A stretch of 64,000 bases of DNA, from NCBI RefSeq assembly GCF_029960785.1, contig NZ_JASBQE010000049.1, positions 1-64,000 of the forward strand, given 5' to 3'. A program made the translations under genes and the position numbers. Origin of the DNA: Polyangium sp. 15x6 (GTDB lineage Bacteria > Myxococcota_A > Polyangia > Polyangiales > Polyangiaceae). The notes under the pieces are model-generated. The model did no database searches. It had not been told where the DNA came from and was given only the letters and a program-made list of their open reading frames with translations. Of the stretch, positions 1 through 64,000 are shown one piece after another; the first letter of the stretch is position 1; each line of letters starts with the position of its first letter.

Positions 1-1635
1 CGCGGCCGAAGCGCTGCCCGCGGGCGCGGCCGACGCGCTCGCGGGCGGAGCGGCCAGGGCGCTGTCCGACGGCGCCGGCGCCGTCTCCGCGGTGGCCGGC
101 GTCGGCGCAGCCTTCACCGTCTCCGTGGGCGTGGGCGTCGGCGTCACGGCGCCGCCCGTGTTTCCGGGCTGCGTCCCGCCGGGCAAGCCGCCGATCCAGC
201 CCTTCTGCATCGCGACGAACGCACCCGCGCCGATGAGCAAGAGCGCCGCGGCGACGAGCAGCCACCCGGGCAAACCCTTCTTCGGCTCCGGCTCCGGCTT
301 CGTCTCTTCCGGCTCCTTCGCCACGACGACCGGCTTCTTCTCCACCGGCGGCTTGGTCACGGCGACGGGCTTCTTCTCGACCTCGGGCTTCTTCGTCGGC
401 AGCGGCGGCTTCGCGGCCGGCTTCTTTTCCGGCTCCGGCTTCGGCTCGAGCTCCGCGGCGCCGAGCTCGATCGAGGCCTCCTCGGTCTCGACCTCGGGCT
501 TCTTGGCCGGCGCGGGCTTCTTCTCGGACTCGGGCTTCTTCTCGGGCGCGGCGGCCTCGATCTCGACGACGGCCTCGGGCTCGGGCTTCCTGACCGAAGC
601 GGGCTTCTTCTCGGACTCGGGCTCCTTCTCGGGCGCGGCAGCCTCGACCTCGACGACGGCCTCGAGCTCGGGCTTCTTCTCGGGCTCGGGCTTCGCTTCG
701 AGGACGGGCTCCGGCTCCTTCTCGGGCTCGGGCTTCTTTTCCGGCTCGGGCGGCCTCACGAGCGCTGCGACGAGCGCGGCGCTCGGCTTCGACGTCGAGG
801 CGGGCTCGAACAGCTTCGTCGGCTCGGCGTCGTCGCCGTCGCCGTCCTCCTCGATCGCCGAGGGCAAACCGGTGCTCGTCGTCTCCGGCTTCTTCGCAGC
901 GTCGGTCCCGATGAGGGCCTCGATCTGCTCCGGCGCGAGCGCGAGCGGCGCGGTGATCGCGTCGGTGTCCTGGAGCGGCGGGGGACGGGAGTCGCCGACC
1001 TCTTCGCCGTCGCCGACACCGGGCAGCGTCCTCTTTAGCTCGTCGACCGGCTTCGCGGCCGGCTTCGTGGCGATGGGCGTCGCGGCCGGCGTCGTGAGCT
1101 TCGGCATCGCGGCCCCGAGTCCGGTCTTGGCGGCGGGCGTCGCGGCAGGCGTCGTCGCGGCCGGCTTCGCGCCCGTGGTGACGGGCGTGAGCGGCTTCGG
1201 GCCGGGGATGGCCGCGGGTTTCGTGGCGGCCGGCGCGACGGCGGCAGGCTTGGCGGCCGTGGTGACGGGCGTGAGCGGCTTCGGACCCGGCACAGCGGGA
1301 GGCTTGGCAGCCGTGGTGACGGGCGCGGGTTTGGCCGGGGGCGTCCTCGGCGTGCCCTCCTTGAGGCCGGGCAGCGGAGATGCGATGGCCACGGCCTTCG
1401 CGGGCGCTTCCTTCGCGGGCGCCTCGTCCCAGAGGTCTTCGCTGATGTCGGGCTTCTTCGTGACGATCGGCGTCGCGGCCTCGGCGAGCGTGGGGATCGG
1501 GGCGCCGACCACGTCGTCCCCCGGCTTCACCGCGAGCGCGCCGATCCCGGCACGCTCGGGCCGGGGCAACGCGGCGTTCTTCTGGACCTTGTCGAGGAGC
1601 GCTTCCAGCGCCGCGATTCGTTGTTCGACGTTCAC
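1..1635 (-). CDS. Pro/Glu/Lys-rich single-pass membrane protein (3' end off window)
   Basis: Reading frame open from GTG at 1635 to the window edge, 545 residues without a stop. The N-terminus is a short charged helix (MNVEQRIAALEALL), followed by a long Pro/Ala/Thr-rich stretch with a repeated GPKPLTPVTT block and then many KPEPEKKP-type repeats. One transmembrane helix lies at about residues 454-476 (GWLLVAAALLLIGAGAFVAM), followed by a Pro/Thr/Ala-rich, presumably periplasmic, tail. No catalytic domain is visible. The plan of a charged extended cytoplasmic region, one TM helix and an extended tail recalls TonB-like or FHA/kinase-associated spacer proteins, but no family is assigned. The plus-strand ORF over the same bases encodes only Gly/Phe/Ser repeats and is the antisense shadow. 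The start is tentative: GAGG lies almost against the GTG. Confidence 0.72.
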   Translation of the reverse strand, partial: MNVEQRIAALEALLDKVQKNAALPRPERAGIGALAVKPGDDVVGAPIPTLAEAATPIVTKKPDISEDLWDEAPAKEAPAKAVAIASPLPGLKEGTPRTPPAKPAPVTTAAKPPAVPGPKPLTPVTTAAKPAAVAPAATKPAAIPGPKPLTPVTTGAKPAATTPAATPAAKTGLGAAMPKLTTPAATPIATKPAAKPVDELKRTLPGVGDGEEVGDSRPPPLQDTDAITAPLALAPEQIEALIGTDAAKKPETTSTGLPSAIEEDGDGDDAEPTKLFEPASTSKPSAALVAALVRPPEPEKKPEPEKEPEPVLEAKPEPEKKPELEAVVEVEAAAPEKEPESEKKPASVRKPEPEAVVEIEAAAPEKKPESEKKPAPAKKPEVETEEASIELGAAELEPKPEPEKKPAAKPPLPTKKPEVEKKPVAVTKPPVEKKPVVVAKEPEETKPEPEPKKGLPGWLLVAAALLLIGAGAFVAMQKGWIGGLPGGTQPGNTGGAVTPTPTPTETVKAAPTPATAETAPAPSDSALAAPPASASAAPAGSASAA

Positions 1636-1705
1636 GCCTCGGGAGGATACCCAATCGCGCGGCTCCTGACGAGGATCCGACGGGATGCGCAAGAAACTTG
1701 CGTTT

Positions 1706-2010
1706 CGGGGGGCGTCGCGCCGGGGTTTCACCCCGGACCCCGACCAGGGGTTGTCCACCCCTGGACCCGGACCAGGGCAAGCCCTGGACGTGGGGCGACA
1801 GCGCGCGATGCGCGCTGTCGACAGGGAGAACGTCCCCAGCACGTGGGGCAGCGTTGCTGTCTTGGCTGGCGAGGAGGATCGTGGTCTTGCCACGGGCCCG
1901 TCGGAAAAACCGCGCATCGCGCGGTTTTTTCGCTTTCGGTCCAGGCCGTGCCTGGTCCGGGGTGCAGGGGGCGGACAGCCTCCTGCTGGGGTGCGGGGCA
2001 ACGCCCCGCG
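1706..2010. repeat. Composite multi-hairpin intergenic repeat, copy A
   Basis: This fills the 375-bp gap between the partial membrane protein gene and rpsD. Between 1720 and 2009 (290 bp) lie successive short palindromes: CCGGGG/CCCCGG (1720-1736), CCAGGGG/CCCCTGG, CCAGGGC/GCCCTGG and GACAGCGCGC/GCGCGCTGTC. A central unit TGCTGTCTTGGCTG (1855-1868) follows. The hairpin types then recur in mirror order: AAAACCGCGC/GCGCGGTTTT, CCAGGC/GCCTGG, and GCGGGG/CCCCGC ending at 2009. The same order, total length and core occur at 9429-9718. The last hairpin abuts the rpsD stop and could also end rpsD transcription. Function is unknown; there is no ORF of note and no transposase. Confidence 0.8.
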
Positions 2011-2622
2011 TCAGAGACGGAGCGAATAGAACTCGACGACCCGCTGCACATCGACGGGGAACAACGCCGAGGAGGCGTCCGGCAGCGCCGTCACGGTGGC
2101 GTGGAACGCGGCCTTGTCGACGTTGAGCCACGAGGCGCGCTCCATCGTCTCGTCTGCGATCGCGGCGAGCACGTGCGGGTTCTTCCAGACCCTGGGCACG
2201 AGGGAAATCTTGTGTCCCTGGTCGACCCGGAACGACGCGATGTCGACACGTCGCCCGTTCACGTGCACGAAGCCATGGCTGACGAGCTGCCGCGCAGCCG
2301 GGATCGTGCGCGCGAAACCTGCGCGGAACACGACGTTGTCGAGACGCCGCTCGAGCAGCTCGACGAGCTTGTCACCGGGGGCGCCCTGGCTTCGCCCGGC
2401 TTCGACCATGAAGCGCCGGAGCTGGACCTCGGAGACGCCGTACCCGAACCGAAGCTTCTGCTTCTCGATCAGGCGGAGCTTGTACTCGGAGAGTTTGTGC
2501 CGCGCCTGCCCGTGCTGACCTGGCGGGTACGGACGTCGATCAATCTTTTTGCGCGAAAACCCCGGAAGATCGCAGCCGAGGGCGCGCATCACGCGAACGC
2601 GGGGACCTGTGTAGCGGCTCAT
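2011..2622 (-). CDS. rpsD: 30S ribosomal protein S4 (zinc-free type)
   Basis: 203 residues, normal length for S4. It binds 16S rRNA early in assembly of the small subunit and in many bacteria also represses translation of its own operon. The N-terminal domain carries the conserved PYPPGQHG and EKQKLRFGYG stretches. The S4 RNA-binding domain spans about residues 92-145 (RLDNVVFR, ARQLVSHG, VNGRRVDIAS) and the C-terminus is the usual VVEFYS. Only one Cys is present (C17), so the four-Cys zinc site of some S4 proteins is absent. The gene stands alone rather than beside S11, S13 and RNA polymerase alpha, and a Fur/Zur-like box lies 27-54 bases upstream. This suggests a metal-regulated, possibly second, S4 copy; whether another copy exists cannot be seen here. 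Confidence 0.95.
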   Translation of the reverse strand: MSRYTGPRVRVMRALGCDLPGFSRKKIDRRPYPPGQHGQARHKLSEYKLRLIEKQKLRFGYGVSEVQLRRFMVEAGRSQGAPGDKLVELLERRLDNVVFRAGFARTIPAARQLVSHGFVHVNGRRVDIASFRVDQGHKISLVPRVWKNPHVLAAIADETMERASWLNVDKAAFHATVTALPDASSALFPVDVQRVVEFYSLRL

Positions 2623-2648
2623 GGAAACTCAGGCTACCGCCCTGATAT

Positions 2649-2677
2649 GATAATGACAATGAAAATCGTTTTCATTT
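2649..2677 (-). promoter_or_regulatory. Fur/Zur-type operator upstream of rpsD
   Basis: An AT-rich island in very GC-rich DNA. It reads as hexamers GATAAT-GACAAT-GAAAAT-C-GTTTTC-ATTT, the classic repeated-hexamer form of a Fur box. Within it AATGAAAA-TCG-TTTTCATT (2658-2676) is a perfect 8-bp inverted repeat. It lies 27-54 bases before the rpsD ATG and downstream of the stop of the preceding minus-strand gene, so rpsD is its only plausible target. Fur-family repressors (Fur for iron, Zur for zinc) bind such sites. Which one acts here is inference. Confidence 0.78.
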
Positions 2678-2772
2678 GCGGCGAGGACGAACGCGCGCCG
2701 CGACGAGCGCCGGAAAGACGTTCGTCGCGGTGTTCCGAGGGGTTTGTCGTGAGCGGGGAGGGGACGGGAGGC

Positions 2773-2823
2773 GCTCCGGATCCGGAGCTTCGTGGGCGTG
2801 AGACGTGGGGGCCGCGCCCCCAC
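2773..2823 (-). terminator. Hairpins after the cytochrome gene
   Basis: Six bases past the stop codon of the minus-strand cytochrome gene lies GTGGGGGC-CGC-GCCCCCAC (2805-2823), a perfect 8-bp stem. A further perfect 16-bp palindrome GCTCCGGATCCGGAGC follows at 2773-2788. There is no T-run, so intrinsic termination may be partial. The pair insulates rpsD from upstream transcription. Confidence 0.5.
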
Positions 2824-2828
2824 CGTTC

Positions 2829-4634
2829 TCAGAGCGTCTCGAGGTAGGCCACGAGGTCGTCGACCTGCGCCGGCGTCAGGTGCGACGTCACGCCGTGCTT
2901 GTCACCGCCGCCGCAGGCCGGGTTGAAGCGGTCGCGCAGCGTCGTGGCGCAGCCGTCGTGCATGAAGGGCGCGCGGTCCGCGATGCCCATCAGCGTCGGC
3001 ACCTGGAACGCCTTGCCCGTGCCCACGTCGGCCCAGTCGTTGTTCGTCAGCTTCGCGCCGTTGTGGCAGGTCCCGCAGCCGACCTTCGCGTCGAAGTAGA
3101 GCTCCTTGCCGCGCTCCACCGCCGTCGCGTCCGCGATCTCGGCCTTCGGCAGCACCGGCTGCGCGTCGATCCAGCGACCGACGAGACGCGATTGACGCGG
3201 GCCGAGCGGCTGGCCGCCCATGCGGTTCACGAACACCTCGCTCATGATGTGGCCGAGGTCTTCCATGTCGCCGTCCCAGTGGAGCGGCGCCGTCGCCAGG
3301 ATGCCGCCGCGGATCGACTGCGTCCGGCGCGGACCGATCGGGTTGAAGTTCCAGGTCCGGGCGTCATCCATCGCCTCCGGGTGGCACGACGCGCACGCGA
3401 GCGAGTTGAAGCCCGTCGCGCTCTGGTGGAACACGTCGTGGCCCGTGTCGCGGCGGCTCTCGCCGGGCAGCTCGATCGTCTGCTGCGTGTTCGGCAGGTA
3501 GATCGCCGCGGGCTCGCGCAGCTGCACGGCGAGCTCCCCGCCGCCCCAGTACTGCGCCGCGATCGGCTGGCCGGGCACCTGCTCGGCGAACGACGGATCG
3601 CAGCCCGTCGACTGGTTCTCCGCGATCGAGCTCCGCGTCGTCCGCAGGATCGCGTTGTTGCCGGCGGCGACGATCGTCACCTCGCTCTGGTTCGGGGAGA
3701 CCGCGATGTCGACGGGCAGGGCCGAGCCGGAGAGCGACGCGCCGGCCAGGGTCGGGATCACGATGGGCACCGTCTCGTTGCCGGGCTCCACCTCGGTCAC
3801 CGTCGTCTGCACGATGCTCCCGTCGCAGCCGCCGCCGCTGCCGTAGCCGCCGGGCTGCTCGATCACCACCGCGTTCGACGTCCCGCGCTGGTGCACCATG
3901 ATCGCGCCGCCGCTCGGCCGCGACACCATGCGCCACGCCACGGCCGGCTCGAAGTGCGACTCCCCGCCGGTGAACGGATCGAAGCCCGTCACCTTGGCCG
4001 GCGCCTCGCGCTGCCAGACCTTGCCGTCCATGCCCACGACGAGCACCTCGGCCGAGCGGAAGCGGCTCACGAGCAGCTTGTCGCCTTGCACCACCACGTC
4101 GCGCAGATCGCGCTCGAGCTTCAGCACGCGCGTCGCCGCGCCGCCGCCCGCGGGCAGCGTCACGAGCTCACCCGACTGACAGGCCACGTGGAGGCGGTCG
4201 TTCTCGGCCTCGTAGGCGATGCCGCGCGGCGTCGCGCAGACCTGACGACGTTCGATCAGCTTGCCGCCGCCGGCCACGTCGATCGACGCCACGGCGCCGC
4301 CCGAGCGGAGGGCCACGTGGGCGCGGCCCTTGGCGTCGATCGCCACGCGCCCGGGCTCGTCGCCCTCTTCCAGCGTGACCTTGGCTTTCAGCGCGCGGGC
4401 TTCGAGGTCGACGATCCAGACCATGTCGCGGTCCGGGTCGGCGGCGACGGCGGTCTTGCCGTCATCTGCGATGGCGAGGGTGCCACCGGAGATGGCAGGC
4501 GGCGAGACGGCGGCGACGGCGATGTCCTTGTTGGGGATGAAGGTGTCGTCGATGCCTGAGCATCCGGCGGCGATGCTGGCGCCGGCGAGGGAGACGAGGA
4601 GCAAGGCGAGAGGGCGTCGAAGATGGGTTCGCAT
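2829..4634 (-). CDS. Lipoprotein: beta-propeller fused to di-heme cytochrome c (MauG/CCP-like)
   Basis: 601 residues from ATG 4634, chosen because GGAGG lies 5 bases upstream and a lipoprotein signal follows at once (LLLVSLAGASIAAGC). Residues of about 50-400 form YVTN/NHL-like propeller repeats. The C-terminal third carries two c-type haem sites, CASCH near residue 413 and CGTCH near 520, with the spacing and flanking motifs of the cytochrome c peroxidase/MauG family. The protein should be anchored in the periplasm and pass electrons or carry out peroxide-type oxidation. The upstream-extended ORF (to 4703) lacks a signal sequence and is not preferred. It is followed by terminator-like hairpins. 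The substrate is unknown. Confidence 0.85.
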   Translation of the reverse strand: MRTHLRRPLALLLVSLAGASIAAGCSGIDDTFIPNKDIAVAAVSPPAISGGTLAIADDGKTAVAADPDRDMVWIVDLEARALKAKVTLEEGDEPGRVAIDAKGRAHVALRSGGAVASIDVAGGGKLIERRQVCATPRGIAYEAENDRLHVACQSGELVTLPAGGGAATRVLKLERDLRDVVVQGDKLLVSRFRSAEVLVVGMDGKVWQREAPAKVTGFDPFTGGESHFEPAVAWRMVSRPSGGAIMVHQRGTSNAVVIEQPGGYGSGGGCDGSIVQTTVTEVEPGNETVPIVIPTLAGASLSGSALPVDIAVSPNQSEVTIVAAGNNAILRTTRSSIAENQSTGCDPSFAEQVPGQPIAAQYWGGGELAVQLREPAAIYLPNTQQTIELPGESRRDTGHDVFHQSATGFNSLACASCHPEAMDDARTWNFNPIGPRRTQSIRGGILATAPLHWDGDMEDLGHIMSEVFVNRMGGQPLGPRQSRLVGRWIDAQPVLPKAEIADATAVERGKELYFDAKVGCGTCHNGAKLTNNDWADVGTGKAFQVPTLMGIADRAPFMHDGCATTLRDRFNPACGGGDKHGVTSHLTPAQVDDLVAYLETL

Positions 4635-4737
4635 GAGGCCTCCGCGCTCCGCTTGGCAAATAAGAAGCCAAGCCTTGTCGAATTCTCGCCACTTCCAGTT
4701 CACGCTCCAACTGCGCGTGGAAGAAACGGAATCTCAA

Positions 4738-4780
4738 TCGGGGTGCGGGGTTGCACTCCGGGGGGCGTCGCGTGCGCCCG
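4738..4780. repeat. Possible fragment of the composite repeat
   Basis: The short gap between the cytochrome gene and the next minus-strand gene contains GGGGTGCGGGGTTGCACTCC followed by CGGGGGGCGTCGCG (4759-4772). The 14-mer is identical to the left edge of composite repeat A (1706-1719). It may be a decayed end of the same repeat family, or chance in GC-rich DNA. Confidence 0.35.
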
Positions 4781-4842
4781 TGAAGGAGGGTTCGCGCTGG
4801 GCGGGAAATGGTGTGCCAGCCGGCGCCGCTATGACGCGGATG

Positions 4843-5298
4843 TCACACCAGCTCGAAGACCTGGTCGAAGGAGTCGCCCTCCATGTCGACGTAGATCCGC
4901 TGGTCGGTGGCTTCGATGCCTTCGAGGCGCACGGAGAACAGGAACTTGCTCGCGCTCAGCGTCTCGGCGCCGCGGAAGCTCAGGGCGGCGCCGCCCGCGA
5001 CGAGGCGGGCATCACCGGAGAGGCGGGGCGCGATGCGCAGATCGAATCGCTTGAGGGGGATGCGCAGCGCCGGGCCTTCGTTGAGGAAACGCGTCGCCTC
5101 GCCCTCGCGGTGGAAGACGGCGTTGCCCCGGGCCTCGAGCTGCTTTCGGACCTCGGGCTTCAATCGATCGCCCGCGACGCTCTCCACGATCGAGAGGAGC
5201 GGCACCTCGCCTCCGTCCCGCACGGCGGGGACCAGGGTTTCGAGCAACTTCACGACGGATGTACGTAGCTCCGGGCGCCGGTGGGACTGGACGGGCAT
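4843..5298 (-). CDS. Hypothetical protein, 151 aa
   Basis: The start is ATG 5298, because GGAGG lies 7 bases upstream and the ORF further upstream is only a translation of the 43-bp tandem repeats. The N-terminal 60 residues look helical (RTSVVKLLETLVPAV, RKQLEARGNA). The remainder alternates short strands and ends IYVDMEGDSFDQVFELV. No signal peptide, membrane segment or metal motif is seen, so it is probably a small cytoplasmic alpha/beta protein. I do not recognise the family. It reads away from the repeat-rich region 5299-6006, which must hold its promoter. Confidence 0.75.
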   Translation of the reverse strand: MPVQSHRRPELRTSVVKLLETLVPAVRDGGEVPLLSIVESVAGDRLKPEVRKQLEARGNAVFHREGEATRFLNEGPALRIPLKRFDLRIAPRLSGDARLVAGGAALSFRGAETLSASKFLFSVRLEGIEATDQRIYVDMEGDSFDQVFELV

Positions 5299-5397
5299 CG
5301 ATACCTCCAAGGCTTCGCTTCTCGATGTCGTCTGGTGAGCGAAAACGCAAACAGAATCGCGCGATATGTCGGAGGCGGAATCGAGGGACGCGAATGC

Positions 5398-5612
5398 GCC
5401 GAAGAGGGGTCGGCGTGTGCCGGAAGTGTTTTGGCGGAGCGCCAAAGAGAGGTGGGCGCGTCCGGAGGTGTCTTCGGCGGAGCGCCGAAGAGGGGTCGGC
5501 GCGTCCGGAGGTGTCTTTGGAGGGGCGCCAAAGAGAGGTGGGCGCGTCGGAAGGGGTCTTTGGAGGGGCACCAAAGAGAGGTGGGCGCGTCCGGGAGTGT
5601 CTTGGGAAGGGC
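5398..5612. repeat. Five tandem 43-bp units with co-varying junction hairpins
   Basis: Units start at 5398, 5441, 5484, 5527 and 5570, each exactly 43 bp, and a sixth begins at 5613 then decays. Every unit junction forms a hairpin with a 5-7-base loop: TTTGGC/GCCAAA, TCTTCGGC/GCCGAAGA, TCTTTGG/CCAAAGA (twice) and CTTGG/CCAAG. Where one arm changes C to T, the other changes G to A, so pairing is kept. The array is non-coding and sits between the divergent genes at 4843-5298 (minus) and 6007-7653 (plus). Confidence 0.88.
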
Positions 5613-6006
5613 GCCAAGCAGAGCGCCGGGCGGGCGGAGGGGGCCTTGGCGCGCGTCCGGTGGGATTCCGCGCAGTTTTCGCACGGATCCCGCGCGCGCC
5701 GGGCACGCCTGTCAGCCACGAATGCCGCGAATGCCGGCAAACCACGTCGCTCCGGTGGGGCCGCTCTCCAAAATAAAGCTGGAGGTTGGTAATGCGCAGC
5801 CCCGCAGCGTCCTGCCGTTCCCATTAAATATCTCGACGACGTCCCGGCTGCCTGTCATTCAATTGCCCGTGACCGACACCGATTGACGCGCCGGCCTCAT
5901 TCGGCCCTTCCAGCGCGCACCGGCATCCTTCGTTTGGCCCTCGTCCTCGCGGCGACCGCGTCGGCCCGGCTCGGCCATTCGCACACCTCCTTTGAAAGGC
6001 GCACCC
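5613..6006. other. Intergenic leader region without a recognisable gene
   Basis: The rest of the 708-bp divergent intergenic region. It has an AT-richer patch around 5820-5830 (cattaaatatc) and a small palindrome CCTTTGAAAGG (5989-5999) overlapping the AAAGG ribosome site of the downstream lipoprotein gene. No ORF with coding character and no clear -35/-10 pair was found. It presumably carries the promoter for the gene at 6007. Confidence 0.4.
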
Positions 6007-7653
6007 ATGCACCGTTATCATTCCAATTCTTGTATTTCGCTTCTCGCCCTCCTCCTCGCCGCCTCCACGGCCTCGTGTGTCGCCTCCGAAGACGTCGTCC
6101 AGGATGACGAGATCGAGGCCGCCGAGAGCGACGTGGACGCCGTGAGCGATACGGCCGAAAGCGAGGCGAGCGACGAGGAGGTCGCGGAAGACGCCGTCAC
6201 GACCACCGAGGAGACCGCGGAGAGCGATGAAGCCGAGAGCGCGCTCTCGTCGCCGCGCGCCGAGTCGGTGCGCCTCGTGCCGTCGCAGGGTGGCACCGGT
6301 AGCCAGCGCGTCAATTTCGCGATTCCCCTCGCCCCCGGCGAGCTTTTCGAGGAATCCATGGTTCGCGTGGTCCACGAGGGCCGCGACCTGCCCCTCGCGC
6401 GCCGCGGGCTCGCCCGTCACCCCGACGGGAGCCTCCGGAGCGTGCAAGTCCAGGTCGACGTGGCCGTGTCCGGCGAGACGGAGCTGCGCGTGATCGTGGG
6501 CGAGCGGTCGAGAGCAGGCGCGCTCTCGATGGTCCCCGTGCAGCAGACGCTCTGGGACGCGGACGGGACGAAAGGGCCGCGCGTGTATGCGCTCCTCTCG
6601 CCCCAGCGGCTCGCGAAGAGCGGCGTGATGGGCACGATCGCCCCGGAATCCGAGACCGCGGGCTCGCCGTACGACGGCTGGGCGAAGGTCTGCGATTACG
6701 ATCGGCACGACGTCGACGCGTTCCTCCCGAAGAAGAGCGATCCCGCGGTCTGGCTCTACGATCGCGGCACCACGTTTTATCGGGGGTATGCGCGGCGGGG
6801 CGACGTCGGGACGCTCCGCACGGCCTACGCCGAGACCGCGCTTTACCGCGCGGGCATCTCCGGCAGCGGGAGGAACCTGGAGATCGGCATTCCCAGAAAG
6901 GCGAACGATCCCAAGTACCATTACAGCCAGAACCTCGCGATCCATTACCTCCTGACGGGCGACGATCGCTTCCGCGAGGCCGCGGAGAGCGTGGCCGATC
7001 GAATGGCCTCCATCTGGAAACCCCGGTACAAGGGGAGGGACACGGGCCTCTGGACCGAGCGCCATGCGGGCTTCTACCTGCTCGACATGACCTACGCGAT
7101 GATGGTCTCCGACGATCGGAGCGCCCATTTCCAGGAGCTCGCCGATGACGCGGTCGACGCGTACCTCGACATCCAGGCGACGTATCCGCAGGGCTACGGC
7201 GATTCGAATGCCCGCTGCTTCGCGCACCACGCCGGCGCGCACGGCGAGGGGTACGGCTACTTCGGTTGCAGCCCCTGGATGAGCGCCATCCTCGCCGACG
7301 GTCTCGATCTCTACGCGAGCGAGCGCGGTGGCCAGCGCGAGAACCAGGTGCACGCGTCGATCGTGAAGCTCGGCCGCGCCATCGCGCGCGAAGGGATGGA
7401 CAGCTCCGGCAAGCCCTACTACTTCATGGGCGAAGGCGGAACGGGCCGGGGCGAGGAAGACCCGGACGACGAGCACTGGGGTGAAGCCGCGTACGTCATG
7501 GCCATGGCCTACCACTACTCGCACGATGGCTCGCTGGCGAACGCCGTCGGCGATCTCGTGGCGAAGCTCCAGCGGCACGGTCGCGCGCCGCACATGCGGA
7601 GCTTCAACTGGCAGTGCCGCAGCGCCGTGGCCACGCCGGCGTACATGCGCTGA
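6007..7653 (+). CDS. Secreted lipoprotein, PcRGLX/YetA-like polysaccharide-active fold (tentative)
   Basis: 548 residues from ATG 6007, with AAAGG upstream. The TTG 15 bases earlier would lengthen the signal for no reason. The lipoprotein signal is LLALLLAASTASC. A very acidic linker follows (residues of about 30-85, rich in E, D, S and A). Next comes a beta region with FAIPLAPGEL and HPDGSLRSVQVQV, resembling the N-terminal sandwich of YetA/rhamnogalacturonan-lyase-like proteins. The rest is helical with LAIHYLLTGDDRFREAAESVADRM, as in alpha/alpha-barrel carbohydrate enzymes. It probably binds or degrades a polysaccharide at the cell surface. No catalytic residue can be fixed from sequence alone. 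A terminator-like hairpin follows. Confidence 0.72.
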   Translation: MHRYHSNSCISLLALLLAASTASCVASEDVVQDDEIEAAESDVDAVSDTAESEASDEEVAEDAVTTTEETAESDEAESALSSPRAESVRLVPSQGGTGSQRVNFAIPLAPGELFEESMVRVVHEGRDLPLARRGLARHPDGSLRSVQVQVDVAVSGETELRVIVGERSRAGALSMVPVQQTLWDADGTKGPRVYALLSPQRLAKSGVMGTIAPESETAGSPYDGWAKVCDYDRHDVDAFLPKKSDPAVWLYDRGTTFYRGYARRGDVGTLRTAYAETALYRAGISGSGRNLEIGIPRKANDPKYHYSQNLAIHYLLTGDDRFREAAESVADRMASIWKPRYKGRDTGLWTERHAGFYLLDMTYAMMVSDDRSAHFQELADDAVDAYLDIQATYPQGYGDSNARCFAHHAGAHGEGYGYFGCSPWMSAILADGLDLYASERGGQRENQVHASIVKLGRAIAREGMDSSGKPYYFMGEGGTGRGEEDPDDEHWGEAAYVMAMAYHYSHDGSLANAVGDLVAKLQRHGRAPHMRSFNWQCRSAVATPAYMR

Positions 7654-7670
7654 AGAAACGTCACGACCCG

Positions 7671-7694
7671 GGGGTCACGAATCCACGTGACCCC
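7671..7694. terminator. Terminator-like hairpin
   Basis: GGGGTCACG-AATCCA-CGTGACCCC, a perfect 9-bp stem starting 18 bases past the stop of the lipoprotein gene. It lacks a T-run. It may terminate that gene or act as an operator for the TolC-family gene at 7775. Confidence 0.5.
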
Positions 7695-7774
7695 GGCGTG
7701 ATGCCGCCCATGTAAAGTCGTGCAAGGATGCTTGACGGGAGAGGCGAGCGCCCATAAGTGACCGGCGGGTCAAC

Positions 7775-9406
7775 ATGACGTCCTCTGTCTCCCGCCTTGT
7801 GTCTTCGTCCTCGCCCCGCAGAGCCCACCGCGCCTTGACGGCGTGCACGCTCGCCCTGCTGCTCGGCGCGCCCGCCGCGGCCCTCGCGCAACCCGCGCCC
7901 GCCGCCCCCGCGGCCGCGCCCGCGCCGCCTCCCCCCGCCACGGATCGTATCGCCGAGGCCCTCGCGCCCCAGCCCGGAGGCTTGACCCCGGACGAGGCGG
8001 CGCGCATCGCGCTTCGCACCCGTCCGTCGCTCCGCGTCAAGCAGGCCGAGCTCCGCGCCGCCGCCGCGCGTGTCGATCAGGCGCTCCTCAACTACCTGCC
8101 GCGTGTCACCGTCGCCGCGGGCTACACGCGCCTCTCCCGGGTCCAGAACGTGCTCGGCGCGCCGTCGACCTCCTACGTCGGCACGAATCTGGACCCGGCG
8201 AACCCGCAGGTGATCCCCGTGCAGCAAGGGCCGCTCGTGTCGCAGCCGTGCCCGCCCCCGCTCTCGGGCAACTGCGTCACGGACATCGCGGGCACGCCGA
8301 TCACCGCGGTGCAGACGCCGGCCTTTTCGTTCCCCGTCCTCCTGAACTCGTACTCGCTCACGGCGTCGATCTCGGTGCCGATCTCGGACTACGTGCTGCG
8401 CATCTCGCAGGGCTACGCGTCCGCCTCGCACGCCGAGAGCGCGAAGCGGATCGAGCTCGAGGCCGAGGGGTTGACGATCGCCGCGGACGCGAAGGTCGCG
8501 TTCTTCAACTGGGTCCGCGCCAAGGGCAGCGCCGTCGTCGCGAAGGAGGCCGTGGCGCAGGCCGAGGCGCATCTCAAGGACGCGAACCTCACGTTCCAGG
8601 CGGGGCTCATCTCGAAGGCCGACGTGCTGCGCCTCGAAGCGCAGGTCGCGTCTGCGCAGCAGGTGCAGGCCGACGCGGACGCGCTCGCGGCGCTCGCCGA
8701 GGAGCAGATCCGCGTCTCGCTCATGCTCCCGGCCGGCAAGCCGCTTACGATCGGCGTGGACGTGCTGCATGCGTCGGCGGAGCCGAGCACGGTGCAGCTC
8801 ACGGCGCTGCAGGACGAGGCGCTCGCGCGGCGGCTGGAGATCCGCGCGCTCGACGAGACGGAGCACTCGCTGAAGAAGCAAGTCTCGCTGACACGCGCGG
8901 GTTACTTCCCGCGCATCGACGGGTTCGCCGAGGGGCAGTACCAGAACCCGAACCAGCGCGTCTTCCCGCAGACCGACGAGTTCCGGTTCACGTGGAACGC
9001 GGGCGTGCGGCTCTCCTGGACGATCAACGACACGCTCACGACGATCCCCGCCGTGACCGAGGCGCAGTCGCGCGTGGAGCAGATCGCCGCGCAGAAGGAG
9101 CAGCTGCTCCAGGGGCTCAAGGTCGAGGTCGCGTCGGCGTACGCGGAGCTCAAGCGCGCCGAGGCAAACATCGACGCGGCCGATCGGGGGCTCGCTGCGG
9201 CAGAGGAAGGGGTGCGTGTGCAGAACGAGCTCTTCCGTGCGGGTCGTGCGACGGGCGTGGCGCTCGTCGACGCCGAGGCCGAGCTGACGCGCGCGCGCTT
9301 GCGGCGCGTGGACGCGCGCGTCGGGATCCTCGTGGCCCGCACGCGGCTCGAACATGCGACGGGCCGCGACGTGGAAAAAGCTTCCAACGCGCAGAAGAAC
9401 CCCTGA
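7775..9406 (+). CDS. TolC-family outer membrane efflux protein
   Basis: 543 residues. The signal peptide ends near ALAQ (residue 38) and a Pro/Ala-rich linker follows. Two outer-membrane-efflux repeats then show the usual pattern: long helices with EAARIALRTRPSLRVKQAELRAA at the start, and QLLQGLKVEVASAYAELKRAEANIDAADRGL with VQNELFRAGRATGVALVDAEAELTRARL in the second half. It should trimerise as an outer-membrane channel and helical periplasmic tunnel for tripartite export. No membrane-fusion protein or inner-membrane pump is adjacent, so its partners lie elsewhere. An interrupted palindrome TGACC-GGCG-GGTCA (7759-7772) sits just before the ATG and could be an operator. Composite repeat B lies downstream. 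Confidence 0.92.
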   Translation: MTSSVSRLVSSSSPRRAHRALTACTLALLLGAPAAALAQPAPAAPAAAPAPPPPATDRIAEALAPQPGGLTPDEAARIALRTRPSLRVKQAELRAAAARVDQALLNYLPRVTVAAGYTRLSRVQNVLGAPSTSYVGTNLDPANPQVIPVQQGPLVSQPCPPPLSGNCVTDIAGTPITAVQTPAFSFPVLLNSYSLTASISVPISDYVLRISQGYASASHAESAKRIELEAEGLTIAADAKVAFFNWVRAKGSAVVAKEAVAQAEAHLKDANLTFQAGLISKADVLRLEAQVASAQQVQADADALAALAEEQIRVSLMLPAGKPLTIGVDVLHASAEPSTVQLTALQDEALARRLEIRALDETEHSLKKQVSLTRAGYFPRIDGFAEGQYQNPNQRVFPQTDEFRFTWNAGVRLSWTINDTLTTIPAVTEAQSRVEQIAAQKEQLLQGLKVEVASAYAELKRAEANIDAADRGLAAAEEGVRVQNELFRAGRATGVALVDAEAELTRARLRRVDARVGILVARTRLEHATGRDVEKASNAQKNP

Positions 9407-9428
9407 GAGGGGGGTCCACAGCGCCGCG

Positions 9429-9718
9429 CCGGGGTTTCACCCCGGGCCCGACCAGGGGCTGTTCGCCCCTGGACCCGAACCAGGGCGCAGCCCTGGACCT
9501 CAGGGGGAAGAACTGCGCGAAGCGCAGTTCTTCCCACAGGCCGGTAGGATCGCCTTGCCGGTTGAAACGTCAGCGCTGCTGTCTTGGCTGCCGCTCTTGA
9601 ACCCCGGCTCGTTCGATGAACTGCGCATCGCGCAGTTCATCGACCCCGAGTCCAGCGCTTGCGCTGGTCCGGGTCCAGGGGTGGACAACCCCTGGTCGGG
9701 TCCGGGGTGAAACCCCGG
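9429..9718. repeat. Composite multi-hairpin intergenic repeat, copy B
   Basis: Exactly 290 bp, like copy A. Left arm: CCGGGG/CCCCGG (9429-9445), CCAGGGG/CCCCTGG, CCAGGGC/GCCCTGG and GAACTGCGC/GCGCAGTTC. The core TGCTGTCTTGGCTG is at 9577-9590. The right arm runs in mirror order: GAACTGCGC/GCGCAGTTC, CCAGCGC/GCGCTGG, CCAGGGG/CCCCTGG and CCGGGG/CCCCGG (9702-9718). The two arms are thus largely inverted copies of each other, each made of small hairpins. It lies between a TolC-family gene and the pyrophosphatase gene. Confidence 0.85.
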
Positions 9719-9808
9719 CGCTACGCCACCACCCGACACGCGACGGGCTTGCCCTGACACGCGCATCGCGGTAGTGGACCTCCCGCGGCTCGCCTTCCCA
9801 GCGGGATG

Positions 9809-9828
9809 GGGTTCGTGTCGACGAACCC
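9809..9828 (+). promoter_or_regulatory. Leader hairpin before the pyrophosphatase gene
   Basis: GGGTTCGT-GTCG-ACGAACCC, a perfect 8-bp stem with a 4-base loop, 28 bases before the chosen ATG at 9857. It is probably in the mRNA leader. No run of T follows. Its presence argues for the 9857 start over the in-frame ATG at 9806. Confidence 0.4.
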
Positions 9829-9856
9829 ACGGGCGAATGGCCGCGATGACCTCCTC

Positions 9857-12148
9857 ATGACCGAGCTCGCGCTCATCCTCGGCATCAGCCTGCTCGGCAT
9901 CGGGTTCGCGGGCTACCTCGCGCGCTGGGTGCTCGGTTGCCCCACGGGGGAGGGGGACATGCCGCGCGTCGCGGCTCGGATTCGCGCGGCTGCCGTGTTC
10001 TTCACGAAGCGGCTGCGGGGCACCATCCTCGCTGTCTCGGCCGTCCCTGGCGGCGGCATCTTCCTCGCGTATGGCCTTGCTCGGCAGAAGCCCGAGGCCC
10101 AGGCGTTTCCGCCGCTCGAGCTCGGGGCTTGGCTCACGCTCTCCTTTGCCCTCGGCGTCGGCTCGGCCGTCGCGGCTGCGCAGGTCGCTGCCTGGACGGC
10201 CGCGCGCGCGAACGTGCGCGCGGCCAGCGGCGCCCGCCGTTCGCTCGACCATGCGCTGCAGATCGCCATTCGCGGCGGCGCTGTCTCGGGACTCTTTTCC
10301 GTCTCGCTCGGGCTCATCGGGCTCGTTGGCCTCTTCGCCATCGTCTTCGCGACCAAGGGCGGCTTCTCGGCCGAGCCCGGCGCTGCGCTGAAGCTCGCTC
10401 CCTCGATCCCGCTCGTCATCGCTGGTTATGCGCTCGGCGGCGCGTTCGCCGCGCTCATTGCCGAGCTCGGCGGCGGCGCCTTCGCCAAGAGCGCGGACAT
10501 GGGCGCCGATCTTGCTGGCAAGGAGCTCGGATTGCCCGAGGACGATGCCCGCAACCCGGCCACGATCGCGGATCTCGCGGGCGACTGCGCGGGCGAGGGC
10601 GCGAGCAAGGCCGCGTCCGCGTTCGCGTCCACCGTGGCGGAGAACCTCGGCGCGATGCTGATCGCGGCCGCCGTCTTTCGCGGCAACGAGGGCATCCCGA
10701 GCGTCCTCTCGATCATGCTCTTCCCCGTGGTCACGCGCGCCTTCGGCGTCCTCGCCGCGATGTTCGGGGTGATGGTCGTGCGCACGGACGACCGCGAAGA
10801 CCCGATGAACGCGCTCGCCCGGGGCCTCTTCGTCACGGCGCTGCTCGGCGCGGTGGGCACGGCGGGCGCGGCGAAGTGGCTGCTCGGCAAGCACTGGCTC
10901 CCGCTCTTCGGCGCGGCCGCCGTGGGCATGGCCGCCGGCATCCTCCTCCTCTTCGTGGCCCAGTACTACACGGAGAGCCGTTACCGCCCCGTCCGCGAGA
11001 TCGCCGAGGCCGCGCGCGTCGGCCCGCCGCTCGCGCTCCTCCGCGGGGCCTCGGTGGGCCTCGAGGGCGCGCTCGCTCCGCTCGTGATCCTCGGCGCCGC
11101 CGTGGCGTCGGCGCACGTGCTCGGCGCCCGCACCGGCCTCGACGGCGGCGGCGCGCTCGGCATCGCCGTGGCCACGATGGGCCTGCTCGGCACCGCGGCT
11201 TATGCGCTCGCGATGGCCGGCTTCGCGCCGATCATCGACAGCGCGGGCGGGATCGTGGAGATGACGATCGGCCGCGAGCGCCCGGATGTTCGCGGCCGGA
11301 CCGTGGTCCTCGACGCCGTCGGCAACACGGCGAAGGCTTTTACCAGGGCCCACGCGGGCGCGGCCGCGCTCCTCGCCACCTCCATGCTCGTGTCGGTCTG
11401 GCTGGACGAGGCCAAGCGGCGCCTGCCTGCGGGAAAACCGGCGGCGACGGCGGCGAACGCGCTCGCGGTGGGCCGGCCGGAGGTGTACCTCGGCGCGGCC
11501 GTCGGCATCGTCCTGGTCGTCTGGTTCGCCTCGCGGTGCATTGGCGGCGTATCGCGCGCGGCCAGGCGCGTGCTCGACGAGGCGCGCCGGCAGATCAACG
11601 CGCCCTCGTCGCTCGGGACGAGCACGGCCTGGACCCCGCCGCATCCGCGGGCCTCGCGGTCGAGCCAGTCCGCGGCGCCCGCCGCGCGGGGCGGGCTCGC
11701 GGCGCCCGACCTGGACGCGTGCGTGGAGCTCGGCAGCCGCGCCGCGCTCGGCCATGCGATCACGCCGGCCCTGGTCGCCGCCTCGGTGCCGATCGCGGTG
11801 GGACTGGGCTTGCGCTTCGCCGGAACGGAAGATAATCCTCTAGCCGTTGCCGACGCGGTCGCTGCCTTGATCCTGGCCGCGACGATCGCAGGCGTCCTGG
11901 GCGCGCTCCTGCTCGGCAATGCGGGGGGCGCTTGGGACAACGCGAAGAAGTACATCGTGACCGGGGCGCACGGCGGGCGGTACCTCGTCGACGAGACCGG
12001 CGCGCGGGTCGACAACCCGACGTACCTCGCGGCGGCCTCGGGTGACACGGTCGGCGATCCGCTGAAGGACGCGGCCGGGCCCGCGATCCACGTGCTCGTG
12101 AAAATGCTTCCCGTGGTCACGCTCGTCTTTTTGCCGTTCTTCGTCTAG
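9857..12148 (+). CDS. hppA: Membrane-bound proton-translocating pyrophosphatase, divergent
   Basis: 763 residues with many transmembrane helices. The family couples pyrophosphate hydrolysis to proton (or sodium) export across the inner membrane. Motifs seen: GADLAGKE (about residue 216), EDDARNPATIAD (about 229), DSAGGIVEM, LDAVGNTAKA (about 489) and, near the end, GGAWDNAKKYI and GDTVGDPLKD (about 729). The Lys in GNTAKA is the mark of the K+-independent subfamily. Oddly, the loop after NPATIAD reads LAGDCAGEGASKA, whereas typical enzymes have NVGDNVGDCAG with Mg-binding Asp residues; about four residues are missing. Activity is therefore not certain. The start at 9857 is chosen because the hydrophobic first helix begins there, although no good ribosome site is seen. 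Confidence 0.88.
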   Translation: MTELALILGISLLGIGFAGYLARWVLGCPTGEGDMPRVAARIRAAAVFFTKRLRGTILAVSAVPGGGIFLAYGLARQKPEAQAFPPLELGAWLTLSFALGVGSAVAAAQVAAWTAARANVRAASGARRSLDHALQIAIRGGAVSGLFSVSLGLIGLVGLFAIVFATKGGFSAEPGAALKLAPSIPLVIAGYALGGAFAALIAELGGGAFAKSADMGADLAGKELGLPEDDARNPATIADLAGDCAGEGASKAASAFASTVAENLGAMLIAAAVFRGNEGIPSVLSIMLFPVVTRAFGVLAAMFGVMVVRTDDREDPMNALARGLFVTALLGAVGTAGAAKWLLGKHWLPLFGAAAVGMAAGILLLFVAQYYTESRYRPVREIAEAARVGPPLALLRGASVGLEGALAPLVILGAAVASAHVLGARTGLDGGGALGIAVATMGLLGTAAYALAMAGFAPIIDSAGGIVEMTIGRERPDVRGRTVVLDAVGNTAKAFTRAHAGAAALLATSMLVSVWLDEAKRRLPAGKPAATAANALAVGRPEVYLGAAVGIVLVVWFASRCIGGVSRAARRVLDEARRQINAPSSLGTSTAWTPPHPRASRSSQSAAPAARGGLAAPDLDACVELGSRAALGHAITPALVAASVPIAVGLGLRFAGTEDNPLAVADAVAALILAATIAGVLGALLLGNAGGAWDNAKKYIVTGAHGGRYLVDETGARVDNPTYLAAASGDTVGDPLKDAAGPAIHVLVKMLPVVTLVFLPFFV

Positions 12149-12221
12149 CCCGCGCCAGAAGGGCGCCAAACCATCCGATCGACGCGCCCGCTCGCCGCGG
12201 GACAAACCCCCCCCATTCAAC

Positions 12222-15200
12222 GTGCCGCCTCCGATCACCGACGCACTCTCCACCTTGAGCGACCGCGGGCTGCGCCGCTTGCTCGGCGCTCGCACGTTCC
12301 TACGCGGCCTCGAATACTTCCGAAGGCGTGTCGTCGAGGACATCGACGTCCAGGAGATGAGCGCGAGCGGCGTCGTCCGCGCGAGCGACTCCGAGCCGTA
12401 CCCGGTGAAGGTCGAGCTCACGCCGGACGGCATCAAGTCGTACTGCTCGTGCCCGACGTTCTCGAAGGGGGGCCAGCACTGCAAGCACGTCGCCGCCCTG
12501 CTCATCACGCTGCGGGATCAGGCCCGCGGCTCGCAGCCGAGGCAGGGCCCCGTGCCCGCCCCGATGTTGCCGCAGACGGCGCACGCCGGCGGCGATGCTT
12601 TGAAGCGCGTGCGAAGGCGCGATCGACCGCGCGGCTCGCAGCCGCCGCTCGGTAGCCCCGGCCCGGGCGCCCCGATGGGGCACATGGGCGCAAGCGAGAG
12701 GACCTCGATGGCCGCGATGGGACCGCCCGGCTCGTCCGTGATCACAGCGCCGCAGCAAGACGCGACGGCGAAACAAACCGGCATCGGCGCGTGGCTGCCC
12801 CCCGAGGGGCTCGGCGGCTCGCGGCGCGTGGAGTTCCGCCTGCACGTCCGCCAGGGCGCGCTCACGGTCACGGTGCTCGACGCCGACGCGCGCGTGCCGA
12901 TCCTGCCCTCGACGGCGCTCGCCTGGCAGGCGCTCTACCCGACGCCCGATCGCGACGCCCTGCGCCTCCTCGCCCGCTTCGAGAGCGGCAACCCGCGGCA
13001 TCCCGCGGTCGACGTGCGCGGCGAGGACGTGGCCGAGCTCCTGCCCTTGCTCGAAGGCCAGCGCGTGCTGCTCGAGCCCGCGCTCATGCAGCTGCGCTTC
13101 GCCGAGGAGCCGCTGCGCCCGCGCTTCGACCTCGAGACCGTCGGCGGCGACACGATCATCGTGAAGGCGAGCTTCGAGCGCCCGACCGACAAGCGCCGCT
13201 TCTCGCTGCTCCAGGGCGGCTGGTTCGAGGGCTGGCCCGGCTGGCACGTCGACACGCAGGAGGGCATCGCGCGGCGCCTCGACAAACGCGTCTCGCCCGC
13301 CGCGATGCGCAGGCTCCTGCGCTCGCCCACGATCGGCGAGCCGATGCGCGACCTCGTGCGCCTGATCATGCAGGGCTTGCCGAAGGTCGCGCTGGAGGTC
13401 GGCGCGGAGCTGCCGGACCTCGCGCAGATCGCCGACGTCGTGGATCTGCCGCCGACGTTCCGCATGCGCGCCGGCGGCTCGCTCGTCGAGGCGCACGTGC
13501 AGCTCTACGCCGCGTACGGCGAGGAGGAAGTGCAGGTCCGCGCCGACGGCATCTCGCCGCCCGTGCTCATCCAGCCGCCCGAGGAGGGCATGAAGCGCGC
13601 GCGGTGCGTGCGCGTCGACATCGCGGCGCAGCAGGAGGCGGCGGCGCGCTTGCTCGGCCTCGGCCTCAAGCCCGACGAGACGGGCCAGGAGTTCGTGGCG
13701 AACGGCGACGCGGCCATCCGCTTCTGGAGCGACGGACTCGCGGAGCTGCCCGAGGACTGGGACCTCTTCGTCCCCGAGGATCTCGTCGACACGCAGGTCC
13801 GGCACAAGCCGCTCGGCGTCTTCGCCAAGGTCACGAGCGGCATGGACTGGCTGAACGTCAAGCTCACGTTCGAGAGCGAGGGCGTGGCCGTCGATCGCGA
13901 CGAGCTCCGCCGCTGTCTCACCGAGGGCAAGCGCTACGTCCGCCTCGAGGACGGCTCGTTCGCGCCGCTCGATCCGGACACGATCCGCGCCATGCTCGAC
14001 CGCGAGATCGAGCTCATGACCGCGGCCGGCCGCAGCGGAAAGCTCCCGCTCGCGCACGCGGGCCGCATCCAGGAGCTGCTCTCGCAGGTGGGCGGCTCGA
14101 GCGTGGCCCAGGGCGCGCGCGAGCTCTTCCACAAGCTCTCCAGCATCGAGGAGATCGAGAGCGCGAAGAAGCCCCGCGCGCTCAAGGCGACGCTGCGCCC
14201 CTACCAGGAGGCCGGCCTCTCGTGGCTCAAGTTCATCCACGACATCGGCTCCGGCGGCGTGCTCGCGGACGACATGGGCCTCGGCAAGACGGTGCAGACG
14301 ATCGCCCTGCTCCTCAGCGTCAAGCAGGAGGAGAAGCACGTCAAAGCGCTGATCGTGGCCCCGACGAGCGTCGTGACGAACTGGGAGCGCGAGCTCGTCC
14401 GGTTCGCGCCGACGCTCCGGGTGGCGCTCTGGCACGGCGCGGATCGCAAAGACCAGATCGAGGAGGTCCAGGAGGCCGAGGTCATCATCACGAGCTACGC
14501 GCTGCTCCGTCGCGACGAGGAGTTCCTCGCGAAGCTCGACCTCACCTACGCGATCCTCGACGAGGCGCAGCACATCAAGAACCCGCTCTCCGCGACCGCG
14601 GCCGCCGCGAAGCGCCTCAAGGCGCGTCGGAGGCTCGCGCTCACGGGTACGCCGATCGAGAACCGGCTCTCCGAGATCTGGTCGATCTTCGACTTCGTCT
14701 CGCCGGGCCTGCTCGGCTCGCTCGACAAGTTCGAGGCGCGCCTGGCGCGCCCGATCGAGGCCGGCGACTACAAGACCGCCCAGCGCCTGCGCTCGATCAT
14801 CCACCCGTTCATCCTGCGCCGCACGAAGCAGGAGGTCGCCAAAGACCTGCCCGAGAAGATCGAGACGGATCAGATCTGCGATCTCACGGGCGATCAGCGG
14901 TCGATCTACATGCAGGTGGCGCGCGAGGTGCGAGCCCAGGTGCTCGGCGAGGTGGAGCGCGTCGGCATCGCCAAGAGCCAGCTGCAGATCCTCGCGGGCC
15001 TCACGCGGCTGCGCCAGGCGGCCTGCGATCCGCGGCTGCTCGGCCTGCCGCGCGAGTTCTCGGACGAGGACTCGGGCAAGCTCGTGGCCTTGCGCGAGCT
15101 CATCGCGAACGCAGTCGAGGGCGGCCACAAGGTGCTCGTCTTCAGCCAGTTCGTGATGATGCTGAAGATCATCGAGCGAGCGATGAAGGAGGACGGCGTG

Positions 15201-15584
15201 CCCTACGAGTACCTCGACGGCTCGACGAAGGACCGCGCGGAGCGCGTGGAGCGCTTCCAGAACGATCCGACGGTGCCGGTCTTCCTGATCAGCCTGAAGG
15301 CCGGCGGGACGGGCCTCAACCTGACGGCGGCGGACACGGTCATCCACTTCGATCCGTGGTGGAACCCGGCCGTGGAGCAGCAGGCGACGGATCGCGCCCA
15401 CCGCATCGGACAAACCCGCGTCGTGACGGCATACCGCCTCGTCGCGGAGGGGACGATCGAGGAGAAGATCCTGCAGCTCAAGGCGAAGAAGCGCGAGCTC
15501 GTGGCCTCGGTCCTCAGCGAGGATCAGGGCGGCGCGAAGAAGCTCACGAAGGCCGACGTGGAGGAGCTCTTCGCGGTGGATTGA
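12222..15584 (+). CDS. SNF2-family ATPase with SWIM zinc finger
   Basis: 1120 residues from GTG 12222. The SWIM motif is near residue 74 (CSCPTF, then CKHVAALL). A low-complexity segment, a SNF2-associated bacterial region and then the Swi2/Snf2 motor follow: Walker A DDMGLGKT (about 683), DEAQ box (about 780), LTGTPIENRL, and the C-terminal RecA lobe with LVFSQF, KAGGTGLNLTAAD and QATDRAHRIGQ. This is the RapA/HepA-like bacterial class of DNA translocases, thought to remodel protein-DNA complexes. All motor motifs look intact. It stands alone, convergent with the TolR gene at 15644 and separated from it by a terminator hairpin. Target and role are unknown. Confidence 0.93.
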   Translation: MPPPITDALSTLSDRGLRRLLGARTFLRGLEYFRRRVVEDIDVQEMSASGVVRASDSEPYPVKVELTPDGIKSYCSCPTFSKGGQHCKHVAALLITLRDQARGSQPRQGPVPAPMLPQTAHAGGDALKRVRRRDRPRGSQPPLGSPGPGAPMGHMGASERTSMAAMGPPGSSVITAPQQDATAKQTGIGAWLPPEGLGGSRRVEFRLHVRQGALTVTVLDADARVPILPSTALAWQALYPTPDRDALRLLARFESGNPRHPAVDVRGEDVAELLPLLEGQRVLLEPALMQLRFAEEPLRPRFDLETVGGDTIIVKASFERPTDKRRFSLLQGGWFEGWPGWHVDTQEGIARRLDKRVSPAAMRRLLRSPTIGEPMRDLVRLIMQGLPKVALEVGAELPDLAQIADVVDLPPTFRMRAGGSLVEAHVQLYAAYGEEEVQVRADGISPPVLIQPPEEGMKRARCVRVDIAAQQEAAARLLGLGLKPDETGQEFVANGDAAIRFWSDGLAELPEDWDLFVPEDLVDTQVRHKPLGVFAKVTSGMDWLNVKLTFESEGVAVDRDELRRCLTEGKRYVRLEDGSFAPLDPDTIRAMLDREIELMTAAGRSGKLPLAHAGRIQELLSQVGGSSVAQGARELFHKLSSIEEIESAKKPRALKATLRPYQEAGLSWLKFIHDIGSGGVLADDMGLGKTVQTIALLLSVKQEEKHVKALIVAPTSVVTNWERELVRFAPTLRVALWHGADRKDQIEEVQEAEVIITSYALLRRDEEFLAKLDLTYAILDEAQHIKNPLSATAAAAKRLKARRRLALTGTPIENRLSEIWSIFDFVSPGLLGSLDKFEARLARPIEAGDYKTAQRLRSIIHPFILRRTKQEVAKDLPEKIETDQICDLTGDQRSIYMQVAREVRAQVLGEVERVGIAKSQLQILAGLTRLRQAACDPRLLGLPREFSDEDSGKLVALRELIANAVEGGHKVLVFSQFVMMLKIIERAMKEDGVPYEYLDGSTKDRAERVERFQNDPTVPVFLISLKAGGTGLNLTAADTVIHFDPWWNPAVEQQATDRAHRIGQTRVVTAYRLVAEGTIEEKILQLKAKKRELVASVLSEDQGGAKKLTKADVEELFAVD

Positions 15585-15613
15585 ACGCGGCCCTCGGGGG
15601 AGGGCAGGGAAGG

Positions 15614-15643
15614 GGCCCGCGCCGCGTCTTGCGGCCGCGGGCC
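15614..15643. terminator. Bidirectional terminator-like hairpin
   Basis: GGCCCGCG stem (15614-15621) pairs with CGCGGGCC (15636-15643), with further inner pairing. It lies between two convergent genes and abuts the stop of the minus-strand TolR gene. Confidence 0.55.
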
Positions 15644-16309
15644 TTACTTCTTCCCGCTCAGGATCATGAGGTGGTACTTGCCGAACTCGCTCTGGCCGAG
15701 GGTGTAGAGCACCTCGATGAGCAGCCGGTAGGGCGTGGTCTTGTCGGCGACGATGCGCGCCTCGGACGTGGACGGGTCGAGGCCCTTCGCCGCGCGGACG
15801 GCCTTGTCGATCTCGCGCGCGTGCTGCAGCGAGTTCGCGAGCGGCACGATGTAGAGGTCGTTCGGGCCGCTGCGCTTGTGCTTGGCTTCGATGCCCGACT
15901 GCGCGAGCTGCTCGCGGCTCGGCAGCGTCACGACGGGCGTGGACTCTTCGCCGACCAGGATCTGCGTCTTCGAGACGACCACGAGCACGCCCTCGTCGCT
16001 CGGCTCGCCGACCATCACGGACTGCGGCAGGCGCAGGTCGTCGGACTGCGGGATCGCGCCGGCCGACGAGGCGAGGCTCTTCAGCAAGAAGACCAGGATG
16101 ATGGTCATCAGGTCGAGCATCGCCGTGATGTTGAGGAAGTCGATCTCGGGCTCGCGCGCGTTCTTGCGCTTCGCCTTCCGAAGGGCTGCCTTGTACTTGA
16201 CGATGCTGCCCTTCTGGGCCTGCGCGGGACGCGGGCGCGGGGCGGGACGGGGCGCGTTCGGGCCGCTGTCTTGCCCGGGCTCGGGCTCGAAGGTCTCTTC
16301 GGTGTTCAT
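15644..16309 (-). CDS. ExbD/TolR-family motor protein (cluster 1, second TolR)
   Basis: 221 residues. A cytoplasmic Pro-rich N-terminus of about 50 residues is followed by one TM helix (NITAMLDLMTIILVFLLKSL) carrying the essential membrane Asp at residue 66. A periplasmic domain ends in the usual GQSEFGKYHLMIL. ExbD/TolR proteins form a dimer inside a pentameric TolQ/ExbB ring and convert proton flow into movement. Its ATG overlaps the stop of the upstream TolR gene by 4 bases, so the two are co-translated. The TolQ-TolR-TolR layout matches the AglR-AglQ-AglS gliding motor of Myxococcus, but that assignment is inference. Confidence 0.88.
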   Translation of the reverse strand: MNTEETFEPEPGQDSGPNAPRPAPRPRPAQAQKGSIVKYKAALRKAKRKNAREPEIDFLNITAMLDLMTIILVFLLKSLASSAGAIPQSDDLRLPQSVMVGEPSDEGVLVVVSKTQILVGEESTPVVTLPSREQLAQSGIEAKHKRSGPNDLYIVPLANSLQHAREIDKAVRAAKGLDPSTSEARIVADKTTPYRLLIEVLYTLGQSEFGKYHLMILSGKK

Positions 16310-16869
16310 CGCGCCACCCCGAAGTGCACGTCCGAGAAGAGCTCCTCTTCGCCGTCTTTTCGGAGCGCGTCCATCGTGTCGATGATCGTCCCGTACTCGA
16401 CGCCCGGGTTCGCGGTGATCGTCACCTGGGTCTCCTCCTTGAACTCGGGGGCCGCGTTCTTGAGCCGCTTCGCGCAGCTCGTGACGGCGGCGAAGTCGTG
16501 CACGCTGGCCTCGCGCATCGGGATCGTGATGCCGGCGCCGATGCCCTGGCAGCCCGGGGCGACGTTGCCGCTCGAGGTCTTGAGCGAGATGCCCTGCGTC
16601 GTGATGAACGCCGAGAGGTTCAGCGCCTTCGTCGCCACGTCGCTCCGACCTTTGCCGCCGATCGCGGGTGGGGTCGTGTCGATCGAGGCGATGAAGGTGA
16701 CCGAGACGCTGGCGAGCACGAACATCATCACGTTCGTGATGATGTCGAGGAAGGGCACGATGTTGAGCTCACCCGCCTCCTCGCCCGGCTCCGGATCTTT
16801 CGGCTGGGAAAGCCGCCGGATGCGCGATTTTTGCGAGGCGCTGAGCGGAGCGTCGTGGGTCTCGGCCAT
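16306..16869 (-). CDS. ExbD/TolR-family motor protein (cluster 1, first TolR)
   Basis: 187 residues. The TM helix is LNIVPFLDIITNVMMFVLAS with the conserved Asp at residue 42. The periplasmic part holds a Cys pair in the region TPPAIGGK...VAPGCQG...TSCAKR, which could form a disulphide, and ends with the TolR-like YGTIIDTMDALRKDGEEELFSDVHFG. The gene follows the TolQ gene after 10 bases and overlaps the next TolR gene. The role is stator rod or peptidoglycan-contacting partner in a proton-driven envelope motor. Confidence 0.88.
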   Translation of the reverse strand: MAETHDAPLSASQKSRIRRLSQPKDPEPGEEAGELNIVPFLDIITNVMMFVLASVSVTFIASIDTTPPAIGGKGRSDVATKALNLSAFITTQGISLKTSSGNVAPGCQGIGAGITIPMREASVHDFAAVTSCAKRLKNAAPEFKEETQVTITANPGVEYGTIIDTMDALRKDGEEELFSDVHFGVAR

Positions 16870-16879
16870 GGGCGACGCT

Positions 16880-17551
16880 CTAGAAGTTCGGCTTGGCGAT
16901 CGTCAGCAGGTTGAAGACGCGCTCGGTGGTCGACTCCAGATCGTGCTGGATGTTCTTCGACCGCGTGTGGAGCAGGACGTGCGCGATCATGCAGAGCACG
17001 GCGATGCCGAGGCCGAACGCGGTGTTGTACATGGCCTCGGCGATGCCGTTCGAGAGCATCTGCTGCTTGACGGCGGCGGAGAGGCCGGGGGCCGAGATCG
17101 AGGCGAAGGTCTTGATGAGACCGCTGACGGTGCCGATGAGGCCGATCAGGGTGGCGATGTTCGCGAGGGACCAGAGGAGCGCGACGCGCTTCTCGACGGC
17201 GGGCTTGAGCTCGGAGAGCTTCTCGCTGAGGGCGGCGTCGATCTCGTCGGCGCCCTTGCTCGCCTGGGTGAGGCCGGCCTTGACGAGCTGCAGGATCGGG
17301 TAATCGCCGGCGTCGCAGAGCTTGATGGCGCGGTCGATGTTGCCTGCGACCACGAGCTTCTTGATCTGGGCGAAGAACTCCTTGGAGTTCACGCGGTAGC
17401 GATCGAGCTGGAAGTAGGCGCGCTCGATGATGACCGTCACCACGATCGCCGAGACGACGAGGTTCATCACGAGGAAGGTGGGGTTCTCCTTGATGGCCCC
17501 CCACATCCCGACCTCTCCTCCTTCGGACGCCAACATGAACAGGTGACGCAT
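16880..17551 (-). CDS. MotA/TolQ/ExbB proton-channel protein (cluster 1)
   Basis: 223 residues, three predicted TM helices: about 25-45 (LVMNLVVSAIVVTVIIERAYF), 118-150 with SLANIATLIGLIGTVSGLIKTF, and 155-190 with AMYNTAFGLGIAVLCMIAHVLL. GTVSGLI and the small-residue-rich third helix are TolQ/ExbB hallmarks. A later ATG at 17506 has the better ribosome site (GGAGGAG). The longer start is kept because the homologue at 18320 has the same pre-TM segment (EGG..GMW). It leads the minus-strand operon TolQ-TolR-TolR and is divergent from the second cluster. Confidence 0.88.
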   Translation of the reverse strand: MRHLFMLASEGGEVGMWGAIKENPTFLVMNLVVSAIVVTVIIERAYFQLDRYRVNSKEFFAQIKKLVVAGNIDRAIKLCDAGDYPILQLVKAGLTQASKGADEIDAALSEKLSELKPAVEKRVALLWSLANIATLIGLIGTVSGLIKTFASISAPGLSAAVKQQMLSNGIAEAMYNTAFGLGIAVLCMIAHVLLHTRSKNIQHDLESTTERVFNLLTIAKPNF

Positions 17552-18319
17552 CCTCGCAGTCCCTTTCTCTCCCTACCAAGTCACCAAGAGCGCCACGCGC
17601 CGTGGTTATGCCCCACGCGCAAAAGTCGCGTTGGGGCGCGACTATAGCCGTCGCTCGATCTCTCAGGCAAGCGACAGACGGCGCGTGTGAGCGGTGCCCC
17701 CGCGGAACGGTGACGTGTGCTGGTTGGGCTTCGTCCGATGAGGCTGGATCCTTCCAAGTTCGTGGCGAACGTGCAGTGTTTACCGTGTAGCTCGCGCGAT
17801 CTCGACCAAATGTTGCTTGACGAGAGAGGGTCTGAATCGCGAAGATGCCGGTCGCCTGGGCGATGAAGCTTCAACGAGGGCCGAATCGCGCTGGGTCGAC
17901 GGAGACGATGATCCTCGGATACCGGCCATTTGCCCCGTTCGGATGCGGGCGGGTAGACTGGCCCCGGAACACGCGAGCTCGTGCGCGATCACGGGATCTC
18001 GTGCTCCATCCGGGATCGCCGCTGACGAAGACACCCGAGACGGAACGAAGCCAAACACCCTACTTGCGTTGGGGCGTGCGGCTCGGCTAGCGTCCTGGTT
18101 CGCTTGGATGCTTGGCCGAAGTCGTACCCCCCCAGCGATGCAACGAAGCGGAATTCACGCGGAGAGCAACGAGCGGGGCGCGGGGCGCGAGGCCGCGACG
18201 GCCAGCGCGATCGCACGAAGACCGTCGCAGTAACTGCCGCATTCGATCCGGAATGGCTTTCATGTAGAGTGCGACACCTCGGCCCGAGCGGACGCGAGGC
18301 AAGCTGGAGGACCTGACAA
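17552..18319. other. 768-bp divergent intergenic region between the two TolQ clusters
   Basis: No ORF here has coding character. The longest, 138 codons at 17817-18233 plus, has no family signal, no clear ribosome site and an ordinary mixed composition. Base composition is less extreme than in the flanking genes. Visible elements are a hairpin GTCGCG-TTGGGG-CGCGAC (17625-17642) on the side of cluster 1 and the shared 11-mer GCGTTGGGGCG at 17628 and 18066, one near each operon. GGAGG at 18306-18310 serves the plus-strand TolQ gene. It presumably carries both promoters; none could be fixed. Confidence 0.5.
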
Positions 18320-18982
18320 ATGCACGCAGCGTACGAGCACTTCAAAGAAGGTGGATGGGGCATGTGGCCCATCTTGTTCTGGTCGATCCTCACGATCGGC
18401 ATCATCGTGGAGCGCTCCATCTATCTGTTCGGCGCGTCGATCAACAAGGACGTCTTCCTCGCCACGATGCAGAAGTGCATCCTCGCGGGTGACGTGGCCA
18501 AGGCCGTCAAGATGTGCTCCGCCGCCAACGCGCCGCTCGCCCGCATCGTGCAGGCTGGCCTCGTGAAGGTGAACCGTCCGGACGAGGAAGTTCAGGCTGC
18601 GATGGACGAGGCCGCGCTCCGCGAGCTTCCGCGCCTCAGCAAGAACACCGCGTACCTCGGCCTCCTCGCGAACCTCGCGATGCTCTCGGGCCTCCTCGGC
18701 ACCGTGACGGGTCTCATCATGGCATTCGGCTCCGTCTCCGGTGAGTCGATCGATCCGAGCCAGAAGGCGCGCGTTCTCGCGGCAGGCATCTCGGAGGCCA
18801 TGAACTGCACGGCGTTCGGCCTCGCCGTCGCGATCATCGCCCTCATCGGCTTCGCCATTCTCAACGGCAAGACGCAGCACCTCGAGGACGACATCAACGA
18901 GGCGTCGGTCATGGTGCTGAACCTCGTCGTGACGAACCGCCAGAAGGTGAACGTCGCGGCCGTGGGCCAGGCGGCTGCCTGA
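18320..18982 (+). CDS. MotA/TolQ/ExbB proton-channel protein (cluster 2)
   Basis: 220 residues, ATG with GGAGG 9 bases upstream. The first TM is WPILFWSILTIGIIVERSIYLF. The central helix has LGLLANLAMLSGLLGTVTGLIMAFG and the third has AMNCTAFGLAVAIIALIGFAIL. These are the ExbB/TolQ signature elements. It is clearly a paralogue of the protein at 16880-17551, with matching N-terminal EGG..GMW and GTV(S/T)GLI stretches. A strong GC hairpin follows its stop, ahead of the two TolR genes. It would form the pentameric ring of a proton-driven motor with the products of 19176 and 19750. Confidence 0.92.
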   Translation: MHAAYEHFKEGGWGMWPILFWSILTIGIIVERSIYLFGASINKDVFLATMQKCILAGDVAKAVKMCSAANAPLARIVQAGLVKVNRPDEEVQAAMDEAALRELPRLSKNTAYLGLLANLAMLSGLLGTVTGLIMAFGSVSGESIDPSQKARVLAAGISEAMNCTAFGLAVAIIALIGFAILNGKTQHLEDDINEASVMVLNLVVTNRQKVNVAAVGQAAA

Positions 18983-18993
18983 AATCCACCTCC

Positions 18994-19021
18994 GGGGCGG
19001 CGCCTGCGCCCGCGCCGCCCC
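18994..19021 (+). terminator. Hairpin between TolQ and TolR genes
   Basis: GGGGCGGCGC-CTGCGCCC-GCGCCGCCCC, a perfect 10-bp GC stem starting 11 bases past the TolQ stop, without a T-run. It probably causes partial termination or protects the tolQ message, lowering TolR output relative to TolQ. Confidence 0.5.
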
Positions 19022-19175
19022 CGCCGTGATCTCGGGAGAAACTTTCACCCAGATCCGTTGTCGTACAAAGGGCAATACCCTGCCCACGAGGGCGGGCAAC
19101 GGTAGCGTGTAGGGGGCGCGTCATGCGTCCCCATCGCAGTACGCTCGCGAGAGCGAGCATCGCAGGAGGCAGCCC

Positions 19176-19733
19176 ATGGGTGGCGTAGACGTAGGCAGCG
19201 AGGGCGGCAAAAAGAAAGCGACGAACGCGGAAATCAACATGGTCCCGTTCATCGACCTGTTGATGTGCACGATCGCGTTCCTCTTGATCACGGCTGTGTG
19301 GGTCACGAACTCGCGCATGAACGCGGACGCGCAGGTGCCTGGGCCGCCGAACCCCGACAAGGAACTCACGCCGCAGACGCCCGAGAAGGTGCTGAATCTG
19401 CACATCGGCGAGAGCGATTTCGCGCTCGTGTGGAAGCAGGGCGCGACCGTCGTGAGCGAGGTGCGTGTCCCCAAGCCGCCGCCGAGTGACAGCGCCGTGA
19501 TCCGGTATTCGGACCTCGCGAAGAAGATCGAGGCCGAGTGGAACAGCAACGGCAGCCATCGCGATCCGAGCGACAAGAAGCTCGATCAGGCGATCATGCA
19601 CACCGACAACCGCACGCCCTTCAAGGAGGTCGTCGCGGTGCTCGACGCGCTTTACGCGACGAAGCGCAAGGTGAAGCTCCCCGAGGGGGACAAGGATCTG
19701 CCGGTCTTCAACATGACGTTCTCCGTCCGCTGA
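19176..19733 (+). CDS. ExbD/TolR-family motor protein (cluster 2, first TolR)
   Basis: 185 residues. The start is ATG 19176 with GGAGG about 10 bases upstream. The TM helix INMVPFIDLLMCTIAFLLITAVW carries the conserved Asp at residue 27. The periplasmic domain is about 145 residues with DNRTPFKEVVAVLDALY, as in other TolR proteins. It is followed after 16 bases by a second TolR gene. It is the third member of a TolQ-hairpin-TolR-TolR-unknown operon and probably forms part of the rod inside the TolQ ring. Confidence 0.88.
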   Translation: MGGVDVGSEGGKKKATNAEINMVPFIDLLMCTIAFLLITAVWVTNSRMNADAQVPGPPNPDKELTPQTPEKVLNLHIGESDFALVWKQGATVVSEVRVPKPPPSDSAVIRYSDLAKKIEAEWNSNGSHRDPSDKKLDQAIMHTDNRTPFKEVVAVLDALYATKRKVKLPEGDKDLPVFNMTFSVR

Positions 19734-19749
19734 GCAAGGGAGACCTGAG

Positions 19750-20337
19750 ATGGGTGGCCACGCCAAACCTCCGGCGAAACATCACAACCCGCACGCGCAC
19801 GTCATCCACCAGCCTGGCCGGCGGTTGATGCACCACATCCCGCTGAAGTTCGTGTGGAACAAGGTAGCGGGACACGGCAGGCGGAGCGGCAACGCCGCGC
19901 TGAACCTGGTCAGCTTCATCGACTTCTTGATCACCACCGTCATCTTCCTCCTGATGTCCTTCTCGGCGTCCGGTGAGATCACGGTCGACAAGAACGTCAA
20001 GCTGCCGAAGGCCGAGAACGTCGAGGACATCATCGACGCGCCGATGGTCGCCGTGAACGGCAACCAGATCCTCGTCGACGGCACGCTCGCCGGCTCGACG
20101 CGCGCGATCGAGGAGCTCGGCCGTATGCAGAAGATCGACGAGCTCTTCAACCTCCTGAAGAACAAGCGCGAGCTCTGGAAGCAGGTGCAGCCGAACAAGC
20201 CGTTCCCCGGCGTCTGCATCCTCCAGGTCGACTCGAACGTGCCCGCGATCGTCGTGAAGAGCGTCTTCCAGACCGCTGCGTTCGCCGGTTACCCGAACGT
20301 CAGCTTCATGGTCGCCAAGCTCCCCAAGAGCGGCTGA
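19750..20337 (+). CDS. ExbD/TolR-family motor protein (cluster 2, second TolR)
   Basis: 195 residues. It has an unusual His-rich N-terminal tail (HAKPPAKHHNPHAHVIH) of about 45 residues before the TM helix LNLVSFIDFLITTVIFLLMSF with Asp 58. The periplasmic domain contains VDSNVPAIVVKSVFQTAAFAGYPNVSFMVAK, the typical TolR end. The His tail would lie in the cytoplasm and could bind metal or respond to pH. The first TolR in the cluster lacks such a tail, so the two are not redundant copies. Confidence 0.87.
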   Translation: MGGHAKPPAKHHNPHAHVIHQPGRRLMHHIPLKFVWNKVAGHGRRSGNAALNLVSFIDFLITTVIFLLMSFSASGEITVDKNVKLPKAENVEDIIDAPMVAVNGNQILVDGTLAGSTRAIEELGRMQKIDELFNLLKNKRELWKQVQPNKPFPGVCILQVDSNVPAIVVKSVFQTAAFAGYPNVSFMVAKLPKSG

Positions 20338-20348
20338 AAGCTACCCCC

Positions 20349-21380
20349 ATGCCGCCCAGCGCGGATGAACGACCCCGCGGCCTGCCCTCGCTGAACCAGT
20401 CCAAGCAGGATCGCGGGGCGGGCCGTATGCGGTGGCCCGCCCCCAAAGTCTGGGCCTGGATCGGCCTCGTGATGGCCGTCACGGTCATCTTCCAGTGGAA
20501 GTGGGCCCAAGGCCGCCTCGAGAGCGAACGAAGCGGCATCCTCGCCAAACAACGCGCCGTCGTCGCCGAGCTCGGCCCTCGCTGGTTTCCCCTGCGTGAC
20601 CGGATCGAGCGCTGGACGGTCGACCTCGCGAAGGAGCCGTCCTCGGACGTCGTCGAGACGGAGATCCTCAAGGCCTGGAACTTCCGCGACAAACCCGGCA
20701 TCTACCTCCGCCTCGACGCCGACCAGGCCACGAGCGCCGAGGCCATCCGCAAAGCCGCGAACGATTCGTTGCGGGATGGGTTCACCGCCTGCCTGTTCAC
20801 GGCGGACAACAAGAACCAGCTCTCCGGCAAGGAGTGCAAGCTCACCCGCGACTGCGCCTTCGGCGAGATCTGCAACGAGCTCGATCGCTGCGCGCCGCCC
20901 GCGCAACCGTACAACCTGCGCGTCGCGTACCGAGCGATGCGTATCCTCTCCGAGGACTGGGTGCGGGAGGCGCAGGAAGCATCGGGTGAGCTGAAGTTGC
21001 GCGCGCTCACGAGCTTTTTCGAGGACGCGGTCCGCGACGACATTCCGATCGCGGTCGATCTGCTCACCCGCGCGCAGTACTTCGCCGTCGTCCTCGACGA
21101 GACGCCGCCGAACTTTCAGGTCCCCGCGGGCATGTCGAAGTCCGAGGCCCTGCGCGCCGTGCCCCACGCGTCGCGCGTCGGCATCTGGCGGCTTTCGGAC
21201 AACAAGCTGGTCCTCCGCATCCGCCGTTCGCCCGAGGTGGAGCTCAAGATGGCCGGCGCGCAGCTCGACGAGCGTGTCGTGAACGCCCAGAAGCGCCAGG
21301 CCTTGAGCTGCGCGCTCGCGAATGCCGTCCGCGACGCGATGGGCGATACCCAGGCGGGTGTCGTCCCGCCCGAGCCGTAA
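20349..21380 (+). CDS. Hypothetical single-pass membrane protein in the motor operon
   Basis: 343 residues, starting 11 bases after the second TolR stop, so probably co-transcribed. One TM helix lies at about residues 35-51 (WAWIGLVMAVTVIFQWKW), followed by a periplasmic domain of about 290 residues. That domain has four closely spaced Cys (CKLTRDCAFGEICNELDRC), likely two disulphides, and a possible ligand-binding C-terminal part. No known family is recognised. The operon position suggests an accessory or adaptor protein of the TolQ/TolR motor, for example a link to the cell wall or outer membrane. That role is inference. Confidence 0.78.
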   Translation: MPPSADERPRGLPSLNQSKQDRGAGRMRWPAPKVWAWIGLVMAVTVIFQWKWAQGRLESERSGILAKQRAVVAELGPRWFPLRDRIERWTVDLAKEPSSDVVETEILKAWNFRDKPGIYLRLDADQATSAEAIRKAANDSLRDGFTACLFTADNKNQLSGKECKLTRDCAFGEICNELDRCAPPAQPYNLRVAYRAMRILSEDWVREAQEASGELKLRALTSFFEDAVRDDIPIAVDLLTRAQYFAVVLDETPPNFQVPAGMSKSEALRAVPHASRVGIWRLSDNKLVLRIRRSPEVELKMAGAQLDERVVNAQKRQALSCALANAVRDAMGDTQAGVVPPEP

Positions 21381-21391
21381 AACGCGCTCTC

Positions 21392-22654
21392 TCAGCTTTC
21401 CGAAAAACCCCGCGCCAGGATGTGCAGATCCGTGAGGTTCTGCCCCGTCGGGCCCGTTTCGATCGCCGTGCCGAGGGCGCGGTGGATCGCTGCATCGTCG
21501 TAGCCGGCGAGGGCGGCGTCGATTCGCGCTGCATCGAAGTCACCCGCCGCGCCGGAGCTCACGACCGCGCCCGCGGCCGACGAGCTTCCGTCGGTGCCGT
21601 CCGAGGCGCCGCAGAGGAGCGCGACGCCCGGCGGGAGTTTTTTCAGAGCGGCCAGCGCGACCCAGCCCGCGCGTCCGCCGCGTCCACGCACGGCTGGTAA
21701 GGCGAGCGTCGGCTCGCAGGCGACGACGATCGCGTTGCCCGGGGCGAGGGCCGCGGCCTGCGCGAGGCGCTTCTCCACGACGTCACGCGCGTCCCCGCCT
21801 TCGGGTGGCTCGATCCGGACGGAAAAACCCCGAGCGGAGAGGTTCGCGGCGGCCGCGCGGGCGAAGTCCTCGGGGCCGGCGAGCAAGCGGGCTTCGGTGC
21901 GCGTGGGAAAGGGTTTTTCCGTGGTGTCGTCGAGGTAGGGCGCGAGGCGCGCGGCGAGCTCCGCCGGCGCGTATCGGGCGAGCGCGGCGCGCGCTTCGGT
22001 CGCGGTCGTGGGATCGGGGACCGTGGGGCCGGAGCCGATGTCGTGGAGCGCTCCGCCGACGACGTCGGAGAGGGCGAGCGTCTCCACGAGCGCGGGCGCG
22101 GCCGCGGCGGCGAGGCGTCCGCCCTTGATGCGCGAGAGGTGGCGGCGGACGAGGTTCACGTCGTGGATGGGCGCGCCGCCTTCGAGGAGCGCGCGGACGA
22201 CGCGGCGTTCGTCCTCGAGGTCGAGCCCGGGCGGAGGCAACACGAGGAGCGCGGAGCTGCCGCCCGAGATCAACGCGAGGACGCGATCGTCGGGGCCGAG
22301 GCCATCGACGTGCGCGAGGGCCGCGTGGGCGGCTGCGACGCTGCGTTCGTCGGGGACAGGGTGCGCGGCGTGGAGGACGACGGGCGAGCCGCGGAGCTCG
22401 AGCCCACGAAAGTCGATGGGCGCGCCGTCGACGGTCACGACGAGCGAGGCTTCGATGCAATCGCCCCAGCGGGAAAGGGCGCCCCGCGCCATCGCGCCGG
22501 CCGCTTTGCCCGCGGCGAAGAGCCGTACTCGCGCGCCCTCGGGAGGCCGCGGGGGCAAGGCCTCGGCGACGAGGCGCGCGGGGTCGAGCGCGGCCAGGCT
22601 TTCGAGGAAGACCTCGGCGAGGATGCGCCGCAGGGCCTCCTCGGCGGCGCTCAT
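21392..22654 (-). CDS. Glycerate 2-kinase (type II, DUF4147/MOFRL)
   Basis: 420 residues from ATG 22654, overlapping the stop of the upstream gene by 4 bases. Landmarks of the GckA/TtuD family are RLFAAGKAAGAMA near residue 45, LISGGSSALL (about 131), LVRRHLSRIKGGRLA, LALSDVVGG and, in the MOFRL part, CGASDGTDGSSSAAGAVV. The family phosphorylates D-glycerate to 2-phosphoglycerate with ATP, feeding glycolysis, often after glyoxylate or tartronate use. It is the last gene of an overlapping three-gene unit. The longer upstream ORF is a different frame of the barrel gene and is not used. Confidence 0.93.
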   Translation of the reverse strand: MSAAEEALRRILAEVFLESLAALDPARLVAEALPPRPPEGARVRLFAAGKAAGAMARGALSRWGDCIEASLVVTVDGAPIDFRGLELRGSPVVLHAAHPVPDERSVAAAHAALAHVDGLGPDDRVLALISGGSSALLVLPPPGLDLEDERRVVRALLEGGAPIHDVNLVRRHLSRIKGGRLAAAAAPALVETLALSDVVGGALHDIGSGPTVPDPTTATEARAALARYAPAELAARLAPYLDDTTEKPFPTRTEARLLAGPEDFARAAAANLSARGFSVRIEPPEGGDARDVVEKRLAQAAALAPGNAIVVACEPTLALPAVRGRGGRAGWVALAALKKLPPGVALLCGASDGTDGSSSAAGAVVSSGAAGDFDAARIDAALAGYDDAAIHRALGTAIETGPTGQNLTDLHILARGFSES

Positions 22655-23310
22655 CGCGCGAGCCGATCGGCCGCGTCCACGAGGTGAACGGGCACGATGT
22701 GCCGCCAGGCGAGCGTGACCGAGAGCTGCGCGCCCTGGTCGATCAGGCGGAAAGGCCCCGCGTCGGCGAACGCGGTTGGCCGGACGCGGAGCGCGCCCCG
22801 CACGCCGAGCACCGGCCCCGTCGCGGTGGCGAAAAACGGGATGCCGATCCCCATGGAGAACTCGAACCCCGGCTCGGAGCCGAACGTGCCTCCGCGCGGC
22901 GCTTCCCAGAAGGCGCCCATGCCGAGGGCGAACGAGTCGAGGATGAGGTCGAGGCGCGCGGGCCCGTGCTCCAGGTTCGTCGCGAAGCGGCCGAGGTAGA
23001 GCGGCTCGAGCACCACGCCAGCCGCGATCGATCGCGTGACCGCTGGGCCGTCCGTGCCGAGGGCGTCCGTGTAGTGCACGTACAGGCCCGCCGACGAGAG
23101 GTACAGAAGGGACGCGTGCGCGGCGAGCGCGGGGCCTCCGCGGGCGAAGGCAGCGCCGGCGCCGATGCGCATGTCGAGGTCGCCGTCGAGGCGCCCGTAC
23201 ACGCCGTCGGGCCCGTCGTCCTCGGCGCGCGCGGGCGCGGCCGAGCATGCGAGCATGAGCAGCGCGGCGAGGCCCGCGCCGCGCGCCGAAGAGACGCGCG
23301 CGCGGTTCAA
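22651..23310 (-). CDS. Outer-membrane beta-barrel-like hypothetical protein
   Basis: 219 residues with a signal peptide ending near PARAED (about residue 30). The rest alternates short hydrophobic strands with Gly turns (DMRIGAGAAF, SLLYLSSAGLYVHY, ARLDLILDSFALGMGAFW, FEFSMGIGIPFF, LGVRGALRVR, QLSVTLAWRHIVPVHL), as in small 8-10-stranded barrels. No family name can be given. Its start and stop codons overlap the neighbours by 4 bases on both sides (ATGA), so it is translationally coupled between the HD phosphohydrolase and glycerate kinase genes, a puzzling mix of cytoplasmic and outer-membrane products. Confidence 0.8.
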   Translation of the reverse strand: MNRARVSSARGAGLAALLMLACSAAPARAEDDGPDGVYGRLDGDLDMRIGAGAAFARGGPALAAHASLLYLSSAGLYVHYTDALGTDGPAVTRSIAAGVVLEPLYLGRFATNLEHGPARLDLILDSFALGMGAFWEAPRGGTFGSEPGFEFSMGIGIPFFATATGPVLGVRGALRVRPTAFADAGPFRLIDQGAQLSVTLAWRHIVPVHLVDAADRLAR

Positions 23311-24665
23311 CGGACGAACGCCTCCCGCATCGCGTCGCGCAGCTCCGGGGCGAAGATCAACCGGCAGCGGGTGAGCGTCTCGTTGCGCAGACGATCGAGC
23401 AAGAACGAAACCTCCGACGGGGGACGGGGTCTGCCTTTGGGGAAGACCACGTGCAGCGAGTCGTCCTCGGCATACGGCGTGTCCGTCGCGACGTCGAGGC
23501 CCACGTAGAGGTCCGGATCGAGCCCCCGTTCCTCGGCGATCGCGCGCGCGGTGGCGAGCGCCTTCGTTCGCGCCTCGTCGTCGATCGCGCCGAACGCGTG
23601 GCTCGTGGATCCCTCGTCCTCCCCGTGCGCCTCCGGCGAGAGCTCGATCGTCTTGAAGAGCGAGCGCGCGCGGAGCCTCCGGCAGAGATCACTCAGCGTC
23701 GGGTCCTTCGCCTCCTCCCACGCGTGGATGGCGCCGAGCAGGACCTGGTCGTCGAGATCGAGGTACTGCTCGAGCGTGGGTACGTCCCCGGCGGCGACGG
23801 CGGCGATCGCGGGTGGCAGGACGGGCAAGCGCGTGCCATCCACGACGAGCGCGAGGGCACGACGGAGGATCGCGCCGATCATCCACTCCGCCGCGCGCGT
23901 GGCTTTGTGAAAGTAGACCTGCTGGAACATGAAGTAGCGCGCGAGCAGGAACGACTCGATCGCGACGATGCCCTTCTGCCCGTCGATGGCGAGCGAGGGC
24001 GCGTGGTGGCCGGGTGGGCCGCTCGGCTCGCTGAAGCGGAGGCTGCGGAGCAGCCATGGCAGGTCGTAGTCGCCGTAGCGCACGCCTGTCGCGTGTGCGT
24101 CGCGCAAGAGATAGTCGCAGCGATCGACGTCGAAGGTGCCGCTGACCGCGCGCGCGAGATAGGGCAGCTCGTGCTTGCCCGCGACGAGATCGGCCACGCG
24201 TCGCGGCAGGCTCGGGTCGTCCTCGGCGAGGATCTGGTGCAGCTCGCATGCCGGGTCGAGCAGGATTCGGGCGGTCCAGGTCTCGTGCTCGACGGCGCCT
24301 GGCATCGCAGCCTCGAAGAGATGCGAGAGCGGTCCGTGCCCGACGTCGTGGAGCAGCGCCGCCGCGATGGCATCGCGCGCGCGTTCGCTCGTCACGCGTT
24401 GCCAGAACGGCAGCTCTCGATCGATCTGCCTGAGCCGCACGAGCAGGAGCTTCATCACGTGCGCGGCGCCGATCGCGTGCGAGAAGCGCGTGTGCTCCGC
24501 GCCCGGATACGCGAGCGAGGTGAGCCCGAGCTGGCGGATGCGCCGGAGCCGTTGCATCTCTCGTGCGCCGAGGAGTCGCGGCACGATCGAGTCTTCTTCA
24601 CTTTCGAACGCGACGAGCCCATGCACCGGGTCACGCAGGATCACGCTTGTCCTCCAGGAATCCAT
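23307..24665 (-). CDS. HD-domain phosphohydrolase (dNTPase-like)
   Basis: 452 residues from ATG 24665, chosen because conservation begins at VILRDPVHG and the upstream ATG (24692) has its AGGAG touching the start. HD metal-site residues are HTRFSHAIG (about 59), LLHDVGHGPLSHL (about 103) and DRCDYLLRDAHATGV, the fingerprint of the COG1078 branch close to dGTP triphosphohydrolases. It probably hydrolyses (d)NTPs or another phosphate ester in the cytoplasm; the exact substrate is open. It is the first gene of the overlapping minus-strand unit and is divergent from the XPB-like gene at 24949. Confidence 0.9.
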   Translation of the reverse strand: MDSWRTSVILRDPVHGLVAFESEEDSIVPRLLGAREMQRLRRIRQLGLTSLAYPGAEHTRFSHAIGAAHVMKLLLVRLRQIDRELPFWQRVTSERARDAIAAALLHDVGHGPLSHLFEAAMPGAVEHETWTARILLDPACELHQILAEDDPSLPRRVADLVAGKHELPYLARAVSGTFDVDRCDYLLRDAHATGVRYGDYDLPWLLRSLRFSEPSGPPGHHAPSLAIDGQKGIVAIESFLLARYFMFQQVYFHKATRAAEWMIGAILRRALALVVDGTRLPVLPPAIAAVAAGDVPTLEQYLDLDDQVLLGAIHAWEEAKDPTLSDLCRRLRARSLFKTIELSPEAHGEDEGSTSHAFGAIDDEARTKALATARAIAEERGLDPDLYVGLDVATDTPYAEDDSLHVVFPKGRPRPPSEVSFLLDRLRNETLTRCRLIFAPELRDAMREAFVR

Positions 24666-24948
24666 CGTAGTCCCGCATCGCTTGTCCGGCATCTCCTGCG
24701 CGCGTCGGGAGTTCCCCGACGCCTTCGATCACGCTCGAAAAATTCCCGGAAAAACCCATGTCGAAATCCAGTCGTGGTAGCAGCGGAGCCCATGCAGGTC
24801 GGCGCGAGATGCGCACGAAAACGGCGCGAAGACACGCAGAAATGCGCCGATTGGGGGGTGTCGGTGTTCACTTCGTCGTGTAGTGTCGTTCGTTGGACGT
24901 GAAGCGAGTCGATGCATCCGAAAACCCTCCTCCCATGTCGGTGATGTC

Positions 24949-27156
24949 ATGACCTCCATCGGCGGACGACACGGCGAAGCCGCTCTGGAACCTGAACGTG
25001 GTGCCTCGAAGGGACAACGCGCCTCGCGCGCCTTGGACCCCGAGCCCGCGTCCGACGAGACCGGAAGCGGATCGCCCCGCCGGCTCGATCACATCCTCCG
25101 CGCGCTCCCCGACTCCGAGCTCGCGGCTCTCATCCGGCGCCTCGGCATACGCATCGATACGCAGAAGCGCATCGACGCTCCGTCGCAGGTCGCCCGCGCG
25201 CTCGTCGGCATCCCCGACGTGCGTGATCCGTCGCGCCTGCAGGCATCGAGCCGGGAGCTCTTGCACCGGATCGCCGAGGCCGGCGGCGCGCTCGTCGTGC
25301 CGACGCTGCCCTCGGGGCTCGAGCCGCTCGTCGCGCGTGGCGTGGTGTACGCGCGCAAGATCGACGAAGGCATCGAGCTCGTCCTGCCAACCGCGTTCCT
25401 CGTGCAGCTCAAGTCCTGGGAGAGCGAGGACCCGCGCGCCCTCCGCGCGCTCCTCTCGCAGGCGTCGTTCGAAACGGTCAGCGCCGTGGCCGCGCACTAT
25501 CTCGGCCGCCCGGCCACGCCGCCGATCGCGCTCTCGCTCGAAGCCGCGTGGGAGACGCTCTGCGACACGTCGCGCTTGCAGTCGGAGGTCGAGCGGCTCG
25601 CGCCGGTCGAGCGCCGCTTGCTCGAAGCGATCGAGGCCGTCGGCGGTGAGGTCGACACGCAGGAGCTGCTCGATCTCGAGCGTGAGCCCATGCGCCTGCG
25701 CGGCGCCACGGGCATCACCGCCAGCCGGCGAGGCGCGGGCTTCGCGCTCGAGCGCCGCGCCTTCCTGATCCCGATCCACCCGAACCGCCACGTCATTCCG
25801 ACCGAGATCGCGAACATCGTCGGCGCCGAGCGCCGCAAGGCCCGCGAGGCGCGCCGCGCGCAGATCCGATCGTTCGTCCTCGAAGAAGATCACGCCCCGC
25901 GCCGCGCCCGCTTCGCCCCCGATCCGGGCATGCTCGCGCTCGGCCTGGCGTACGCCGTGCGCGAGCCGGGCAGCGACGTTCGTCCCGGCGTGGGCACGCC
26001 TCGCTCGCTCCTCGTTCGTCTCGCCCAGCGCTTCGGCCGCGACGTGGAGATGGTCGCGCTCTCGGCCGCGGTCTCGCGCGCCATCGGTTTGTGGGAGCCG
26101 TCCGCTGCCTCCGCGGCCACGCCGCCGGGATCCCTCGCCGTGCACGAGCTCGGCCGCGTCCTCTTCGATACGTGGCGCCGCGGCGGCGCGTGGGACGAAG
26201 CGCGCCCCGAGCGCGAGGTGTTACGCGCGGCCTCGGAGGGCCGCGAATCGAGCCCGATCGGCGCGCTGCGCGAGATGGTCATCGACGCGCTGCAAGAGCT
26301 CGGCGAAGGACGCTGGGTGCCGTGGGCCTCGCTCCGCGGCTACCTCGCCGCGGACGATCGTATCGGCGGCGTCGAGCGGCTCCTGCGCCGCTGGGGCGAT
26401 CGCACCTCGAACGAGGCGCCCGAGGTCCTCGAGATCACCCGCCGCATCGCGCTCGAGTCCTTGCCGGCGCTCGGCATCATCGACCTCGGCGGCGACGATC
26501 TCGACGACGGCCCCGCCTTGCGCCTCACGCCGCGCGGCCGCGCCATGCTCGCGGGCACCTCGCCGAGCTTCGATCCGTCCCCGAGCCATTTCGTCGAGAC
26601 GCAGATCCTCCAGATCGCCCCCTCGGCGCGCGTCGCGCACGTGCTCGCGCTCGTCCCGTTCGCCGAGATCACGCGCATCGGCGACAAGGTCGACCTCCTC
26701 CTCGCGCCCTCGTCGATCGCGCGCGCCCTCTCCGCGGGGCTCGAGAGCGACGCGCTGCGCGCGCGCATCGAGGCCGTCGCGAAGCTCCCCGAGGGCATCT
26801 CGCAGATGCTCATCCAGGCGAGCGTGGTGATCGGCCGCGCGAGCTTCGTCCCGGCCGCGGGCTTCTTGTGGGTCGAGGACGCGGAGATCCGCGAGCTCTT
26901 GCGCACGCGGCGCCCGGCCTCCGAGCTCTTCATCGATCCGTCCCCGCCGTCTGGCTTGCTTCTCGCGCCCGACGTCGATCTCGAGCGTGTCGTTCGCCGC
27001 TGTCGCGCGCTCGGCGTCGAGGTCGAGTGCGACGGCAATCTTCTGCGCGCGCGCTCCGTCACGCCGATGCCTTCGAGCCAAGAGGCGCCGTCCCGCGCGC
27101 CTTCGACGAGCCGCGGTCGATCACGAACGCCGGCGCCGCGCACCACGCGCTCCTGA
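24949..27156 (+). CDS. XPB/Ssl2 N-terminal-domain-like protein without helicase motor
   Basis: 735 residues from ATG 24949; starts at 24883 or later are also possible. The first 60 residues are low-complexity. A helical region (RRLDHILRALPDSELAALIRRLGI, SQVARALVGIP) follows, and near residues 544-650 comes a segment (ETQILQIAPSARVAHVLALVPFAEITRIGDKVDLLLAPSSIARALSAGL) resembling the helicase-associated XPB/Ssl2 N-terminal domain of actinobacterial and archaeal proteins. No Walker A or DEAH motif is present, so it is not itself a helicase. The C-terminus is a Ser/Arg/Pro-rich tail. It may be a DNA-binding adaptor. Family assignment is tentative. Confidence 0.72.
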   Translation: MTSIGGRHGEAALEPERGASKGQRASRALDPEPASDETGSGSPRRLDHILRALPDSELAALIRRLGIRIDTQKRIDAPSQVARALVGIPDVRDPSRLQASSRELLHRIAEAGGALVVPTLPSGLEPLVARGVVYARKIDEGIELVLPTAFLVQLKSWESEDPRALRALLSQASFETVSAVAAHYLGRPATPPIALSLEAAWETLCDTSRLQSEVERLAPVERRLLEAIEAVGGEVDTQELLDLEREPMRLRGATGITASRRGAGFALERRAFLIPIHPNRHVIPTEIANIVGAERRKAREARRAQIRSFVLEEDHAPRRARFAPDPGMLALGLAYAVREPGSDVRPGVGTPRSLLVRLAQRFGRDVEMVALSAAVSRAIGLWEPSAASAATPPGSLAVHELGRVLFDTWRRGGAWDEARPEREVLRAASEGRESSPIGALREMVIDALQELGEGRWVPWASLRGYLAADDRIGGVERLLRRWGDRTSNEAPEVLEITRRIALESLPALGIIDLGGDDLDDGPALRLTPRGRAMLAGTSPSFDPSPSHFVETQILQIAPSARVAHVLALVPFAEITRIGDKVDLLLAPSSIARALSAGLESDALRARIEAVAKLPEGISQMLIQASVVIGRASFVPAAGFLWVEDAEIRELLRTRRPASELFIDPSPPSGLLLAPDVDLERVVRRCRALGVEVECDGNLLRARSVTPMPSSQEAPSRAPSTSRGRSRTPAPRTTRS

Positions 27157-27164
27157 CGGAGGAT

Positions 27165-27190
27165 CACGCACGACCGGAAAGGCGTGCGTG
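27165..27190 (+). terminator. Terminator-like hairpin
   Basis: CACGCAC pairs with GTGCGTG across a 12-base loop, 9 bases after the stop of the XPB-like gene. The stem is short and has no T-run, so confidence is low. Confidence 0.3.
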
Positions 27191-27286
27191 GTCGTGAGGC
27201 GCGGCGCGCGACCGCGCACGATTCGGGGGCGCGGGCGCGCTTTCCGCAGGCATCGCGGCTGATCTCGGCTGATACTCGGCGGTGGA

Positions 27287-28606
27287 ATGCACCCCGATCG
27301 GCTGCGAATCGTCATCGGCCTCGCGAGCGCGCTCGCGCTGGCCGTGCTCCTCGCGCAGCCGAAGGTGAAGGCGCTCGAGCAGCGCTTCGGCGTCACCGTC
27401 CTCATCTCCGCGGGCGTGCCGTTCCTCGTGATGGGCGCGGTCTTCTCGCTCGACAGCGTGGGCATCTTGACGCCGCAGGTTCTCCTCGACCTCAAGCCCG
27501 CGTTCGAGTTTGGCCTCGGCTGGGTCGGGTTCGTCGTGGGCTTGCACTTCGACGTGCGCAAGCTCGACGCGCTGCCTGCGTCGCTCGGCCCCGTCATCGT
27601 GCTCGAGTCGGTCGTCCCGATGCTCACGACCGCGGGCCTCTGCGCCATGGCGCTGCTCGGCATGGGCGTGCCGTGGGAGCGAAACGCCTTCGCGCGTGAC
27701 GCCCTCGTGCTCGCGGCCTGCGCCGCGCCGAGCGCGCCGATCAGCATGGAGCTCTGGGAGCGCCGCGTCGGTCGCAAGGCCGCGCGCATGATCGACGAGG
27801 TCACGAGCCTCGACGAGGTCACGGGCCTCGCGCTCCTCGGTGTCGTCGCGATCCTCTTCCGCCCGGAGAACGACACGACGCGCTGGTCCCTGCCGCCGTC
27901 GGCGTGGCTCCTCGTGACGCTCGGCCTCGGCGGCGTGCTCGGCATCCTCACGTACGTACTCTTGCGCGGCGCGCGCAACGCGGCCGAGGAACTCGCGCTC
28001 CTGCTCGGCGCGGTCGCGCTCTCGGCGGGCGTCGCTGGCTACCTCGCGCTCAGCGTCCCCGTCGTCTGCGCGATCGCGGGCGCCTTGCTCGCGAACCTCC
28101 CGATCCGCGACCTCGAAGGCTTGAAGAAGACGCTGCTCGACGTCGAGCGCCCGATCTACCTGATCTTCCTCCTCGTCGTCGGCGCGACGTGGCGGCCGCT
28201 CGAGTGGCAGGGCTGGCTCCTCGCGACCGCGTTCGTCCTCGCGCGCGTCGCGGGCAAACGCCTCGGCGCGATCTGGTCGAAGCGCGTGGGCCCGAAGGAG
28301 CTGCCGAGCGCGGGCATGCTCGCGCTCGCGCTCGCGCCGCAGAGCCCGAGCTCCATCGTCCTCATGGTCAGCGCGGCGACGCTGTATCACGGCTACGGAC
28401 CCGAGCGCGTCCGCTGGGCGATCGACGCCGTCATCATCGGCGGCGTGCTCACCGAGGTCGTGGTGCGGATCCTCGAGTGGCGGCGCCGGCGCATCGGCGT
28501 GGATCTCACCCCGATCCCGCCCACCCGCGTGCCGGCCCCGGAGGCGCCGAGGCCCCAGATCGACGAAGCTCCGGTCGTCACGACGACCCCGGAGGGCAAC
28601 GCGTGA
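27287..28606 (+). CDS. Cation:proton antiporter-like membrane protein (first of pair)
   Basis: 439 residues with about 11-12 hydrophobic helices. It has the CPA2/Kef-like layout, including a helix break before SLDEVTGLALLGVVAIL, where the Asp-Glu lies in the ion-binding position, and an early PAFEFGLGWVGFVVGLHFD. The C-terminal tail is Pro-rich and cytoplasmic. It should exchange Na+ or K+ for protons across the inner membrane. The second antiporter-like gene begins in its last codons (GTGA overlap), suggesting the two products are made together and may form one complex. Neither an RCK/TrkA nor a USP regulatory domain is attached. Confidence 0.83.
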   Translation: MHPDRLRIVIGLASALALAVLLAQPKVKALEQRFGVTVLISAGVPFLVMGAVFSLDSVGILTPQVLLDLKPAFEFGLGWVGFVVGLHFDVRKLDALPASLGPVIVLESVVPMLTTAGLCAMALLGMGVPWERNAFARDALVLAACAAPSAPISMELWERRVGRKAARMIDEVTSLDEVTGLALLGVVAILFRPENDTTRWSLPPSAWLLVTLGLGGVLGILTYVLLRGARNAAEELALLLGAVALSAGVAGYLALSVPVVCAIAGALLANLPIRDLEGLKKTLLDVERPIYLIFLLVVGATWRPLEWQGWLLATAFVLARVAGKRLGAIWSKRVGPKELPSAGMLALALAPQSPSSIVLMVSAATLYHGYGPERVRWAIDAVIIGGVLTEVVVRILEWRRRRIGVDLTPIPPTRVPAPEAPRPQIDEAPVVTTTPEGNA

Positions 28607-29973
28607 TCCGCGCGGCGCTCGTCCTCGCGCTCGTCGCCGGCATCTCCTTCGCCGCGCGCTCCTTCTTGCCCGCCGACGCCACGATCACGGGCTCGGGCGC
28701 GGCGCTCGCGTTCGGCTTCTTGTTGATCGCGGCGATGCAGACGGGGCACATCTTCCACGATCTGCGCCTCCCGCACCTCACGGGCTTCATCCTCTGCGGC
28801 GCGCTCTTCGGCCCCGAGGTGCTCCGCCTCATCACGCCGTCCATGCTCGGCGACCTCACGCTCGTGAAGAAGGTCGCGGTCGGGCTCATCGCGCTGAACG
28901 CCGGATGCGAGCTCAACTTCGCGCGCCTCCGCCCGAAGATCCGCAGCATCGGCCTCGTCTCGATCTTCGGCCTCCTCACCGAGTTCGTCCTGCTCTTCGG
29001 CTTGTTCTCGTTCGTCCTCGGGCGCATCGAGTTCACCGCGGACATGACCTCGGCGCAGCGCCTCGCGGTCGCGCTCATCTGCGCCACCGTTCTTTGCGCG
29101 CTCTCGCCGGCCGTCGTGATGGGCATCCTCAAGGAGACGCGCGCGGTCGGCCCGCTCAGCGAGATGTGCCTCTCGATCGTGGTGCTCGCGGATCTCGCGG
29201 TCGTCGTCGCCTTCTCCTTCACCGAGTCCGTGGCGCGCGCCGTGTTCCCGCCCGAGGCCGCGGCGAGCGGCGCGGGCGGGCACTCGATCTTCGGCGCCCT
29301 CGCGGTGCACATCTTCGGCTCCATCGCGACCGGCATCGCCGTCGGCCTCGTCTCGGCGCTCTACATTCGCCGTGTCAACCAGCGCGTCGGCCTCTTCGTC
29401 TTCGCCGTCCTCTTCGTCGTCGCCGAGATTGGCGGCGCGCTTCACCTCGACCCCCTGCTCGTCGGCCTCTCCGCGGGCCTCTTCCTCGAGAACATCAGCC
29501 CCGTCAGCGGCCACGAGGTCATCCACGAGACCGAGGTCGCGGCGATGCCCACCTTCGCCGTCTTCTTCGCGGTCGTCGGCGCCGAAGTGCACCTGCACGC
29601 CTTCTTCACGGTCGCGCCCTACGCGGCCATGGCGGCGCTCACCCGCGCGGCGGGCATCTACGCCGGCGCGCGCTTCGGCGCTCGCGTCGCGAAGGTCGAT
29701 CCCGAGGTCGCGGGCCGCATCCCCTTCGGCATGTTCCCGCAGGCCGGCGTCGCGATCGGCCTCGCGAACCTCGTCGCGACCTCGTTCAAGCCGTGGGGCC
29801 CGGCCGCATCGACGCTCATCCTCGGCACGATCGTCATCAACGAGATGGTCGGCCCCGTCCTCTTCCGCATGGCCCTCGCGCGCGCGGGTGAGATCGGCAA
29901 GAAGCGTGAAGCAAGCCTCCTCGATCTGCCCTCGCACGCCCCCACGCCCGAGGCCGACGTCGAGGCCACGTGA
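28603..29973 (+). CDS. Cation:proton antiporter-like membrane protein (second of pair)
   Basis: 456 residues from GTG 28603, overlapping the preceding stop by 4 bases. The longer ORF from 27904 runs in a shadow frame of the first gene and is discarded. About 12 TM helices are predicted. Kef/CPA2-like features are RLPHLTGFILCGALFGPEVL in helix 2, LNAGCELNF, CATVLCALSPAVVMGILKE, VLADLAVVVAFSF and FGMFPQAGVAIGLANLVA. This copy reads LADLA where many exchangers have two acidic residues. The pair may be a heterodimeric exchanger or one catalytic and one structural subunit; this is inference from the overlap. Confidence 0.85.
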   Translation: MIRAALVLALVAGISFAARSFLPADATITGSGAALAFGFLLIAAMQTGHIFHDLRLPHLTGFILCGALFGPEVLRLITPSMLGDLTLVKKVAVGLIALNAGCELNFARLRPKIRSIGLVSIFGLLTEFVLLFGLFSFVLGRIEFTADMTSAQRLAVALICATVLCALSPAVVMGILKETRAVGPLSEMCLSIVVLADLAVVVAFSFTESVARAVFPPEAAASGAGGHSIFGALAVHIFGSIATGIAVGLVSALYIRRVNQRVGLFVFAVLFVVAEIGGALHLDPLLVGLSAGLFLENISPVSGHEVIHETEVAAMPTFAVFFAVVGAEVHLHAFFTVAPYAAMAALTRAAGIYAGARFGARVAKVDPEVAGRIPFGMFPQAGVAIGLANLVATSFKPWGPAASTLILGTIVINEMVGPVLFRMALARAGEIGKKREASLLDLPSHAPTPEADVEAT

Positions 29974-30039
29974 CGTGAAGCTCGCGCGCGTGGCCTTCGC
30001 CTCGCGCTTCCCTGTAACATCGAAGCCGGAGGACGATAG

Positions 30040-31212
30040 GTGACGAGCGCATTCGATCCGGGGCCTTCCGGCGACACGTTCCCGTGCGGCCAGTGCGGCG
30101 CGAGGCTCGGCTACGACGCCGGCGCGCAGGCCATGAAGTGCCCTTATTGCGGCTTTCAGCAGGCCATCCCCCAGGCGCCCGGGGGCCTCGTCCGCGAGAT
30201 CCCGATCGAAGAGGGCATGCGCCTCGCCGCGCGTGGCTACGGCACGCCGGTCGCGCAGGTGAGCTGTCGCGAGTGCGGCGCGACGGTCAACGTCCCGCCG
30301 GGCGAGCAGACCGCGACGTGCACGTTTTGCCGATCCCACCAGGTCCTCGCGCAGGAGTCCGCGGGCACGGCGATCCGGCCCGAGTCCGTCGTCCCTTTCA
30401 AGATCGACAAGAACAACGCGAACCATCGCTTCGAGGAGTGGCTCGGCTCGCTCTGGTTCCGCCCGAACGACCTCAAGAAGATGGCCAAGGTCGAGGGGTT
30501 TGCCGGCGTGTACGTCCCTTACTGGACGTTCGACGCGCGCGTCGACTCGTCGTGGACCGCCGAGGCCGGCTACCATTATTACGAAACCGAAACGTACACC
30601 GACGAGCAGGGCAACCGGCAGACGCGGCAGGTGCAGAAGACCCGCTGGGAGCCCGCGCGTGGCCGTCGCACCGACGCCTTCGACGACGTGATCGTGTGCG
30701 CCTCGAAGGGCCTGCCCGAGAACCTCGGGGATAGCTTCCGCACGTTCAACACCAGCGAGCTCACGCCCTATCGGCCCGAGTTCCTCGCCGGCTGGCGCGC
30801 CGAGTCCTACGCGATCGATCTCATGCCCGCGTGGGACACGGGGCAAACCATCATGGCCTCCACCCAGCGGAGCCGCTGCAGGAGTGACGTCCCGGGGGAC
30901 GAGCAGCGCAACCTGCAGGTCGACAACCACTTCTCGCACGTGACCTTCAAGCACGTGCTCTTGCCGGTGTGGATCGCGGCCTATCGGTACCAGGACAAGC
31001 CCTACCAGTTCCTCGTGAACGGACAGACCGGCGAGGTGATCGGCAAGGCGCCGTATTCGTTCTGGAAGATCTTCTTCTTCGTCCTCTTCCTGGTCGCCCT
31101 CGTCGTGAGCATCGCGGTCGTCGCGAATCGAAACGCGGACCGCTCCTCGTCGTCGGACGAGCGCACGCCGGCGACTTCGCCCGCGAAGGCCCCCTCGCGG
31201 AGCCGTCGCTAG
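30040..31212 (+). CDS. Double zinc-ribbon, C-terminally membrane-anchored protein
   Basis: 390 residues from GTG 30040 with GGAGGA 6 bases upstream. Two zinc ribbons are seen: Cys 16/19/34/37 and Cys 76/79/94/97. A soluble domain follows with VYVPYWTFDARVDSSWTAEAGYHY and LPVWIAAYRYQDKPYQFLVNGQTGEVIGKAP, strongly conserved-looking aromatic blocks known from TFIIB-type zinc-ribbon proteins of unknown function. One TM helix lies at about 345-366, then a Ser/Arg-rich tail. It is probably an inner-membrane protein with its ribbons in the cytoplasm. Related proteins often sit near SPFH or phage-shock-like genes; none is seen here. Confidence 0.85.
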   Translation: MTSAFDPGPSGDTFPCGQCGARLGYDAGAQAMKCPYCGFQQAIPQAPGGLVREIPIEEGMRLAARGYGTPVAQVSCRECGATVNVPPGEQTATCTFCRSHQVLAQESAGTAIRPESVVPFKIDKNNANHRFEEWLGSLWFRPNDLKKMAKVEGFAGVYVPYWTFDARVDSSWTAEAGYHYYETETYTDEQGNRQTRQVQKTRWEPARGRRTDAFDDVIVCASKGLPENLGDSFRTFNTSELTPYRPEFLAGWRAESYAIDLMPAWDTGQTIMASTQRSRCRSDVPGDEQRNLQVDNHFSHVTFKHVLLPVWIAAYRYQDKPYQFLVNGQTGEVIGKAPYSFWKIFFFVLFLVALVVSIAVVANRNADRSSSSDERTPATSPAKAPSRSRR

Positions 31213-31283
31213 GTTCTTCTCTCCGCACCTCCGGCTGCGCTCGCCGCTTGCAATCGCGGGCCGACGGGGCACGCTCTGCGGCC

Positions 31284-32702
31284 ATGCGATCGATCCGTCC
31301 TCCCCTTCGAAGGCGCCGCGCGCGAGCCGCGGTGCTCCTCGCCTCTGCGCTCGCGTTCGCCGCGCCGCTCGCCGCGCCCTCGTTCGTCGCGACCGCTCGC
31401 GCCGAGCAGAAGGCCGAGATCAATGTCCCGTTCGAGAAGTACACGCTGCCGAACGGCCTCACGGTGATCCTGCACGAGGATCACGCGCTGCCGCTCGTCG
31501 TGGTGAACACGATGGTGAAGGTGGGCTCGCGCTTCGAGGAGCCGAAGCGCACGGGCTTCGCGCACCTCTTCGAGCACCTCATGTTCATGGGCACGCGCCG
31601 CGCGCCGCCCAAGATGTTCGACACGTGGATGGAGTCCGAGGGCGGCTGGAACAACGCGTGGACCAGCGAGGACCGCACGGACTACTTCGACGTCGGCCCC
31701 GCGCACACGCTGAAGCTCTTGCTCTGGCTCGAGGCCGATCGCTTCTCCTCGCTCGCCGACGAGATGACGAAGGAAAAACTCGACGTCCAGCGCGAGGTCG
31801 TGCGCAACGAGCGACGCCAGCGCACGGAGAACGAGCCGTACGGCAAGGTCGATCTGCGGCTCCCCGAGCTGCTCTTCCCCGCGGATCATCCCTACCACCA
31901 CCCGGTGATCGGCTCGCACGAGGACCTGCAGGCCGCGACCGTGAACGACGTGAAGGGCTTCTTCAAGCGCTGGTACGTCCCGAACAACGCCTCGCTCGTG
32001 GTCGCGGGGGACTTCTCGCCGGCCGAGATCAAGCCGCTCATCGAGAAGTGGTTCGGCTCGATCCCGTCCTCGCCCTTGCCCGCGGCGCCGCCGGCGAAGC
32101 CCGTGAAGCTCGACAAGGTCGTGCGCGACACGCTCACGGACAAGGTGGAGCTCGGTAAGGTCGTGATGGCGTGGCACAGCCCCGCGCGTTACGCGCCCGG
32201 CGACGCGGAGCTCGACCTGCTCAGCGTGATCCTCACCGACGGCAAGGCGAGCCGGCTCTACAAGGCGCTCGTCTACGACAAGGCGATCGCGCAGGAGGTC
32301 TCTGCCTACCAGGCGTCCGGAGATCTCGGCTCGTACTTCCTCGTCGAGGCCATCGCGCGCCCCGGCGTGACCCTCGCCCAGCTCGAAGCCGCGATCGACG
32401 AGGAGATGAAGAAGATCGCGAACGAGGCCGTGAGCGCGGCGGAGATCGCGCGCGCAAAAAACCAGTTCGAGACGGGCTTCGTCTCGCGGCTGCAGTCGGT
32501 CACCGCGCGCGCTTCCATGCTGAACCAGTACGAGACGTACGTCGGGGATCCGGGCTTCGCCGAGAAGGATCTCGCCCGCTACCGCGGCGTCACGCCGGAG
32601 TCGCTCCAGCGGATCGTGAAGGGCCACCTCGACCCGAACGGCCGCGTGATCATCCACGTGGAGCCCGAAAAGAAGACGAATGGCGCCGGAGGTGCCCCGT
32701 GA
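31284..32702 (+). CDS. M16-family zinc metallopeptidase, catalytic subunit
   Basis: 472 residues from ATG 31284, where a signal peptide begins (ARAAVLLASALAFAAPLA, cleavage near ARAEQ). The inverted zinc motif HxxEH is present as HLFEH (residues 94-98), with the downstream Glu in NERRQRTENEPYG. The second lobe has NASLVVAGDFSPAEI. M16 enzymes (PqqL, pitrilysin relatives) cut unfolded peptides in a closed chamber and often need a partner subunit. The next gene, overlapping by 4 bases, encodes that partner. The location is the periplasm. Confidence 0.93.
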   Translation: MRSIRPPLRRRRARAAVLLASALAFAAPLAAPSFVATARAEQKAEINVPFEKYTLPNGLTVILHEDHALPLVVVNTMVKVGSRFEEPKRTGFAHLFEHLMFMGTRRAPPKMFDTWMESEGGWNNAWTSEDRTDYFDVGPAHTLKLLLWLEADRFSSLADEMTKEKLDVQREVVRNERRQRTENEPYGKVDLRLPELLFPADHPYHHPVIGSHEDLQAATVNDVKGFFKRWYVPNNASLVVAGDFSPAEIKPLIEKWFGSIPSSPLPAAPPAKPVKLDKVVRDTLTDKVELGKVVMAWHSPARYAPGDAELDLLSVILTDGKASRLYKALVYDKAIAQEVSAYQASGDLGSYFLVEAIARPGVTLAQLEAAIDEEMKKIANEAVSAAEIARAKNQFETGFVSRLQSVTARASMLNQYETYVGDPGFAEKDLARYRGVTPESLQRIVKGHLDPNGRVIIHVEPEKKTNGAGGAP

Positions 32703-34303
32703 GGTTTGCCAAGAAGTCGGCCTTCCTTTCGCTCGCCGCGGTGGCGGCGCTCGCCGCGTGCGGCGCCGAGCCGCAGGTCCAGCCGGCCGATCCGACGACG
32801 AAGGAAACGACCCCGCCCGTCGCCGAGACGAAGCCCGCGGCGCCCGCGGTGGACCTGCTCGGCCCGAAGCCGGAGCTCCCGCCAAGCCGTCCGTTCACAC
32901 CTCCCACCGTCGAGACGTTCACGACCAAGAACGGCCTCTCCGTCTGGCTCGTGGAGAAGCACGGCTTGCCGCTCGTGTCGGCGGTGCTCGTCGTGCGCGG
33001 CGGGTCCTCGGCCGATCCGGCGAAGCTGCCCGGCCTGATGCACATCACGACCGACATGCTCGACGAGGGCGCCGGCAAGCGCAGCGCCGTCGAGGTGTCG
33101 AGCGGCATCAACGACCTCGGCGCGACGCTCGCGCTCGGTACGAGCGCCGACGCGAGCATCCTCTCCCTCACCGTGCTGAAGAACAACTTCAACGCGGCGT
33201 TCGGCATCTTCTCCGATGTCGTCGCGCGTCCGCACTTCGACGCGAAGGAGTGGAAGCGCGTCTCGGAGCTCTGGCAGAACAACCTGAAGAAGCGGTCCGA
33301 CGAGCCGATGAGCGTCTCGCGCGTGCTCAACGCCGCGGTGCTCTTCGGCCCGGACACGCCCTATGGGCACCCCGCAGACGGCTCGCTCGAAGCGGCGACG
33401 AAGCTCGATCTGCCCACCGTGAAGCGCTTCTACACGGAGAGCTTCCGCCCGGATCGCGCGGTGCTCGTCGTGGCAGGCGACATCTCCCGCAAGGAGGTCA
33501 CGGACATCGTCGACGCGCAGCTTGGCGCGTGGAAAGCGCCGCCTGCGAAGGCCGCACCGAAGCAGGCGGACTTGCCGGGCCCGCGCCCGGCCTCGGCGCG
33601 CCCGAAGCTCGTGCTCGTCGATCGGCCCGGCGCGCCGCAGTCCGTCATCGCGGTCGTGCGCGACGGCGTGGCCGCGAACGATCCCGCGCTCCCGCGGCTC
33701 GAGCTCATCAACACGGCGCTCGGCGGCTCGTTCACGTCGCGGCTCAACATGAACCTGCGCGAGGAGCATCACTGGGCATACGGCGCGGGCTCGACGTTCC
33801 AGGAGAGCCGCAACAAGGGCGGGTTCTGGGCCATCGCCTCGGTCGAGACGCCCGCGACGGGCGTCGCGCTGAAGGAGATGCTGAGCGAGCTGTCGAAGAT
33901 GGCGGCTTCTGGGCCGACGGCGGAGGAGCTGGAGAAGGCGAAGGCGCAGGATCGCGCCGACCTCATGCAGACCTACGAGACTGTGAGCGGCACGGCGCGC
34001 AGGCTCGCGACGTTGGCGCGGCTCGGGCTCTCGCCGGCGCACGACAGCGAGGCGACCCGCGCGCGGCAGAGCGCGACGCTCACGGACGTCACGGCGCTCG
34101 CGAAGACGCACGTGGATCCGGGGGCAGCGACGGTGATCGTGGTGGGCCCGCGCGAGGCGGTCGGCCCGCAGCTCGCGACGCTCGGCCTCGGCGAGCCCGA
34201 GCTCTGGGATCCGGAGGGCAAGCCGGCGAACGCGGCGGCGAAGCCCGCGGACCAACCGGCCGCGAAGGCTACGGACAAGCCGGCGCCGAAGAAGGGCAAG
34301 TAG
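32699..34303 (+). CDS. M16-family peptidase homologue, non-catalytic lipoprotein subunit
   Basis: 534 residues from GTG 32699 (GTGA overlap with the catalytic gene). The lipoprotein signal is FLSLAAVAALAAC. It has two M16 lobes, but the zinc motif is replaced: the equivalent place reads LMHITTDMLDEGAG, so HxxEH is lost. The glycine-rich hinge and the substrate-side loop of the second lobe (GGSFTSRLNMNLREEHHWAYGAGS) are kept, as in the inactive subunits of heterodimeric M16 enzymes. The C-terminus is a Lys/Ala/Pro tail. It anchors the heterodimer to the membrane (inference). A clear terminator follows. Confidence 0.92.
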   Translation: MRFAKKSAFLSLAAVAALAACGAEPQVQPADPTTKETTPPVAETKPAAPAVDLLGPKPELPPSRPFTPPTVETFTTKNGLSVWLVEKHGLPLVSAVLVVRGGSSADPAKLPGLMHITTDMLDEGAGKRSAVEVSSGINDLGATLALGTSADASILSLTVLKNNFNAAFGIFSDVVARPHFDAKEWKRVSELWQNNLKKRSDEPMSVSRVLNAAVLFGPDTPYGHPADGSLEAATKLDLPTVKRFYTESFRPDRAVLVVAGDISRKEVTDIVDAQLGAWKAPPAKAAPKQADLPGPRPASARPKLVLVDRPGAPQSVIAVVRDGVAANDPALPRLELINTALGGSFTSRLNMNLREEHHWAYGAGSTFQESRNKGGFWAIASVETPATGVALKEMLSELSKMAASGPTAEELEKAKAQDRADLMQTYETVSGTARRLATLARLGLSPAHDSEATRARQSATLTDVTALAKTHVDPGAATVIVVGPREAVGPQLATLGLGEPELWDPEGKPANAAAKPADQPAAKATDKPAPKKGK

Positions 34304-34327
34304 AAGGCGCGGGGCGGGGAAAGGAGA

Positions 34328-34361
34328 GGCCCGGTCGACGTGGTGTCGGCCGGGCCTTTTT
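34328..34361 (+). terminator. Rho-independent terminator
   Basis: GGCCCGG (34328-34334) and CCGGGCC (34350-34356), with inner GAC/GTC pairing, are followed directly by TTTTT. It lies 24 bases after the M16 operon and just before the end of the convergent gene. Confidence 0.9.
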
Positions 34362-34364
34362 CGT

Positions 34365-34976
34365 TCACGGCACGGTCGGGACGAAGTCGACCGGGCTCGT
34401 CGGGGCGCCGTCGTGCAGGACGCCGTTGCCGAACCAGTACACGAAGCGCGGCTGCGGCACGCCGTCGATGAGGACCTCGAGGCGGAGGATCGCGCCGGGC
34501 GTCGTGCTGATCTCGATCGCGTCGTAGTCCACGCCCGTATCGACGTGCATGTCGACCGTCCCCGCGGCTTCATTGATGTTCACGTGATCGGCGCCTTCGA
34601 GATCGTCCGTCGTGATGGCGTCGATCGTCGAGCTCGTGTCGACCGACATGAAGATGTCGATCGGGCAAACCGCGCCGGAGAAGCTCGTGTCGCAGGTCGT
34701 CCAGACCCGGTACACGCCGCTCGAGTAGTACTCGACGAACACCCCCACGCCGTCGCCCGGGATCGCGTCGAGCTGGACATCGGTCTCGATGCTCATCTCC
34801 ATCGGCACCTCCGAAGGTCGCGGGCCGTTGTCGACGATCACCGTATCGTCGTCGTCGTCGTCGACGATGATGCATCCCGTCGTGGTGCTTCCCAGGCCGA
34901 CGCAGGCGGCGAGGCCGAGAACGGCCGGCCACACCGTCAGTGAACCAAGCTTCACGTTACGTAGAAAAGAAGGCAT
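34365..34976 (-). CDS. Hypothetical lipoprotein with poly-Asp segment
   Basis: 203 residues from ATG 34976. The signal ends LGSTTTGC, then IIVDDDDDDTVIV follows directly. The rest is a beta-rich domain (MSIETDVQLDAIPGDGVGVFVEYYSSGVYRVWTTCDTSF..CPIDIFMSVDTS) with two Cys likely bridged, ending in LRLEVLIDGVPQPRFVYWFGNG. It is surface or periplasmic and may bind calcium through the Asp run. The same opening (GCIIVDDDD) is common in myxobacterial surface lipoproteins of unknown role. It is tandem and downstream of the DUF6600-like gene. Confidence 0.78.
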   Translation of the reverse strand: MPSFLRNVKLGSLTVWPAVLGLAACVGLGSTTTGCIIVDDDDDDTVIVDNGPRPSEVPMEMSIETDVQLDAIPGDGVGVFVEYYSSGVYRVWTTCDTSFSGAVCPIDIFMSVDTSSTIDAITTDDLEGADHVNINEAAGTVDMHVDTGVDYDAIEISTTPGAILRLEVLIDGVPQPRFVYWFGNGVLHDGAPTSPVDFVPTVP

Positions 34977-35029
34977 CGGGCTTGCTCCTGTTCGGCGGTT
35001 TCGCAAGAGACGGGCCAAAATCCGCGGGG

Positions 35030-36436
35030 TTAGCGCCCGCGTCGCGGCGACGGCGAGACCGAACGCGACGGCGACGACGAGCGCGACGGCGACGACGAAC
35101 GCGACGGCGAGATCGAGGGCCGCGACGGCGAGGCCGAAGGCCGCGACGGCGAGACCGAGGGACGCGACGGCGAGACCGAAGGCCGCGAGGGCGAGGCCGA
35201 GGGACGCGACTCGGTCGACGGGCGCGACTCGGTCGCGGGTCGCGAGGGCTTCGGCGAGGAGACGGACGGCCGCGACGGCGAGACCGCGGGGCGCGAGGGC
35301 GAGGCGCTCGGCGTGGACACCTCGGCGCGGCCGCCGCGCACCTCACGCGGGCTGACCTCGCCGCGCGGGCTGCGATCGACCTGCACGCCGCGACCCTCGG
35401 CATGCGCGCCGTGAGCCCTGGAAACGGACGGCGCAGCGACGAGCCCGCGCGACGGCGCCGGCATCGTCTTCGCCTGCGCCGTCGTGCTGCGGCGCGAATA
35501 AGCGACCGCGCGCGCGTCGGGGGCCGAGCGTTTTTCCGGGGCAGCCCCGGAGGGGATCTTCGCCTCGGCGAGCGAGGGCGAGGCCGGTCGATACGACGAA
35601 CGCGCGTTCGCGCCGCCGCCGCCGCCCGCCGAGGGTTGGGCCGGGCGATACGGGCGCGAATGCGCGCCGATGCGGCGAACGACGTCGCGATCCCGCACGA
35701 CGTACGTGTGCACGTGGCGGTGGAAGACGTAGCTCGACGGGCAGAACACGAACGCCGACGACGGCGTCACCCACACGTTCACCGCGGAGCCGCCGAACCA
35801 GTACCAGGTCGGCGCCATGGGAGCCCAGCCGACGTAGCCATAATCCGTCATGCGCCACGTGACCCACGCGGGCGCATACACGCGGCCCGGGATCCAGCCC
35901 CAGCCGCGGCCGCCGATCCAGGTCCAGCGACCGTAATGGAACGGGATGTAGCCCCAGTCGTAATCGCTGACCCACATCCAGTTGCTGTCGGCGTCGAGCT
36001 CCCAGTGGCCCGCCGTCTGATACGGCGCGAAGTCCGCGCCGACGACGCTCGCGCTCGGCACCCAGACCGTGCCGTACGTCGAATCGTCGACCCACGTGCC
36101 GTAGCCCGCGAGCGGCTCGCGGAAATCGCTCAGCGCGGCCGGATCCGTGTCGACGTATTCGTCGGCCGACACCGTCACGCTGACCTGCGCGTCCACGGCT
36201 TGCGTGGGCTGGAAGCCAGCGGCGTTCGGGGCGGCGGCGGTCTCCTCGGGCGCGTCGCTCGTCCAGCCCTGGGGCAGGCCCGCGGGTGTATCCGCGTGGA
36301 CTGCCAGAGGTGTGAACGAAAGTGCTGCCGCGAGGAGCGACAGTGCGATGGAAGTGAAGCGACGCCCTGGCAAGGCGGGCCGGGGCGCGGGGCGATCGTT
36401 GCGGGGCGACGTCTCGGCAAAGCGCATGGCGTTCAT
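35030..36436 (-). CDS. DUF6600-like exported protein with Ser/Pro/Arg repeat tail
   Basis: 468 residues with a signal peptide ending AVHADT (about residue 49). Residues of about 95-240 contain Trp/Tyr/Gly-rich repeats (YGTWVDDSTYGTVWVP, DWGYIPFHYGRWTWIGGRGWGWIPG, YAPAWVTWRM, GYVGWAPMAP), typical of DUF6600-type surface proteins. From about 270 on, the chain is disordered and strongly basic, ending in at least ten SPSRPS-type units. The tail would suit binding to acidic polysaccharide, LPS or extracellular DNA. The tail is encoded by a DNA tandem repeat that can easily change length. Confidence 0.82.
   Translation of the reverse strand: MNAMRFAETSPRNDRPAPRPALPGRRFTSIALSLLAAALSFTPLAVHADTPAGLPQGWTSDAPEETAAAPNAAGFQPTQAVDAQVSVTVSADEYVDTDPAALSDFREPLAGYGTWVDDSTYGTVWVPSASVVGADFAPYQTAGHWELDADSNWMWVSDYDWGYIPFHYGRWTWIGGRGWGWIPGRVYAPAWVTWRMTDYGYVGWAPMAPTWYWFGGSAVNVWVTPSSAFVFCPSSYVFHRHVHTYVVRDRDVVRRIGAHSRPYRPAQPSAGGGGGANARSSYRPASPSLAEAKIPSGAAPEKRSAPDARAVAYSRRSTTAQAKTMPAPSRGLVAAPSVSRAHGAHAEGRGVQVDRSPRGEVSPREVRGGRAEVSTPSASPSRPAVSPSRPSVSSPKPSRPATESRPSTESRPSASPSRPSVSPSRPSVSPSRPSASPSRPSISPSRSSSPSRSSSPSRSVSPSPRRGR
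35045..35330. repeat. Coding tandem repeat for the SPSRPS tail
   Basis: About 21-bp units (core gacggcgagaccgag/aggccgc) repeat with some shortening and encode the 7-residue SPSRPSx motif at the C-terminus of the minus-strand gene. The pattern is typical of slippage-prone surface-protein repeats. Confidence 0.75.
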
Positions 36437-36673
36437 GATGATGGGACCTCGTCGAAGCAGTTGCCAGAGCGGAAGCGCTCGTCGCTACGGTCTTGCAAAC
36501 GTCGTTCCGTCTCGTGATCCCTTGGACGGGCGAGGGGCGGGATCGTTTCTGCGCCTCGTGATCCCGGCATGCAGGGCGCTCGGAAGTCGGGGCGCGAACG
36601 TGCTTGCGCAGGATCTTCGTTCCGATGCAGGTCCCAGTTCCAACGGGCCCTGCAGTGCATGTAAGGTGGCCCC

Positions 36674-38239
36674 GTGCGTGCACGGCAAGGATGGGCAGGG
36701 CTCTTCGCGTTCGCGATGGGCTTTTCCCTCGCGGGCTCCTCATCGGCCCAGGAAAACAAGGCTCGTCTCGACGAGGGCATCCGCATCGACCAGCTCCAGC
36801 CGGCCTCGCCGGAGAGCCCCTTCCTTCGTGCGCTCGGGCCTCACGAGAAGGGCCCGAACACCATCGAGTTCGCGTTCGGCCTGTCGTTCGACTACGGCAT
36901 GGGAGTGCTCAAGGCCGTCACCGTCGACGGTCAGGGCGGCGAGACCGTCGCGGCGACGCCGGTCAAAAACGCGCTGCTCGCGCACGTCGGCGGCTCGATC
37001 ACGCCGCTGCCCTGGCTCACGGTCGACCTCGCGCTCCCCGTCGGGCTCTTCGTCGACGGCGACGAGCCGTTCGACAAGTACGGCGTCCTCATCCGTCAGT
37101 CCGAGACGTTCGGCGTCGGGGATCTCCGCGCAGGTCTCCATTTCCGTCCGGTCGATAAGAAGGCGTTCACGTTCGTCGCGGGCGGGAGGTTCTGGGCGCC
37201 GGTCGGATCGACCGCGTCGTTCCTCTCGGACAAGCGGCTTCGCGCAGAGGTGGATCTCGGTATCGCGAGCGAGAAGGACCGGCTGCGGTGGGGCTGCACG
37301 GCGTTCGTGTCGCCCCTGTTTTTCATCGACGTGGCTGGCTCCGACGGCGAGCGGATCGCGCTCGCGTGCGCCGCGCAGTTCCGCGCCGCGTCGTTCCTGT
37401 GGGTCGGGCTCGAGCCGAGCTTCGCGATGTTCAACCAGACCCACGCGTCCGTGGCCGCGGGCAAGGATCCTCCGAGCTCGATCGATCTGCAGATCGAGCC
37501 GCTCGCGTCGGTGCGCATGGCGTTCGGCGGGATGCAGATCGGCGTGAGCGGCGGGCCCGGGTTCGGAGGCGCCGCGGGCGCGCCGGGCTTTCGCGGCGTC
37601 TTGAGCCTCGCGTACGTCGGCGGCGGCCGGCCGGCGCCGATCCCGCCCAAGCCACCGCCGGATCGCGACCTCGACAAGATCACCGACGCCGAAGACGCCT
37701 GCCCGGACGAGGCCGGGCCCGACAACGCGGATCCGAAGGAGCGTGGTTGCCCGTCGACCGACAAGGACGGCGACGGCGTTCGCGACGAAGAGGACGCTTG
37801 CCCGCAGAGCCCGGGCGTCAAGCACGCGAGCGCAGAGGCGAACGGTTGTCCGGACGTCGACAACGATCAGCTCCCGGAGCCCGTGGACAAGTGCCCGACC
37901 GAGCCGGGCCCCGCGCCCGAGGGCTGCCCCAAGTACGCGCGGCTCAAGGGTGAGTCGTTCGAGATCAAACCGCCGATCAAGTTCAGCACGGGCGATCAGC
38001 TCACGCCCGAGGGGCAGGCGGCGCTCGAGGAGATCGCGGCGACGATGCGCGCGAACCCGAAGATCGAGCAGGTCAGCGTCTCGCTCGGCACGAAGGGCGT
38101 GAGCACGGATCTGAGCGATCGGCGTGCGCAGGCGATCATCTTCGTGCTGCGGTCGGGCAGCCTCGACTCGAACCGCTACGAGCTCGTCCTGCGTGACGAT
38201 CTTCGTGCGGGCACGGTCCAGGCGCGCATCATCAAGTAG
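36674..38239 (+). CDS. OmpA-family protein with thrombospondin-type-3 Ca repeats
   Basis: 521 residues from GTG 36674. The signal peptide ends near SSSAQ. Residues of about 45-320 form an outer-membrane barrel (alternating strands, GLSFDYGMG, VGDLRAGLHFRP). A Pro linker leads into thrombospondin type-3 repeats at about 325-425 (DLDKITDAEDACPDE, DKDGDGVRDEEDACPQS, DVDNDQLPEPVDKCP), which bind calcium. The C-terminal 90 residues are an OmpA peptidoglycan-binding domain with FSTGDQLTPEGQAALEEIAATM and SDRRAQAI. It ties the outer membrane to the cell wall. The TMTC-like gene starts 4 bases after its stop. Confidence 0.9.
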   Translation: MRARQGWAGLFAFAMGFSLAGSSSAQENKARLDEGIRIDQLQPASPESPFLRALGPHEKGPNTIEFAFGLSFDYGMGVLKAVTVDGQGGETVAATPVKNALLAHVGGSITPLPWLTVDLALPVGLFVDGDEPFDKYGVLIRQSETFGVGDLRAGLHFRPVDKKAFTFVAGGRFWAPVGSTASFLSDKRLRAEVDLGIASEKDRLRWGCTAFVSPLFFIDVAGSDGERIALACAAQFRAASFLWVGLEPSFAMFNQTHASVAAGKDPPSSIDLQIEPLASVRMAFGGMQIGVSGGPGFGGAAGAPGFRGVLSLAYVGGGRPAPIPPKPPPDRDLDKITDAEDACPDEAGPDNADPKERGCPSTDKDGDGVRDEEDACPQSPGVKHASAEANGCPDVDNDQLPEPVDKCPTEPGPAPEGCPKYARLKGESFEIKPPIKFSTGDQLTPEGQAALEEIAATMRANPKIEQVSVSLGTKGVSTDLSDRRAQAIIFVLRSGSLDSNRYELVLRDDLRAGTVQARIIK

Positions 38240-38243
38240 GACC

Positions 38244-39950
38244 ATGGCCCGAGCGAAGGCTGTTCTCTCCCGCGGCGCGCTCGCGCTCGTCGCGGCGGCT
38301 GCTTTCTTCGGGCATGCACGCGCGCTCGGCGCGGGCTTCGTCTTCGATGATCGCGGGGCGATCCTGGAGAACCCGGTCGTGCAGGGCGACCTCGATCTCG
38401 GGGCGCTGCTCGGCTCGGATTTCTGGGGGCGCCCGCCGGGCGAGGGGCCGGGGACGTGGCGGCCGCTCGTCGTGCTCTCGTTCTGGCTGAACAAGCACAT
38501 CACGGGCTGGTTTCACGAGACGAACCTCCTCTTGCACGCGGCGACGTCGGTCGTGCTCGCGCTCGCGCTTGCGAGGCACACGGGGCGGACCACGTTCGCC
38601 GTCGTCGCTGCGATGGTGTTCGGCGTGCTCGGGATCCACACGGAGGCCGTGGTGGGGCTCGTGGGGCGCGCGGACGTGATGGCGGCAGGACTTTCATGGC
38701 TCGCGTGGTTCGTCGCGGGGCGCGCGGACGAAGCAGAGGAGCCTCGAAGCGCGATGTGGGCGGCCCTCGCGTTCGCGGGAGCGCTCGCCTCCAAGGAGTC
38801 CGCGATCGTCTTTCCGCTGTTCCTCTTTCTCGCCGATCGGCTCCTCTCACCGCCGGGGCGCGCGCCGCGGATCCTTTCGGCGCGCTACGGCTCCCTCGTC
38901 GCTGCGGCGGTCCTCGTGATCGCCTTGCGCTCCGTGGCCTTCGGGTCGCCGCTCGCCGAGGTTTCTCGCGACCTCCAGGCAAACCCGCTGCTCGCCGAGG
39001 GATGGGGGCCGCGGATCTGGACCTCGCTGCGGCTGTTTGCCCTGGCGCTCGGCAAGATCGTCCTGCCCGTCGGTTTGTCGGCGGACTACTCGTACGCAGC
39101 GATCCTGCCCGAGCACAGCCCGTTCGCGCTGCCTGTCCTCGTCGGGGCGCTCGCGCTCGTGGGCATCGTCGTGCTGGCGATCCGCCTGCGCCGGCGAGAG
39201 CCGCTCCTCGCGCTCGCGGCCGTGATGGTACTCGTGCCGTGGATCGTCATGAGCCAGCTCCCCTTCGTGCTCCCGACGATCTTCGCCGAGCGTCTGCTTT
39301 ATCTGCCGGCCGCGGGCTTCGCGCTCGTGATCGCGCGGATCGGCGAGTGGATGCTGGAGCGAACGCCGGGGGGGCTCGCTCTCCCCGCAGCATCCGCGGG
39401 GAAGGGGAAGAAGCGCGCAGCGCAGAAGCAGCCGAAGGCGGAGCCGGCGCAGGTGCGCTCGTTCGTGCTCGTGCTCGCGCCCGTGATGCTCGGCAATCTG
39501 GCGCTCGCATGGAGCCGCGCCGGGGACTGGAAGAACGATCGCACGTTGTTCGCGTCGGCGATCGAGGTCGTGCCGAGGTCGGCGCGGGCGCATCACAACT
39601 ACGGCTCCGCGCTGCTCAACGAGGGCAAGTCGGCCGCGTCGATCGCGTCGTTCGAGCGCGCCTCCGAGATCCTGCCGACGTGGTCCGAGCCGCACGCGCA
39701 GCTCGGGGTGGCGATGCTCGACGCGGGGCGCGTGCGCGAGGCCGAAGAGCACTTCCGCAAGGCCGTGGAGCTCGATCCGGACTCGACGAAGGCCGTCTTC
39801 AACCTCGCGGTTTTCCTCGGCCGGCAAGGGCGGCTCGAAGAGGCACGGGCGAGCCTCGCGCCGTTCGTCGAGCGCCACCCGAACCGCGCCCGCGAGGCCG
39901 CGCTGCTCCGTCAAATCGAGGGGGATCTGCGAACTCCGCAGCGCCCCTGA
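38244..39950 (+). CDS. TMTC-like GT-C glycosyltransferase with TPR repeats
   Basis: 568 residues from ATG 38244. The N-terminal loop FVFDDRGAILENPVVQ matches the acidic active-site loop of TMTC-type O-mannosyltransferases. About ten TM helices follow up to residue 420 (VVALVGLVGRADVMAAG-like region, ASKESAIVFPLFLFLADRLL). A Lys/Ala linker comes next, then three TPR units at about 450-565 (ARAHHNYGSALLNEGKSAASIASFERA, PHAQLGVAMLDAGRVREAEEHFRKAVELDPD). It probably moves a sugar from a lipid carrier to periplasmic or outer-membrane proteins. It is tightly linked to the OmpA gene, a possible substrate. The specific sugar is unknown. Confidence 0.82.
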   Translation: MARAKAVLSRGALALVAAAAFFGHARALGAGFVFDDRGAILENPVVQGDLDLGALLGSDFWGRPPGEGPGTWRPLVVLSFWLNKHITGWFHETNLLLHAATSVVLALALARHTGRTTFAVVAAMVFGVLGIHTEAVVGLVGRADVMAAGLSWLAWFVAGRADEAEEPRSAMWAALAFAGALASKESAIVFPLFLFLADRLLSPPGRAPRILSARYGSLVAAAVLVIALRSVAFGSPLAEVSRDLQANPLLAEGWGPRIWTSLRLFALALGKIVLPVGLSADYSYAAILPEHSPFALPVLVGALALVGIVVLAIRLRRREPLLALAAVMVLVPWIVMSQLPFVLPTIFAERLLYLPAAGFALVIARIGEWMLERTPGGLALPAASAGKGKKRAAQKQPKAEPAQVRSFVLVLAPVMLGNLALAWSRAGDWKNDRTLFASAIEVVPRSARAHHNYGSALLNEGKSAASIASFERASEILPTWSEPHAQLGVAMLDAGRVREAEEHFRKAVELDPDSTKAVFNLAVFLGRQGRLEEARASLAPFVERHPNRAREAALLRQIEGDLRTPQRP

Positions 39951-39954
39951 CGTT

Positions 39955-42900
39955 TCACTCGTCGTCGTCCCAGCTCCGACGCGCCGCCGCCGTGTCGCCT
40001 TCCGGAGGCGCTTTTTCTCCCGTCGGGCTCGAGCTCCTGCGCAGCCGCGCGAGCTCGGCTTCCGCCATCGAGAGCCGGCGATCCGCCTCGCGCAGCCGGC
40101 CGCTCACCACGCGCAAGACGCCCATCGCGATCTCGGCCGTGTCGTGCACCGCGGCGCTGAAGTCCTCGCCCGACACGCGCAGGAGCTCCACGGGTTCGAG
40201 GCTCACCGCCGTCGCCGCGCGGGGCTCGCGATCGATGATCGATGTCTCGCCGAAGACCTCGTTCGCCCCGAGCCGCACGACCTCCTTGCCCTCGACGCGC
40301 AGGCTCACCGAGCCCGAGATGATGAAGTAGAGCGCGGCGCCCGAATCGCCTTGCCGGAAGATCACCTCGCCGCGCGGCAGGCCGAGCACCTCCGAGGTCC
40401 GCGCGAGGCCCACGAGCTCCTCGCCCGAGATCTTCGAGAGGATCGGGACACGCTGCAAAAAGAGAACTTTCTCGATCGTCGTGTACATGCCGTCTCCCGC
40501 GTCGATCCCGCTCCGCCCCGTCCTCGCGAAGTACGCAGCCCACCGCGCGACCACGCGATCCGGATCCGTCGAGAGGGCCCGGAGTTTTTCCTCCGCGCCC
40601 TCGGCGCGCGTCTCGACCACCGCGATCGCCGCGGCCTCGCGCACGAGCGGATCGGGCGCGTCGAGCGCGACGAGCGCGTCCTTCGCGCACGCCTCGATCC
40701 GGTGCGCCGCGACCGCGTCGAGCACGAGCGCGGCGCGGTACGGGTCGTTCGACTGGAGCTCGGAGCGCACGAAGGTCACGACGTCGTCCGTGCTCGGTGC
40801 CGCGGCGCCGCGTGGCAGGCCCTCGGCGAGCTCCAGGTACCGCTCGAACAGCGCGACGAGCCGCGCGCCGCGCCGGCGATCGAGCAGCGATTCGAGCACC
40901 TCGAAGGCGTTCGCCCGGAGCGAGCGGTCCTTGCCGAAGACGTGCGTTCGCACGCCGGCCACGACGTCGCGCGGGTAGACGAGCTCGCAGAGGCGCAGGA
41001 TGCGGATGAGGCCCTTGCGCAGGCGGCGCTCGACGTGCGCGTCGAGCAGCGGGCGCGCGAGGCGAGGGCGCACGAGGAGGTAGGCGTCCCGCTCGCGCTC
41101 GTGTGCTTGTGCTTCGCGCTCGATGCGCTCGCGGATGGGCTCGAGCGGCGCAGGCGGCGCGCCGAGGGCGAGGCGCAGCCGCGAGGCAGAGGCGAGCACC
41201 TTCTGCCTTACCCGGTCGTCCGGTTCGTCCACCCGATCGAGCAGCGCGGCGAGCGTGGCGCTCGTGCCGATCCGCGACAGGAGCCGTGGGATCGCGAGGC
41301 GCACGGTCGCGTCCGCATGCGGATCCGAGAGCGTCGACACGAGCCGCGGGATCGCGCGATCGCCGAGCGCCACGATGGCGTTCGACGCGGCCTTTCCGAG
41401 CGTGTGATCGGCGAGCGCTTCGCAGAGGATCGGCAAGAGCTTCGGCGCGGCCACCGTCGCGGAGGCCGAGAGCGCAGCCTTCCGGACGGCCGGATCCGTG
41501 TCGGCGAGCAGCCGCGCGACCGCGCGTTCGAGCTGCGGTTGTCCTACCAAACCAAGCACCCGCGCGGCCGTCACGCGCTCGGCGGGGTCCTCGCTGTCGA
41601 GCAAATCTCGCAGCCTCGGCGCGCCTTCCAGCATCCCGCCGAGCCCGCCGTGCCGGAGCAGCGCCGCGATCGACGCGGCCCGCACGGCCTCGTCGCCCCC
41701 GCGCGCCGCGAGCGCGCAAAGCTCCTCGTGTGCGTCCTCGCCGAGCGCGTTCGCCAAGAGCTCGACCGCGATGCCTCGGACCTCGGGATCGGTATCTTCG
41801 AGCCGCTCGCGGGCCAGCGTCGCGGCGTCGGGGTGCCCCACGGCGCGTGATGTGCGGAGCGCCGCGGCCCGCACGCGCGACGAGACGTGACGCGTGAGTG
41901 CGGGCAGCGCCTCGCGGACGCGCGCCGGATCGAGCTGCCGCAGCCGATCGAGGGCGAAGAGCACCTGCGGCGCATCGAGGCTCGACAGCGCCCCCGCGAG
42001 CGCGGCCACGGCCCTGCCGCCGCGCTGGGGCATCTCCGGCGTGAGCTTGCCGCGGAGGAGCGTCCCCTGCATCGCCTCCACGTAGCCGCGCCGCACGACG
42101 AGCAGGAGCGGCAGGATCGTGAGGCCCAGCGGCAACGTCACGTAGCCGAGCTTCGACGCGGCCGTGATGAGCGAAGCTCCCGGCTGCGCTTCGCTCGCCG
42201 AGGGGCTGAACGCGAGCAGCAGCGCCGCGCCGACGCCGCAGCCGAGAGGCTTCATGATCGCGGACGCGAGCGTTCGCACCCGATCCCGGAGCGCCGCGGG
42301 GAACGGGAAGAACAGGATCTGCAGCGTCACGTCGAAGATCGAGAACTGCAGCGCGTTGTCGCTCGCCTTGAGCACCGCCGCGATCGGCATCGAGGGGAAG
42401 GCGAGGAGCAGCGCCGTGCTCGCGAGGAACGCGATGGGCATCGTGACCGCGCCGCCGAGCACGCCCGCGCGATCGAGCATTCGCGGCGTGACCACGAGCT
42501 GGACGAAGAGCCCGACGATCCCGATCGCGCCGTAAAACGTGCCCATGAACCGCGCGAGCGAGTCGCGATCCGGGTACGACGTGCGGGCGATCGCCTTGAA
42601 CTGGTAATCGCCGACCGTGAGGATCGTGTAGACGACCAGGATCGTCACGGCCAGGGCGCCGACGTACCGCGAGTTGAAGAGCGGCGTCTGCTCTTGCTTT
42701 TGCGCGTTCGGTCGATCGTCGGCGCGGCTCCGCGAGGCCGTGCCGTGCCGGCGCGCGACGATGCGGCAGAGGAGGGCCACGCCGAGCAGGGCCGCGACGA
42801 GCACGAAGATGAGGTTCTCCGCGCCGATGATGGGCGCGATCGCGCCCGCGCCGAGGCCCGAGACCACCGTGCCTGCGATGTGCCCCGCGCCGATCAGCCC

Positions 42901-43431
42901 GAAGATGCGCCGGGCGCTGCGCGCGTCGTAGAGGTCCTGCGCGATGCTCCAGGCGAGCATGCCGGTCAGGTTCGCGATGACATCGGCCCAGATCGCGAAG
43001 ATCAGGTACGCGGGCCCGATGTCCTCGCCGATGAGCACGCGGAGCAGGACGTAACTCGCGGCCGCGCCGAGCGCGAACACCGCGCCGAAGCGCGCGCGCG
43101 GCAGCTTCCGGAGGCCGCGCTCGTAGCCGAAGGCCACGACGGCCGAGACCACGCCGTACGCCATCCACATCGGCGCGATCCACGTGACGGGAAAACGCGT
43201 CAAAAAGAGCGCGTCGCGCGCGGTGCGGCCGACGACGAGCAAGAGCGCGGACAGGAAGAGCAGCGTAGACAGAAGCGCGACGCGCTCGACCTCGGCCCGG
43301 CTGAGGGCGATGCCGAGGAGCGACGACGCGGCGGCGTGGCGCGCTTTGTCCCGGTTCGTCGCCATCGGCCCCTGGCTCGGGCCTTCGTGCGGCAAGGACG
43401 GGGATGCGGTCGGGGCGGGGGGTTCGGCCAC
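39955..43431 (-). CDS. ATP/ADP-translocase-like transporter fused to HEAT repeats and a cNMP-binding domain
   Basis: 1158 residues from GTG 43431; an ATG at 43365 is an alternative. Residues of about 45-430 carry some 12 TM helices like the NTT nucleotide exchangers of Rickettsia and Chlamydia relatives (GRTARDALFLTRFPVTWIAPMWMAYG, NLTGMLAWSIAQDLYDARSARRIFGLIGAG). Residues of about 460-950 are HEAT/Armadillo-like helices (AARVLGLVGQPQLERAVARLLADTDPAVRKAALSASAT). From about 990 to 1120 is a cyclic-nucleotide-binding fold with GEVIFRQGDSGAALYFIISG and FGETSIIDREPRAATA. The plan suggests a regulated transporter or sensor. Transport substrate and ligand are unknown. It ends 5 bases from the convergent TMTC-like gene. 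Confidence 0.87.
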   Translation of the reverse strand: MAEPPAPTASPSLPHEGPSQGPMATNRDKARHAAASSLLGIALSRAEVERVALLSTLLFLSALLLVVGRTARDALFLTRFPVTWIAPMWMAYGVVSAVVAFGYERGLRKLPRARFGAVFALGAAASYVLLRVLIGEDIGPAYLIFAIWADVIANLTGMLAWSIAQDLYDARSARRIFGLIGAGHIAGTVVSGLGAGAIAPIIGAENLIFVLVAALLGVALLCRIVARRHGTASRSRADDRPNAQKQEQTPLFNSRYVGALAVTILVVYTILTVGDYQFKAIARTSYPDRDSLARFMGTFYGAIGIVGLFVQLVVTPRMLDRAGVLGGAVTMPIAFLASTALLLAFPSMPIAAVLKASDNALQFSIFDVTLQILFFPFPAALRDRVRTLASAIMKPLGCGVGAALLLAFSPSASEAQPGASLITAASKLGYVTLPLGLTILPLLLVVRRGYVEAMQGTLLRGKLTPEMPQRGGRAVAALAGALSSLDAPQVLFALDRLRQLDPARVREALPALTRHVSSRVRAAALRTSRAVGHPDAATLARERLEDTDPEVRGIAVELLANALGEDAHEELCALAARGGDEAVRAASIAALLRHGGLGGMLEGAPRLRDLLDSEDPAERVTAARVLGLVGQPQLERAVARLLADTDPAVRKAALSASATVAAPKLLPILCEALADHTLGKAASNAIVALGDRAIPRLVSTLSDPHADATVRLAIPRLLSRIGTSATLAALLDRVDEPDDRVRQKVLASASRLRLALGAPPAPLEPIRERIEREAQAHERERDAYLLVRPRLARPLLDAHVERRLRKGLIRILRLCELVYPRDVVAGVRTHVFGKDRSLRANAFEVLESLLDRRRGARLVALFERYLELAEGLPRGAAAPSTDDVVTFVRSELQSNDPYRAALVLDAVAAHRIEACAKDALVALDAPDPLVREAAAIAVVETRAEGAEEKLRALSTDPDRVVARWAAYFARTGRSGIDAGDGMYTTIEKVLFLQRVPILSKISGEELVGLARTSEVLGLPRGEVIFRQGDSGAALYFIISGSVSLRVEGKEVVRLGANEVFGETSIIDREPRAATAVSLEPVELLRVSGEDFSAAVHDTAEIAMGVLRVVSGRLREADRRLSMAEAELARLRRSSSPTGEKAPPEGDTAAARRSWDDDE

Positions 43432-43612
43432 GTGGCGTGAAAGGGTAGTATACCGTAACGAGACGGTCGCCTTGGTAGGCCATGGTGGGCGCCCGGCTCC
43501 CGATGTCGGGGGATGCCCGAGCCCGGCCGTTCGTGTTCAGGGCGGCCGGGCGAGCGCGACCTCGACCACCACGGACGTGTTTTTCAGGACGAACGCGCCG
43601 TGACGCGCGCCG

Positions 43613-44512
43613 TCAATAATGCCAGGGGAATTTCTTGTAATCGGGTTTGCGTTTTTCCAGGAACGCGTCGCGGCCCTCTTCGGCTTCCTCGGTGCCGTAG
43701 GCGAGCCGCGTTGCCTCGCCGGCGAAGAGTTGCTGGCCTACGAGGCCCTCGTCCGGGAGGTTGAAGCCGTATTTCAGCATTCGCATCGCGGTCGGGCTCT
43801 TGCCGTTGATGAGCGCGCCCCATTCGAGCGCCACCTTCTCCAGATCCTCGTGCGGCACGACGGCGTTCACCATCCCCATCGCCGCGGCCTCTTCCGCCGT
43901 GTAATCGAGGCCGAGGAAGAAGATCTCCCGCGCCTTCTTCTGCCCGACCTGACGCGCGAGCAGCGCCGATCCGTAGCCGCTGTCGAAGCTCGCCACGTCG
44001 GGATCCGTCTGCTTGAACCGCGCGTGCTCTCGGCTCGCGAGCGTCATGTCGCAGACGACGTGCAGGCTGTGCCCGCCGCCCACGGCCCAGCCCGGCACGA
44101 CGGCGATCACGACCTTCGGCATGAAACGAATGAGACGCTGCACCTCCAGGATGTGCAGCCGCCCGAGGCGCGCCGCGTCCACCTCGCCGGCGTCGCTCCC
44201 CTCGTATTTGTACCCGTCCTTGCCGCGAATTCGCTGATCGCCGCCCGAGCAGAAGGCCCAGCCGCCGTCCTTCGGCGAGGGGCCGTTGCCCGTGATGAGC
44301 ACGCAGCCCACGTCCGACGTAGTTCGCGCGTGCTCGAGCGCCGTGTAGAGCTCGTCCACCGTCTTCGGCCGAAACGCGTTGCGCACCTCGGGCCGGTGGA
44401 AAGCGATACGAACGGTGCCCTGGTCCACGGCGCGGTGGTAGGTGATGTCCGTGAACGAAAAACCCGGCACCTCGCGCCAGCGCGCGGGATCGAAGATCGC
44501 TGAGACGGTCAT
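43613..44512 (-). CDS. menB: 1,4-dihydroxy-2-naphthoyl-CoA synthase
   Basis: 299 residues from ATG 44512, with GAGGAGG at good spacing; the longer ORF to 44560 has no ribosome site. It is a crotonase-fold enzyme that closes the second ring in menaquinone synthesis, turning o-succinylbenzoyl-CoA into 1,4-dihydroxy-2-naphthoyl-CoA. Seen are the N-terminal VRIAFHRPEVRNAFRP, the oxyanion-hole parts FCSGGDQ and GWAVGGGHSLHVVCDM, the TDPDVASFDSGYGS catalytic loop and the typical end KRKPDYKKFPWHY. No other men genes are adjacent, so the pathway is scattered in this genome. Confidence 0.96.
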   Translation of the reverse strand: MTVSAIFDPARWREVPGFSFTDITYHRAVDQGTVRIAFHRPEVRNAFRPKTVDELYTALEHARTTSDVGCVLITGNGPSPKDGGWAFCSGGDQRIRGKDGYKYEGSDAGEVDAARLGRLHILEVQRLIRFMPKVVIAVVPGWAVGGGHSLHVVCDMTLASREHARFKQTDPDVASFDSGYGSALLARQVGQKKAREIFFLGLDYTAEEAAAMGMVNAVVPHEDLEKVALEWGALINGKSPTAMRMLKYGFNLPDEGLVGQQLFAGEATRLAYGTEEAEEGRDAFLEKRKPDYKKFPWHY

Positions 44513-44708
44513 GGAATCGAGCCTCCTCGCGGCCGCGACCCTACACGTCCCCCGCGGCATCCGCCACAGGCGCTCGCGCGCGTTGTCAACTTGTCACGCG
44601 CGGCGCATCCGTCCGGCCAACTCGTCACGCGGAGGGCTACGTCCGGATGGAATCGCCTGCGCGCGGCAGGGTTTGCTCCGTGGCACGAGCTGTGCTCAAA
44701 CACGCAGG

Positions 44709-45890
44709 ATGGATACAGCTTCGTCGGGTCTTTTGGACGGGAGGCGGCGCGTGTTTCGCTCGGCGTGGGCGGCGCTCTTGGTCGCGGCGGGGTGGCTCAC
44801 GAGCGGAGCGGCGGAGGCGCAGACGGTGGCGCTCCAGTCGACGCAGCCCGTCATCCGGAGCCCTGCGTCGACGCGCCCCACGATGCAGTGGGACATCAAC
44901 CGAAAGGAGTGCCTGAACCCCGAGGAGACGTTCACGTTCCGGCTCCAGTTCACGGGGTTCACGAGCGCGTATTCGTTCGAGCTCTGGGGCTCGACGACGG
45001 CCGGGATCGATTGCACGGACCCGATGCAACGAACGGGCCCGACGGCGCAATGTTTTCAGTTGAAGCCGCCGAATCTCCCGCAGGCGAACCCCCCGAATGG
45101 ATACGGGGAGGTCGTGCTGACGGCGCAGGAGATGGTGGCCGTCGACAAGGACCCCGACATGCAGGCCTGCGCGGAGACGAACGTCTCGGGCGCGGAGAAG
45201 ACGCTGACCCTGTTTTTCATGCTCTTCGGCAGCGGATCCGTGGTCAGCCAAGTGCAATGGTCGAGCGCGAAGATCGACCTCTGGGGGCCCGGCGCGCCGA
45301 TAGACCTCGAGCTCACGCAAGGGGACGCGGGCTTCGAGCTCAGCTACACGCGTCCCTCGGACACCGATTACGCGGGCATCGCGGTGTATTGCGCCAAGGG
45401 AAACACCCTCTTTCCCGGCGGGGAGACCGTGAACGGCACCGGCGGGAGCGGAGGCGCGGGCGGGAGCGGAGGCGCGGGCGGAGGCGGCGGCGCCGGAGGC
45501 AGCGGCGGCGAGACGTGCGTGAGCCCGTTCGTGGCGGGTCAGCGCCCCGATGTCGACTGGGAGCCTTGCGGCATCACGAATACCGTTTCGGGTCTGGAGA
45601 ACGGCGTCACGTATGCCGTCGCCGTGGCGGCCACGGATACCCGCGGCAATGTGGGACCGCTGTCCGAGACGCGATGCATCGCGCCCGTCCCGGTCGACGA
45701 TTTCTTCGAGATCTACAATGAGCTCGGTGGCAAGGGCGGCGGCTTCTGCTCCGTCTCGGCTTTGCCCAGCTCCCCGGCCGCGGGGTTCTTCGGGGGGACG
45801 CTTGCCCTCTCCGCGGTCGCGTTCGGGTTGCGGCGGCGCAAAAGAACGCAAAGAGGCGGGCGTGGCGCGGGCAGCGAGGGGGCGTCGTGA
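44709..45890 (+). CDS. Exported protein with Gly-rich hinge and MYXO-CTERM-like anchor
   Basis: 393 residues from ATG 44709, which has CAGG just upstream; the signal peptide ends GAAEAQ. Two beta domains resembling fibronectin type-III folds flank a Gly/Ser hinge (residues of about 240-265, GGSGGAGGSGGAGG). The second has the ENGVTYAVAVAATDTRGNVGPLS pattern. The C-terminus is FCSVS, about 20 apolar residues and RRRKR, the Cys-TM-Arg plan of MYXO-CTERM tails that myxobacteria process to anchor proteins on the surface. Four to six Cys suggest disulphides. It is translationally coupled to the next gene. Function is unknown. Confidence 0.82.
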   Translation: MDTASSGLLDGRRRVFRSAWAALLVAAGWLTSGAAEAQTVALQSTQPVIRSPASTRPTMQWDINRKECLNPEETFTFRLQFTGFTSAYSFELWGSTTAGIDCTDPMQRTGPTAQCFQLKPPNLPQANPPNGYGEVVLTAQEMVAVDKDPDMQACAETNVSGAEKTLTLFFMLFGSGSVVSQVQWSSAKIDLWGPGAPIDLELTQGDAGFELSYTRPSDTDYAGIAVYCAKGNTLFPGGETVNGTGGSGGAGGSGGAGGGGGAGGSGGETCVSPFVAGQRPDVDWEPCGITNTVSGLENGVTYAVAVAATDTRGNVGPLSETRCIAPVPVDDFFEIYNELGGKGGGFCSVSALPSSPAAGFFGGTLALSAVAFGLRRRKRTQRGGRGAGSEGAS

Positions 45891-46699
45891 TGCGGACGAA
45901 GATCGTCGCTTCGGCGCTCGTCGCCATCGCCGCGCTGCTCGCCGCCGAAGGCGCGGAGGCGCAAACGACGAGGCGGATCCGCGACTCGAACTGGCGGCAA
46001 AGCGAGCGCGCGAGCGTGCAGCAGGGCAGCCCCCAGCGGTTCGCGCTCGAGCTCCGCTTCGGCCCTTATTATCCGGCCGTCGACGACGAGTTCGGCGGGA
46101 ATGGCCCGTACAGCAAGTTCTTCGGCGACAAGGGCCGGTTCCACTTCGGCGCCGAGTTCGACTGGCAAGCGCTGCGCATTCCCTGGGTCGGATCGTTCGG
46201 ACCGGGCTTCGGCCTGGGATACACCTCGGCGTCGGGCAGGGCCTTCCGCGAGGGGACGTACGATGCGCCCGCTGGGATGCCCTACGACGAGCAGCGCGTC
46301 GGCGAGACTTCGCTCACCATTCTCCCGATGCACGTCTCGGCCGTGCTCCGCTTCGACGAGCTCTTCCGCCGCACCGGGTTTCCGATCATTCCTTATGGCA
46401 AGATCGGCTTCGGCGCGGGCCTCTGGTGGGTCGACGTCGGGGATCAAACGGCCGAGGTCGGGACCGGCGACGACGCGGTCAAGGGCCGCGGATTGAGCTA
46501 CGGCGTGCACTGGGCGCTCGGCGGCATGCTCGCGCTCGACTGGCTCGGCCGCCGATCGATGGCCGCGCTCGATCAGGAGTCGGGCGTCAACCACGTGCAC
46601 CTCTTCGGCGAGTGGACGAACCAGAACCTCGGCCTCGGCGGGAATCAAATGAAGGTCGGCACCTCGACCTGGACCGTGGGCTTCACGCTCGAGATGTGA
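45887..46699 (+). CDS. Outer membrane beta-barrel protein (MXAN_2562-like, tentative)
   Basis: 270 residues from GTG 45887, overlapping the previous stop; ATG 45890 is equally possible. The signal peptide ends GAEAQ. The chain then has amphipathic strands: [71 protein letters not shown] and [11 protein letters not shown], the last ending in Met after an aromatic-containing strand as barrels often do. The layout resembles a myxobacterial family of 10-12-stranded barrels of unknown role. It is co-translated with the MYXO-CTERM-like protein, so they may act together at the surface. Confidence 0.8.
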
Positions 46700-46706
46700 A
46701 CATGCG

Positions 46707-47519
46707 TCAGGGGTTTTCGAGGGCCCCGGGCGTGTACACGAACGGTTTTCCGTTCGCGGGATCGACGAGCCCCTCGGTGTACGCCTTGACTTTGGCGTCG
46801 CCGAGGAGCTCGGACCAGTGGCGGAACCGCGACCGGGCGCGGTCGACCTCGGGTGCTTGGATGTTCCACGCCCGCGCCCGGAGCAAAGCGTCGGCGTAAT
46901 GGCGAACCAGGGGGCCCTCGGCCGCCTGGAGCCAGTTTTCCCGCGCGGATTGGAACATCTCCTCGCGTCTTTGGCGGAGCTCCTGCGACGTGGCGACGAG
47001 GTTCGGGTTTCCGCTCGCCGCGGCCTTGTCGAGCAAAGCTTCCTCCTTGTCGGTGTAGAGTTTTACGCGGGGCGGCTCGGCGCCCGCAAGGCGCTGCCGC
47101 AGGACGTCGTGGAGGGCGGCTTGCTGGATGCGCGCGCGGATCGAAACCACGCGGGGCTCGGCGCGCGCGGCGAGGGATTCGAATTCGCCGCCGAGCGCGT
47201 GGATGACCGCGTAATCGTCGTCGTACGCCTTCTTGACCTCCATGATGTTGCCGGCGTAGGGCTCGATCGCCCGATCGATATCGAGCCGCCGGGGGATTCT
47301 CTTCACGATCGCGGCGTACACGCAGGCGGGCTCGTCCTCGGCCTTGCCGGGCGGGCAGGCGGCGTCCGCAGCTTCGGGCGCAGGTGTGGTCTCGGGGCCG
47401 GGATCAGCGGAGGCGTTCGTGGCCGCCGCCGGCGCCGCCACGCGTGGCTCGGGGGGAGTGGGCGTGGCGCAGGCCGTGGCGGCGGTCGTGATCGCGGCGA
47501 GGAGGAAGGAGCGTCGCAC
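46707..47519 (-). CDS. Hypothetical helical lipoprotein
   Basis: 270 residues from GTG 47519, chosen because a lipoprotein signal starts there ([17 protein letters not shown], Cys 17). The far longer ORF to 48968 is a shadow of the plus-strand propeller gene. After a Pro/Ala/Thr linker and a [12 protein letters not shown] pair, the protein is mostly helical and charged ([56 protein letters not shown]). It is probably a periplasmic helical bundle. It is convergent with the barrel gene (7-base gap) and divergent from the gene at 47574 with only 54 bases between, so both promoters must overlap. Confidence 0.75.
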
Positions 47520-47573
47520 GATGGGCCGAGTATACAGCTTGACGCCGCGCGCGCGCCGGGCGAACGGATTTTC

Positions 47574-50033
47574 GTGGGCAGCGATCTCTACGATGTGAGC
47601 ATTCGATCGTACCGGGAGTGGACGCGCGACGAGGCCGAGCGGCGCGCCCTCGCGCTCGGGCCGAACATCGAGACGGCGGCGCGCTTCTTCGACGAGGAGG
47701 GGCCCTTCGTCGAGGCGCGATTTCATGTGAAGAGCATCCATCCGGATGCGCCGATCTCGTGGGATCATGGCTTCGTGGTCCGGCTCTTCGACGAGGCTGT
47801 CCTGCAATGTGATGCGCCTGCCGGCGATAGCTTCGGCTACCAGGACACGCCTATCACCCGCGAGAACAAGACCGTCTGGACGATGAAGTTCGAGTTCGAC
47901 AAGAAGAAGAAGCTCCCCGTCCTCGTCATGGACGTGCTGGTGAAGCAGCGCGGCGCCGGGCGCAATCGCAATCCGATGGGGGATACGGCGGAGTTCGTCG
48001 CGTTCTTGCCGAAACGGTATGCGCCGAACATCTCGAAGCTCGGTTATTTCGCGTCGCGCGCGTGGGGAGGGCCGACCTGGAGGGAATGCGAAGACGATCC
48101 GAGGACGAAACGGCCGCGGCTCGCGCAGGTGTTCCCGGTTCGCCGCTCGTTCGTGCTGGGAACGTCGCTGGAGTCCGCGATCGGCATCGTGCCCCGCGCT
48201 GAGGGAGGCGTGTACGTGCTGACCCCGCTGCTCCTCGCCGCGGTTTCGCGGAACGGCGAGGTCACGCCGGTGTTCGAGGTCGGCGCGGTGAGCGGGGGCG
48301 CCGTCGCGAAATCGATCGCCTTGGATGGCGCGGGAAACGTGTGGATCGGCACGGCCAAGGGATTGCTCCTGCGCGAGCGCTCGGGCGAGGTGACACGTTT
48401 CGGCGCCAAGCACGGGATCAAGAGCGCGGTGGGCGTGGCGATCGGGCCGGATGGGCGGGTCTTCGCCGGAGGAAAGGACGGGCTTTTCGTCCGCGCGGAG
48501 GCGGGAGGTTCGTGGTCGCTCGTCCATCCGGACCTCGAGGACGCGGATATCCGAACCGTGCATGCCGGTGAGGATGGCACGATATGGGCGACGAGCATCC
48601 GATACGTGTGGAGGGTTCGTCCGGATGGAACCCTCGACAAGATGGGCGGCCGGCAGGGCATTGGCAGCATCACGCATGTGATTCCGCTCCCGGACGGCTC
48701 TGCCTGGGTCATTCCCACGCTCGGGCCCGTCGTCCGCGTCGCCGCGACCACCCCGAGCGCGACGCCTTGCCCGATCGCGCAAAACCTGGCCCCCGAGGGG
48801 GTTTGGGAGGGGATTGTCACGAAAAACGGCGCTGCGGTCCTCGTCACGAAGTCGGCGCACGTCCTCCGGATCGAGGAGGGCGCGCCGCCTCGTTGCTTCG
48901 TTTTCGAGAATACCTGCGAGGCGCTCCGCGAGGAGAAGATGTGGCACCCCTACGTGTGTCTTTCCCACGAGGGGGACGTGTTCGTCGCGACGGCGATGGG
49001 GCTCTCGATCGCGCGGGCCGAGGACCTCGCCGCGGCGACGCAGACGACGCCGCTCAATGCGGATCTACCGCATTTCGCCCATATCGAGCCGGTCCGGCTG
49101 CAGCCGGGGAGCGGCGAGGCGTCGGGCGGGGAGGTCGTCGATTTCCAGGGCAAGACCGTCGTGCTCACGGGCACGCTGGGGACGATGATGCGCGCGGAGG
49201 CGGAGAAGCTGCTCGCGGCGCACGGGGCGGTGCTTTCGGATTCGGTCGGGAAGAAGACCGATTACCTGATTGCGGGGGCCAAGGCCGGGAGCAAGCTGGC
49301 GAAGGCCGAGCAGCTCGGCGTGAAGGTGCTCGGGGAGGACGCGCTCGTCGCATTGAAACAGGGGAAGGCGGCGCCGGCCGCGAAGGCCGAGGCAAAAGAA
49401 GCGAAGCCGGCGAAGGCTCCGCCGCGCAGGGAAGCGGCCGATCTTGCGCGGCTGTTCGCGCTCTCCGACCAGCCCGGCGCGCTCGCGGAAAACCTCGAGC
49501 GTGGCCTCATGCGGAGCCTCGCGGAGTCGAGCTCGCCGATGACGCCGCCACAATGGAAGAAGATCGTCGCCAAGCACAAGAAATTCCTGGATGCCGGCGG
49601 CGCGGGCGGCGTGTTCCATTCGCTGGAGGCGAGTGGCCTGGTCATGGCCGTGTATTCCGGCGGGTCGGGAGGGAAGCGGGAGGACCAGGCGAGCTTGCAA
49701 CGCCATCGGCTCCCGCCCGATTTCGACGCCAAAAAAGCGCACCTGCCCTGGGCGAGCGGCTGCAGCATGATCGCGGAGAAGGTCGATTTCTCCGGCGCGG
49801 ATCTCTCGCACGGCAATTACACCGACTCGTTCATGGCCGGCGCGCGTTTCGACGGCGCGACGCTCGTCGGCTCGGATTTCTCGCGCACGGACTTCACGGG
49901 CGCGAGCTTCCGCGACGCGGATCTGTCGCGCGCCGATTTCGAGAGCTGTGATCTGCGAGGCGCGGATTTCACGGGCGCGAAGCTCGTGGGCGCGCGTTTC
50001 CCGGGCGCGAAGCTCGACGGCGTGATCGTCTGA
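47574..50033 (+). CDS. Beta-propeller - BRCT - pentapeptide-repeat protein
   Basis: About 819 residues. The start is taken as GTG 47574; the ORF runs on upstream, but only as a shadow of the divergent lipoprotein gene. No signal peptide is present. Residues 1-180 form an unknown domain; 182-500 are propeller repeats ([52 protein letters not shown]). At about 522-592 is a BRCT domain ([45 protein letters not shown]). A Lys/Ala linker and helical segment follow, then about 16 pentapeptide units from 737 to the end (ADLSH, ARFDG, ADFTG). It is probably cytoplasmic. BRCT domains bind DNA ends or phosphoproteins. The fusion is unusual and its role is unknown. Confidence 0.82.
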
Positions 50034-50034
50034 T

Positions 50035-50355
50035 TCAGGGCTCGACGAAGAATTTGGGCGCTTCGATCCGCTCGCCTTTGCAGCGCGGGCAGCGGCTCGG
50101 GCGGCCGAACGCGCGGCGATCCTCGAAGACGTATCCGCAGCCGAGGCAGGTCGCGGGGCTCACGCCGAGGGCGCCGCCTTGCCCGGCGAGCGAGCGGGCC
50201 ACGTGTTCGAGGTGGGCGAGCACGTCCTTCTCGCGGAGCCCGAGCGTGATGGCGAGCGCGCGCGCCGTGGATCGGCCGGACCGCAATGCTTCGAGCAGCG
50301 CCTGCCGCGTGGTCTCGGCGCGCTCCTTGGGTACGGGCGGCTCCTTTTCCTTCAT
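50035..50355 (-). CDS. HTH - zinc-ribbon regulator (COG3357-like)
   Basis: 106 residues. The N-terminal winged-helix-like segment is TTRQALLEALRSGRSTARALAITLGLREKDVLAHLEHVARSL (about residues 15-57), followed by a C-terminal zinc ribbon with Cys pairs CLGC and CPRC. This is the compact plan of the predicted transcriptional regulators found across archaea and some bacteria. It is convergent with the propeller-BRCT gene with one base between stops. No ribosome site stands out beyond AAGGAG close to the ATG. Targets are unknown. Confidence 0.85.
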   Translation of the reverse strand: MKEKEPPVPKERAETTRQALLEALRSGRSTARALAITLGLREKDVLAHLEHVARSLAGQGGALGVSPATCLGCGYVFEDRRAFGRPSRCPRCKGERIEAPKFFVEP

Positions 50356-50460
50356 ACGACGACAATTCTACAGGATGAGCGCACGGAAAGCACGGCCGCT
50401 CCGCGGGGCGGGCGGCGAGGAAATGGAAGGACGCCCTGATTTCCTGATAGAGTAGGGCCG

Positions 50461-52440
50461 ATGAAGCGCTCGCTCTCCCTCCTCGTCCGGGCCGCGATCG
50501 TGTCGTGCCTCGGGCTCGGCTCGGCCGCATGTTCCTCGAACGCCGAGGATCCGCTCGATTGTCCGACGATCGCGCCTCCCGCAGGCGCGCCGAAGCTGCT
50601 CGGGGCCGATTGTGATCCGCTGGTTCCGACGCAATGCGGCTATCCGTTTCCCTCGAACGTGTGGCTCGAGGACGACACGAGCAAGCCGACGGGGAAACGC
50701 GTGGCGTTCGGCGCGACGACCCTCCCGGTCGCGGCGGGCCACGGGCCGCTGGATCCGGAGTGGTGGGCGCCGAGCGACGGGTTTTCCCCGGGGCAGCCGG
50801 CGCTGACGCACCTGCCGGGCGCGACGATCACGGGATTGCCGACGCAGGATTCGATCGAGCTTTCGCTGTCGGATACGTCGCCGACCGTGATTCTGGATGC
50901 GGAGACGGGCGAGCGGGTGCCGCATTTCTCGGAGCTCGATCAGAGCGTCGGGACGGAGGCGGACGAGGAGCGAGCGCTGCTCGTGCGGCCGGTCGTGCGT
51001 CTCGCGGACGCGCGGCGGTACATCGTGGCGATCCGGAACGTGGTGGACGCGGGCGGCAAACCCATAACGCCGTCGCCGGCGTTTCTGGCGCTGCGGGACG
51101 GGACGGCGTCGTGTGATGCTTCGGTCGAGAGGCGGCGCGAGCTTTACGGCGATATCTTCGCGCGGCTGGAGAAAGCGGGGATCCCGCGGAAGGATCTTCA
51201 GATTGCGTGGGATTTCACCACGGCGAGCCGCGAAAACAACACGGCGGCGCTCGTGGCGATGCGGGACGACGCGCTCATGAAGGTGGGCGCGGAGGGGCCG
51301 GAGTACACGCTGAGCATGGAGGAGTTCACGGAGGAGGAAAACCCGCGGATCTGGCGGCGGCTCGTCGGGAAGATGAATGTGCCGCTATACCTGGACGCGC
51401 CGGGGCCGGGGTCTTCGCTCGTGTTCGGGGACGATGGTTTGCCGAAGCAGAACGGCTTCGCCGAATACGAGTTCGTGGTGCACGTGCCGCACGCGGCGAA
51501 GCAGGGGCAGAAACTCGCGCTCATCCAGAATGGTCACGGGCTGCTCGGCTCGAAGTTCGAGGGGGGCGACGGGTACCTCGGGGAGCTCGCGAATCGTCAT
51601 GGATACGTGGCCTTCTCGGTGGATCTCGTGGGCATGGCGAGCGAGGACGTCCCGAGCATCACGGACGCGCTGGTGACGGACGCGGGGGCGTTCCGGAAGA
51701 GCGTGGACCGGCAGCACCAGGGCATTCTGAACAGCCTTTTGGCGATGCGCATGATGTCGGGCCGCTTCGTGAAGGAGCCGCTCTTGCAGGTGAACGGCGA
51801 GAGCGTGATCGACCCGACGCAGCGATTCTACCGGGGCGATAGCCAGGGCGGGATCTTCGGGACGACGTACATGGCGCTCTCGACGGACGTGACGCGCGGG
51901 CTCGTGAGCGTGCCGGGAATGCCCTACACGATGCTCCTGGATCGGAGCACCGATTTCGGGCCGTTTTTCCTGTTCCTGAAGGGCGCGTACGGGACGGGCC
52001 GGAACATCCAGCTCGTGGAAGGGCTGATGCAGATGTTGTGGGATCGAACGGAGCCGAACGGCTACGCGCCGTACATCCGGGAGAACATGCTGCCGGGGAC
52101 GCCGGCGCATGATCTTTTGATTCACGTGGCGATCGGGGACTACCAGGTGTCGCCGCTCGGAGCGCACATTCTGGCGCGTACGGTGGGCGCGAAGAACCTG
52201 GCGCCGGTGAACCGGACGATCTGGGGCGTGGACGAGGCGCCGGCGCCGCTGTCAGGGGCGGCGATCGTGGAGTACGAGTTCGGTTTGCCCGAGGCGCCGA
52301 AGACGAATACGCCGCCGAAGGGGGAGGATGACCCGCACGGGAAGGTGAGGGCGCTCGATGCGGCTTATTCGCAGAGCAACGAGTTTTTCCGGACAGGGGT
52401 GATCAAGGCGTACTGCGAGGGGGCGTGTGATCCGGAGTGA
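50461..52440 (+). CDS. Secreted alpha/beta-hydrolase lipoprotein
   Basis: 659 residues. The lipoprotein signal is VSCLGLGSAAC (Cys 24). A Cys-rich head (CPTIAPP, CDPLVPTQCGYPFPSNVWL) is followed by a beta domain and, from about residue 330, an alpha/beta-hydrolase core: LALIQNGHGLLGSKFEGG (oxyanion region), YVAFSVDLVGMAS and the nucleophile elbow YRGDSQGGIFG with Ser 461. HVAIGDYQVSPLGAHILAR near residue 565 supplies the likely Asp and His. It is probably a surface lipase or esterase. It stands alone in a 100-bp leader and is convergent with the Cys-rich lipoprotein gene, whose stop directly follows. Confidence 0.85.
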   Translation: MKRSLSLLVRAAIVSCLGLGSAACSSNAEDPLDCPTIAPPAGAPKLLGADCDPLVPTQCGYPFPSNVWLEDDTSKPTGKRVAFGATTLPVAAGHGPLDPEWWAPSDGFSPGQPALTHLPGATITGLPTQDSIELSLSDTSPTVILDAETGERVPHFSELDQSVGTEADEERALLVRPVVRLADARRYIVAIRNVVDAGGKPITPSPAFLALRDGTASCDASVERRRELYGDIFARLEKAGIPRKDLQIAWDFTTASRENNTAALVAMRDDALMKVGAEGPEYTLSMEEFTEEENPRIWRRLVGKMNVPLYLDAPGPGSSLVFGDDGLPKQNGFAEYEFVVHVPHAAKQGQKLALIQNGHGLLGSKFEGGDGYLGELANRHGYVAFSVDLVGMASEDVPSITDALVTDAGAFRKSVDRQHQGILNSLLAMRMMSGRFVKEPLLQVNGESVIDPTQRFYRGDSQGGIFGTTYMALSTDVTRGLVSVPGMPYTMLLDRSTDFGPFFLFLKGAYGTGRNIQLVEGLMQMLWDRTEPNGYAPYIRENMLPGTPAHDLLIHVAIGDYQVSPLGAHILARTVGAKNLAPVNRTIWGVDEAPAPLSGAAIVEYEFGLPEAPKTNTPPKGEDDPHGKVRALDAAYSQSNEFFRTGVIKAYCEGACDPE

Positions 52441-53544
52441 TCAGGGGGCGCAGAGGCCATTCGAGCAGATGAAGCTGTAACACTCGGCGGCGATGGTGCA
52501 GGGGTCGCCGGCGTCTTTGACGCATTCCATCTGACCGTCGCCGTTGTTGTCGCGGCATTTGTTGCTCGCACACTCGACGGACGCTGTGCAAGGTGAGCCG
52601 AGGGCACCGTCACAGACTGCACCAGCGTTGCAGGTTTTGCCGTCAGCGTGGAGGCAGGATTGAGAGCCGTCGGGAGTTACATCTTCTTCATATTTAGTCA
52701 CGGGCCTACAGTTGCCAATGTCAGGGGCAATGTTGCATGCCCAGCAGAGACCATCGCAAGGCTCGTCGCAGCAAAACCCATCGGCGCAATTGGAGGTGGC
52801 GCAGTCCCACTGGATGAGGCACGTCTTGCCGTTCAAGCATTTCTGACAGTGATTCCCGCCGCAGTCGACATCCGTCTCGTCGCCGTTTTTGACGCCATCA
52901 AAGCAGTTGAAGCACTTACCAGTCGGCACATCACAGAAGTTCGGGTACTTGCCGCATTGGCTATGCATCGTGCATTCGACGCACTCTCCCTTACCGTTGC
53001 AGACTTTGCCGCCGTCCTCGTTGCATAACGTGCTTTGAGGGACCGGCTGCAGGTTCGGTTTGCCGTTTAGGCATGTACCGATCTGACAATCAGTCGTTGG
53101 CGGAGCATCCGTATCATCAATGGTGGTAAGGAACTGACCACTCCCATCACACTGCGTGGCCTTGCAGTCGCCTTCGATCTGGGGAGGGACGGTGCCTGCG
53201 GGGTCAGGATGGAGGACGCAGGTCTTGCTCTCGCACGCCCAGGTGCCGCAAAACTCCCAGAAGGGGCAATCTTCCGTGACGACGCAGTCCACGCATCGCC
53301 CTTCCCCATCACATATACCCGGGGAGCAGGGGGTTCGTGCTGGAACCGGGGCCTTCTTGCAATAGCCGGTTTCGCAGGTCCAGGGCGCGCAAGGATCAGG
53401 GGCGCCGCAAGTGGTGGGATCCGTGCACTGGATGCAGTTCGAGGCTTCGCAGTCGGGTTGGTAGTCGTCGAGTCCGAGGGCGAGACCACATCCGACAATC
53501 GTGCCGGCGAGGAGAAGTGCCAGCGAAAGTCGGATACCGCGCAT
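52441..53544 (-). CDS. Cys-rich lipoprotein (paralogue of 53573-54697)
   Basis: 367 residues from ATG 53544 with GAGGAG upstream. The lipobox is LLAGTIVGC (Cys 19). More than 45 Cys follow in short loops (CDGEGRCVDC, CNGKGECVEC) and a myxobacterial motif NGDETDVDCGG..C..C with DGFCCDEPC, possibly calcium-binding. It ends CSNGLCAP, exactly as its neighbour does. It should be a heavily disulphide-bonded surface protein. Codon third positions over about 52640-53060 are clearly less GC-rich than elsewhere in the window, suggesting later acquisition or relaxed codon use. It is the third gene of the PEGA operon. Confidence 0.85.
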   Translation of the reverse strand: MRGIRLSLALLLAGTIVGCGLALGLDDYQPDCEASNCIQCTDPTTCGAPDPCAPWTCETGYCKKAPVPARTPCSPGICDGEGRCVDCVVTEDCPFWEFCGTWACESKTCVLHPDPAGTVPPQIEGDCKATQCDGSGQFLTTIDDTDAPPTTDCQIGTCLNGKPNLQPVPQSTLCNEDGGKVCNGKGECVECTMHSQCGKYPNFCDVPTGKCFNCFDGVKNGDETDVDCGGNHCQKCLNGKTCLIQWDCATSNCADGFCCDEPCDGLCWACNIAPDIGNCRPVTKYEEDVTPDGSQSCLHADGKTCNAGAVCDGALGSPCTASVECASNKCRDNNGDGQMECVKDAGDPCTIAAECYSFICSNGLCAP

Positions 53545-53572
53545 GGAATGCTCCTCTCAGGGAGTCGTTATT

Positions 53573-54697
53573 TCACGGCGCGCAGAGCCCGTTCGAGCAG
53601 TTGTTGCTCGCGCATTCCGCGGGCTGATTGCATGCGTCGCCGAGCGCTTTTACGCACGTCTTCTGGCCGTTGCCGTCAGGATCCGCGCATTGGCCGCTCG
53701 CGCAATTCGTCGGCCCCGTGCAAGAGGTGCCTAGCGCGCCCTTGCAGCCGCCACCGCCCGTGCACGCCAAGTTGTTTGCGTTGAGGCAGCTTTGCCCATT
53801 GCCGTAGCTCTGGTCATCACCGTATTTCTCGACGAAGTTACAGGTGCCGACAGAGTTGGGAAGGTTGCATGCCTCGCATGCCGAATCGCATGCATTGTCA
53901 CAACAAACACCATCGGCACAAACGAAAGCCCCAGTGCAATCTTTCAGCGTATTGCACTTCTGCCCTTGCTTGCACGGGAGGCATCGTTCTCCCCCGCAAT
54001 CCAGATCCGACTCGTCCCCGTTCTGAACGCCATCGGTGCAACTGAAGCAAGTATTCGAGATCGGATCGCAGAAGAGCCCACTCGGCCCACAATCCGCATC
54101 CGTATTACACTCGACGCAATTCCCCTCGCCGTCGCAGCTCTTCCCACCCCCCAGGCTGCAAGGCGTCCCCTGCGCCGCAGGCATGCTCATCGGCGTCCCG
54201 CCCACGCACGACGAGAGCTGACATTGCGTCGACGGCACATCGCTATCGTCGTTCGCCGTCGTCTCCTCGCCGTTGCCGTCGCACTGGATCTCCTTGCAAT
54301 CCCCCGGGACCTGCGCGGGAACCGGCGTGCCGGACGGTGTGAAGGTCAGGGTGCAGACGCCGCTGTTGCAGGCGAACGGCGCGCAGTCCGACGGTTCCCC
54401 GCATTGCTCCGGGCTCGTGCAGCCCGTGCATTGGCCGTTCGCGTTGCATTTCAGCGCGTTGTTCACGCCGCACGGCAGGCCCGCCACCTTCACGTGCGCG
54501 TTCGGCTGGCCTTCGCAGCCCTCCACCGTGCACGGGTCGCCGTCGTCCGCCGCGAGCTTGCATTCGCCCTTCAGCGCCGTGTTCTCGCCGTTGCGGTCGA
54601 TGTCCTCCGCCTCGTTCGAGCAGCCAGGGCCCTGCAGAAGGCCGATCATCGCCATCGGCAAGAGCAAGATCCACGTCGCGCGATTCGTTCGCCGCAT
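53573..54697 (-). CDS. Cys-rich lipoprotein (paralogue of 52441-53544)
   Basis: 374 residues with GGAGG before the ATG. The lipobox is LLQGPGC (Cys 26). It shares domain order, Cys pattern and the endings NGDESDLDCGG, DGVCCDNACDSACEAC and CSNNCSNGLCAP-like with the downstream copy, so the two arose by tandem duplication. Unlike that copy it keeps the window's usual high-GC codons for much of its length. It lies 19 bases downstream of the PEGA-domain gene, so the three are likely one transcript. It is a surface-exposed, disulphide-stabilised protein of unknown partner. Confidence 0.86.
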   Translation of the reverse strand: MRRTNRATWILLLPMAMIGLLQGPGCSNEAEDIDRNGENTALKGECKLAADDGDPCTVEGCEGQPNAHVKVAGLPCGVNNALKCNANGQCTGCTSPEQCGEPSDCAPFACNSGVCTLTFTPSGTPVPAQVPGDCKEIQCDGNGEETTANDDSDVPSTQCQLSSCVGGTPMSMPAAQGTPCSLGGGKSCDGEGNCVECNTDADCGPSGLFCDPISNTCFSCTDGVQNGDESDLDCGGERCLPCKQGQKCNTLKDCTGAFVCADGVCCDNACDSACEACNLPNSVGTCNFVEKYGDDQSYGNGQSCLNANNLACTGGGGCKGALGTSCTGPTNCASGQCADPDGNGQKTCVKALGDACNQPAECASNNCSNGLCAP

Positions 54698-54716
54698 GTC
54701 CCGGTCCTCCAGTCGC

Positions 54717-55835
54717 TCAGAACGAGCCGACCACCATGCCGCCCGTCTGGCCCGCGCCGAAAACCGGGACGACGTTCACGCCCATGAGCTTCCGGCCGAA
54801 CGGCGTGCGCGGCAGCAAAAACAATCCCAGCGTGCCGATCGCCGCCACGCCGCCAATGATGTACCCCGCCATCGCGCCGTTCGCGGCCGCGTCCTGCGAC
54901 GACAGCGTGTCCTTGAGCTTCGCGCACGCCGCCGCGTTCGGCGCGAACCCGCCCGAACCGCACAGCCCCGAGGTCGTCGGCGTCGTCTGACGCAGGACGT
55001 CGAGCTGCTGATCCGCCTCGTCGCTCTTGCCGTTCGCCATCACCGTCAGGCCCACGCCGAGCCCGAGCCCGAGCACCGTGAGCCCTGCGCCGCCGATCAT
55101 CCCGTACGTGCGCCACTTCGGCGAGGGCAGCGGCGGCGGCTTCGGCTCCTCTTTCTGCTTCTTCTCCGGCTCCGCCTTCGGCTCCGCGGCGAGCGGCGCC
55201 AGCGCGAACTCCATCTCGCTCTCGGTCGCCGGCGCCACCGCGAGCAGCTCCTTGCCCGGGTCGAAGCCGAACTTCTTCACCTCGATCTCGTGGCTGCCCG
55301 GATCGACGAAGATCGGCGCCGCGAGCGGCGAGCGACCCACCGCGCGCCCGTCGACGACCACGTCCGCGCCCTCGACGTTCACGTTGATGACGAGCGTCCC
55401 GAGCTTGAGCTTCGCCTCGTCGAGCAGCTTCTGCGCCGCCTGCTTCTCGATCGCCGTCGCCGACTTCGCCTCGCGCACGTAGAGCTCGAGGTGCTCGGCC
55501 GCGTCACGCGGCTTGCCCGTCTGCAGCTCCGACTGGCCGAGGATCAGGCCGTAGGCCGGATCGGGCTTCAGCTTGAACGCGGCGAGCGCCGCGTCGCGCG
55601 CCTTGTCCCACTGGAAGGCCTTGTGCGCCTTCTTCGCGTCCTCGAACAGGCGCGTGGACTCCTTGTCGGCGTCCGCCGGCGACGGAGCCGGCGTCGGGGT
55701 CGCGGGCGCCGCGGCGCCTTTGTCCGGCGTCGCCGGCTTGCCCGGAGCGCCCTGCGCCCACGCGGTCGGCGTGCTGGTCCAAACGCCCGTCACGAGCAGG
55801 CCGGCTACCCACCATCGCCCTCGTCGCATCGTCAT
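54717..55835 (-). CDS. PEGA-domain membrane protein
   Basis: 372 residues from ATG 55835 with AAGGAG upstream; the longer ORF to 56150 has no ribosome site. The signal peptide ends TAWAQ. Residues of about 55-130 look TPR-like (RLFEDAKKAHKAFQWDKARDAALAAFKLKPD). A PEGA domain lies at about 143-190 (GADVVVDGRAVGRSPLAAPIFVDPGSHEIEVKKFGFD). A Pro/Lys/Glu linker and two C-terminal hydrophobic segments follow (YGMIGGAGLTVLGLGLGVGLTVMA, GYIIGGVAAIGTLGLFLLP). This plan is common in myxobacteria and is thought to mediate envelope or S-layer contacts. It leads the operon with the two Cys-rich lipoproteins. Confidence 0.87.
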   Translation of the reverse strand: MTMRRGRWWVAGLLVTGVWTSTPTAWAQGAPGKPATPDKGAAAPATPTPAPSPADADKESTRLFEDAKKAHKAFQWDKARDAALAAFKLKPDPAYGLILGQSELQTGKPRDAAEHLELYVREAKSATAIEKQAAQKLLDEAKLKLGTLVINVNVEGADVVVDGRAVGRSPLAAPIFVDPGSHEIEVKKFGFDPGKELLAVAPATESEMEFALAPLAAEPKAEPEKKQKEEPKPPPLPSPKWRTYGMIGGAGLTVLGLGLGVGLTVMANGKSDEADQQLDVLRQTTPTTSGLCGSGGFAPNAAACAKLKDTLSSQDAAANGAMAGYIIGGVAAIGTLGLFLLPRTPFGRKLMGVNVVPVFGAGQTGGMVVGSF

Positions 55836-56157
55836 CGACCCTCGGCTCCTTGCTTCCGGCGCGCATTGGACCAAACAAGAGGCCTTTCCCTCAAGCGTAA
55901 AGTTTCGATTCGGACGCGGCGCGCACCGCCAGAGGGAACCGGGCCCGCGCCCCGCGCGGAGGCCGGAGGCGGCATCGCCACGGCGCGAAAAGTCGAGATG
56001 CTCGGGGGGTGAGCCGACATCGTTGGTGCACCAATGAAAATGACGCCCGTGCAGCGAGAGACGTCGACCCACGGGACGGTGCGCTTGGCAGGCTTCGCTC
56101 TTCCGCCGGTCCGACGGGAAACTAGCTCCCTCGGCGGGACCGTGTTCCAATCGTGGG
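55836..56157. other. 322-bp divergent promoter region
   Basis: Lies between the PEGA operon (minus) and the AMIN/LptD-like operon (plus). It contains a perfect 12-bp palindrome TTGGTGCACCAA (56023-56034) near its middle, a plausible operator for a dimeric regulator. No coding ORF and no firm promoter boxes were found. Confidence 0.45.
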
Positions 56158-56685
56158 ATGCGCCGCTCGCTCCCGCTTGCGCTCGCCGGTCTTTTGATCG
56201 GCTCGTTCGCCTCGGCCGAGGAGTCGCCCTCGAAGACGCCGCCTTCCGCAGGCGCATCCGCGCCCGCGAAGAAGATCCGGAAGACGAAGAAGGCGAAGAA
56301 GCGTGATCCGAAGGCGCCCGTCGCGAGCTCGCCGAGCTTTCAGATCCTCGCGGGCGGTGTGAGCCGCGTGTGGGTCGAGATCAGCCAGAAAGTCGACGTC
56401 ACCGAGCACAAGGCCGAGGGGCGGATCGCGTACCGCATGAAGGGCGTCGTGGTGCCCACGCGGACGAACCGCCTGCCGCTCGAGACGATGTTTTTCCAGA
56501 CGCCCGTGGGGCGTGTGCTGCTCGCCGAGCTCGACGATGGCGACGTGGACCTCGTGATCGAGCTGAAGCAGCCGAGCACGCCGAGCTACAAGCTCGTCGA
56601 GACGGAAGGCGGCGTGACGCTGCAGGTCGATTTCCCGGCGTCCGTTGCGTCGAAGAAGCCTCCCGCCGAAGGGGCGATGCGCTGA
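56158..56685 (+). CDS. Exported AMIN-like beta-domain protein
   Basis: 175 residues. The signal peptide is LPLALAGLLIGSFASAE, followed by a Lys/Pro-rich linker (KKIRKTKKAKKRDPK). A single beta domain of about 110 residues shows FQILAGGVSRVWVEISQKVDVTEHKAEGRIAYRMKGVVVP and ends VTLQVDFP, like AMIN domains that localise proteins to septum or secretin sites. It lies 8 bases upstream of the LptD-like gene's start, so the two are coupled. It could guide that barrel or bind peptidoglycan; this is inferred from family and context. Confidence 0.75.
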   Translation: MRRSLPLALAGLLIGSFASAEESPSKTPPSAGASAPAKKIRKTKKAKKRDPKAPVASSPSFQILAGGVSRVWVEISQKVDVTEHKAEGRIAYRMKGVVVPTRTNRLPLETMFFQTPVGRVLLAELDDGDVDLVIELKQPSTPSYKLVETEGGVTLQVDFPASVASKKPPAEGAMR

Positions 56686-56693
56686 ACCGACAC

Positions 56694-58571
56694 GTGGTCG
56701 CCGCGGCGCTCGGGCTCGCCGCGTGGATGTCTGGGGTGCCGGCGCGCGGGCAAGACAAACCCGGCGTCCAGGGCGAGGTCCAGTTCCGCGCCGACGAGGC
56801 GCGCGCGGATCCCGAGCGCGGCGAGGTCGAGCTCGAAGGCGGCGTGGTCGTGACGTACGACCGCTACCGGCTCACGAGCCGCAAGCTCGCGATCACGCTC
56901 GGCCCGAACGCGGTCGAGATGCGCGGGACGGCGAAGCTCTTGCATTGCCCCTGCAAGGATCCGCCCGTTTCGCTGGAGATTTCGGGGGCGCGGGCGACGG
57001 GGCAGGGGGACCTCGAGCTTCGATGGCCGCGGCTCTACTTGGGGCCCATACCGGTGTTCATTCTGCCGTGGCTCCTCGTTCGGCCCGCCGATCGCGTGGG
57101 GCTCTTGCCGCCGCGGTTCGCGATGCGCGGCGACGACGGCGCGCTCCTCGGCGCGGGGGCGCGGTTTCCCTGGCGAGGCGCGGACGGGAAGCTGCGCGCG
57201 GTCGAGCTCTACGCGTCGGGGTACGTGCAGGGAGGCGTGGAGCTCGGCGCGCGGATCGAGGGGCCCACGATGACGGGGCGGTTCACGTGGGATCGGCTCC
57301 GGCAGGATCGGTTCGTCGCGGATACACACGGGTTCGTCCGGACGGACGCGCGGCCGGACGTGCGGATCGCCTGGGATCTGGATGCGATCCGAGGCGCGCG
57401 TGGGCTCGTGGCGACGCCCTCGCTCACGGCGGCGGCGCAGCCGTTCGACGTGGGGACGGCCGGCGTGACGATGCAAGTCTCGCCGGGGCGCGGCGTGGGC
57501 GCGACCCTCGGGACCGGGCTCACGGCGAGGGCGCGGCGCGGGGAAGGGCCGATCGTTTGGGGTCCAACGGCGTTCGCCGGGGCCTCGGGCGCGGTGGGGC
57601 GACGCGGGAGCTGGGAGGCGAACGCGGCGCTGGCGATGCTTTCAGGGCAAACGAATACGCCCTATGCGCGCGCCGAGGCGGGGATCGAGGTCGCGCCGCG
57701 GCTCGGGCCGCTCGTCACGCGGGCGCGGCTCGGGACGCGGGCGAGGTTCGCGGGGCCCGAGGGCGCGCCGATGGCCTGGGACGCGGTGGCCGAGGCGCGG
57801 GGCGAGGCGTTCGTCTCTCTGGAACGGTCGTTCGGCGGGGCGAAGGACCGAGCGCCGCTCGTGCACCGCATCACGCCGCGGCTCGAAGCGCGCGGCGCGG
57901 TCGCGCAGGGCGCAGGGGCGTTTTTCCAGGCGATACGGCCGGATCTCGGGCCCGTGCTCGGGCTCGCGGCGCTCTCCGTGTCGAGCTCGCTCGGGAGCGC
58001 GTTAGGCAGCTCGATCGAGGCCGAGGTCAAGGGCGGGTTCGTCGCGACGAACTCGGGCACGAGCGCGGTCGGGTGGGCGAGCGCGGAGGGCACGCACGGG
58101 GTCGTGAGCGCGCGGGTCGAGGCGATCGCGAGCAAGGGGAGCGTGGAGCTCCCGGACGAAGCGGGCGATGGAGTGTCCGCGCTCGCGGAGCTACGCGTGA
58201 CCCTGGAGGACAAGACCACGGTCCTCTTCGACGTGTACGGGCGCGCGGCGGGGACGGGCGCGCTCGCGCGTTCGCTCGGCGGCGGGCTCCTGCTCGGCGA
58301 CACGATCGGGGTCGTGGCCGAGCGCGGGCTCGTTCTGGGCCTGGGTTATGCGAGGCCGCTTTTCGCCGGCGTCACCGGGAACATCCGCGCCGACGCCGAT
58401 GTGTGGACGAGGGCCCTCCTCGGCATGGGCGGCGAGCTCGCGTATCGGCATCCGGACGGGTGCGTGGCGTTCGAGGTCGGCGGGAGTCGTCGCGCGGGGC
58501 GGCCGGGCACGGACGTCTGGGTTTCGGTCGACCTCGTTCCCCCGCTGCCGTCGCGCGTCGCGCCGCGCTGA
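56694..58571 (+). CDS. LptD/OstA-like outer membrane protein
   Basis: About 625 residues from GTG 56694, which opens a good signal peptide (VAAALGLAAWMSGVPARG). Residues of about 25-110 form an OstA/LptA-like beta-taco (FRADEARADPERGEVELEGGVVVTYDRYRLTSRKLAIT). LEISGARATGQGDLELRWPRLYLGPIPVFILPWL is the LptD hinge pattern (polar strand then PVFILPW), followed by a barrel of about 500 residues. Canonical LptD is longer and has conserved Cys pairs; here only CPC near residue 85 is seen. It may be a specialised LPS or lipid exporter rather than the housekeeping LptD. It is followed after 39 bases by an NtrC-type regulator. Confidence 0.78.
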   Translation: MVAAALGLAAWMSGVPARGQDKPGVQGEVQFRADEARADPERGEVELEGGVVVTYDRYRLTSRKLAITLGPNAVEMRGTAKLLHCPCKDPPVSLEISGARATGQGDLELRWPRLYLGPIPVFILPWLLVRPADRVGLLPPRFAMRGDDGALLGAGARFPWRGADGKLRAVELYASGYVQGGVELGARIEGPTMTGRFTWDRLRQDRFVADTHGFVRTDARPDVRIAWDLDAIRGARGLVATPSLTAAAQPFDVGTAGVTMQVSPGRGVGATLGTGLTARARRGEGPIVWGPTAFAGASGAVGRRGSWEANAALAMLSGQTNTPYARAEAGIEVAPRLGPLVTRARLGTRARFAGPEGAPMAWDAVAEARGEAFVSLERSFGGAKDRAPLVHRITPRLEARGAVAQGAGAFFQAIRPDLGPVLGLAALSVSSSLGSALGSSIEAEVKGGFVATNSGTSAVGWASAEGTHGVVSARVEAIASKGSVELPDEAGDGVSALAELRVTLEDKTTVLFDVYGRAAGTGALARSLGGGLLLGDTIGVVAERGLVLGLGYARPLFAGVTGNIRADADVWTRALLGMGGELAYRHPDGCVAFEVGGSRRAGRPGTDVWVSVDLVPPLPSRVAPR

Positions 58572-58610
58572 CTTGCACTCGGGGGATTCGGGCGCGACCA
58601 TGGCAGCGAC

Positions 58611-60083
58611 GTGCCGAGCGAGACGACGCAAGGGGCGACCAAGGCGCCGAAGGCGCACGTGATGGTGGTCGACGACGAGCCGGCGCTGCGTCGCAGCCTG
58701 GCACGCGTGCTGCTCGCCGAGGGCTTCGACGTGATGACGGCCGAGGACGGCGCCGCCGCGCTCACGCTGCTCTCGACGGCGCGCGCGGTCGACGTGGTGC
58801 TGCTCGACGTGATGATGCCCGGTCCGAGCGGCATGGAGGTGCTCGCGCGGATCAAGGAGCAGCACCCCGAGGTCGAGGTCGTCATGATGACGGCGTTCGG
58901 CGACATCGACACGGCCGTCGCGGCGGTGCGGCAAGGCGCCTACAACTTCCTGACGAAGCCGTTCGGCCCCACGGAGACCGTGGCGCTCGCGCTCATGCAG
59001 GCCGCGGAGCACAAGCGGCTCGTCGATCGGACGCGCGTGCTCGAGCAACGCCTCGTTGAACACGAGCGGTTCGGCGAGCTGATCGGCCGTTCGTCGCGGA
59101 TGCAGGACGTCTACCGGATCGCGCTCGGCGCGGCGCCGACCACGTCGACGGTGCTGATCCTCGGGGAGAACGGGACGGGCAAGGAGCTCGTCGCGCGCGC
59201 GATCCACCAGCACAGCCTGCGCAGCGACAGGCCGCTCCGCGCGATCAACTGCGGCGCGATCCCCGAGACGCTCGTGGAGACCGAGCTCTTCGGCAGCGTG
59301 CGCGGCGCGTTCACCGGCGCGCAGGATCGGCCGGGGCTCTTCGAGCTCGCCGACAAGGGGACCGTGTTCCTCGACGAGATCGGCGATCTGCCGCTGAGCG
59401 CGCAGGCGAAGCTGCTCCGCGCGCTCGCCGAGGGCGAGATCAAGCGCGTGGGCGCGACGCAGCCGAAGACGGTCGACGTGCGCGTGATCGCCGCGACGAA
59501 CGTGGACCTGAAGGAGCGGATCGCGTCGGGGCGTTTCCGGGAGGACCTCTATTACCGGCTCGCCGTGATCCCCGTGCATTTGCCGCCGCTCCGGCAGCGA
59601 AAAGAGGACATCCCGCTGCTCGCGTACCACTTCTTGCACAAGTACGCGCGGCGGAGCGGGCGCGACATCAAGCGGATCGGCGTGGAGGCGCTCAGGCTCC
59701 TGCGCGAGCAGCCCTGGCCGGGGAACGTGCGGCAGCTCGAGAACGCGATCGAGCACGCGGTGGTGATGGCGCGCGGGGACTCGATCCTGCCGACGGATCT
59801 GCCGTTCGGGCGGGACGAGGCGCACGTGGAAGAGGATGGGGCGGCGGGGGATCAGCGGGTTCTCTTGGGCGATACGCTGTCGGAGCTGCCGTTCACGCAG
59901 GCGAAGGAGAAGGCGGCGCTCGCGTTCGAGCGCGCCTACGTGGAGCGGCTGCTCAAGCGAACGGGCAACAACGTGAGCGAGGCGGCGCGGCAAGCGGGGA
60001 TGGATCGCTCGAATTTCCGGCGACTCATGAAAAAGGTCCGCGCGGCCTCGGACGACGGCGCGGGCGAGGATGACGACGGGTGA
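58611..60083 (+). CDS. NtrC-family sigma-54 response regulator
   Basis: 490 residues from GTG 58611. The receiver domain spans about 15-130 with phospho-acceptor Asp 66 (LLDVMMPG) and KPF. An AAA+ domain at about 155-395 has Walker A GENGTGKE, the sigma-54 contact loop GAFTGA (about 231), Walker B VFLDEIGDL and PWPGNVRQLEN. A Fis-type HTH lies at about 450-485 (NNVSEAARQAGMDRSNFRRLMKK). All motifs are intact, so it should activate sigma-54 promoters after phosphorylation. The sensor kinase is not adjacent. It lies inside an envelope operon, unusual for a regulator, and overlaps the ORF of the following TolC-like gene. Confidence 0.96.
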   Translation: MPSETTQGATKAPKAHVMVVDDEPALRRSLARVLLAEGFDVMTAEDGAAALTLLSTARAVDVVLLDVMMPGPSGMEVLARIKEQHPEVEVVMMTAFGDIDTAVAAVRQGAYNFLTKPFGPTETVALALMQAAEHKRLVDRTRVLEQRLVEHERFGELIGRSSRMQDVYRIALGAAPTTSTVLILGENGTGKELVARAIHQHSLRSDRPLRAINCGAIPETLVETELFGSVRGAFTGAQDRPGLFELADKGTVFLDEIGDLPLSAQAKLLRALAEGEIKRVGATQPKTVDVRVIAATNVDLKERIASGRFREDLYYRLAVIPVHLPPLRQRKEDIPLLAYHFLHKYARRSGRDIKRIGVEALRLLREQPWPGNVRQLENAIEHAVVMARGDSILPTDLPFGRDEAHVEEDGAAGDQRVLLGDTLSELPFTQAKEKAALAFERAYVERLLKRTGNNVSEAARQAGMDRSNFRRLMKKVRAASDDGAGEDDDG

Positions 60084-60117
60084 TGTCCGCGAACACGGTT
60101 GCAGCGAGCGGGCCCCT

Positions 60118-61500
60118 GTGAAAAAGAGCGCGGACATGGCGCAGCGGTCGATCCGGCGATGGCTCCTCGGGGCGGCCCTTTCCCTGGGCGTCGCCGCCTT
60201 GCCGGCGCCCGCGGAGGCCAAAGAAAGGGTCGTCTACGACCTCGGGCAGATCCTGGAGATCGCCGAGCGAAACCACCCGAACGTGCTCGCGGCCCGGGCG
60301 CGGCTCGCGCAGGTGCGGGCGCAGCTCGACGAGGCCCACCGCGCGCCGTTCAGCCAATTCCGCATGAGCGGCGGCATCGGCCTCGCGCCGACCGTGCTCG
60401 GCAACAACGTGTTCAGCCCGAACACGGACGTGTCGCTGACGAGCAGCCTCGGGCTCGCCTGGAGGGCCAGCGTCGACGGGGTCGTGCCGCTCTGGACCTT
60501 CGGCAAGATCACGAACCTGTGGGAGGCGGCCGAGGCGAACGTCGAGGTGAACAAGGCGAACGTCGAGAAAGAGCGCGACGCCGTGCGCCTCGACGTGCGC
60601 CGGGCCTATTTCGGTCTGCAGCTCGCGCGGGACGGCGCGCTGCTCCTCAAGGACGTGCGCGGCGCGATCGACAAGGCGATCGGCAAGATGAAGGAGTCGA
60701 TCGAGGAGGACGAGGGCGATCCGGTCGAGCTCTTCAAGCTGCAGACGTACACCGCCGAGCTCGAGGTGCGCGAGTCCGAGTCCGCGCGGTACATGACGGT
60801 GGCGCTCGCGGGGCTCCGGTTCTTCACGGGGATCGCGGATCTCGACATCCCCGACGCGCCGCTCAAGCCGCCGAAGCACAAGCTCGGGCACGTGTCGCGG
60901 TACCTGACGGCGGCGCGGCTGCACCGGCCGGAGCTCGCGATGGCGCGGGCCGGGGTGCAGGCGCGGCGCGCGCAGGTCGAGGTCGCGCGGGCGCAGCTCT
61001 TCCCCGACATCGGCCTCGGCCTCAACGCGGGGTATGCGCGAGCGCCCGAGGTGGCGAACCAGATCAACCCGTTCGGCGGGGATACGGCGAACTTCTTCTG
61101 GTACGGCGCGGCCGTCGTGTTCAACTGGAAGCTCGATTTCCTGCCGCAATCGTCCCGCATCCAGTTCGCCGAGGCGCAGCTCGAAGAAATGCGCGCGACG
61201 GAAAAGTACGCGCTCGGCGGCGCGGGGGTCGAGGTGGAGACGGCCTACGCCGAGGTCGTCGACTGGCAGAAGCGCGTGGACGCGTATTCGAAGGCCGTGT
61301 CGTACGCCCGGAAGTGGCTGGTCACGGTGCAGCAGGGGATCGACGTGGGGACGCGCGAGGACAAAGACGTCCTCGACCCGGCGAAGGCGTTCGCGACGAA
61401 CCGCTTCAGCCTGATGAACGCGACGATGGAGCTCGATCTCGCGATGAGCCGGCTCGCGAAAGCCACCGGCTGGGACGCGATCGCGCCGGACGGGCTTTGA
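60118..61500 (+). CDS. TolC-family outer membrane protein
   Basis: 460 residues from GTG 60118; ATG 60136 is an alternative. The signal peptide ends PAEAKE. Outer-membrane-efflux features are QILEIAERNHPNVLAARARLAQVRAQLDEA at the start, RRAYFGLQLARDGALLL and, in the second half, ELAMARAGVQARRAQVEVARAQLFPDIGLGLN with QQGIDVGTREDKDVLDPAKAF. It forms a trimeric export duct. It belongs to the AMIN/LptD-like/NtrC transcript, suggesting a dedicated, regulated export path. It is only distantly related to the TolC-like protein at 7775 and is shorter. Confidence 0.9.
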   Translation: MKKSADMAQRSIRRWLLGAALSLGVAALPAPAEAKERVVYDLGQILEIAERNHPNVLAARARLAQVRAQLDEAHRAPFSQFRMSGGIGLAPTVLGNNVFSPNTDVSLTSSLGLAWRASVDGVVPLWTFGKITNLWEAAEANVEVNKANVEKERDAVRLDVRRAYFGLQLARDGALLLKDVRGAIDKAIGKMKESIEEDEGDPVELFKLQTYTAELEVRESESARYMTVALAGLRFFTGIADLDIPDAPLKPPKHKLGHVSRYLTAARLHRPELAMARAGVQARRAQVEVARAQLFPDIGLGLNAGYARAPEVANQINPFGGDTANFFWYGAAVVFNWKLDFLPQSSRIQFAEAQLEEMRATEKYALGGAGVEVETAYAEVVDWQKRVDAYSKAVSYARKWLVTVQQGIDVGTREDKDVLDPAKAFATNRFSLMNATMELDLAMSRLAKATGWDAIAPDGL

Positions 61501-61506
61501 GCCCGT

Positions 61507-63291
61507 CTATCGCACGACGATCCAGAGCAGGATGAGCAGGAGCGCGACGAGGCCGCTCGCGCTGCCCACCGCAATGGCGAGCTGTGTGCGCGGCGGGGCG
61601 TTTTGCCAGAAGTTCGCGAGCGCCGCGAGGCCGCCGCCGCCCGCGGGCGGAGGCGCCTGCGTGGGCTGACCGGGCCGCGCCATCCACGCGGGAGGCATGC
61701 CGGGGCCCATCGGCAAGGGGCCCGTCGTGCCCGGGATGTTCACGGCCGGCAGGTTGCTCTGCGAGGTCATGAGCTGGCCCGGCATCGGCGGCGGGCGGAA
61801 CATGCCCGGCGGCATCCCAGGCTGGCCCATCATGCCGGGAGGCGGCGCCGGGGGCGCCCCGAAGCCGCCCGGGTTTGGAGGGCCAAACTGACCCGGCAGG
61901 TTCTGCAGCTCGGGGAACTGGCTCGTGTCGAGCGGCGTCGTCTTCGTGTACTTGTTGCCCGGGCCGAACATGCCCTGCGCGGCCGCGAGGTCTTCCGGTT
62001 TGACCGGCGCGGTCGGCGGATCGTCGAGGTTTGCCGACGGAATCGCGTACTGGTGCTGCCCGCGGCTCGGCTCGAGCATGCGCGTCTTCTCGCTGTCGGG
62101 CGCGCGCTCGGGCAGCTCGGGTTTGACGTAGAACGTCGTGGGCGTGTCGCGCCGTTCGCCGGGAGCGTCGTCGTCGGGCGCGTGGCCCGGGCTCGACGGC
62201 AAGGACGGCGTGAGCTCGTCGATCGGCGGCAGCACGTGGCCTTCGGGAAGCGGGAACGCTTGCGTCGCCTCGCTGTTGTGGATCGGTCGAACGCCCGAGG
62301 GCGTCGGCGCGCCCTGGAAAGGACCCGCATGCGAGGGCCGCGGCGGCTCGGGCGCGGCGGGTCGCTGTGGCTCGTTCATCCACGCGGAGAGGGAACGATC
62401 GCCGAAGGGCGCGAGCTCGCGGCAGAGCTCGAGCACGCTGCCTTGCCGATCGTCGCGATCCGGCGCGAGCGCGCGCATGATCGCCTTGCACACGGGCTGC
62501 GGCAGGTCGGGACGGAGGCGCGCGATGTCCGTCGGCGGGCCCGAGCAGAGCGCGAAGACGAGGTCGCCGATGGTGTCCGCGTCGTACGGCTTGCGGCCGG
62601 TCAAGCACTCGTAGAGCACGACGCCGAGCGAGTAGAGATCGCTGCGCCCGTCGACGCCCGAGGGGTTCCGGAGCTGCTCGAGGCTCATGTAGTACGGCGT
62701 GCCGACCGTGGAGCCGGTGCGCGTGAGCGAGCCGCCGGGGACGGGCGCGTCGCTCGCGATCTTGACGATGCCGAAGTCGAGGAGCTTGACGTCGTAGACG
62801 CCGGGGCTCGGGCCCGGGCCGAGGTGAATGTTGTCAGGCTTGAGATCGCGGTGGACGATGCCGTGCGTGTGTGCCTCGGCGAGGCACTCGCCGACCTGCA
62901 GCGCGACGTTCACCGTGAGCTCGAGCGGGAGCTGCCCTGCCTCGTGCAAGAGCTCGCGCAGGCTCTGGCCGGCGAGCAGCTCCATCACGAGGTACGGGCC
63001 CTCGGTCTGGCTCATGCCCATGTCGACGATCTTCACCGCGCGCGGGCTCTTCAAGAGGCTCGTCGCGCGCGCCTCCTGTTCGAGGCGCTGGTACGTCGTC
63101 GGATCGAGCAGGGACTTCAGGGCCAGGCGCTGGCCGGTGCGGACGTGCTCGACCTCGTGGACGAGGCCGTTGCCGCCGCCTCCGATGAGCCGGAGGACGC
63201 GGTAGCGACCGTCGACGATGGTACCGGGACGGAACGCGGGGACGTCGGCCTGTGCATCTGCCGGAGCTTGCTCGGGGCGAATGGGGGCCAT
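61507..63291 (-). CDS. Membrane-anchored Ser/Thr protein kinase
   Basis: 594 residues. The kinase domain spans about 28-295: Gly loop IGGGGNGLVHEVEHV, catalytic Lys in LALKSLL (about 58), HRDLKPDN (about 145), DFGIVK (about 171) and the activation-segment end GTPYYMSLEQL. All catalytic residues are present. A 270-residue linker rich in Pro, Gly and Met follows (PPAPPPGMMGQPGMPPGMF), then a single TM helix as the last 22 residues (LAIAVGSASGLVALLLILLWIVV). The kinase faces the cytoplasm with almost nothing outside, so it probably senses through the linker or partners. It is convergent with the TolC-like gene (6-base gap). Confidence 0.95.
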   Translation of the reverse strand: MAPIRPEQAPADAQADVPAFRPGTIVDGRYRVLRLIGGGGNGLVHEVEHVRTGQRLALKSLLDPTTYQRLEQEARATSLLKSPRAVKIVDMGMSQTEGPYLVMELLAGQSLRELLHEAGQLPLELTVNVALQVGECLAEAHTHGIVHRDLKPDNIHLGPGPSPGVYDVKLLDFGIVKIASDAPVPGGSLTRTGSTVGTPYYMSLEQLRNPSGVDGRSDLYSLGVVLYECLTGRKPYDADTIGDLVFALCSGPPTDIARLRPDLPQPVCKAIMRALAPDRDDRQGSVLELCRELAPFGDRSLSAWMNEPQRPAAPEPPRPSHAGPFQGAPTPSGVRPIHNSEATQAFPLPEGHVLPPIDELTPSLPSSPGHAPDDDAPGERRDTPTTFYVKPELPERAPDSEKTRMLEPSRGQHQYAIPSANLDDPPTAPVKPEDLAAAQGMFGPGNKYTKTTPLDTSQFPELQNLPGQFGPPNPGGFGAPPAPPPGMMGQPGMPPGMFRPPPMPGQLMTSQSNLPAVNIPGTTGPLPMGPGMPPAWMARPGQPTQAPPPAGGGGLAALANFWQNAPPRTQLAIAVGSASGLVALLLILLWIVVR

Positions 63292-63421
63292 GGGGATCGT
63301 GGTTCGGAGGCGAGTCTAGATCAGCTCGTCGCCGAGGGATACTTTCCAAGAGGGGGAGAAGCGACGCGGCGGCTTGGGTCCTTGAACACCCACGACCTTG
63401 GCACTACCGTGGCCGCTCACC

Positions 63422-64000
63422 ATGGCGACGAGCGAGGCTCTGGCAGCCGGAACGAAAGTCGAGACGGCAGGCTCCCGCTCCCGCGGGGACGTTGTCTTCT
63501 ACACGGTGCTCGCTCTCTGCGCCGCTGCGTTCCTGATCACGCTCCACGTGATCTTCTTCAAGGCGCCCGTCGAGTCGACGATGGGCATCGTCCAGAAGAT
63601 CTTCTACTTCCACGTGCCCATCGCGTACTCGATGTACGTCGGGGCCGCGGTGTGTTTCGTGGGTTCGGCGGGCTACCTCGCGCGCGGGACGCGCGGCTGG
63701 GACGCACTCGCGCGCGCGGGCGCGGAGTGCGCCGTGGCGATGGGCGTGCTCGTGCTCGTGACCGGAGCGCTCTGGGGCGCGAAGGCGTGGGGCGTGTACT
63801 GGACCTGGGATCCGCGGCTCACGACGGCGCTGCTCTCGGTGCTGATTTACGTGGCGTACGTGGTCCTGCGGGCGTTCGCGGGCGACGGGGACTCGGAGCG
63901 GAAGTTCGCGGCGGCGCTCGGGGTGCTCGGCGCGGCAAACCTGCCGATCATCCACTACTCGGTGCAGAAGTGGGGCGGCAACCACCCGAAGGTGATCACG
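63422..64000 (+). CDS. ccmC: Cytochrome c maturation haem exporter CcmC (3' end off window)
   Basis: 193 residues visible from ATG 63422, open at the window end. CcmC binds haem in the inner membrane and hands it to CcmE for attachment to c-type cytochromes. Seen are the first TM helix (FYTVLALCAAAFLITLHVIFF), IFYFHVPIAYSMYVGAAVCF with a haem-ligand His, and the tryptophan-rich haem motif WGAKAWGVYWTWDPRLT followed by IIHYSVQKW with the second His. It is probably the first gene of a ccm operon continuing to the right. Its product would serve cytochromes such as that at 2829-4634. Confidence 0.92.
   Translation, partial: MATSEALAAGTKVETAGSRSRGDVVFYTVLALCAAAFLITLHVIFFKAPVESTMGIVQKIFYFHVPIAYSMYVGAAVCFVGSAGYLARGTRGWDALARAGAECAVAMGVLVLVTGALWGAKAWGVYWTWDPRLTTALLSVLIYVAYVVLRAFAGDGDSERKFAAALGVLGAANLPIIHYSVQKWGGNHPKVIT

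Follow-up and report, generated by a model that had tools for sequence, protein, structure and literature searches.

The window analyzed here is a stretch of 64,000 nucleotides at the start of contig NZ_JASBQE010000049.1 of Polyangium sp. 15x6, and it carries two copies of a palindrome array. Copies A and B are each 290 bp long, with two four-hairpin arms mirrored about a core. Copy A lies next to rpsD, and only 1 bp separates the rpsD stop codon from the final hairpin of copy A, in agreement with a preliminary description of this DNA in which the last hairpin abutted the stop. The gene called beyond the other side of copy A is also encoded on the minus strand, its 5' end pointing toward copy A. 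Copy B begins 22 bp after the stop codon of an efflux protein gene and is followed by an H+ pyrophosphatase gene. The features are listed below by position; the elements and most of their parts were assigned no strand, and a strand is given where there is one.

1..1635, minus strand: called gene beyond the other side of copy A, no Pfam match
1720..2009: entire copy A, both outer hairpins included
1720..1736: copy A left arm h1, an X-type hairpin, CCGGGGTTTCACCCCGG
1744..1764: copy A left arm h2
1772..1787: copy A left arm h3
1796..1820: copy A left arm h4, GACAGCGCGC type with a perfect stem of 11 bp
1848..1874, plus strand: conserved motif in the core of copy A, with 4 mismatches relative to GCAGCGCTGCTGTCTCGGCTGGCAACG
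1880..1894: copy A additional core hairpin, CGTGGTCTTGCCACG
1902..1932: copy A right arm h4, 14-nt arms, 93% complementary
1941..1955: copy A right arm h3
1964..1986: copy A right arm h2
1993..2009: copy A right arm h1, GCGGGGC.., type GC (= Y)
2011..2622, minus strand: rpsD, ribosomal protein S4 gene (Pfam Ribosomal_S4), stop codon abutting copy A
7775..9406, plus strand: gene preceding copy B, for a TolC-type outer membrane efflux protein (Pfam OEP)
9429..9718: copy B, built on the 290-bp plan of copy A
9452..9472: copy B left arm h2
9480..9496: copy B left arm h3
9505..9535: copy B left arm h4
9614..9642: copy B right arm h4
9652..9667: copy B right arm h3
9675..9695: copy B right arm h2
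9702..9718: copy B right arm h1
9806..12148, plus strand: H+ pyrophosphatase gene (Pfam H_PPase), downstream of copy B

A low-complexity ORF of 525 amino acids on the plus strand of the window (92-1669) probably just shadows the minus-strand gene called at 1-1635.

Direct reading of the sequence confirmed the mirrored 290-bp multi-hairpin plan that the preliminary description had given for copy A, and copies A (1720-2009) and B (9429-9718) are indeed equal in length. Its count of eight hairpins stands as four per arm but is only a minimum, since the core of copy A contains the additional CGTGGTCTTGCCACG hairpin (1880-1894). In the right arm of copy A, the h4 stem includes an A-run and a T-run, and in copy B, h1 is of the X type at both ends (9429-9445 and 9702-9718). 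Folded as RNA, copy A reached -193.9 kcal/mol, compared with -144.5 (sd 5.25) for dinucleotide shuffles, none of which was as good (0 of 200; z -9.4). An arm covariance model run on the window found four strong arms, two in each copy, and five weaker matches (E 1.6e-5 to 0.043) that all overlapped copies A or B. As had been proposed, no gene of its own was seen in the element, which is a dispersed repeat.

We searched the whole assembly of Polyangium sp. 15x6 (13.38 Mb, 275 contigs; hereafter the own genome) with copy A. The best 40 of 448 candidate places were scored, and all of them matched, mostly near full length, at 73-94% identity excluding copy A itself. The outer hairpin CCGGGGTTTCACCCCGG had 150 exact occurrences in this genome (79 forward and 71 reverse), compared with 0 for the control, which disposes of the earlier proviso that only two copies might exist. 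The arm covariance model detected the family in all six Polyangium genomes searched, with match counts per genome that are minimum values (at least), as they cover the best-scoring places only. Outside Polyangium, within the order Polyangiales, the same model found it in 0 of 33 genomes and, with stricter filters, in 0 of 138 (the two sets overlap). A DNA pattern matched at least 74 stretches in named genomes; among the matches listed, all were from Polyangium (order Polyangiales), and the species were P. fumosum, sp. 6x1, and sp. y55x31. Copy A had no match in plasmid and phage collections at blastn sensitivity, and a plasmid or phage origin was rejected at that level. Among the matches listed from the open-licence PMC literature, none dealt with repeats of this kind in Polyangium or in any other myxobacterium. 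Among the genomes searched, the palindrome-array family was confined to Polyangium, a genus of soil bacteria. Separately, contigs C18, C36, C41, C57, C60, and C73 of the own genome begin inside or beside a copy, as do C115, C144, C173, C184, C201, and C254. Because so many contigs begin in this way, the repeat probably breaks short-read Polyangium assemblies.

Thirty arms from the own genome could be aligned as tandem hairpins h1-h4 with conserved linkers; an arm is about 105 bp long and has four different hairpins in a fixed order. In a full element, two such arms are set opposite each other about a core that is conserved and in part mirrored; the short form is a single arm. We classified 169 distinct elements from the window and loci L001-L166 (57 from the own genome, 89 from named species, and 23 from other genomes) as 104 full elements, 64 single arms, and 1 other, and the 104 were inverted pairs. 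The 14-mer core named in the preliminary description is exact in copies A and B only. Of 103 full-element cores, 101 had a 27-nt motif covering this 14-mer with at most 9 mismatches, and the other two had it with 13; shuffled cores (one shuffle each) gave 11 to 16 mismatches. We read elements of about 340 bp as having two half-cores and those of about 290 bp as having one.

Arms of a pair tended to be unlike. Among elements picked without the X pattern, none of 24 typed pairs (of 26) had the same h1 type, where 5.8 would be expected; where the pattern had been used for picking, X-X pairs made up 6 of the 97 typed ones, copy B included. Single arms had their own h4 version in 28 of 58 cases, compared with 4 of 202 arms of full elements. 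At locus L121 (2092-2594), degenerate tandem-like repeats (GACGCGCGCACGCGACC-like) interrupt the core between two facing arms. Loci L128, L071, and L108 hold composite copies with a second h3-h4 and an extra GGGGCGGACAGCTTAAAAA-like block (diverged in L071), which is a further mosaic module. We also asked whether CTGA-GAGGGTG marks a conserved outer end and a target; it was rejected as a defining end, as only 31 of 306 outer flanks had it at 2 or fewer mismatches.

The preliminary description had claimed that the stems keep pairing while sequences differ between copies A and B, and arms of other species bear out such covariation. With RNAalifold, 12 of the 33 pairs in own-genome arms had changed on both sides. 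In a set of 134 arms (130 distinct) taken from 74 named loci of other species, the covariation score was 0.313, compared with 0.096 in shuffles (none of 500 reached it) and at most 0.050 in slid versions; 98.6% of cells were paired (87.1 shuffled), 462 cells had a two-sided change (117 shuffled), and 15 pairs had changed on both sides (12.5 shuffled), figures that lean toward structure because the alignment was model-fitted and the loci were pattern-picked, which fixes part of one arm each. Further pair types showed no excess in this set (31, compared with 31.2 in shuffles). Of the h1, h2, and h4 cells, 3160 of 3182 (99.3%) were Watson-Crick, with 9 G-U, 4 A-C, and 9 other. As G-U and A-C pairs are nearly absent, both DNA strands keep pairing.

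What the preliminary description had missed is that the elements lie directly behind stop codons, chiefly between convergent genes. Placement was scored at loci chosen by the X-arm pattern or by similarity to copy A or B, with the surrounding genes called by a codon-usage script rather than taken from annotation. Called neighbors on both sides were available for 133 of the 169 elements, and 36 were dropped where the locus end was near or a neighbor was uncalled. None of the 133 elements was inside a called gene. The 95 full elements divided into 57 convergent, 37 tandem, and 1 divergent gap, and the 38 single-arm or other elements into 26 convergent, 12 tandem, and 0 divergent. Intergenic DNA free of elements, taken from the window and the 74 named loci, was 6.3% convergent, 53.7% tandem, and 40% divergent, from which full elements differed with binomial p values of 2e-43 (convergent) and 6e-20 (divergent). 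The median distance was 16 bp from stop codon to arm (n=215) and 113 bp from start codon to arm (n=51). Of the 37 full elements lying in tandem gaps, 35 were closer to the upstream stop. Single arms in tandem gaps showed no polarity toward the gene (7 and 5 in the two orientations), and such a polarity was dropped as a candidate.

A sample of genome G005 chosen without reference to the element sequence (40 stretches of 20 kb, 800 kb in all) contained 11 elements, 4 full and 7 single arms. The 9 gaps with an element were 4 convergent, 4 tandem, and 1 divergent, so that the convergent bias has the same direction here but is weaker than in the pattern-picked set, on small numbers. Among element-free convergent slots of at least 20 bp in this sample, 17 of 54 had a perfect stem of at least 9 bp (0 of 54 shuffled), compared with 11 of 238 tandem slots (1 shuffled) and 2 of 101 divergent slots (1 shuffled). 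Since element-free slots hold such simple hairpins, hairpins at convergent gene ends are a wider habit here, of which the element is one version. By eye, a T-run followed only one of the convergent-gap hairpins in these stretches (L255-L294), that of L284, and an 11-mer, CCCCTCTCCCG, was common to three; these simple hairpins form another class at gene ends, simpler than the arrays. On the near-complete 13.24-Mb contig G005:C1, dnaA lies at 11.65 Mb; 27 of the 35 listed top-scoring sites were beyond a quarter circle from it, and none was within 1.6 Mb.

In each direction, just 2 of the 274 arms had at least 5 T among the 8 bases that follow one of their hairpins, TTTT within the 3' half of h4 occurred in 30 of 260, and a terminator scan of copy A was blank. 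An intrinsic terminator with a U-tract was thereby ruled out for nearly all arms. The suggestion in the preliminary description that the element is a source of structured RNA did not gain support: a scan for sigma-70-type promoters, which covers that promoter type alone, had no match in copy A, and Rfam had 0 matches over the window at the gathering score (best sub-threshold E 0.017), so that a known RNA family was rejected at that score.

We then compared orthologous sites. The flanks of 18 of the 22 eligible own-genome sites, which are filled by construction, were looked up in five relatives (G001-G005). Two of 90 cases, both at site 7, were not found, and the other 88 comprised 23 with a full element, 14 with one arm, and 51 with none. 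Site 9 was filled in all six genomes, and sites 2, 5, and 6 had the element in the own genome only. Site 17 had no arm in the five relatives, in two of which a single flank could be resolved. Sites 10, 14, and 16 were filled in the own genome and G004 only (at site 14, one relative had a single flank), as was site 7 among the three relatives found. The slot of copy B was filled in four of five relatives, two of these split over contigs, and in G001 only a few bases separate the gene end from the shared downstream sequence. Copy A lies behind rpsD in the own genome alone, among three genomes in which the rpsD locus was seen: in G003 and G005, the two relatives recovered, rpsD has another neighbor and no element. 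A reading of copy A as a possible rearrangement breakpoint was considered and not adopted. Where sites were filled, the arm types often differed across species, and sometimes orientation or number as well (cases are site 11 in G004 and, in both G002 and G003, site 12); some slots held single arms or had reversed orientation. Palindrome-array elements are gained and lost rapidly between Polyangium species, and the single-species sites would represent gains and not losses.

The 51 element-free slots comprised 23 under 20 bp, 24 of 20-199 bp, and 4 other. Eleven convergent ones (sites 0, 3, 5, 7, and 12) carried an unrelated simple hairpin, with z from -5.5 to -1.2 against base-shuffled controls and two weak cases at site 0; at site 5, it was present in four species. 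The 24 slots of 20-199 bp include 13 others (sites 6, 14, 15, and 17; several are not convergent, and some at 14 and 15 may be mis-called), in which no such hairpin was found. With 23 of 51 slots under 20 bp and 13 of 24 hairpin-free, many such gene pairs live without a hairpin.

These empty orthologous sites in related species agree with the earlier proposal of a non-autonomous mobile element, but neither a consistent target-site duplication nor a partner transposase accompanied them. Among the empty sites written out, one had a 4-bp case: site 14 has TCAG on both sides of the element and a single TCAG in G003 and G005, and the rest were ragged or replaced. The repeat at site 14 may be chance, because the stop codons there read CTGA/TCAG. 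Y1_Tnp matches occurred at 4 loci in three of the six genomes (own, G001, and G003), and the DNA fetched for these loci had no arm at any of them; G002, G004, and G005 had no match, though all three carry the element. These results do not support RAYT-driven spread. Reading by eye, we noticed no autonomous copy at the long or single-arm loci L121, L034, L071, and L128.

On balance, we lean toward the view that these are Polyangium-specific, REP/BIME-like mosaic palindrome arrays, most likely acting as a two-way structured 3' end. When either neighbor is transcribed into the element, its mRNA would reach strong hairpins within a few dozen bases, and these may stop RNA polymerase and/or block 3'-5' exonucleases as well as readthrough into the opposite gene. 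The stop-proximal placement, the symmetry, the covarying stems, and the simple hairpins in the relatives' slots fit this role, which, as read from sequence, would be termination or mRNA shielding. Since the arms are not U-tract terminators, Rho- or exonuclease-linked end formation, or REP-like stabilization, seems the likelier route. The family may have spread non-autonomously, by copying of existing arms. A broader version, which we regard as doubtful, is that the elements serve genome-wide as exchangeable gene-end cassettes: ready four-hairpin arms, almost always paired with a partner of another type about the conserved core, would be copied into slots directly after stops, displace the simple terminator hairpin already there, and be swapped arm-by-arm between species. 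The copying activity would be neither a RAYT nor a known transposase, and perhaps one that reads palindromic single strands. If this were true, gene ends would evolve through cassette exchange and not point mutation.

The turnover between species is also what a purely selfish non-autonomous repeat would produce, one found behind stops because insertion is tolerated or targeted there, with no host role. Many species have element-free orthologous sites, sites 2, 5, and 6 are occupied in the own genome only and 10, 14, and 16 only there and in G004, the TCAG of site 14 is on both sides against a single copy in G003 and G005, and such turnover seems too quick for an indispensable site. We nevertheless consider a selfish repeat possible but somewhat unlikely, as it comes with no transposase and no consistent duplication, its arm type differs between species at many slots that stay filled, and 99.3% Watson-Crick pairing over many stem sequences is hard to expect of junk unless a mutational process corrects the stems. 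Such a process would be quasi-palindrome correction through template switching in replication, which could keep stems perfect and yield covariation without selection. One-sided changes are almost absent, both stem sides change together, and further pair types are no higher than in shuffles (31 and 31.2), all as template switching predicts; it leaves unexplained, however, the gene-end placement, the conserved linkers and core, and the unlike-partner rule (0 of 24 same-type pairs, 5.8 expected), and we hold it to be quite improbable.

For the BIMEs of enterobacteria, a role as a supercoil, gyrase, or nucleoid-protein site has been proposed, and the Polyangium elements are, by analogy, candidates for a DNA-level site of this kind between convergent genes, a gyrase- or nucleoid-binding site having also been suggested in the preliminary description. 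The convergent bias, the conserved core motif, and the location of most listed G005 sites (27 of 35) in the half opposite dnaA are consistent with it, and so is the pairing kept by both DNA strands (9 G-U and 4 A-C of 3182 cells), which would also be expected if RNA from both strands were used. Supercoiling alone does not demand that tandem-gap elements hug the upstream stop, and we judge this reading unlikely. That the element encodes a structured small RNA, to which the very stable fold of copy A and the conserved core might point, appears highly improbable, given Rfam matches below threshold and none at the gathering score, no match to a sigma-70-type promoter (other types being outside the scan), the near-symmetry of the element, and slots that hold a single arm or the opposite orientation.

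Compared with known systems, the Polyangium element resembles an intrinsic terminator in placing a strong G+C-rich hairpin right after a stop codon; it differs in that nearly all arms are without a U-tract, four hairpins stand in series, and sequence conservation across loci is high. MITEs and the RUP, BOX, and ERIC/IRU repeats are non-coding, 100-350 bp long, and multi-copy, with inverted ends and species-level presence or absence. The Polyangium family shares their size range, non-coding nature, inverted ends, copy number, and species-level presence or absence, but it is built of many small palindromes rather than a single terminal inverted repeat; the empty sites written out showed no consistent target-site duplication, and we found no related transposon.

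REP and BIME repeats have long been known, and the Polyangium family, abundant, intergenic, biased toward 3' ends, and composed of unlike dimers, is most similar to these. Di Nocera et al. 2013 (PMC3733652) describe REP/BIME as high-copy intergenic palindromes in several families and in head-to-head combinations with unlike partners; most lie in gaps where the genes converge or run in one direction, and in two genomes the distance to the 3' end is mostly less than 20 bp. REP units there are 20-40 bp. Another paper (PMC12306157) describes REP structures as exoribonuclease barriers. Like REP/BIME, the Polyangium elements are high-copy and intergenic (150 exact outer hairpins, control 0; 0 of 133 in genes), form inverted mosaics of unlike units (104 of 169 inverted pairs; 0 of 24 typed pairs alike), and lie in convergent or unidirectional gaps near 3' ends, more weakly so in the G005 sample. 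The Polyangium arms are distinct in their length of about 105 bp, with four hairpins in fixed order and a conserved mirrored core. Like GTAG/CGTC REPs, X-type arms carry GTAG in 63 of 146 and CGTC in 32 of 146 cases within the 8 bases before h1, and CC/CGCTG arms carry CGTC in 11 of 30. In contrast to those REPs, the tag is two or three bases off the stem, GTAG occurs in only 1 of 30 arms of the CC/CGCTG type and in none of the 68 arms belonging to six other types, and CGTC in 4 of those 68, so that the tag is not a constant feature; nor did any of the Y1 transposase loci, in the DNA fetched, have the gene flanked by the repeat, as in RAYT-mobilized REPs. Because the constant tag and the RAYT partner are lacking, we file the family as REP/BIME-like and not as REP. 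What keeps REPs at gene ends and how RAYT-less families spread are named as open questions by Di Nocera et al. (PMC3733652). The Polyangium family is limited to a single genus among the genomes searched and has strong covariation and an unlike-partner rule; its presence differs between species, and its slots may hold an ordinary hairpin in relatives. Filled, empty, and simple-hairpin alleles of one gene pair can therefore be compared directly, which would make the function of REP-like repeats testable in a handful of strains.
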